In this document: positions 1 through 28,027 of the stretch, one piece after another
Numbering within the stretch: the stretch's first letter is position 1
Layout: each line of letters begins with the position of its first letter
From: a virus
Direction: 5' to 3' (one strand)
IMG/VR virus record: IMGVR_UViG_3300025781_000049
Location: 1-28,027 of that record
DNA length: 28,027 nucleotides
Made by a program: the position numbers and the translations under genes
Notes under the pieces: model-generated
What the model saw: only the letters and a program-made list of their open reading frames with translations
Databases searched by the model: none
Told to the model about the DNA's origin: nothing

Positions 1-876
1 GATACGTGTCCAAGTTGTAATAGGAAATATTGTGATGATGATCTTCACTTGGTGGATAAAAAAATAAAAGAACTTGATGAATCAATAGAGAATCAACAAA
101 GTATTGTTGATAATTTAAAGCAAAACAAGATCGATAAAGAGAATTTTGGTCAAAAATTATCTAATGGTGTGATTAAACTGGAAAAAAAATTAAAGGAGCT
201 TAACCAAGAAGCATCAAAAGCATCTGTACACCAAGAAAAAATTAAAAATTTACAAGAAAAGATAAAGGAATATGAAAAATCTATAGACGAAATAACTAAT
301 GAAAAATTAGATTTTGATGCAAATATAGAAAAAACAAAAGAAAAGATTTTTAAACTTGAGAATGATATTACAAATATTAAAAAAGATATTTCTGTACTTG
401 AAACTGTTAAATTTATTGTATCAGAAGAAGGAGTTAAGACTTTTATTATTAAAAAAATGTTAAGTTTACTCAATACGAAGTTGAATTACTATTTAAAATT
501 ACTTGATACTCCATGTAAAATTGAATTCAATGAATTGTTTGAAGAAACAATTATAAATGATACAGGAAAAGAGTGTTCATATCATAATTTTAGTGGGGGA
601 GAACGAGTCAGGATTAATATTGCAGTATTGTTTATGTTCCAAGATTTATTGAGAAGTCAATCCGGAACATCATACTCATTAAATGTATATGATGAGTTAC
701 TAGATTCTGCAATTGATCAAAAAGGAGCAGAGAAAATACTTGAGATTTTACGTGATAGAATTGAAAAATACGATGAATCAATATATATTGTGTCTCACAA
801 TTCAAATATTAAATCAAATATTGATAATGTGATAACTTTAGAAAAAATAAATGGCGTTACTAAGATTATTAATTGA
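1..876 (+). CDS. 46: Recombination endonuclease subunit gp46 (SbcC/Rad50-like ATPase), C-terminal part
   Basis: The reading frame is open from base 1, so the 5' part lies outside the window. The TTG at 49 is not the real start. The visible 291 residues begin just before a zinc-hook motif, Cys-Pro-Ser-Cys (bases 7-18), followed by a long charged coiled coil (about bases 50-420) and the C-terminal ATPase lobe. That lobe has the ABC signature NFSGGERVRI (near 586-615), Walker B/D-loop NVYDELLDSAID (near 682-717) and an H-loop His in IVSHNSN (near 796). In T4, gp46 pairs with nuclease gp47 to resect DNA ends for recombination-dependent replication; gp47 is not in the window. The gene ends in TGA at 874-876, next to the promoter of the glycosyltransferase gene. 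The family call is secure. Confidence 0.95.
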   Translation, partial: DTCPSCNRKYCDDDLHLVDKKIKELDESIENQQSIVDNLKQNKIDKENFGQKLSNGVIKLEKKLKELNQEASKASVHQEKIKNLQEKIKEYEKSIDEITNEKLDFDANIEKTKEKIFKLENDITNIKKDISVLETVKFIVSEEGVKTFIIKKMLSLLNTKLNYYLKLLDTPCKIEFNELFEETIINDTGKECSYHNFSGGERVRINIAVLFMFQDLLRSQSGTSYSLNVYDELLDSAIDQKGAEKILEILRDRIEKYDESIYIVSHNSNIKSNIDNVITLEKINGVTKIIN

Positions 877-901
877 TTTTTTATAGTTTATGTGTTAATA
901 T
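873..901 (+). promoter_or_regulatory. Sigma70-like promoter for the glycosyltransferase-polymerase-thyX operon
   Basis: TTGATT at 873-878, a 17-base spacer, an extended -10 TGT (893-895) and TAATAT at 896-901. Only 7 bases separate the -10 box from the ATG at 909, so transcription would start at or next to the start codon. The -35 box overlaps the stop codon of gp46. A 15-base stretch here (871-885) recurs exactly at 7349-7363, at the end of uvsX. Confidence 0.6.
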
Positions 902-908
902 AAGTTAT

Positions 909-2219
909 ATGGCTCTTAAGATCAAAACTCAAAATGATGATTCAAATAAAAACAAAGTAGTTTTTGAATATCATACTAAAAAAGAAAAACTTCCGTTTGC
1001 TCCCGTTGGTATTCCTATTGGATTTCCTGAGTATAGTTACATTGAACTAAGACCGATAAGAGTTCCAGCACCGCCTCCATTGGAAATGCCTGAAGCTAGT
1101 TTACCTAGAGCTATAAATTACTATGCCGATTATGGTGGTTGTGGTTTCTGGAGAATGATTTGGCCTGAATTTATGCTAAATCAATATCAAAAAGCATGTA
1201 TTTCAGGTTTAACGTGCATGGTAATGGACCCTAGATTCTACCAGAACATTAAATGCATTAGAATGCAACGCCAAGCCACTCCAATGCAAAGAAATTTCAT
1301 TGCCGAACTCAAGAAATTGTCTCCGCAATTAGGGTTTAGAATGGTTTACGAGGTAGATGATATTGTTTTTAAAGATGATATTCCTGATTATAATAGATGC
1401 AAAGATGCATTTGTGAGTCAGGATATTATAGATAGCATTTTAAGCATCATGGGTATGATGGATGAGGTTACTGTTACTTGCAAATATATGAAAGAATATT
1501 ACCAAGAGAAAACGGGTAATAAGAAGATAACAGTAATTCCGAATTATCCACCAAAATTCTGGCTTGACAGATTCTATAATAAGAAAAAGGTTGAAGAACT
1601 TTACGATAAGAATAAAAAACGCCCTAGAATCCTTTATTCAGGCTCCGGAACACACGTTGATGTGTTAAATAGAGTCGGATTAAAAGACGATTTCCATCAC
1701 GTTAATGACGCAATCATCAAAGCACGTAAGAAATTCAAATTCATATGGAAAGGTTGTTTCCCATTAGTCATGAAACCATATATTGATAATGGAGAAATGG
1801 AATTCATTGATTGGTCACCTCTTCCAGATTATCCACAGGGATTATACGATGCAAATTGTAATGCGGTTTTTGCACCATTGATTGATAATGTTTTCAATAG
1901 ATCAAAGAGCAACATTAAAATGGTTGAAGCTGGTGGTTTAGGACTACCCGGTGCCTATCAAGACATGTGTACATACGAAGAAGCAGAACATAAATTCAAA
2001 AATGGAAATGATCTAATTGATCAACTTGAATATTTGACTTCTGATTTTGATAGATACATGAAGGAATCCGATAAAGCTAGAGCATTTACTGATAAACTAT
2101 GGCTTGAGGATCATATTAATGAGTATGAAGCTGTATATTTCACTGAATGGGGTTCTAAGGAACGCAAAGAAATGGCTCCAAGATTAATTGAACTCAATCC
2201 AGATCAAGATATTGCTTGA
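909..2219 (+). CDS. Glycosyltransferase, GT-B fold (GT4-like)
   Basis: A 436-residue protein. I chose the ATG at 909 rather than the upstream in-frame codon at 873, because 873 overlaps gp46 and the promoter box. Residues 146-154 (VYEVDDIVF) match an acidic motif common in phage glycosyltransferases. The C-terminal half has a Rossmann-type nucleotide-sugar half: RILYSGSGTH (240-249) and FNRSKSNIKMVEAGGLGLPG (329-348), the sugar-nucleotide site of GT-B enzymes. It would transfer a sugar from an NDP-sugar; the acceptor (phage DNA bases, host polysaccharide or a protein) cannot be read from the sequence. It is the first gene of an operon with DNA polymerase and ThyX, which makes DNA modification worth considering but does not prove it. 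No signal peptide or membrane segment is visible. Confidence 0.75.
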   Translation: MALKIKTQNDDSNKNKVVFEYHTKKEKLPFAPVGIPIGFPEYSYIELRPIRVPAPPPLEMPEASLPRAINYYADYGGCGFWRMIWPEFMLNQYQKACISGLTCMVMDPRFYQNIKCIRMQRQATPMQRNFIAELKKLSPQLGFRMVYEVDDIVFKDDIPDYNRCKDAFVSQDIIDSILSIMGMMDEVTVTCKYMKEYYQEKTGNKKITVIPNYPPKFWLDRFYNKKKVEELYDKNKKRPRILYSGSGTHVDVLNRVGLKDDFHHVNDAIIKARKKFKFIWKGCFPLVMKPYIDNGEMEFIDWSPLPDYPQGLYDANCNAVFAPLIDNVFNRSKSNIKMVEAGGLGLPGAYQDMCTYEEAEHKFKNGNDLIDQLEYLTSDFDRYMKESDKARAFTDKLWLEDHINEYEAVYFTEWGSKERKEMAPRLIELNPDQDIA

Positions 2220-2223
2220 TTTA

Positions 2224-2240
2224 TGCACCGAAATGGTGCA
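2224..2240 (+). other. Small intercistronic hairpin before DNA polymerase
   Basis: TGCACC and GGTGCA form a perfect 6-bp stem with a 5-base loop (GAAAT), lying 4 bases after the glycosyltransferase stop and 10 bases before the polymerase ATG. There is no U-tract, so it is not an intrinsic terminator. It could be a processing site or a translational control element for polymerase. Confidence 0.4.
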
Positions 2241-2250
2241 GTATTGAGCT

Positions 2251-4827
2251 ATGGCTTATAGAAATGCAATTTATGATTACTCTAATGAGGTAATTCATCT
2301 ATTTACTTGGGATAAAGATGGCAAAAGAACAAAAGTAGTTTGTAGTTTTGAGCCATATCTATTCATAGAATCACAAAATGGATGTGATGGTACATCCATT
2401 TTCAATACTCCACTCAAAAAGATTTCTTTTTCCAACCAAAAAGATAGAAATAAATTCATTGAAGGTACTCCCATAAAGAGATTATTTCATAATCTAAGCA
2501 TAGAACAACAATTCTTACTAGATACATTCAAGAATGATGTTGATAAAGAAGATTATGGTAAGCAACCGCTTAAGATTTTCTATATTGATATCGAAACATA
2601 TAAAACTTCTACTACTTTTTCTAGTCCAGAAGAAGCTACGGACCCGATTAATCTCATTACAGTATATGATTCTTTAACTCAGAAGTATCATACGTTTGGT
2701 TGTAAGAACTATGCAACCCAAGAAGAAGATGTAACTTACGTAAAATGCACGGGTGAGAAAGATCTACTCATGTCTTTCTTGAAGTTTTGGAAGAAAGATC
2801 ATCCGGATATTGTTACTGGTTGGAATATTCATGGTTACGATATTCCATATATTATTAATAGGATCAATAGAATCTGGGATAATGATACCAAGTCGAGAGA
2901 ACTATCACCAATTAATAAGCTTTATTTCAAAGAAAATGTTGCAGTCAATAAGATGGGAAGAAAAATCAATCGTTGGTATATCAATGGAGTCAGTATCTTG
3001 GACTATCAGGAAGTATATCAAGCATTTTCACTAGGTGATAGAGAATCATACTCCTTGAATTACATTGCTGAATATGAATTAGGAGAAGGGAAAATACCAT
3101 TTGGTAGTATGTCTCTTAACAATTTAGCGGATGAAGATTGGATGAAGTTTGTTGATTACAACATTCAAGACGTTAGACTTCTAATTAAACTAGAAGAGAA
3201 ATTAAAATATCTAAAATTAATTAGAAACCTTTCTTATAGAGGCTTTATTCCTTTTGAAAAAGCAATGGGTAAGGTGTCTCTCATCACAGGTGCAGTTGCA
3301 CATCAGGCCATGAAACAGAAATTATACATTCCTACCTTCAATGAAGAGAAGATTAAAAAGAAATTTGCGGGTGGGTATGTCTACGAACCAACGCCGGGTC
3401 TATACGAGGACATCGTTTCATACGATGCCAACAGTCTTTATCCGAATACAATTATTACTTTGAACATTTCACCAGAAACAAAAGTGGGGAAAATATCATC
3501 AATACAAGACAATAAGATAAAAGTTATTTTGACTAACCAAAAAGAAATAACATTTAACATAGAAAATTTTAAGAGATTTGTTACCGAACAAAAACTCACA
3601 ATTACAAAGGCAAATGTTCTTTATACTCAAAAATTCAAAGGTATAGTTCCAAATCTAATTGATGGTATTTATGCTGAACGAATAAAAGCAAAGGATAAAA
3701 TGCTTGAAGCTAAGAAAAAATTACATAAGACCTCTGATGAATATGAAAAGAAAAACCTAGAAGAAGAAATTGTAGATAATGATATTTTATCAAATACATA
3801 TAAAGTGTTTTTGAATTCGATTTATGGTGTATTTTCTCAAATTTATTCTCCATTATTTGATATTGATCATGCTGAAAGTGTTACTTTAACTGGACAAGCA
3901 GTTGTTAAGAAGGGTGCTGATTTGATTTTTGAATACGCAAAGAATAATGGTTTCTTGGGTGTATATGAAGACCTTCTAAAATACTCTGATACTGATTCAT
4001 TGTTTCTATCATATAGTCATATTTTCAAACAAAGAAATATTAATTTGATTAGCGATGGAAGTATTACCAAAGAAGCACACGAATATATTAAACAAGCAGG
4101 TCAGTATTTGAATGATAAGATTAATATTTGGGCTAAAGATGAATTAAAATCGATAGATCCTAGATATTTCTTTAAGAGAGAGAAAATCTGCGATGTTGCT
4201 CTTCTACAAGCTAAGAAATTTTATATTCTTCACATCCTTGATAAGGAAGGAGTCCCAACAGATGAATTTGATTACACGGGAATAGAAGTTGCTAAATCTA
4301 TTATTTCCAAACAGGTTAAAGAATTAATTAAAAATGTAGTTGAGCTTGCAATTGTATCTAAAGACAGAAAGAAGGCAGGACATTTGTTTCAAGATGCTTA
4401 TGAAAAATTCTGCAATTTAACTCCAGAAGAAATTGCATTTAGGAAAAAGGTTAACAACTATGAAAAATATGAAGATATGGTTGAAGAAAGTGGCAAAATG
4501 GGCAAGGGAACACCGATTCACGCTAAAGCATCAATACATTATAATCATCTCATAAAGGAATTGGGATTAACCGGACTATATCCAGAGATTACAAGTGGAT
4601 CAAAAATGAAATTTGTTTATTGTAAAGATAATAAATATGGTTATAAAGTTTTAGCTTTTGGAGATGAATATCCAAGAGAAATGGCTAATTATGTAAAACC
4701 AGATTACAAATTAATGTTTGAAAAAAATGTTGCTCCTGTTATTAGTAGGATTTTTACCATCATCGGATGGCCTACTCCAGTAATAGGTTGCGAAGAACAT
4801 ACTGATCTGATATCATTATTCTCATGA
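2251..4827 (+). CDS. 43: Family B DNA polymerase (gp43-like)
   Basis: An 858-residue replicative polymerase with both activities intact. The 3'-5' exonuclease has Exo I FYIDIET (Asp113, Glu115), Exo II GWNIHGYD (Asn192, Asp197) and Exo III YNIQD (303-307). The polymerase domain has motif A YDANSLYP (391-398), motif B KVFLNSIYG (518-526) and motif C YSDTDS (578-583). Length is close to T4 gp43 (898). It would act with the gp45 clamp, gp32, gp41 and gp59-type proteins encoded downstream. The ATG at 2251 follows a small hairpin and has no Shine-Dalgarno sequence. The stop overlaps the ThyX start (ATGA at 4824-4827), implying coupled translation. No inteins or frameshifts are seen. Confidence 0.97.
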   Translation: MAYRNAIYDYSNEVIHLFTWDKDGKRTKVVCSFEPYLFIESQNGCDGTSIFNTPLKKISFSNQKDRNKFIEGTPIKRLFHNLSIEQQFLLDTFKNDVDKEDYGKQPLKIFYIDIETYKTSTTFSSPEEATDPINLITVYDSLTQKYHTFGCKNYATQEEDVTYVKCTGEKDLLMSFLKFWKKDHPDIVTGWNIHGYDIPYIINRINRIWDNDTKSRELSPINKLYFKENVAVNKMGRKINRWYINGVSILDYQEVYQAFSLGDRESYSLNYIAEYELGEGKIPFGSMSLNNLADEDWMKFVDYNIQDVRLLIKLEEKLKYLKLIRNLSYRGFIPFEKAMGKVSLITGAVAHQAMKQKLYIPTFNEEKIKKKFAGGYVYEPTPGLYEDIVSYDANSLYPNTIITLNISPETKVGKISSIQDNKIKVILTNQKEITFNIENFKRFVTEQKLTITKANVLYTQKFKGIVPNLIDGIYAERIKAKDKMLEAKKKLHKTSDEYEKKNLEEEIVDNDILSNTYKVFLNSIYGVFSQIYSPLFDIDHAESVTLTGQAVVKKGADLIFEYAKNNGFLGVYEDLLKYSDTDSLFLSYSHIFKQRNINLISDGSITKEAHEYIKQAGQYLNDKINIWAKDELKSIDPRYFFKREKICDVALLQAKKFYILHILDKEGVPTDEFDYTGIEVAKSIISKQVKELIKNVVELAIVSKDRKKAGHLFQDAYEKFCNLTPEEIAFRKKVNNYEKYEDMVEESGKMGKGTPIHAKASIHYNHLIKELGLTGLYPEITSGSKMKFVYCKDNKYGYKVLAFGDEYPREMANYVKPDYKLMFEKNVAPVISRIFTIIGWPTPVIGCEEHTDLISLFS

Positions 4828-5453
4828 ACAACAAAGTACAATTAATAGGTTATTACGGTAGTGATGAAATTCATGCAGGTTCGGCTTGGACTTCAACCAG
4901 TAGAGATATAAACGAAGAAAAAAGAAATAGAATTCCTTCATTGTTGAAAATGTTAGCTGAAAATGGACATCACACTCCGTTTGAAAAATCTTCTTTGCAT
5001 TTTTTAGTTACATCTGAAATTGCATCACATATTCATTTATTAAAACACCGTATAGGAGTATCGATAAATGCTGAGAGTGCTAGATATAAAGAATTAAAGG
5101 AAGATAAATTTTTTATTCCCGATGATTGGTCTCCTTATTGGGCTAATAAACTTAAAGCATATACCGAAGAAGGATTGAAATTATATCATGAATGTGTTGA
5201 TAGTCTTGTTAATGATTTAAAAATTGATAGAAAAAGAGCAAAAGAATCTGCTAGATTTTTTAGAACATACAACACACAGTTAGATTGTGATGTTATGTTT
5301 AACTGGAGATCGTTCTATCATTTTCTTTCTCTTAGAAATAAACCAGATGCTCAAAAAGAAATTAGAGAAATAGCATCAGAGATGCTTAATTTAGTTAAAA
5401 ATATTGAAGGGAATCCTTTTAAATATACAATAGATGCTTTTAGACTAAATTAG
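4824..5453 (+). CDS. thyX: Flavin-dependent thymidylate synthase ThyX
   Basis: A 209-residue enzyme that makes dTMP from dUMP using FAD and methylene-tetrahydrofolate. The ThyX signature appears as KHRIGVSINAESARY (74-88), against the usual RHR-X7-S: the first Arg is Lys and there are eight residues, not seven, before the Ser. Other family features are NGHHTPFEKSSLHF (47-60) and a C-terminal helix ending in AQKEIREIA. T4 uses a ThyA-type enzyme (td) instead, so this phage differs in its thymidylate route. It is translationally coupled to DNA polymerase by an ATGA overlap. Its 3' end overlaps the convergent gene at 5445-5741 by 9 bases. Confidence 0.92.
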   Translation: MNNKVQLIGYYGSDEIHAGSAWTSTSRDINEEKRNRIPSLLKMLAENGHHTPFEKSSLHFLVTSEIASHIHLLKHRIGVSINAESARYKELKEDKFFIPDDWSPYWANKLKAYTEEGLKLYHECVDSLVNDLKIDRKRAKESARFFRTYNTQLDCDVMFNWRSFYHFLSLRNKPDAQKEIREIASEMLNLVKNIEGNPFKYTIDAFRLN

Positions 5454-5457
5454 TCTA
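5441..5457. other. Palindrome covering both stops of a convergent gene pair
   Basis: TAGACTAA, one central base, then TTAGTCTA: two perfect 8-base arms. It contains the TAG stops of thyX (5451-5453) and of the minus-strand gene (5445-5447). It is AT-rich and has no T-tract, so it would be only a weak bidirectional terminator. Confidence 0.4.
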
Positions 5458-5741
5458 CGATTAAAAAATTCTTTAAAAGATTCGCCTCTGATTTTTCTAA
5501 ATGTTTCTTCTATATCAGCGTCAATTTGTTTATTAAATTCCGCTTTTATTTCATTCATATCAATCTTTCTTTTATCAAAATCTTTTTCGTCTATGATTTT
5601 ATATACTGGTTTAACAGCATATCTAGGTTGAACACATAATATATATTGAGCTATATCCCTAACAAATATGAAATCGCTGACTGTTAAATCATCTACATTT
5701 TTTCTTAATGGATTATTAATAATTTTATCTATAATATTCAT
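5445..5741 (-). CDS. Hypothetical protein
   Basis: A 98-residue protein if the ATG at 5741 is used; an in-frame ATG at 5765 would add eight residues (MQGIIIKI). I prefer 5741 only weakly, because 5763-5765 overlaps the likely -35 box of the divergent gene at 5796. No known domain is recognised. The protein is charged and probably helical, ending EETFRKIRGESFKEFFNRR. It is the only minus-strand gene in the replication block and is convergent with thyX. It is AT-rich like its neighbours. Confidence 0.6.
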   Translation of the reverse strand: MNIIDKIINNPLRKNVDDLTVSDFIFVRDIAQYILCVQPRYAVKPVYKIIDEKDFDKRKIDMNEIKAEFNKQIDADIEETFRKIRGESFKEFFNRRLI

Positions 5742-5759
5742 TATTTTAATAATTATCCC

Positions 5760-5787
5760 TTGCATTCTTAATAAGATGTGTTAAATT
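5760..5787 (+). promoter_or_regulatory. Sigma70-like promoter for the 125-residue gene
   Basis: TTGCAT (5760-5765), 16 bases, extended -10 TGT plus TAAATT (5779-5787), then 8 bases to the ATG at 5796. The predicted start of transcription falls at the start codon. The sequence TGTGTTAA (5777-5784) also occurs at the same place in the promoter at 873-901 (891-898). Confidence 0.5.
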
Positions 5788-5795
5788 TATATAGT

Positions 5796-6173
5796 ATGAC
5801 AACACAAAATACAACAAAACTCACAGTAATCCTTGACGCAGTCGGTCGCACCATTCTTGGTGAGGCAGTAGAGTCAACAGATCCTTCAATCACACCAATC
5901 AAGAATCCAACAATCTTGATTGTTCAGCAACAGCAGGATGGTAGAATGTCAATCGGTCTTCATCCGATTATTTTTAGGGAATTCTTGGGCGACAAGACTT
6001 CTGATGTAGTCTTCAATTATCAGACAGCATCAATCACTAAGTCCGATATCGATACACTCGACTTCAGACTTCAGGCACAGTATGGTCAGATTTTTAATGG
6101 CAACAATGCATTCGTTGCTCCTTCTGAGCAACCAGCAGAGTCTTCGAATGTGATTAATCTTTTCGACGAGTAA
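5796..6173 (+). CDS. Small, probably abundant protein with Sm-like features and an acidic tail
   Basis: A 125-residue protein starting at ATG 5796 (MTTQNTTKL); an upstream in-frame start at 5778 falls within the promoter. The N-terminal half (TVILDAVGRTILGEAVE, then KNPTILIVQ) has a strand-turn-strand pattern like the Sm/Hfq fold, but this is inference from pattern only. The C-terminus ends VINLFDE, an acidic-hydrophobic tip like the partner-binding tails of SSB proteins. Codon use is clearly different from most neighbours: AAG, CAG, CTT, GGT, GTC and CGC appear where nearby genes use AAA, CAA, TTA and AGA. Gp32 shows the same bias and the same start context (ATGACAAC). This suggests very high expression. 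The gene has its own promoter and strong terminator. Function is unknown; a nucleic-acid-binding or chaperone-like role beside UvsX is possible. Confidence 0.75.
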   Translation: MTTQNTTKLTVILDAVGRTILGEAVESTDPSITPIKNPTILIVQQQQDGRMSIGLHPIIFREFLGDKTSDVVFNYQTASITKSDIDTLDFRLQAQYGQIFNGNNAFVAPSEQPAESSNVINLFDE

Positions 6174-6198
6174 TCTCCTCCTCACATACTCGTTAAAT

Positions 6199-6233
6199 AA
6201 ACCCCACAAAGGTCTTTGACTTTTGTGGGGTTT
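6199..6233 (+). terminator. Rho-independent terminator after the 125-residue gene
   Basis: A perfect 12-bp stem, AAACCCCACAAA with TTTGTGGGGTTT, and an 11-base loop (6211-6221). It lies 26 bases after the stop codon. The stem ends in TTT and its A-rich 5' arm allows action in both directions. It is the strongest intrinsic terminator in the window. Its loop holds the likely -35 box of uvsX. Confidence 0.85.
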
Positions 6234-6243
6234 CTGCTATTAT
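6216..6243 (+). promoter_or_regulatory. Sigma70-like promoter for uvsX, nested in the terminator
   Basis: TTGACT (6216-6221) within the terminator loop, a 16-base spacer formed by the 3' arm of the stem, then extended -10 TGC plus TATTAT (6235-6243). Seven bases follow before the uvsX ATG at 6251. The CTGCTATTATATA block is nearly identical to CTGCTACTATATA before gp32. Confidence 0.6.
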
Positions 6244-6250
6244 ATACTAT

Positions 6251-7354
6251 ATGGCAAAAAAGAACAACACAGAGGAAACAGAAACACAAGTAGGTAGCAT
6301 TGAAGATGCTTTTAAGATTTTAGATGATCTTAATCCCAAAGCAGCTTTTTTGGATGAGAATAGTTTATCAAATGTAAAGGATTGGATTGATACTGGTTCT
6401 TATGCACTGAATGCAATTATTTCCGGTTCACTATATGGAGGAATTCCTATGGGTAGATTGACGGGATTTATTGGACCAGAATCCTGCGGAAAAACTCTAA
6501 TGGCTAATAAGATTATGGCTAATGCTCAAAAGAAAGGTATGCACGTTGCATATTTTGATACAGAAGGAGCATTGGATGAAGACACAGCAAAAAGAATTGG
6601 ATGTGATTCATCTAAAATTAAGCATGTTCCATCAGAGATAACTGAAGATTGTAGAAATCAAATTGTGAAGTTTTTGAATACCGTTATCGAAAAGAAACTT
6701 CAAGGCAAAGTTCTCTTGGTTATTGACTCTCTCGGTAATCTTATAACCTCACAAGAAAAGAAAAAGATCGACGAGGGAACTGACACTCCTGATATGGGTA
6801 ATAGAGCAAAGGCTCTTAAATCGATGATGAGAGCAGTCACTCATGCAGCAGCGGCGGCAAACTGTCCGGTGGTTTTCACAAACCACATTTACGACGATCC
6901 TTCCGCTATGCATCCAACTGCAATTAAAAAGCAAGCAGGTGGTTCTGGGCCTCTTTATATGGCATCTGTTATCGTGCAGATGGCTAAGAAGACAGAAAAG
7001 GCAGAAGACTCCAAAAACAAAGACGCTAATACTGAATCTACATTACTATCAAAAGGAATCAATGGTTTGACGCTTCGTGCGTTTACAACAAAGAATCGAT
7101 TCGTTACTCCGTTCCTAGAGATTGAAATGTATTTGAATTTTAGAACAGGATTGAACAAGTATTCAGGACTTCTTGAAATGGCAGAAGGTTATGGTGTGTT
7201 AGAAAAGGCAGGTCATCGTTATGTCTTTAATGGGGAAAATCTTGGTTTTTTTAAGGAATTTAAAGACAACGAGGAAGTGTGGAATAAAATTCTACCAGTT
7301 CTTGAAGAAAAATTAAAAGAAGGTCTATCGTTTAAAAACGAGACTAATAATTGA
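6251..7354 (+). CDS. uvsX: UvsX, RecA-like recombinase
   Basis: A 367-residue strand-exchange ATPase. Walker A is GPESCGKT (75-82), the catalytic Glu lies in YFDTEGALD (101-109), and Walker B is KVLLVIDSLG (153-162). The mobile loop region contains GTDTPDMGNRAKALKSMMR, typical of T4-type UvsX. Length is near T4 UvsX (391). It pairs homologous DNA for recombination-dependent replication together with gp32 and gp46/47 from this window. It is preceded by a terminator and its own promoter, so it is transcribed as a separate unit. The ATG at 6251 follows the -10 box closely and there is no Shine-Dalgarno sequence. Confidence 0.96.
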   Translation: MAKKNNTEETETQVGSIEDAFKILDDLNPKAAFLDENSLSNVKDWIDTGSYALNAIISGSLYGGIPMGRLTGFIGPESCGKTLMANKIMANAQKKGMHVAYFDTEGALDEDTAKRIGCDSSKIKHVPSEITEDCRNQIVKFLNTVIEKKLQGKVLLVIDSLGNLITSQEKKKIDEGTDTPDMGNRAKALKSMMRAVTHAAAAANCPVVFTNHIYDDPSAMHPTAIKKQAGGSGPLYMASVIVQMAKKTEKAEDSKNKDANTESTLLSKGINGLTLRAFTTKNRFVTPFLEIEMYLNFRTGLNKYSGLLEMAEGYGVLEKAGHRYVFNGENLGFFKEFKDNEEVWNKILPVLEEKLKEGLSFKNETNN

Positions 7355-7377
7355 TTTTTTATAATTTATAATAAATA
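7351..7377 (+). promoter_or_regulatory. Probable promoter for the 76-residue gene
   Basis: TTGATT (7351-7356) overlapping the uvsX stop, 15 bases, then TAAATA (7372-7377) and 5 bases to the ATG at 7383. The element AATAAATA also resembles the T4 late box TATAAATA. The same TAAATA-5-ATG spacing occurs at 12191 and on the minus strand at 15943. Confidence 0.45.
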
Positions 7378-7382
7378 AAATT

Positions 7383-7613
7383 ATGATTGAAACTAAACAA
7401 ATTATTAGTGGAACAGAAGAAGAACTTCTTGAGTATTTTAAGAATAAATACAATCTCGTTGAATGTAATAATTCAAAAAAAGTTCAGGTAAATGAAGAAA
7501 AAATTCAACCAACAGTAGATGGAGTTAAAGCATCTACTAAGGTAGCTGTACAAGTCGGGAATAAAGTTACAGATGGAATTAAAAATCTTTTTGCTGGAAC
7601 TAGTTGGGGTTAA
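7383..7613 (+). CDS. Hypothetical small protein
   Basis: A 76-residue protein of unknown function. The N-terminal half (TEEELLEYFKNKYNLVE) looks helical. The C-terminal part (GVKASTKVAVQVGNKVTDGIKNLF) is amphipathic and ends in a Gly-rich SWG. It has no cysteine pairs, signal peptide or clear membrane segment. It sits alone between uvsX and the gp41 operon, with likely promoters on both sides, and is followed by the inverted repeat at 7635-7669, which might terminate its transcript. Confidence 0.65.
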   Translation: MIETKQIISGTEEELLEYFKNKYNLVECNNSKKVQVNEEKIQPTVDGVKASTKVAVQVGNKVTDGIKNLFAGTSWG

Positions 7614-7634
7614 TAAAATTACAAAGTATGAAAT

Positions 7635-7669
7635 TTATAGGTTGCATTCTACTTGAGTGCAACCTATAA
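7635..7669. repeat. Perfect 12-bp inverted repeat over the gp41 promoter
   Basis: TTATAGGTTGCA (7635-7646) and TGCAACCTATAA (7658-7669) are exact reverse complements around an 11-base centre. In RNA it would be a stable hairpin after the 76-residue gene. In DNA its left arm holds most of the -35 box and its right arm most of the -10 box of the gp41 promoter, as an operator would. Confidence 0.7.
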
Positions 7670-7670
7670 T
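7642..7670 (+). promoter_or_regulatory. Sigma70 promoter for gp41 helicase
   Basis: TTGCAT (7642-7647), 17 bases, and a perfect TATAAT (7665-7670), followed by 8 bases to GTG at 7679. It is the best sigma70 match in the window and supports GTG 7679 over TTG 7670 as the start, since TTG would overlap the -10 box. Confidence 0.65.
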
Positions 7671-7678
7671 TGTTTATA

Positions 7679-9070
7679 GTGAAAAATCCTTTACCCCTAG
7701 ATCTAGATCATTATGAAAAGATCATTATGTATAATTCCATAATGGATCAGAATTATCTAGAAACCATTTTTGAATATACAAAACCTTCATTCTTTAAAAA
7801 TAAAGATATCAAAACTGTTTTTTCAGTTCTACATTCTTATTACGAAGAATATAAGAAAGTACCAAATATAACAGAACTAAAAGCTCATCTTATAAAGGAT
7901 GAGGATAAGCAAGCATTAAAGAATGTTGTTTTATCATTTGATTCTATAGATAAAACTTACGATAAAGAAATTCTAATTAAAAATACTGAAAGATTCATTA
8001 AAGAAAAATCAGTAATGAACACCGTACTGAGTACCTCTTTGGAAGTACAAAGTGGTGAAATTGATACATCTAAGATTTTAAAAAAGTTTGAAGATGCTTG
8101 CAATATTTCTCTAATTCAGAATCTAGGATTTAATTATTTTGAAAATATTGATGATCATATAAATGATCTACAGAAAGTTTTTAAAAAACTTCCTTCTGGT
8201 TGGAAGTGGTTGGATAAACATTTAGGGGGTGGATTTGAAGCTGAAGGAAGAGCTTTATATTGTTTTTTTGGAGTAACTAATGTAGGTAAATCTATCTTCC
8301 TTGGTAACATGGCTACAAATATTGTTAATCAAGATAAAACTGTAGTTTTGATTACACTTGAAATGGCTGAACAGGTTTATGCTAAAAGAATCAGTGCTTC
8401 ACTATCAAAGATTCCATCAAATGATCTAGTAGTTCAACTTGAACCTTTAAGAAATCATCTCAATCAATATAAACTTAGAAACAGAAATTCAAAACTTATT
8501 ATTAAGGAGTTTCCACCAAAAGCTGTAACATCACTTCAAATTAAGACATATATTGATAAACTAAAACAAAATGGAATAGTTCCAGATGCAATCATTATCG
8601 ATTATCTCAATCTAATTTCTCCCACACAAAAGGGACTTAATTCTTACGAATCAATTAAGCAAACTACAGAAGAGATTAGAGCATTGTCTTATCATTTCGA
8701 ATGTCCTGTAATTACAGCTACACAAGCAAATAGAGCAGCAGTATCTACACCAAATCCTGACGTTGATAAGGTGGGAGAATCTATGGGTCTTGCTCATACT
8801 GTTGATGCACAGTTTTCAATTTGGACTGAAGCAGAAGATATAGAATTAGGTATCATTCATCTTGGTATTGTTAAGAACCGATTTGGTCCTAGACAAGTTC
8901 ATACTCAACTTAAAATTGATTATCCAACACTTTCATTAAGTGAAATGGATGAAGTTGCATTTAAATATGAAATCAAAGGAAGAATGCCTACCAATCTAGT
9001 TGATGATTCAAACCCAAACATTTCAGATATTTTAAATAGCGTTCAAAATTATAGTGATGGTGAAAATTAA
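7679..9070 (+). CDS. 41: Replicative DNA helicase gp41 (DnaB family)
   Basis: A 463-residue protein from GTG 7679; TTG 7670 would add three residues. The C-terminal RecA-like domain has Walker A GVTNVGKS (198-205), the catalytic Glu in LITLEMAEQ (about 228), Walker B AIIIDYLNLI (Asp308) and a later TQANR motif, all as in T4 gp41. The N-terminal 150 residues are helical and resemble the DnaB-type collar only in size and composition. It would unwind the fork as a hexamer, loaded by a gp59-type protein, probably the gene at 9389. A promoter with inverted repeat lies just upstream, and the following gene begins after a hairpin. Family assignment is secure; the start codon is less certain. Confidence 0.93.
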   Translation: MKNPLPLDLDHYEKIIMYNSIMDQNYLETIFEYTKPSFFKNKDIKTVFSVLHSYYEEYKKVPNITELKAHLIKDEDKQALKNVVLSFDSIDKTYDKEILIKNTERFIKEKSVMNTVLSTSLEVQSGEIDTSKILKKFEDACNISLIQNLGFNYFENIDDHINDLQKVFKKLPSGWKWLDKHLGGGFEAEGRALYCFFGVTNVGKSIFLGNMATNIVNQDKTVVLITLEMAEQVYAKRISASLSKIPSNDLVVQLEPLRNHLNQYKLRNRNSKLIIKEFPPKAVTSLQIKTYIDKLKQNGIVPDAIIIDYLNLISPTQKGLNSYESIKQTTEEIRALSYHFECPVITATQANRAAVSTPNPDVDKVGESMGLAHTVDAQFSIWTEAEDIELGIIHLGIVKNRFGPRQVHTQLKIDYPTLSLSEMDEVAFKYEIKGRMPTNLVDDSNPNISDILNSVQNYSDGEN

Positions 9071-9092
9071 AGACTTACGCATAAGTAAGTCT
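9071..9092 (+). other. Hairpin immediately before a start codon
   Basis: AGACTTAC (9071-9078) and GTAAGTCT (9085-9092) form a perfect 8-bp stem with loop GCATAA. The stem begins right after the gp41 stop and ends one base before the ATG at 9094. No T-tract follows. The position suggests control of translation or mRNA processing in the helicase operon. Confidence 0.55.
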
Positions 9093-9093
9093 A

Positions 9094-9396
9094 ATGATCA
9101 TAACATCCTCACAACAATTTGAAAATTTATGCAATCCAGCAGATGCTCTCAATATAGAAGAGTTTGAAGAAATTACTCTTAAATTTGGATCTTTTGTATG
9201 TATAGCTAAAAATAAAAAAATGAATTATTTAAATTTTTTAAAATTTTTAGTAGACGATAAAAAGACACAAAAAATTTATTTTGCACTTTTGGGAGAATAT
9301 TCTTTACAAAATATTATAAGAGCGTATCTTGGTTCTACACCAAATGTCTATAAGAAGATATTTAGGTCTAAATTAAACCAAAAGAAAAATGCTTGA
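9094..9396 (+). CDS. Hypothetical protein in the 33-59-32-like position
   Basis: A 100-residue protein of unknown function. No motif is recognised; it is mixed alpha/beta in appearance with a basic C-terminus (SKLNQKKNA). Its place directly before a probable gp59 and gp32 matches that of T4 gene 33, the late-transcription coactivator (112 residues), but I see no sequence resemblance, so the name is not transferred. Its start abuts the hairpin at 9071-9092, and its end overlaps the next gene by 8 bases (ATGCTTGA), implying coupling. Confidence 0.6.
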   Translation: MIITSSQQFENLCNPADALNIEEFEEITLKFGSFVCIAKNKKMNYLNFLKFLVDDKKTQKIYFALLGEYSLQNIIRAYLGSTPNVYKKIFRSKLNQKKNA

Positions 9397-10042
9397 AATT
9401 ACAGAATCGGAAAAATTAATATATAATACATATTTGCGTTGTTCTAGATTTGGACAACCTGTGACATTCAGAAAGGATTTTTCTGATATGGATCAAAATA
9501 CGATTGTAAATCTTAAAAAGATTTCTAACTTTTTAACCAGATATCCACATATAAAAGTGATGGATTATTTTTATGCACCAATAGGATTACACGCTGATGA
9601 TGAATATCCAAAACTGAGTTTCTTCACAACTTTAGCTGCTATGAAGAACTATACTCTTTTTAAGAAAAAACAAGAAGAGGAAGATCCAGAAAAACAATTT
9701 GAATTAATTAAAGAAGGATTTAAGTTTATTGGAATGTTTTGTCTAGAAAATAAAATAACACTTGAGCAATACGCAAAACATAAAACTGGATATATGCTTT
9801 CATGGTTAAATCATTATCGGGAACATAGAATTAGCCCATATTGTTTAATGGAAATAAATGGAATATTTTCAGTTTTACACGAACTTGAAAATGACGAATT
9901 AGAACTTTTTGCAAAAAATTTAAACGAAAAGATTGTTGCATTTAAAACAAGATATGCTAATTCTAATAAGACAAAAGAACTGGTAAAAGAAGCAACAATA
10001 AAAATCTCTTCTTTTGTCAAAAAAAACTTGCAAACAAAATAA
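9389..10042 (+). CDS. Probable gp59-like helicase loader
   Basis: A 217-residue, largely helical protein, the same length as T4 gp59. Support is positional and structural rather than motif-based: it follows gp41 and the small gene above and immediately precedes gp32, as gene 59 does in T4, and its C-terminal helices (NGIFSVLHELENDELELF, then KTRYANSNKTKELVKEATIK) align loosely with the gp59 C-terminal pattern. Gp59 loads gp41 onto gp32-coated DNA at forks. The start overlaps the previous stop by 8 bases. The gp32 promoter -35 box lies at the extreme 3' end of this gene. If it is not gp59, it is an unknown replication-cluster protein. Confidence 0.6.
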   Translation: MLEITESEKLIYNTYLRCSRFGQPVTFRKDFSDMDQNTIVNLKKISNFLTRYPHIKVMDYFYAPIGLHADDEYPKLSFFTTLAAMKNYTLFKKKQEEEDPEKQFELIKEGFKFIGMFCLENKITLEQYAKHKTGYMLSWLNHYREHRISPYCLMEINGIFSVLHELENDELELFAKNLNEKIVAFKTRYANSNKTKELVKEATIKISSFVKKNLQTK

Positions 10043-10055
10043 AAACTGCTACTAT
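10028..10055 (+). promoter_or_regulatory. Sigma70-like promoter for gp32
   Basis: TTGCAA (10028-10033), 16 bases, extended -10 TGC plus TACTAT (10047-10055), then 6 bases to the ATG at 10062. It has the same spacing and a near-identical -10 region to the uvsX promoter. The predicted transcription start coincides with the start codon. Confidence 0.6.
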
Positions 10056-10061
10056 ATATTT

Positions 10062-10919
10062 ATGACAACCAAATACAACTCGAATATATTCGACTCACTA
10101 AAGGATGCACTCTCCACCAAGGAGGTTACTGACAACGCCTTCAAGGATTTCTTGAAGATGGATATTGATAAGACATATGTAGTTCGTCTCCTTCCAAACA
10201 TTCAGGATGGTAAGCGTACACGTTTCCATTACTATCAGCACGTTTGGAAGTCAGTGGTTACTGGTAAGGTTGTAAGCTGCCTGTGTCCCCATACCACGGA
10301 GGATAAGTGTCCTATTGATGAATATCGTTCAAAGGCATACTATTCCAAGAATGATACGCTTATTGAGCAGTCTAAGCCTCTCAAGCGTAATGAGAAGTGG
10401 CTTTATAATGTTTACGTTATTAAAGATCCAACCAATCCTGAGAATCAGGGTCAGGTTAAGATTCTCAATGCAGGTACACAGCTTCAGAAGATTATTCAGA
10501 ACGCTATTGACGGTGATGATGCAGATGAGTTCGGTTATCGAATCTTTGATCTTTCTCCTAACGGTTGCAATCTAAGAATCAAGGTTGAGAAGAATGACGG
10601 CGGTTATGCAACCTATGTTTCTTCTAAGTTCACTTCCCCTAGTGAGATTGAAGGTCTTGATGATCCAGATGAGGTATATGCATCAGTTAAGAGCTTGGAC
10701 ACAATTTTCCAAGCAAAGTCATACGATGATGTTAAGAAGCTCATGGATGTTCATTTCTTCGGTAAGTCTGAAGATGAAACTCAAGTTTCAACCCCAGTTC
10801 AGCAAAACGATGATGAAGATGATGATTTCGTAACTCCAGTTGTAACCAAAAACGAATCTTCAAATTCTGATATGTCTGAACAAGAGAAGAAGATGAGAGC
10901 GATCTTAGAAGATCTGTAA
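10062..10919 (+). CDS. 32: Single-stranded DNA-binding protein gp32
   Basis: A 285-residue protein; ATG 10062 is chosen over the upstream in-frame 10014, which lies before the promoter. The OB-fold core contains a putative zinc subdomain with His60, Cys73, Cys75 and Cys83 (SCLCPHTTEDKCP), spaced somewhat differently from T4. The stretch VIKDPTNPENQGQVK aligns closely with VVKDPAAPENEGKV of T4 gp32. The C-terminus is acidic (NDDEDDDF) and ends in MRAILEDL, like the protein-interaction tail of gp32. It coats single-stranded DNA and organises gp41, gp43, gp59 and UvsX. Codon use is biased towards AAG, CAG, GGT and CGT, unlike the adjoining genes, as expected for an abundant protein. The next gene starts one base after its stop. 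Confidence 0.95.
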   Translation: MTTKYNSNIFDSLKDALSTKEVTDNAFKDFLKMDIDKTYVVRLLPNIQDGKRTRFHYYQHVWKSVVTGKVVSCLCPHTTEDKCPIDEYRSKAYYSKNDTLIEQSKPLKRNEKWLYNVYVIKDPTNPENQGQVKILNAGTQLQKIIQNAIDGDDADEFGYRIFDLSPNGCNLRIKVEKNDGGYATYVSSKFTSPSEIEGLDDPDEVYASVKSLDTIFQAKSYDDVKKLMDVHFFGKSEDETQVSTPVQQNDDEDDDFVTPVVTKNESSNSDMSEQEKKMRAILEDL

Positions 10920-10920
10920 G

Positions 10921-11424
10921 ATGAACGTATCACAACAGCAACAAGCATTAGAAGTTGCTAAGTTGGCAGCAATGGTTGGTTCACAGCTTAAGGCTGTGGA
11001 CCAACTTACTGTTGAGCCATCTAGCAATCCAGCAAATAAAATTAACATTAATAATTTTATAGCTAATGTAAATAATCCAAATGCAAATGTAAGACCAGCT
11101 AAATATCTCACATCTACTCCAAATGGTTTTGCACCCCCTCCACCTGAGTCATTTGTTCAGAGTATGGTTCCTGATATTCCAAGTACTGTACCCGTAAGTC
11201 TTAGTCCTACTGAGAGTATTTTTGCTACACAAGCCCCACAAACATCAGAACAACCAATTCAGCAAAAGCAAGAAAATCAAAAATTTGAATTGCGTAAAGA
11301 ATATGATAAACCTTTAATTACTCGTAGTGATATTGATAGTATTAGGAACTCACTAAAAAACATTGACAAGTCATTGTCAGGTCTGCTAGACTATTTTAAG
11401 AATAGTAAAAAGACCGATGAATGA
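10921..11424 (+). CDS. Hypothetical protein co-transcribed with gp32 and the clamp
   Basis: A 167-residue protein of unknown function. Helical Gln-rich N-terminus (VSQQQQALEVAKLAAMVGSQ), a low-complexity Pro/Asn/Ser/Gln middle with a PPPPESF stretch, and a C-terminal amphipathic helix (SIRNSLKNIDKSLSGLLDYF). Two helical ends joined by a disordered linker suggest an adaptor that bridges partners; this is inference. It starts one base after the gp32 stop and overlaps the clamp start by 8 bases, so it is made together with gp32 and gp45. Confidence 0.65.
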   Translation: MNVSQQQQALEVAKLAAMVGSQLKAVDQLTVEPSSNPANKININNFIANVNNPNANVRPAKYLTSTPNGFAPPPPESFVQSMVPDIPSTVPVSLSPTESIFATQAPQTSEQPIQQKQENQKFELRKEYDKPLITRSDIDSIRNSLKNIDKSLSGLLDYFKNSKKTDE

Positions 11425-12169
11425 CTCCCTGCTCCCAATACCAAAAACATCTTTAGAAAAGTTATTGAAGCCTATAAACAGGCTTACCGAATCTTGTGTT
11501 CTAAAGATTGAAGATAATCAATTATATTCTCTCTGTACTTCTTTTGATAACAGTGTTATCCTCTATGCTAGATGTGCTATACCAGTTAGTATTCCTGAAA
11601 CAAAAATTAATTTAATCAACATTAAAAAGCTTTTAACTGGTTTAGACTGTCTTGGTGATGATGGTCAATTTTCTATCAAATTAGAGACTAATCATATTAA
11701 ATGTCAGTCTAAAAATGATGAGACCGGAGAAAATACTCACTTCAAATATCATTTAGTTGATGATGGTATCATTAAAGAATCACCAGTAAAGGTAGACAGT
11801 ATATGTAGTTTGACTTTTGATACGGAATTTGAAATTCCCATTTCAAAAATCAAACAAATCATGTCGGCATATTCCTTTGTGTCTGATGTTACAAAGATTT
11901 ATTTTTATACTAAAAATGATAAAGTATATGCTGAGATTGATGATAAAACATCACAGAATGTTGATAATATATCAATGCTAGTTTCTTCGGGTTATACAGG
12001 AGAATCAATTGATCCTATATCGATTAAAATCGAAGTCTTTAAAAGTTTAATTAGTAGTAGATATCCGATCAAAGTAAAAATCAATAATAAACTTAAGGTT
12101 TTTATTTTTGAAGCACAAGAAGACGATAACGTTAAATTAAAATTTATCGTTTCAGCACTTGTTAAATAA
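11417..12169 (+). CDS. 45: DNA polymerase sliding clamp gp45-like
   Basis: A 250-residue protein, near the length of T4 gp45 (228). Sequence identity is low, but the two-domain clamp pattern is clear: alternating strands with repeated Asp/Lys-rich turns, a mid-domain linker around residues 125-145, and a C-terminal domain ending in strands KVFIFEAQ and LKFIVSALVK as in trimeric phage clamps. It would tether gp43 to DNA and, in T4-type phages, help activate late transcription. Its position between gp32 and unknown small genes supports a replication role. No clamp-loader gene (gp44/gp62) is in the window. The start overlaps the preceding stop. Confidence 0.8.
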   Translation: MNDSLLPIPKTSLEKLLKPINRLTESCVLKIEDNQLYSLCTSFDNSVILYARCAIPVSIPETKINLINIKKLLTGLDCLGDDGQFSIKLETNHIKCQSKNDETGENTHFKYHLVDDGIIKESPVKVDSICSLTFDTEFEIPISKIKQIMSAYSFVSDVTKIYFYTKNDKVYAEIDDKTSQNVDNISMLVSSGYTGESIDPISIKIEVFKSLISSRYPIKVKINNKLKVFIFEAQEDDNVKLKFIVSALVK

Positions 12170-12185
12170 AAAAGCATAATAAATA
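12159..12185 (+). promoter_or_regulatory. Probable promoter for the three-gene unit 12191-13919
   Basis: TTGTTA (12159-12164), 15 bases, TAAATA (12180-12185), then 5 bases to the ATG at 12191. The wider box TAATAAATA (12177-12185) is identical to 7369-7377. It could be a sigma70-type or a T4-late-type element. Confidence 0.45.
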
Positions 12186-12190
12186 GTTTT

Positions 12191-12505
12191 ATGTCAAAGA
12201 ATAAAATAACAACCTGTAGTTACTTTATCAAGCGTCTCCGTGATAGCGGTTATGTTACAGATAAAGTTTATTCCGATTATTCAAATTCCGATCCTAGATC
12301 TTGGACCGTTGTGGTTGATCCTAGAGTATCATCAGTCATGATAACTTGTTTCAACAATCACAATTTCTTCGGTGAAGAATATTTTGAAATGCATGATGGT
12401 GGACAATTTATTCCTGAACACTTTAAACTAAAAACTAGTTCAATTGAAACATTAATAGAATATCTTGTTAAATTTGGTATAAATAATAAGTCTGATAAAT
12501 ATTAA
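12191..12505 (+). CDS. Conserved-looking hypothetical phage protein
   Basis: A 104-residue protein with a compact, mixed alpha/beta pattern: SYFIKRLRDSGY, then DPRSWTVVVDP, VMITCFNN and MHDGGQFIP. It looks like a small globular cytosolic protein and resembles, from memory, unassigned proteins near the clamp gene in marine T4-like phages; I cannot name a function. It begins a likely operon with the genes at 12512 and 12900. Confidence 0.65.
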   Translation: MSKNKITTCSYFIKRLRDSGYVTDKVYSDYSNSDPRSWTVVVDPRVSSVMITCFNNHNFFGEEYFEMHDGGQFIPEHFKLKTSSIETLIEYLVKFGINNKSDKY

Positions 12506-12511
12506 AATAAA

Positions 12512-12907
12512 ATGGCTAGAAAAAAGAAAGATGAGTTTAATGCCAATATACCATCTCTTTCTTCTGTAGATTTTCCACAAAAGATAACATCAAACGCAGA
12601 TGATTCTAAAGAAGAATTAACAAAAAAAGTGTATGATGCAATCTCAAATATCGAATTGCAAAAAAGCATAGATAAATGGTTAAAGGAAAATAAAAAAGAA
12701 AATCTAATAACACAGAGAGATCTTTCTATACTTAAAAGTATAATATCTGAATATTTAGACGTTTTTATTATACTCGGTTATAATCCACATGGCGAAAGAA
12801 TAATTTTGCAAAATTTTAAAAATGCAAGAGACAGAGATGCAATAATGGAATTTTTCAAAACAGTTTTCATAAAACAACAACAAGATAATTTTTTAGACAA
12901 TGACTGA
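12512..12907 (+). CDS. Hypothetical protein
   Basis: A 131-residue protein of unknown function. It has a basic N-terminus (MARKKKDEF), a helical middle, and a conserved-looking C-terminal part with LITQRDLSILKSIISEYLDV and IILGYNPHGERIIL followed by NARDRDAIMEFF. An association with late transcription or clamp function can be guessed from its place near gp45 but has no sequence support. It starts 6 bases after the previous stop and overlaps the next gene by 8 bases (12900-12907). Confidence 0.65.
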   Translation: MARKKKDEFNANIPSLSSVDFPQKITSNADDSKEELTKKVYDAISNIELQKSIDKWLKENKKENLITQRDLSILKSIISEYLDVFIILGYNPHGERIILQNFKNARDRDAIMEFFKTVFIKQQQDNFLDND

Positions 12908-13919
12908 TTTCATCGACCCAACATGTAGCCATCCGACATTAGACGCAACTACCTTTCCTATAGGAAGTGCAGGTAGAAGTAATGGTTTTAATATTCTGCC
13001 GTTTTTATGTCAATTAATGAAGGCAGCAGTTGATCAAAGCGTTGATCCGATGTTAGTGCCTCCTGCTCAATATGACATGTCAAAACATTTAGATTTCTCA
13101 GCACTTACTGGTGTTGGTGATTCTAGATTTAGTACGGGTGCTATAATGTCAGCGGCATTTGTTAAATTCTTACCTAGATTAATAACACAAATAGAGGTAA
13201 AAAATTCTGGTGGTACTCAAATAATTGATAACTATATTTGCGATTCTGATGGCAATGCTATAAAAGAATCCATGACTGTTCCTGTAATGACTACAGTAAC
13301 TAGTAAAGGAGCTAATTTGTATGGTTATGAAATTCCAGCTGGTTTAAATACTAATGATTTATTAAAACCATTAAACCAACAAGAAGTTTATGATTATATA
13401 AATGGGTTTATTCAAAGTCAGTCTGAAAACGCTGCTGATTATTTTATATCTTATTTAGAATTAAATTATCCAAGTAGTAATTGGTCTTATTCGGTTGGTG
13501 GATTTACTCTTCCTCCATTTTTTTATGTTGAAGTCACAAATTCAAAAACAAATCAATATGTTTATTTCAAATATCATGAAAATGTAAAAGATTATGTTGT
13601 GGGTAAATTGTTTGATCTTGGTTTAATACCAAGTAAAAACATTAATTATAGTCCCAAACCTAATTTCAGTAATAGTGCTCTTGTAGCGGCTTACATGAGT
13701 GTAGTTCCGGATTACAAAGATTTATTAAATAATAAAGATGCAAGTCAAACTTATTTGGATAAAGTTAGTAATACAGTCACTACTAGTTCTCCTAATGAAT
13801 ATAAAGATCAAAGACAAGCAAATACTGATAAATACAATCAATTATATAATGATTTCTATGCATTGAAAACAGATTTCTATGCAGTAAAAAAGAAATTACA
13901 AGATAAAAAAGAAATTTAA
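12900..13919 (+). CDS. Hypothetical protein, possibly structural
   Basis: A 339-residue protein with no recognised family. The first 250 residues are strand-rich with Gly, Thr and Asn, as in tail or capsid proteins. The C-terminal 60 residues are a charged, probably coiled-coil tail (KYNQLYNDFYALKTDFYAVKKKLQDKK). It is the last + strand gene before the tail block and meets the spike gene tail to tail, the two stops sharing TTAA at 13916-13919. A virion or tail accessory role is inferred from that position and composition only. Confidence 0.65.
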   Translation: MTDFIDPTCSHPTLDATTFPIGSAGRSNGFNILPFLCQLMKAAVDQSVDPMLVPPAQYDMSKHLDFSALTGVGDSRFSTGAIMSAAFVKFLPRLITQIEVKNSGGTQIIDNYICDSDGNAIKESMTVPVMTTVTSKGANLYGYEIPAGLNTNDLLKPLNQQEVYDYINGFIQSQSENAADYFISYLELNYPSSNWSYSVGGFTLPPFFYVEVTNSKTNQYVYFKYHENVKDYVVGKLFDLGLIPSKNINYSPKPNFSNSALVAAYMSVVPDYKDLLNNKDASQTYLDKVSNTVTTSSPNEYKDQRQANTDKYNQLYNDFYALKTDFYAVKKKLQDKKEI

Positions 13920-15943
13920 CAGTTATATTGTGTACTAGGAGTAACACCCACAATACTTCCATCTGGATTGAATTGTGCTGTTACAGGAACGAAATTGCCA
14001 GTAAAAGCTTCGGCTGGTAATCCATAAGCAGCATTTCTTGCTTGAATTGCATTATTAGCTCTATTTTGAGCATTTGCGAATGATGCACCACCGACTAAAC
14101 ATCCACCGCCTACGGAATTAGGACCCGGTGACGTACCAGAAGGTTCCGGTGGAGGTGTTGGTACGTGACTACCATTAGGTCTATTTGAAAGATAACCTTC
14201 CATACCATCATATGAAACACAAGCGGGATGTTCATGAAAATGTGTATGACCTCCTGATATCTGTGGATGATTATGAGGAAAACTCCAAACAGGCATGAAT
14301 CCCGGATCGACGATACCCGGCCCTGTATCTGTAGTCACAGTTATTGGTGACAACAAGAAATAATCATAACCTGTCATAGCAAATCCTGCTGGTAATCCTT
14401 CATTAGCAACTGGTGTGTTGATTTTAACTAAATTAATACCTTTTAATACCGCATTTGTAAGCCACTCTAAAGATAAGATATAATCCAAACCATCTATGAC
14501 TGTATTTATTATATGTAAAGTTTCAGCAAATGTATTATATACAGTCGCCTGATGACCATTTTCAAATGGAGGTAATGAATTATAAACAGGATGATGTGAA
14601 ACTGGATCACAAGCAGAAGCTGCTTCAGTTTGATATTGTGTACTTCTTGTTATTAAAGTAGGAGTTGCAACTGCTCCATCTAAAATAATAGTACCTTTTA
14701 CATTTAAATCACCATTTACAGAAAGTTTACCAGTTACGTGTGTTCTTTTTGCATCAAAAAGAATAGCACTATCACCAGATCTATCATTTGCGTCTAATTT
14801 TATATTTTTACCTTTTAACGTAGTTAGACCATTAGAAGCGACAATCATTTCACCGTGTGTACTTAATAGGTCAACACTTCCAGCATGAATTGCGGTATGA
14901 CCAGTTGTTTGTATCTCTATACCCGGTGCACCCGCAGATACAGTAAATTTATTACTAGCATCTAAGAAAATTTCACCACCCGGCGTACTATCTACCCCAA
15001 TATGGTGTAACATATCTTTCATTGCACCTTCTTGTTCTATACCCAATTCTTTTTTACCTTTACAATTTAGTCCAGTTGGAAAGGGAACGGATAAACCTAT
15101 GCCATAAGGAATAATATTATTTTTAACTAATCCTGCTCTTATATGTAAACCACCAGAAAAATGATGAACATTAGCATTCGGACTAAGATTTTGTTCGTGT
15201 TTAGTTATTTCGGATTGTTTCTCTTGTAATTGTTGTTGTGCTATATTGTTTGCTTGTTGGAAATTATTACCATTTGTTTTCATCACACCCCCTTCACAAT
15301 TAGGATGTCCGCAACTTTTACCACCAGTTAAAGATAAATTACTGGTTTCCGACATAAAGGGAACCAATAACATAGTTAAATATTTGTTTAATTTTTCTAC
15401 ATTAAATGGTGCCCAAGGTAGAATTTTATATTTTTCAATAGTTCTTAATATTTGACCAGCAAGCACACTTGCTCTTTGCGTGTTTACTTTACCAGCACAC
15501 ACTGGACATTTTACTTGATCGGGTTCTGCTGATTCAAATGCTTGTTTTTTCTGCTCATGTATATCATTAACCATTCCTTGTATAGCACTAGCTGATTGTA
15601 CGGCAGTGCTATCGTGGGAACCCGGTACATTCACCGTATTCCCCTTTGCATGATGAAACGAATGTCCACCAACTACGCTCTGATGAGAACCACCCGTAGA
15701 TTGAACATGATCTTTTTTAGAATTATTAATTGTATCGCCCTCTGAATTTAGAAAAATACCACCGGGTTTCAAGAATGCAAAATTACCAGTATTATCTTGT
15801 AATCCTATTACTGATAAATCATCTGGTACAACAGATCCAAACGGAGATTTCTGAAGATGATATTTAAAAAGAAGTTGACCTGCTGGTGAATAAAAACCAT
15901 CAGTAAATTTTATTTCATTTTCATCATTTACATTTTCGGACAT
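13916..15943 (-). CDS. Beta-helical central spike protein (gp5 C-terminal/gpV-like) with His-rich tip
   Basis: A 675-residue protein. The N-terminal part has short Gly-rich strands (GFYSPAGQLLFKYH, FLKPGGIFLNSEGD). Residues 145-216 carry CPVC (146-149) and CGHPNC (211-216), a likely zinc site interrupted by about 60 residues. Residues 320-425 are a regular repeat of short strands (EIFLDAS, IEIQTTGH, VDLLSTHGEM, IKLDAND, KLSVNGDLNVKG), typical of triple-stranded beta-helix needles. Near the end, His557, 559, 566, 568, 570 and 572 form a cluster (PHNHP, HTHFHEHP) like the metal-binding tips of P2 gpV-type spikes. It would sit under the hub and pierce the outer membrane or surface. The OB-fold gp5 part is encoded separately just upstream. 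The gene has its own promoter-like element, and its stop overlaps that of the convergent gene by 4 bases. Confidence 0.78.
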   Translation of the reverse strand: MSENVNDENEIKFTDGFYSPAGQLLFKYHLQKSPFGSVVPDDLSVIGLQDNTGNFAFLKPGGIFLNSEGDTINNSKKDHVQSTGGSHQSVVGGHSFHHAKGNTVNVPGSHDSTAVQSASAIQGMVNDIHEQKKQAFESAEPDQVKCPVCAGKVNTQRASVLAGQILRTIEKYKILPWAPFNVEKLNKYLTMLLVPFMSETSNLSLTGGKSCGHPNCEGGVMKTNGNNFQQANNIAQQQLQEKQSEITKHEQNLSPNANVHHFSGGLHIRAGLVKNNIIPYGIGLSVPFPTGLNCKGKKELGIEQEGAMKDMLHHIGVDSTPGGEIFLDASNKFTVSAGAPGIEIQTTGHTAIHAGSVDLLSTHGEMIVASNGLTTLKGKNIKLDANDRSGDSAILFDAKRTHVTGKLSVNGDLNVKGTIILDGAVATPTLITRSTQYQTEAASACDPVSHHPVYNSLPPFENGHQATVYNTFAETLHIINTVIDGLDYILSLEWLTNAVLKGINLVKINTPVANEGLPAGFAMTGYDYFLLSPITVTTDTGPGIVDPGFMPVWSFPHNHPQISGGHTHFHEHPACVSYDGMEGYLSNRPNGSHVPTPPPEPSGTSPGPNSVGGGCLVGGASFANAQNRANNAIQARNAAYGLPAEAFTGNFVPVTAQFNPDGSIVGVTPSTQYNC

Positions 15944-15948
15944 AATAA

Positions 15949-15975
15949 TATTTATTTAACTTAATTAAATATCAA
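15949..15975 (-). promoter_or_regulatory. Probable promoter for the spike gene (minus strand)
   Basis: On the minus strand, TTGATA (15975-15970), 15 bases, TAAATA (15954-15949), then 5 bases to the ATG at 15943. The -10 region AATAAATA resembles the T4 late box. It fills the 33-base gap after the gp5-like gene. Confidence 0.45.
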
Positions 15976-15976
15976 A

Positions 15977-17089
15977 TTAAACATGGTGACCAGCTGGTGA
16001 TGCATTTGCTTCTAACACACTTGCAAAATAAACTGGTTTTTGCGGATCTCCTCCGTGAAAAAATACCCAAACTTTAGATCCAACTGCTGGTTTAGAAATA
16101 AACCCTTTTACGCCAGTATTTGGCAAACTAGCAATTCCAGATTTTTGCATCTGAACTGGTCTATGATCATCAGATGTTTGTGGACCTTGAGTTTGATTCT
16201 GAGCTATATAATCGGTATTTAAATTGCCACTAGCTATCCAATCAGCAGCAGATTGTCCTTGTGGTACGGTACCGGGAAAATCAGCTAATTGTTGTTGTAA
16301 CTCTTGATTTGTTTTAGGATACGAACTTGCTTTACCCACAACAGTCCATTCCATACTAGTTCCATTATAAGGTGAATTTTTATATTGCGTAGGATCTACC
16401 CAAACGTCAACATTACCAGCAGTATCACTACCCGATGTATCTACAATCATTACTTTTTCTCCTGTTTTAGAATTATATAAAACCGTACCATTCGGTAAAT
16501 TTGGGTCATTTGTAGCAGCCGCACCGGGTCCTAAATTCTGATATCCACTATTACCAAATCCTTTATTGGTATTACTATCATGATTCAGATCTGGTCCTCC
16601 TACATCTACACCAAAACTATATTCAGTAGTAAAAGCAGTAATTTTTTTTCCATCTGTACTAGCTGGAGCATCTTGTTTTTGCGGTGGATCACCATCAGCA
16701 CTAGAAGCTATTGGAGTCACGTTTTTCCCAGCAGCTGTATTTGGATCTGTTTTAGGGGATTGTGAAGCTGAAGAATTCGGATCTTGAAGAGAAACTTCTG
16801 GTTTAATTTGTGGTCCGGTTTTAGAATTTACTGGTGCTGATGTCCCACCACCAAAACTTAAATTTGCTTTTTCAGACCAAGGTAAAACATTTTTTAATCT
16901 TCTTAAGATATCAGGAGTAAATGTACCATCAACTGTTTTAAAACTTTTATCAGTACCCAATTGATCATTCCAAGAATCAATTAAAGTATTACTTAAACTT
17001 GGTATAAAAACCTGAACTCTACTTCTATTTTCAGGATCTTGATCGTTTATAACAAATCCTATATGATTACCATTTATATAGTCATCCAT
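15977..17089 (-). CDS. gp5-like baseplate hub OB-fold protein with inserted double-psi-barrel-like domain
   Basis: A 370-residue protein. The N-terminus (HIGFVINDQDPENRSRVQVF, 9-28) and C-terminus (SKPAVGSKVWVFFHGGDP, 332-349, then PVYFASV) form the two halves of a gp5/VgrG-type OB fold. Between them are an Asp/Ser/Pro-rich linker (80-148) and a domain (about 151-253) with PGAAATNDPNLPNGTVLY, VMIVDTSG (Asp217), NVDVWVDP (Asp228) and a closing MEWTVVG. That order matches double-psi beta-barrel domains of the 3D/MltA/RlpA kind, in which an Asp cleaves peptidoglycan glycan strands. T4 gp5 carries a lysozyme at the same topological place. The assignment of the insert is a pattern call. It starts one base after the upstream SGNH gene and precedes the spike gene. 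Confidence 0.75.
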   Translation of the reverse strand: MDDYINGNHIGFVINDQDPENRSRVQVFIPSLSNTLIDSWNDQLGTDKSFKTVDGTFTPDILRRLKNVLPWSEKANLSFGGGTSAPVNSKTGPQIKPEVSLQDPNSSASQSPKTDPNTAAGKNVTPIASSADGDPPQKQDAPASTDGKKITAFTTEYSFGVDVGGPDLNHDSNTNKGFGNSGYQNLGPGAAATNDPNLPNGTVLYNSKTGEKVMIVDTSGSDTAGNVDVWVDPTQYKNSPYNGTSMEWTVVGKASSYPKTNQELQQQLADFPGTVPQGQSAADWIASGNLNTDYIAQNQTQGPQTSDDHRPVQMQKSGIASLPNTGVKGFISKPAVGSKVWVFFHGGDPQKPVYFASVLEANASPAGHHV

Positions 17090-17090
17090 A

Positions 17091-19094
17091 TCAATTAGAT
17101 TTAGCGGGTTTACCTGAAGAACTTACTCCATCAGCAGGAGGAGTAAATAAATCAGACCAAGCATTTTTTAAATTAGTATAGTCTTCTTGTATTGGGACAA
17201 ATACATTTTTTACTGGATTACCATTTGAATCTATTAATGTTCCATCTGATCTAGTATAGACATTCGGATGTAAATTAAAATCAGGTACAGGTAATTTACC
17301 ACCAAAATGTGTAAAAATAGCTTGAGCTTTACCTAAATATTGACCTAATTGAGACATACCAGCCATATTAGATCCATATTTGCTTTCTAATGCACCTATT
17401 AAATCTCCGTGTAAAGCTTGCATTACATATCCATAGCCAAAATTCTGCAATTTATTAGCTAAAAATGCATCGGGATTACTACCTATCGTATTAACTAAAT
17501 TGAATATATCTTGTATTTGTGGTGGTAAATGCGAAGTAATAATACCCAAAGGATCAACTGTTAATTGAGAAGTAGCAGTTAATATCTGTTGAAATCCATT
17601 TAAATAATTTAAAAACGGACCAGACATTTGAAATAAAGATGTAAAGAAATTTATATCATCTAATATTACCTGTAATGTTTCTAATATCAAACATAATAAA
17701 TCTAATGGAATAATACTATCAATTAAACTTAAAAGTTTTTGTTTGATTTTTGCCAAAACACCATTTACTTGAGCATAAAGTTGTTTTACTAAATCAATAC
17801 AACCTTGATACATATCATAAATTAATTGTTCAAATGTTTGAACTACAGCTTGTATTTTTGCTAATAATCTATTTAATGAACCAAAAGAACCTTTTGGTAA
17901 AGTAAGCCAAGCATGAGTTCTTATTTTATTGCAAAAATTTACTAATTCCTGAGTAGCACCCGGATGGATACTATCCAATAAATTAGTAACTAAACTAGAA
18001 TGTATATTTGGTGAACCCGTAATTGGATTTGCTGGTTGATTACCAGCATTTATACCATGAGTTACACCATAGCAACCAATATTGTCAAAACAGTGTTTTG
18101 CGTAGGCTGGTGTTTTTGATATTATTTTTTTTAATGTTACATCCTTTGCTAATAATCTAAAACTGTTAATGAAATTTTCATCCATTACTGCTTTCTGTTG
18201 CTTACCCGGATCTAAATCCGCTGTTATCGTGCCATAATCAAAACCTTCAACTAACATTCTTAATAGTATTAAATATGAATTTATATTTAATTCAACACCA
18301 TAATGATTCCATGTTCTCTTTAATATCGCTAATTCATCCGCATTTAATCCTGTTTTTTGTTCCCAATCTGCTATTATTTTTGCTTGTGAATTTTGATTTT
18401 GCTGAGTTTGAGATTGAGTCTGATTAGCAGCTTGGGTTTGATTAGCAGCTTGAGTTTGATCTGTTTGATTTTGTGTATCGTCTGGAGGTGGAGGAGGAAT
18501 CGATTGAGCGTCAGTTTGATCCGGTTGAGCCACTACGGGTGTAGGATTATCTTGATTCGCTGATGATGAAGGAGCACTACTTTGACCATTTACTCCACTA
18601 GACGTAGTTAAATCAACTCCATTTAAATTCTGTGTATTATTTAAAATAGCAGAAGAACTAATGCCTCTTTGTGCATAAAGAACCCCATTATAATTTGAGT
18701 TTATATCATTGACTTCTCCATTCTGAAGTCCTAAATTCTCATTGACACCAACTGCAATACTATCACCAACACCTATATATTGAGTATTTGGATAATATTG
18801 TTCAGCTTGATTAATAGCATATTGATAACCAGCATCACTCGGATGTATACCATCCCCACCTGCATAGTATTTATCAGGAATTACGACGACAGGTGCTCCA
18901 TTAGCACCCGCTGCTACATAATCTGAGACACTACCAGAACCTCGTAAAGCGGGACCGGGTGCAACCAATACCACATTATTACTTTGATTTAATGCACCAA
19001 CTGTATTCGATACATTTTGTTGGGTTTTAGCTCCGGAAATTTGACCCGGATCATTACTCCCCGTAGATAAAATAATTGTATTTGCGTATGCCAT
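17091..19094 (-). CDS. Tail/baseplate protein with N-terminal SGNH-hydrolase motifs in permuted order
   Basis: A 667-residue protein. Residues 1-150 contain all SGNH/GDSL hydrolase blocks, but in the order III-V-I-II: ILSTGSND (8-15, oxyanion Asn14), DGIHPSDAGY (81-90, Asp81 and His84), IGVGDSIAVGV (107-117, nucleophile Ser112) and QRGISS (142-147, Gly144). A circular permutation explains this. Residues 165-235 are a Ser/Gln/Thr/Pro-rich linker with a hexapeptide repeat. Residues 240-667 are mostly helical with hydrophobic stretches (SLIDSIIPLDLLCLILETLQ near 450) and end in a strand-rich tail. SGNH enzymes in tails commonly deacetylate or cleave esters in host polysaccharide. The gene is followed at one base by the gp5-like gene, which suggests a tail-tip location. 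The start ATG at 19094 has a leader of unclear promoter; no signal peptide is seen. Confidence 0.75.
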   Translation of the reverse strand: MAYANTIILSTGSNDPGQISGAKTQQNVSNTVGALNQSNNVVLVAPGPALRGSGSVSDYVAAGANGAPVVVIPDKYYAGGDGIHPSDAGYQYAINQAEQYYPNTQYIGVGDSIAVGVNENLGLQNGEVNDINSNYNGVLYAQRGISSSAILNNTQNLNGVDLTTSSGVNGQSSAPSSSANQDNPTPVVAQPDQTDAQSIPPPPPDDTQNQTDQTQAANQTQAANQTQSQTQQNQNSQAKIIADWEQKTGLNADELAILKRTWNHYGVELNINSYLILLRMLVEGFDYGTITADLDPGKQQKAVMDENFINSFRLLAKDVTLKKIISKTPAYAKHCFDNIGCYGVTHGINAGNQPANPITGSPNIHSSLVTNLLDSIHPGATQELVNFCNKIRTHAWLTLPKGSFGSLNRLLAKIQAVVQTFEQLIYDMYQGCIDLVKQLYAQVNGVLAKIKQKLLSLIDSIIPLDLLCLILETLQVILDDINFFTSLFQMSGPFLNYLNGFQQILTATSQLTVDPLGIITSHLPPQIQDIFNLVNTIGSNPDAFLANKLQNFGYGYVMQALHGDLIGALESKYGSNMAGMSQLGQYLGKAQAIFTHFGGKLPVPDFNLHPNVYTRSDGTLIDSNGNPVKNVFVPIQEDYTNLKNAWSDLFTPPADGVSSSGKPAKSN
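18421..18456 (-). repeat. Two tandem 18-base units in the linker of the SGNH protein
   Basis: Two 18-base units (18421-18438 and 18439-18456) differ at one base and encode the repeated hexapeptide QTQAAN. They extend the Gln/Thr-rich linker between the hydrolase and helical domains, and probably vary in copy number among relatives. Confidence 0.8.
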
Positions 19095-19101
19095 ATTTTT
19101 C

Positions 19102-19129
19102 TTGAAATGTTATATTTTCAATATATAAT
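19102..19129 (+). promoter_or_regulatory. Sigma70 promoter for the dNMP kinase gene
   Basis: TTGAAA (19102-19107), 16 bases, perfect TATAAT (19124-19129), then 6 bases to the ATG at 19136. It lies in the 41-base divergent gap between the SGNH gene and the kinase gene and would give the kinase its own transcription within the minus-strand tail block. Confidence 0.6.
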
Positions 19130-19135
19130 ATACTT

Positions 19136-19747
19136 ATGTCTAAATCTCAAAATTCATATCCTCCAATAGGTATTGCTGGAGCAGCTAGAGCAGGTAAAGA
19201 TACTCTATGTAGAGGTTTGCGTAGAATGTTTTCAGAATTTGACATACCAAGTAAAAGAAAATCTATTGCGGGGGACACAATTAAAAGTGATTTCAAAGAA
19301 CTTTTGAATAATTCATTCAATATCAACTCCTTTACAGAAGATTTAGAAGAAAAGGAATTAATTCGACCTCTAATGGTCGAATATGGCAAAATAGCAAGAA
19401 TTAAAACAGAAGGTAGATATTTTATAGAAAAATGTGATTTGGATAAAGATTTTGTTAATATTATACCAGATATTCGTTATACAGAATATTCTAGAGACGA
19501 AGTCCAATGGTTAAAAAACGAAGTAGGTGGATTATTAATATTTGTTGAAAGAAAAAACATTTTCGATGCAAATGATACAGAGAGAGTTAATAATAAAATT
19601 ATTAAACCTATGGCTGATGTGAGAATATCATGGTCTAATTTAAATGAAAATATTCAGAATGAAAGAGAACAAATAGATTCATTTGCTAGTGATATTATAA
19701 CAAATTATTATTTACCACTTACCAAGAGGACAATTAGCGGCTCGTAA
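19136..19747 (+). CDS. 1: Deoxynucleoside monophosphate kinase (gp1-like)
   Basis: A 203-residue P-loop kinase. Walker A is GAARAGKDT (15-23) preceded by IGIAG; a second family feature is the NIIPDIRYTEY segment (about 108-118), where T4-type dNMP kinases have a conserved DxR near the substrate site. It would phosphorylate dNMPs to dNDPs and so complements ThyX in supplying DNA precursors. T4 gp1 is 241 residues. It stands alone on the + strand within tail genes, with its own sigma70-like promoter, and its 3' end overlaps the convergent zinc-protein gene by 36 bases (19712-19747). Confidence 0.85.
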   Translation: MSKSQNSYPPIGIAGAARAGKDTLCRGLRRMFSEFDIPSKRKSIAGDTIKSDFKELLNNSFNINSFTEDLEEKELIRPLMVEYGKIARIKTEGRYFIEKCDLDKDFVNIIPDIRYTEYSRDEVQWLKNEVGGLLIFVERKNIFDANDTERVNNKIIKPMADVRISWSNLNENIQNEREQIDSFASDIITNYYLPLTKRTISGS

Positions 19748-20020
19748 ATACGCCTTTACAGCAAGAAAACAACCACATTTAGTACATCTCTGTTGTGGTT
19801 TATTGTAAAAATTACATCCCTCACATATATTTTTTCTTCTGTTTGCTTCTTCCTCAGAAACATTCATCGGATTACCAGCCGCTACTGATTGTATTACGTT
19901 TTTAGCAGTTGATGCTAAATTTCTAGTCATATCGATTATATTTGGATTCTTCTTATTAGAAGAAGCAAATTCACGAATTTTATTATTTTGTAACATATTT
20001 TTTAATTGATCTCTATTCAT
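19712..20020 (-). CDS. Small six-cysteine zinc-ribbon-like protein
   Basis: A 102-residue protein from ATG 20020, which follows the hub stop by one base; an in-frame start at 20065 would lie inside the hub gene. The N-terminal 60 residues are helical and basic. The C-terminal part is a compact Cys module: ICEGC (Cys66, Cys69), RCTKCGC (Cys79, Cys82, Cys84) and NCPLGKW (Cys97, ending at the last residue). Four or more of these would bind zinc. Similar short proteins occur among tail and baseplate genes of T4-like phages, but no role is known to me. It is coupled to the hub gene and overlaps the kinase gene antisense. Confidence 0.75.
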   Translation of the reverse strand: MNRDQLKNMLQNNKIREFASSNKKNPNIIDMTRNLASTAKNVIQSVAAGNPMNVSEEEANRRKNICEGCNFYNKPQQRCTKCGCFLAVKAYLRAANCPLGKW

Positions 20021-20021
20021 A

Positions 20022-21692
20022 TTAAAAATGGGTTTCTTTATCATCCCATAACTTAGAAAAAGCATCAGCTTTAACAGCTACTATATCGTTAGTGTATGTT
20101 TCTTGTGTAAAAGTATGAACAACTTCCGTTACAAGCCATTGACCTAAAAATCTATCATCAAATGCATTTTTATCACCAGAGCTAGTTCTGTCTATGAAGA
20201 TCCATGTGCCCGGTTGTCTCAGCGTATATCCCAATAATCTTAAATGAACTGCTTGGTTTAAAAATAAAGCATCTTTTATCATTTTTAATGATGATGCTAT
20301 TTTAGAAAAAAATGTAGAAAATATGGTATGATTAGTCAATTGATATCCTTGTGCTTTAGTTTTATTTTGATTTAAAAGAATCTGAGCTTGTCCTGAGTTT
20401 GGATTTCCTTTTGAAAAATTATATAATCCCTTTTTACCTTGATTTGTTAATTCATTTTTTACATCTGTCACAGAATTACCTTTAAAAAATATATTCCAAC
20501 CACTGTTTGAAAAATCAAAATTATGAACAGGTGCATTTGTAATTCTCATATCATCAGCAGCTACCATAGGAACAAAATAATAACTCTGTATTCTTGATGC
20601 TATGGGTGATGTGGTATTATATAAATCAGTTGAATCATCACTATAAGCTCTGGGTATATAAGGCTTACTATTTTGTATGCCATCTTCTATGTACATTCTT
20701 TCTTTTTGATTTTGTTTGGATGTTTCAAAATATTTTGATATTGGGATTAATTTCCAAGTTTTATCGGATGTTTTTCTTCCATATCTTAGTAATGTATGAC
20801 TTTTTCCATCTGATGAAATACAATAATCGAGTATATATTTTAAATCTGCTGCTGCATTGGAATTTGCTGGTGATGTATAAATAACAAGTGATTCTTTACT
20901 ACCTACATCCCAATTTGCATCATCAATTTTTTCAAATGGATATTTAGGTTTATCGATAGAACCACCTTTATTTGGATAATCAAAACCAACTTTTAAATTA
21001 GTATCCGATCCTGCTACATATTTTTCTATTGAAGGTGGATTTGACGCAGTAGTAGCTAATATATCTTTTATAGCTACGTTTGCTATAGCTGCTTTTTTTG
21101 AATCGGGTAATTTAGAATAATCTACATTTGCTGGTATTTTAGAATCAGTTGATTTATTAGCAGTATAAACAGTAGAATATTCTATATTTCTTTCTAATAA
21201 AATTTGATATTTTTCATCCCAAAAATAATATTTTCTTCTTTTTATTTGACTGCTATCCGTATGTAAATCTTCTACATCATATATAACGAAATCATAATAA
21301 ATTTCATAATCATCTGGAAAACTATTAGATGTAGTTTGACCTGCGATTTCAGAAGTACTTTTTAATGGTTTTATTCTTACGCTTATTTTATTTCTGCCAT
21401 CGGTTCTAAATACATATGGAGAAGGAATAGCATCTTGTGATGCACCAGTGGAATCTTTAGCCGCTAACGCTCCTTTTTCTAAAACTTCCGAATCATTTTG
21501 TAAAACAATATATCCTCTTGTTACCCAAGTAACTAAAGATTCCTCTATTGATAATTCATCTATAAATCTGGTGTTTAATGGGAGTGGTTTAAAATTATCA
21601 AGTTGATTATAAAGAAAAACTTCAATATAAAAAAACTGATTATTTATGGATCTTACAAAACCACTCTGTTGATTTTGATTTAAATCAGCCAT
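20022..21692 (-). CDS. Baseplate hub protein, gp27-like
   Basis: A 556-residue protein; ATG 21692 is preferred to the TTG at 21701, which overlaps the previous gene. The C-terminal segment GQWLVTEVVHTFTQETYTNDIVAVKAD has the spacing of the closing tube-like domain of hub proteins (T4 gp27: [20 protein letters not shown]). The N-terminus (FYIEVFLYN, ELSIEESLVTWVTRGYIVL) fits the first hub domain. It is longer than T4 gp27 (391), with inserted low-complexity Lys/Ser/Asn-rich segments in the middle. As a trimer it would join the tube to the spike encoded downstream. Upstream is a tube-fold protein (21695-22303). Assignment is by pattern and context. Confidence 0.7.
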   Translation of the reverse strand: MADLNQNQQSGFVRSINNQFFYIEVFLYNQLDNFKPLPLNTRFIDELSIEESLVTWVTRGYIVLQNDSEVLEKGALAAKDSTGASQDAIPSPYVFRTDGRNKISVRIKPLKSTSEIAGQTTSNSFPDDYEIYYDFVIYDVEDLHTDSSQIKRRKYYFWDEKYQILLERNIEYSTVYTANKSTDSKIPANVDYSKLPDSKKAAIANVAIKDILATTASNPPSIEKYVAGSDTNLKVGFDYPNKGGSIDKPKYPFEKIDDANWDVGSKESLVIYTSPANSNAAADLKYILDYCISSDGKSHTLLRYGRKTSDKTWKLIPISKYFETSKQNQKERMYIEDGIQNSKPYIPRAYSDDSTDLYNTTSPIASRIQSYYFVPMVAADDMRITNAPVHNFDFSNSGWNIFFKGNSVTDVKNELTNQGKKGLYNFSKGNPNSGQAQILLNQNKTKAQGYQLTNHTIFSTFFSKIASSLKMIKDALFLNQAVHLRLLGYTLRQPGTWIFIDRTSSGDKNAFDDRFLGQWLVTEVVHTFTQETYTNDIVAVKADAFSKLWDDKETHF

Positions 21693-21694
21693 AA

Positions 21695-22303
21695 TTAACA
21701 AGAAACAGTATCAACGTTTCTTAGTAAAGAAACATTCAATTGATTGAATACAAAAGTAACAGTACAATTTATTTCCGTCGGTTCTTGATTTGAAAAATTT
21801 ATTTCTCCCAATGTAGTAGGAAATGCGTTTGAGTAATCAAATGATATAATTTTATTATTATATTCATCTAAAGAAACGATAGAAAATTTTGAAGTATAAT
21901 CAAAAAAAGGATTAATTATTGGTAATTTATTAGTATTTCTTTCTGGTGGATTCAATACATTTGTTATATCCGAAGTTGAATTAGAAGTGTTATTAAACTG
22001 ATTTATCCAGTTCCATAATATCCAGTAATTCTTATATCCATTATCAACTAAAAATTTAACTGTTATTGGATTATATGCTGGTCTAGAATAAGAAGAAGTT
22101 TTGTGAACTTGTCCACCAAAAGGAACATTTATTTCGGGTACGGTTATTTGGGGTACTGGTGATCCATAAATTGTAAATTGAATTGGATCTGCACTATAAG
22201 AAGTACCCAATACCGGATCATATACGTTCTTTAGTGATTTTGGTAAATCCAAAATCATTAAAAATTTATCATTCCTAGATCTATTTAAAACTGCTTGATT
22301 CAT
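21695..22303 (-). CDS. Tail tube-fold protein (gp19-like, or tube-initiator)
   Basis: A 202-residue protein. The C-terminal part SFDYSNAFPTTLGEINFS followed by INCTVTFVFNQLNV corresponds to the T4 gp19 end (LWPTNVGELQLD then FEVTLALDYWE), and YNPITVKFLVDNGY with WILWNWINQF matches its central pattern. It is longer than gp19 (163). The gp19, gp48 and gp54 proteins share this fold, so it may be the main tube or the tube initiator at the hub. Its place between terminase and the gp27-like hub fits both. It starts one base after the terminase stop, in a TAATATG junction. Confidence 0.72.
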   Translation of the reverse strand: MNQAVLNRSRNDKFLMILDLPKSLKNVYDPVLGTSYSADPIQFTIYGSPVPQITVPEINVPFGGQVHKTSSYSRPAYNPITVKFLVDNGYKNYWILWNWINQFNNTSNSTSDITNVLNPPERNTNKLPIINPFFDYTSKFSIVSLDEYNNKIISFDYSNAFPTTLGEINFSNQEPTEINCTVTFVFNQLNVSLLRNVDTVSC

Positions 22304-22304
22304 A

Positions 22305-24188
22305 TTAAAATATCATTGGTAATGTATAACCATCCCCATCATACTTACTATCTTCATCTTTTAATGGTGTTTGTTTACTTAAAGAAAAATCATTTTTAGG
22401 TGGTTTTTGTCCATCCCAATTCAAAAGCCAAGATCTAAGTTCATTTTCTTCTTCTTGAATAGATGGATTGTTTTTTTCTAAATCGAATTTTCCTACCCAA
22501 GAAGTATTTGTCGATATATTGTCGGTTTTTTTATAAACAGTAGCTTTTCCTTCAAAAATAGGACTTTTCTTAATTAAATCTGAATTATCTATTAAAGGTT
22601 TTATTTTTAGTGGTCTACCCTGATCATCGACTTCAGATATATTAAAATATTTTGCAGCCAAAGAAGGATCTAATATGAATAAAGCCCAAATTAAACCAAA
22701 AACTCTATCATCCAAATCTTTATCGTTCTTTTTACTATAAGTGAAATTTGGTAATCTAATAAAATTAGCTAATTCTAAAGTTGTTTCAATATCATTTAGT
22801 TTAACTGCATTTAAACTATTAGTCCAGTATCTGAAGTTAGTTACTCCCTTATATTTGGTATTTGTATGATTATGAATACCATATCTGTGATCTTTATTAT
22901 AATGTTTACTAAATCCTTCAAAATGATAAGAAACTAAATTTTCATAATTGTGAGTATTGACCAATACATCTAGAACCTGTTGACCATTATTGTTATTTTC
23001 TACGAGTAATGGTGGTCTACCCCAATCTTCCATTATACCCATTAATCTAGTTCCAAAATGAAACGGACTCATTGTATTTGTTGCATATACAGCGACCTGT
23101 TCGATATTAGTTAAGTCCGAAACATCAAGTATTTGAGAAACAGTATTAGATCTTCCTATACCTTCTCCAACATCAACTCCAACCACATAAAACGAATCTA
23201 TTTTGGGTGGAGAGAATATCTTATAAGATCCATTATCCATAACCAAAATAGGTTCTCTACATCCTGATTTTAGTTTTTCTAATAATTCTGGATCAATTGC
23301 TGTTTTGCCTTTTTCATGGAAAACGTTTCCAAATTCCTGATCAAAATCATCCTTTGATCCCATTTCAGCAATTGTATTCTTTTTCCATTCATCGTCACGA
23401 CCGGGCACCTCCCACCAATCCACTCTTTCCAAATGCCATCTACTATTCTCCTTTTGCGTTTCTTGATATAATTCGTAAAATTTATTATCAACACCATTAG
23501 GTGTACTAATTAAAACCAATTGAGATTTCTTCATCGAAGAAATTACAGGATAAGCTGACTTCCAAAGCTCATTCATGAGATCTTTGTTAATGTGAGCCAT
23601 TTCGTCGATGATTAAAAGATTACTAGTACTACCACGAGGACCGGATGATGATGTTGTACTGATACTGATAGAAGAGCCATTCTTCAGATCAATACCATCA
23701 TTTCTAAATGATTTAACTGAAGGTTTCATCCAAACAGGTAACTGTTCAAACGCCATCTTCATTCTATCGAATATTTCTTCTGCTGTATCTTTTTTATTTG
23801 CAAGAATTGTTATTCTCTTATCGTCTTGGAAACAAACCATCCATAAAGCATATATAGTTATAGTTGTTGTTTTACCGGACTGTCTACTTGATAAAACTAA
23901 ATTAAATCTATTGTTTGCAAATGCTTTTAATAGTCTCTTTTGATATTTTCTTAATTCTATTTTTTGTTTCCCGTCTTCTGTAACAATATAAAAATAATTC
24001 TCAGCAAAATGAGTTATTTTTCTTCCGCAATTTCTAACTTCCTCCAACATTTCAGGAGTCCATTTAATCTGAGCTTCTCCTCTTAAAAGATTTTCGTTTC
24101 CTTTATAAAAATTTGCATCTACTACAATGTCCTCAATCTGAAGATCATCCAAAGAAGGAGCTTCTACTATTTTCTTCTTTCTACCCAT
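22305..24188 (-). CDS. 17: Large terminase subunit gp17 (ATPase-nuclease)
   Basis: A 627-residue DNA-packaging motor. The ATPase half has the adenine-binding region RKYQKRLL (80-87), Walker A SRQSGKTT (101-108), Walker B LLIIDEMAHI (191-200) and coupling motif STPNG (228-232). The nuclease half is RNase H-like with VVGVDVGEG (Asp339), LLVENN (Glu397) and LDDRV (Asp493/Asp494), corresponding to the Asp-Glu-Asp triad of T4 gp17. It cuts concatemers and drives DNA into the prohead. The ATG at 24188 lies one base from the TATAAATA element that faces the divergent gene at 24203. No small terminase gene is recognisable in the window. Confidence 0.96.
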   Translation of the reverse strand: MGRKKKIVEAPSLDDLQIEDIVVDANFYKGNENLLRGEAQIKWTPEMLEEVRNCGRKITHFAENYFYIVTEDGKQKIELRKYQKRLLKAFANNRFNLVLSSRQSGKTTTITIYALWMVCFQDDKRITILANKKDTAEEIFDRMKMAFEQLPVWMKPSVKSFRNDGIDLKNGSSISISTTSSSGPRGSTSNLLIIDEMAHINKDLMNELWKSAYPVISSMKKSQLVLISTPNGVDNKFYELYQETQKENSRWHLERVDWWEVPGRDDEWKKNTIAEMGSKDDFDQEFGNVFHEKGKTAIDPELLEKLKSGCREPILVMDNGSYKIFSPPKIDSFYVVGVDVGEGIGRSNTVSQILDVSDLTNIEQVAVYATNTMSPFHFGTRLMGIMEDWGRPPLLVENNNNGQQVLDVLVNTHNYENLVSYHFEGFSKHYNKDHRYGIHNHTNTKYKGVTNFRYWTNSLNAVKLNDIETTLELANFIRLPNFTYSKKNDKDLDDRVFGLIWALFILDPSLAAKYFNISEVDDQGRPLKIKPLIDNSDLIKKSPIFEGKATVYKKTDNISTNTSWVGKFDLEKNNPSIQEEENELRSWLLNWDGQKPPKNDFSLSKQTPLKDEDSKYDGDGYTLPMIF

Positions 24189-24189
24189 G

Positions 24190-24197
24190 TATAAATA
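24190..24197 (+). promoter_or_regulatory. T4-late-type promoter box TATAAATA
   Basis: An exact TATAAATA, the -10 element of T4 late promoters recognised through gp55. Five bases separate it from the GTG at 24203. No TTG -35 box is visible 15-17 bases upstream, as expected of late promoters. Read on the other strand it is TATTTATA ending one base before the terminase ATG. Confidence 0.55.
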
Positions 24198-24202
24198 CTT
24201 AT

Positions 24203-24592
24203 GTGGAAAATCAAGAATTAAAAGATGAAGATATAGTACAACTAGGTAAAAAAGACGGAGTTATGACATATCCCGACAGTGTTTGGCCTATTTTTGAATT
24301 AGATATAGAAGATAAAACCGGAATCTGGACAAGACTTCAAACTGAATTACAAATAATGGAATATCAAAACACATTACAAAAAACTTCAATAGAAGAAATA
24401 GAAGATTTTTTATATGTTAATTCGGATATAGATTTTGAAATGTTATTTTATGAAGAAGAAATGCCTGATTTTAATTTTTTCAAATATAATGATAGAATCT
24501 ATGCATATACACACGGTAAAAAACCTAGATCTAAAAAGAAAATTTTTGCCAGATTTTATTTTGAATTAGAAGATATCTTGAAAAAAGATTAA
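24203..24592 (+). CDS. Hypothetical acidic protein with GTG start
   Basis: A 129-residue protein of unknown function. I chose GTG 24203 because it lies 5 bases after a TATAAATA box; a longer in-frame version from 24113 would run through the terminase start. The protein is acidic, with Trp-Pro-Ile-Phe-Glu near residue 28, a helical middle (IEEIEDFLYVNSDIDFEML) and a basic patch GKKPRSKKK before a C-terminal helix. It is an isolated + strand gene between terminase and the gp53-like gene, and its stop interlocks with the convergent stop at TTAA 24589-24592. Its place would suit a packaging accessory, but there is no motif support. Confidence 0.65.
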   Translation: MENQELKDEDIVQLGKKDGVMTYPDSVWPIFELDIEDKTGIWTRLQTELQIMEYQNTLQKTSIEEIEDFLYVNSDIDFEMLFYEEEMPDFNFFKYNDRIYAYTHGKKPRSKKKIFARFYFELEDILKKD

Positions 24593-24945
24593 GAATTATT
24601 TTGTAAATTAAGCTGACTCAATACAGCAGATACATATTGAGATTTCAACAATTTTATCGTACTACCAAGTTCAGGCATTTTCGTAGGATCTTTTATTTGG
24701 TTGTACTCGCAAATCAACCACCATAAATCTACCGTATTATAATATTTATAAGAAATATAATACCATGTGTCAGTTGGTTGTATAATATAGGGATCTTCGA
24801 CCGAACTATCTTGTGCTGGAAATATGTTTATATTTCTTAACAAATTATAAAAATAATTTCCATCATTATCTGAATATACATTGAAAAAATTTTCATATCT
24901 ATATAAAGACAAAGAAGGCAAAGTTGATATAGAATTTTGATTCAT
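24589..24945 (-). CDS. Baseplate wedge protein gp53-like with LysM-type domain
   Basis: A 118-residue protein from ATG 24945, one base after the preceding stop; the TTG at 24987 overlaps that gene. Residues 53-101 match the LysM-like module of gp53 and related baseplate proteins: YIIQPTDTWYYISYKYYNT, LWWLICEYNQIKDP and MPELGSTIKLL. In T4, gp53 closes contacts between wedges; shorter LysM proteins clamp the hub and tube in other contractile systems. It is shorter than T4 gp53 (196). It sits with the gp48-like gene upstream in the same transcription unit. Confidence 0.78.
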   Translation of the reverse strand: MNQNSISTLPSLSLYRYENFFNVYSDNDGNYFYNLLRNINIFPAQDSSVEDPYIIQPTDTWYYISYKYYNTVDLWWLICEYNQIKDPTKMPELGSTIKLLKSQYVSAVLSQLNLQNNS

Positions 24946-24946
24946 A

Positions 24947-26026
24947 TTATTGATTAACTGGTCCTGCGTTAGTAGTCGGGAAACCAAAATTTAAAGAAGA
25001 TTTTGATTTTAATGCTTGTGCCACCGCACCAGCACCAGACTTAAACACACTACCTAAATTGTTTTTATCAACGGTTATAGTAGTATCAGCAGTAGATTGT
25101 GGAGATGTAACTTGTACTTTACTACCACCTATAGCACCTTCAAAAATATTACTACTCATTGGTAATATTTCTTTAAATCTTATTGTTACTTTATATGCTT
25201 CAGGAACTAATGCTTGAGCAGCACCAAACTGAGCAAATTCAGCATAATCTCTTGTTGTACCTATACTTTCAATTGAAAAATCCTCAACATAAGAAACAGG
25301 TGAATAATAACCACCAATAGTTCCAGCATCTAAAGTATATATTTTAGGTGGGATATAAGTCATAAATGATGTTCTTGTTTTTAAATTTTGGAAAGTAAAA
25401 AGCTGAACAAAACAAAAATTATCATAAGCATCTTTTATCGATGTTGTATTATAAAGAGGAAAGGAAATAGTAATCGATTGTGGCGTTGTGTCGGCATATT
25501 GTTTTATTTTTTCCGTGCCAACGCCCGGTGTAATTGCTCCAATTCCAGCACCAATCAATTTACCTAAAAATGTATTAGATTCTCCTTCTTTACTTGATTT
25601 TAACAAATCACCTAAACCAGCAGCATTTTCCCAAGAATTAGAAACATTTCTAATCGGAGAACCGTTATTAATCAACCAAGGAAATCTATAAACAAAATTC
25701 GTAGGTGATGCACTATACATCTGTTGATAAGGATCAAGTAAATCCCCCTGTGCAAGAACATCTATTCCATTGAAAATTTTTGCAAAATTAGTATACCAAA
25801 TACCATAATCAAGTTCTAATTCTGTGGCATATATACTAGGAACTTCTGATGCACTTCCTGCATTTTTCCATCTATAATCATTCAATATATCTATAGTGCG
25901 TTTTTTTGGTGTTAATTTAGTATAAGGAGTAATAATATTACCAGCTACGGGTAAACTCTGAGAAGTAGCTGAAAAAAGACCATTACTAAATCTACCGTTA
26001 ATTAATGCTGCGGATTCTGCTGACAT
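24947..26026 (-). CDS. Tail tube cap/baseplate-tube junction protein, gp48-like
   Basis: A 359-residue protein, close to T4 gp48 (364). The C-terminal pattern VSYVEDFSIESIGTTRDY, then VPEAYKVTIRFKEILPMSSN, corresponds to the end of gp48/gp54 (QSIRFDKTPNG, then PSTFTLEITMREIITLNR), and the middle has a strand before a helix-strand unit (TTPQSITISFPLYNT, DAYDNFCFVQLFTFQN). It would cap or initiate the tail tube on the baseplate. It lies 4 bases after the upstream gene and directly before the gp53-like gene. Assignment is by pattern; gp54 is the alternative. Confidence 0.7.
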   Translation of the reverse strand: MSAESAALINGRFSNGLFSATSQSLPVAGNIITPYTKLTPKKRTIDILNDYRWKNAGSASEVPSIYATELELDYGIWYTNFAKIFNGIDVLAQGDLLDPYQQMYSASPTNFVYRFPWLINNGSPIRNVSNSWENAAGLGDLLKSSKEGESNTFLGKLIGAGIGAITPGVGTEKIKQYADTTPQSITISFPLYNTTSIKDAYDNFCFVQLFTFQNLKTRTSFMTYIPPKIYTLDAGTIGGYYSPVSYVEDFSIESIGTTRDYAEFAQFGAAQALVPEAYKVTIRFKEILPMSSNIFEGAIGGSKVQVTSPQSTADTTITVDKNNLGSVFKSGAGAVAQALKSKSSLNFGFPTTNAGPVNQ

Positions 26027-26030
26027 AATA

Positions 26031-28027
26031 TTATACTAAAACTCCTCTGTTAAGGTTGTAATAACGGCTCTTGTATTCAAATGTTCTATCTGACTTGGAA
26101 TTAACAGAAACATTACTATTATTACTTACTGCTACAGTATTACCTGCTGAATCATTAGATTTGGATTCCGCTAACATTTTTATGGTTGAATTTAAATTTT
26201 GTATTTGTTTACTTAAATTTACAAACATTTTATCTATGGTTCCATCTGGTTTTGCAATATAAGCAACATCGTCTTTATCAGGGGTATATGTTTTACCGTC
26301 TCTTCCTTGTATTTTTTTTGGTTTAATAACAGCATCGAGTATCGGAAATGAATCTACGCTATCATCAACACTATCATTATCATTTTGAGGTGGTGTTTGG
26401 TCATTCTGTTGATTTTGTTGTTGGTTCTGAGAATTTCTTAAGGGTGGTGCTTTTGCACCTTGTGGTTTACCTGTAGTCGGATTAATCGCAGTATCTTTGA
26501 AATCCAACCAACTACTAAGACTATTATATATTCCACTTATTACTGGTATATTTGTAAAATAACTTAAACCATTTAAAACATCAGTATAATCACCACTTGC
26601 TATAGCGGTAACTACCTTTGATAAATTACCAAACCAATCTGCTATAGTTTTCACAAATTTACTTTCGGTTACTAATTTCGCCAAATTACCAAACCAATCT
26701 CCTATATTAGTAATAACAGATGATCTCTTATTAACATCTTCTTCTTTATTATAATCACCACCACTAAGACCAAACCAATCTGTAATAGCTTCAATTACAG
26801 CGGCACCAATAGATATACCTTCAAAAACAGCAGGACCGATAAAAGTAGGTGCTGATATTAAAGAAGCAAGGTCAGAAACCGCCATTATACCGTCTAATAT
26901 TGCACCAAGATAATCTTTTTTATTATATCTGTCATATGCAAAATAACCACTGACGAGTGCACCAATGCCGGGTAGTAATTTCATCCCCTTCAATCCTAAA
27001 CCGAAAATTTTAGGTGCTATTTTACCAACAGCGGGTCCAAATATTTTTGAAACAATACTACCATTAAAAACGCCTTTAATAACACCAAATAAAGATTTTG
27101 TTATGTTTTTAGTTTCAGTAACAACCTTCACTCCAGTTTCAATTACTGGATTTGCTATTTTTTCTAATGCAGCTATTTCACCTTTTAATTCTTCTATTTT
27201 AGTAATCTCTAAAAGAGAATTGCCTATATTTAAATTTTTGCTTCTTAAAGATGCTTGTGATGCTCTTATCTCTGCTTTTTTATCTGCTATTTCTTTTGCG
27301 GCTTTAGCCATTTCCATTTCTTTCTTAATCTTTGCCGCTTCTTCTGCTTCTTTAGCTGCTTTTATAGCAGCTTCTTTTTCTCTTGTTTTTGCGGCAACAT
27401 CAAAAAGATAAGCAGTACCAACGCCTTTTCCTACGTCTTGAGCTACCTTCGCACCTCTCTCTACTCCATCACCCAATTTTATATTAAATGTTTTTTCTAT
27501 TATTGGTTTTAATTTATCTACTATGGTAGGAGCAGCTAATAAAGCAACAACAGATCCTACTATTGCTAAACCAGCAGTACCTCCCAATAGCTCCGCAAAC
27601 GTTCCAGCAGTTAATGCCTCTGCACCAGCCGCTGCTTCTGCACCAGCAGCCGCTTCTGCCGCTCCCGCAGCAGCTGCCACCTTTTTACCACCAAATAATT
27701 TTGAAAATAAAGTTTGACCAGCACCGAATTCAGCACCTTCCAATAAATTATCAAGAAATCCTTTTCCTCTAGGACCACCTCTTCCACCAAACATAGAAGC
27801 CAAATCTCCTGATTGAGAAGAGCTTAATTTCTTTGATATGTTTTTATTTACATTATCTAATAATCCCTTTAAAAAATTCTCAGTTTTTTCTGAAAAAGTA
27901 ACTAATGTTATTTTAGGTCCGAATGACTCTTGTTCATCATCAGCTGTTTTTATTCTTCTATTATCAGTAACAGTTTGAGGTAAAGGTAAATTATTTTGAG
28001 TTTCAGTTTTACCTATAAGTTCATTAG
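26031..28027 (-). CDS. Long helical/hydrophobic tail protein, possible tape-measure or membrane-penetrating protein (partial)
   Basis: The frame is open to the window edge: translation continues upstream of the TTG at 27803 for another 74 codons (NELIGKTETQ... onward), so the 5' end lies outside. At least 664 residues are visible. After the first 75 residues come an Ala/Glu-rich repeat (AEAAAGAEAAAGAEA), a hydrophobic segment (GLAIVGSVVALLAAPTIV), a long charged Ala/Lys/Glu coiled coil, several Gly/Ile/Leu-rich hydrophobic segments, three DWFG units (TDWFGL, GDWFGN, ADWFGN), a Pro/Asn/Gln-rich linker and a C-terminal region. This make-up fits tape-measure or pilot proteins that sit in the tube and enter the membrane. 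Position before gp48- and gp53-like genes agrees (T4 gp29 lies beside gp48). No lytic motif is seen. Confidence 0.7.
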   Translation of the reverse strand, partial: NELIGKTETQNNLPLPQTVTDNRRIKTADDEQESFGPKITLVTFSEKTENFLKGLLDNVNKNISKKLSSSQSGDLASMFGGRGGPRGKGFLDNLLEGAEFGAGQTLFSKLFGGKKVAAAAGAAEAAAGAEAAAGAEALTAGTFAELLGGTAGLAIVGSVVALLAAPTIVDKLKPIIEKTFNIKLGDGVERGAKVAQDVGKGVGTAYLFDVAAKTREKEAAIKAAKEAEEAAKIKKEMEMAKAAKEIADKKAEIRASQASLRSKNLNIGNSLLEITKIEELKGEIAALEKIANPVIETGVKVVTETKNITKSLFGVIKGVFNGSIVSKIFGPAVGKIAPKIFGLGLKGMKLLPGIGALVSGYFAYDRYNKKDYLGAILDGIMAVSDLASLISAPTFIGPAVFEGISIGAAVIEAITDWFGLSGGDYNKEEDVNKRSSVITNIGDWFGNLAKLVTESKFVKTIADWFGNLSKVVTAIASGDYTDVLNGLSYFTNIPVISGIYNSLSSWLDFKDTAINPTTGKPQGAKAPPLRNSQNQQQNQQNDQTPPQNDNDSVDDSVDSFPILDAVIKPKKIQGRDGKTYTPDKDDVAYIAKPDGTIDKMFVNLSKQIQNLNSTIKMLAESKSNDSAGNTVAVSNNSNVSVNSKSDRTFEYKSRYYNLNRGVLV
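26623..26700 (-). repeat. Direct 18-base repeats encoding DWFGNL units
   Basis: An identical 18-base sequence occurs at 26623-26640 and 26683-26700, 60 bases apart, coding for DWFGNL. A third, partly matching copy near 26771-26781 encodes TDWFGL. They mark internal duplication of a roughly 20-residue unit in the long tail protein. Confidence 0.75.

Follow-up and report, generated by a model that had tools for sequence, protein, structure and literature searches.

A phage tail-region protein with an SGNH-type domain in a circularly permuted block order

Introduction

SGNH enzymes canonically carry their conserved sequence blocks in the order I-II-III-V, and in the chemistry of the superfamily a Ser attacks the ester, aided by a His-Asp pair. 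The hydrolases of PF13472 (Lipase_GDSL_2) and PF00657, for example PAF acetylhydrolase Ib and PDB 4h08, follow this order. AlgX, AlgJ, and PatB1 are instead circularly permuted SGNH enzymes with the order H-S-G-N, altered motifs, and acetyltransferase activity (PMC4148444, PMC9487903). SGNH esterases and deacetylases are also known from phage tail fibers, including those of phage G7C and of Klebsiella prophages (PMC13123978).

Here we analyze P0001, a tail-region protein of an uncultured T4-like phage whose N-terminal domain is, as several lines of sequence comparison support, of SGNH type with a circularly permuted chain. It resembles AlgX, AlgJ, and the DHHW enzyme PatB1 in its predicted permuted SGNH fold with Asp and His ahead of Ser (PMC4148444, PMC9487903), but the cut differs: in those enzymes it lies between blocks III and V, whereas P0001, with the order N-H-S-G, is cut between II and III. 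Moreover, they are bacterial transferases with DxH or DHHW in block V and GTS or KDS in block I, and AlgX and AlgJ have Tyr in place of the block III Asn, whereas P0001 has the classical DGIHP and GDS and keeps GSND. With the PF13472/PF00657 hydrolases it shares all four blocks, in register after rotation, and differs from them in block order. Like the tail-fiber enzymes, it is an SGNH domain on a phage protein of adsorption or penetration, but those enzymes are fiber proteins that do not adjoin the hub, and no permutation is mentioned for them (PMC13123978). Permuted SGNH enzymes that are cut elsewhere have been described before, which lowers the novelty (PMC4148444, PMC9487903); the N-H-S-G permutation nevertheless looks like a previously undescribed form, occurring in at least three phage protein architectures. 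A first-pass annotation of this DNA knew of no phage tail enzyme described in this order, and in open-access full text on permuted SGNH/GDSL enzymes we found no account of it from phages.

Results

The window, which is the whole stretch of DNA analyzed (28,027 bases of IMGVR_UViG_3300025781_000049), has a set of late genes of T4-like type on its minus strand (Table 1). The first-pass annotation had described the four SGNH blocks in P0001 as present once each in the order III-V-I-II, and we find them there: GSND at residues 12-15, DGIHPSDAGY with Asp81 and His84, IGVGDSI with Ser112, and AQRGISS with Gly144. P0001 thus has the GDS of block I, the Gly of block II, the GxN(D) of block III, and the DxxH of block V, but not the canonical sequential order; since the superfamily accepts permuted members such as AlgX, we regard it as a variant rather than a nonmember. 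When the same 160 amino acids were shuffled, motifs of blocks III, V, and I at roughly plausible distances from one another arose once in 200,000 shuffles. The domain had been placed at 18640-19094; this position is right, but the domain reaches about residue 157, slightly beyond that end.

Table 1. Features of P0001 and its neighborhood in the window
Feature	Position	Strand	Basis
P0001 (protein studied, 667 aa)	17091-19094	-	Open reading frame, tail region
Predicted circularly permuted SGNH hydrolase domain, residues 1-157	18624-19094	-	Motif order, rotated-profile matches, permuted homologues
New N-terminal strand and block III (TIILSTGSND)	19050-19079	-	Motif; all four permuted domains have Gly12 and Asn14
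Putative oxyanion-hole Asn14 codon (by homology)	19053-19055	-	Block III
Block V (DGIHP, residues 81-85)	18840-18854	-	Motif; matches block V region of PDB 4h08
Predicted catalytic Asp81; His84	18852-18854; 18843-18845	-	Block V
Block I (GDS, residues 110-112)	18759-18767	-	Aligned to GDS of PAF acetylhydrolase
Predicted nucleophile Ser112 codon	18759-18761	-	Block I
Block II Gly144 (AQRG, residues 141-144)	18663-18665	-	Invariant; aligned to GG of PAF acetylhydrolase
Flexible P/Q/N/T-rich linker, residues 158-240	18375-18623	-	Sequence composition
Conserved C-terminal region, residues 241-667	17094-18374	-	Common to syntenic T4-like phages
gp5-like OB protein (Phage_base_V)	15977-17089	-	Phage_base_V match
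Downstream 675-aa protein	13916-15943	-	Same gene order kept in relatives
559-aa conserved protein, between tail tube and P0001	20022-21701	-	Synteny
Tail tube protein	21695-22303	-	PHROG 45, E 1.9e-17
Terminase large subunit	22305-24188	-	Query for finding syntenic relatives

The P0001 frame is single and open and is closed five codons upstream of its ATG (672 versus 667 amino acids), and an opposing gene begins about 40 bases away, at 19136, leaving no upstream half-domain and no frameshift of the kind that the first-pass annotation had named as refuting its own reading. That annotation gave no strand; read on the plus strand, 18640-19094 contains many stops. The opposing gene (19136-19747, plus strand) lies inside the minus-strand late block directly upstream of P0001 and is kinase-like, with weak P-mevalo_kinase and AAA_18 matches.

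If the ends of the chain were exchanged, undoing the exchange should lengthen and strengthen canonical matches through the artificial joint, and it does: in this check, which the first-pass annotation had proposed, canonical SGNH matches cross the joint. Full-length P0001 has no Pfam or PHROG match at E<=0.01. Its domain, unrotated, matches the second part of PF13472 (124-177) at 17.7 bits and, rotated, matches 2-177 of the 178 positions at 19.6 bits, a modest gain for P0001 alone and below the curated cutoff of 32.9 bits; cut at residue 60, it scores 20.6 bits, but in two separate pieces. Rotation raises two relatives described below, L091 and L111, from 23.1 to 25.2-25.8 bits and from 25.5 to 32.2 bits, respectively, the latter against the same cutoff of 32.9. 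A profile of the four permuted domains gives a best PDB match of E 0.0075 over block III only when unrotated, whereas the rotated profile matches PAF acetylhydrolase Ib (1fxw_F) at E 4.9e-5 with blocks I-II-III unbroken and their Ser, Gly, and Asn in register. Against a canonical profile built from three viral SGNH proteins, the profile-profile score rises from 49.1 unrotated to 68.4 rotated. L108, a viral SGNH protein of canonical order, is matched by the rotated profile in a single domain of 30.4 bits, whereas its alignment to the permuted profile falls into two pieces that have changed places. Separately, a compact canonical SGNH gene at L094:4890-5270 is split across two frames, with pieces similar to both the first and the second half of the permuted domains.

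Neither P0001 nor its domain, used directly as query, picked up a homologue among phage records or viral contigs. Viral contigs were also scanned for DG[IVM]HP followed by GDS about 18-28 residues on; two such pattern scans returned 54 and 19 stretches, nearly all of them chance, with real permuted domains in three contigs. In L111 (IMGVR_UViG_3300002307_000027, a 116-kb myovirus contig with sheath- and tube-like genes nearby), the permuted SGNH domain precedes an SLT transglycosylase domain (E 1.6e-7). In the phage contigs L061 (11600-14989, minus strand) and L091 (8375-11683, minus strand), it sits in the passenger part of repeat-rich, autotransporter-like proteins of about 1,100 amino acids, and the C-terminal end of the L091 protein matches the Pfam Autotransporter beta-domain at E 2.8e-17.

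These domains recognize one another in the permuted order. A profile made without L111 finds L111 as a single domain at 46.2 bits, against 27.7+7.4 bits for the rotated profile, and a profile of P0001 and L111 finds L061 at 77.0 bits and L091 at 65.6 bits. P0001, the most divergent of the four, matches a profile of the other three at 14.7 bits (domain E 0.007) in the permuted order only. All four keep the Ser, Asp, His, Gly, and Asn; since the three contigs were picked by the DG[IVM]HP...GDS pattern, their conservation of D, H, and S is biased, and independent support comes only from Asn14, Gly12, Gly144, the spacing, and the similarity of the flanks. By sequence, then, the permuted order recurs, with homology throughout the domain, in at least two further kinds of protein encoded by phages, and this form of the domain therefore looks portable. 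The circular permutation proposed in the first-pass annotation is thus backed by rotated profiles that run through the joint, by the swapped L108 alignment, and by independent proteins of the same order.

Among 84,980 genomes of bacteria and archaea, permuted-alignment searches confirmed no relative; their patterns were strict, and the result argues only weakly for true absence. A tree built from both permuted and canonical domains recovers one origin of the permutation in 29% of bootstraps and leaves one versus several events undecided. We would give an even chance to a distinct N-H-S-G family of single origin that serves as a portable module in hub-region, lysozyme-fused, autotransporter, and degenerate cyanophage endolysin-like phage proteins.

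Structure prediction, which the first-pass annotation had also proposed, was moderately good for L111 only. The AlphaFold model of the P0001 domain, made from three sequences because homologues are few, has a pLDDT of 38.5, too low to be informative about contact within the triad. The L111 model, from twelve partly fragmentary rows (pLDDT 64.7, pTM 0.63), has the predicted succession of strands and helices that a rotated SGNH fold should show. A PDB fold search with the L111 model returned no SGNH protein among the best 50, as can happen because Foldseek follows sequence order in its alignments and puts a permuted query at a disadvantage. In BFVD, the L111 model best matches a 962-aa protein from Synechococcus phage ACG-2014d (probability 1.00, E 0.0026, TM-score 0.56), end to end and without reordering; SGNH proteins of canonical order from several phages stand lower in the list, at low probability.

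The corresponding region in phages ACG-2014d, S-SSM4, and S-SSM6b most likely belongs to the second of two genes annotated as endolysin or hypothetical, an assignment of the BFVD protein made from organism and sequence, with lengths of 940 versus 962 amino acids. This "endolysin" (ACG-2014d gp010, S-SSM4 CYXG_00219) is like the permuted domains in that the fold match spans the whole of the L111 domain and in that its gene neighbors that of a tail protein of the hub region and, in ACG-2014d, precedes gp5 by four genes. It differs in its motifs, with GSKD or GTDQ for GSND, no DxxH, and GDQ or GDK for GDS in the three phages. Similarity in sequence is barely detectable (hhalign E 0.02 over 125 columns), and we therefore treat the cyanophage link as a lead, not a result. 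The region is probably a degenerate permuted SGNH-like copy that has lost its catalytic motifs; putative domains of this kind lie at L120:9151-11973 and L122:5125-7554.

Because direct homologue searches were empty, the terminase served as query for syntenic relatives of P0001. Thirteen of the 38 terminase-related loci, some of them near-identical, extend as far as the P0001 position and encode a protein homologous to its residues 241-667, at 33-51% identity, and the N-termini of these thirteen are short or of low complexity, with no SGNH motifs. The SGNH domain is therefore lineage-specific cargo on an otherwise conserved protein of the tail region and is not generally needed. The C-terminal region looks helical and weakly resembles tape-measure proteins, with no match among solved structures. 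Synteny with T4-like relatives and the adjoining gp5-like OB protein support the tail or hub location suggested in the first-pass annotation; the one-base gap to the gp5-like gene, between the P0001 stop at 17091 and the gp5-like start at 17089, is also as it had been described.

Discussion

From the observed motif order, permuted-order homology, and synteny of P0001, a fold, a catalytic mechanism, a substrate, and a virion location can be proposed. The best overall explanation, which we consider probable, is that residues 1-157 form a natural permuted SGNH hydrolase, tethered by a linker, with virion-associated ester hydrolysis as its likeliest job. A short link would connect the old C-terminal helix, which follows block V, to what was once the first strand (IGVGDS), and the new ends would have opened in the loop between the helix that follows block II and the block III strand. 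The spatial active site may thereby be kept: by homology, Ser112 would attack the ester, aided by His84-Asp81, and the Ser112 backbone, Gly144, and Asn14 would form the oxyanion hole. The linker could let the domain reach out from the tail while joining it to the conserved protein whose gene lies between those for the tail tube and the gp5-like hub protein.

An esterase role is suggested by the retained catalytic residues, and most likely the domain is an O-deacetylase or esterase that would belong to the virion and sit beside the gp5-like hub protein. Its job would most plausibly be O-deacetylation of an envelope glycan, either peptidoglycan or a surface polysaccharide, during penetration, which could expose the acetylated polymer to partner hydrolases. 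Envelope glycans are proposed as the target because of the position beside the hub protein, which carries cell-wall hydrolases in relatives, and because of the L111 fusion to a transglycosylase-type domain.

The permuted fold could instead be enzymatically dead and serve as a binding or spacer domain, as the probable degenerate copy in the three cyanophages would suggest. We consider this unlikely, since P0001 and its three permuted relatives keep all five functional residues, of which N14 and G144 lie outside the search pattern. To an active permuted enzyme of other chemistry, an O-acetyltransferase or a lipid esterase rather than a glycan deacetylase, we give a slightly smaller chance. The known permuted enzymes AlgX, AlgJ, and PatB1 are O-acetyltransferases (PMC9487903), which favors it, but blocks I and V of AlgX and AlgJ are altered along with the block III Asn, whereas P0001 keeps the hydrolase-type GDS, GxND, and DxxHP, and no acetyl-donor partner gene is seen within the 28,027-base window. 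Chance likeness of short motifs in a non-SGNH protein, a reading encouraged by single Pfam matches of P0001 that stay under curated cutoffs, is very improbable: the rarity among shuffles and the consistent rotated-profile gains led us to reject it, and one homologue reaches the cutoff of Pfam Lipase_GDSL. We likewise reject, as hardly tenable, the readings that a frameshift or an assembly error broke a canonical gene or that tandem domains left two remnants; such broken genes do exist in viral contigs (L094), but the P0001 frame is intact and closed beside an opposing gene, and the same block order recurs in three unrelated architectures.

A natural permuted hydrolase of this kind would add a second cut point to the very few circular permutations known in a large and well-studied hydrolase superfamily. 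With its classical hydrolase motifs kept, it offers a clean test of what permutation does to SGNH catalysis. Since standard domain searches miss the P0001 domain, phage esterases of this form are probably under-annotated. The autotransporter-like genes of L061 and L091 would put a predicted esterase on the host surface.

The gp5 neighborhood of T4-like phages, moreover, is predicted to carry exchangeable envelope-degrading cargo. In relatives, the gp5-like protein has a VanY peptidase (L002, L009) or Phage_lysozyme2 (L012) inserted in its OB domain, and the gene seems to be a hot spot for hydrolases of the cell wall. A gp5-like OB gene with interchangeable inserts is seen in L002, L005, L007, L008, L009, L012, L015, and L016, the inserts other than these three being unassigned. 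The insert in the gp5-like protein of the window itself (residues ~145-262) resembled a double-psi beta-barrel by eye, an assignment that we dropped after Pfam and PDB searches failed to support it. Three terminase matches (L016:10001-12292, L033:1509-4070, and L034:4400-6967) span about 500-1,050 bases more DNA than the matched query residues, and this excess may be an intein or intron.
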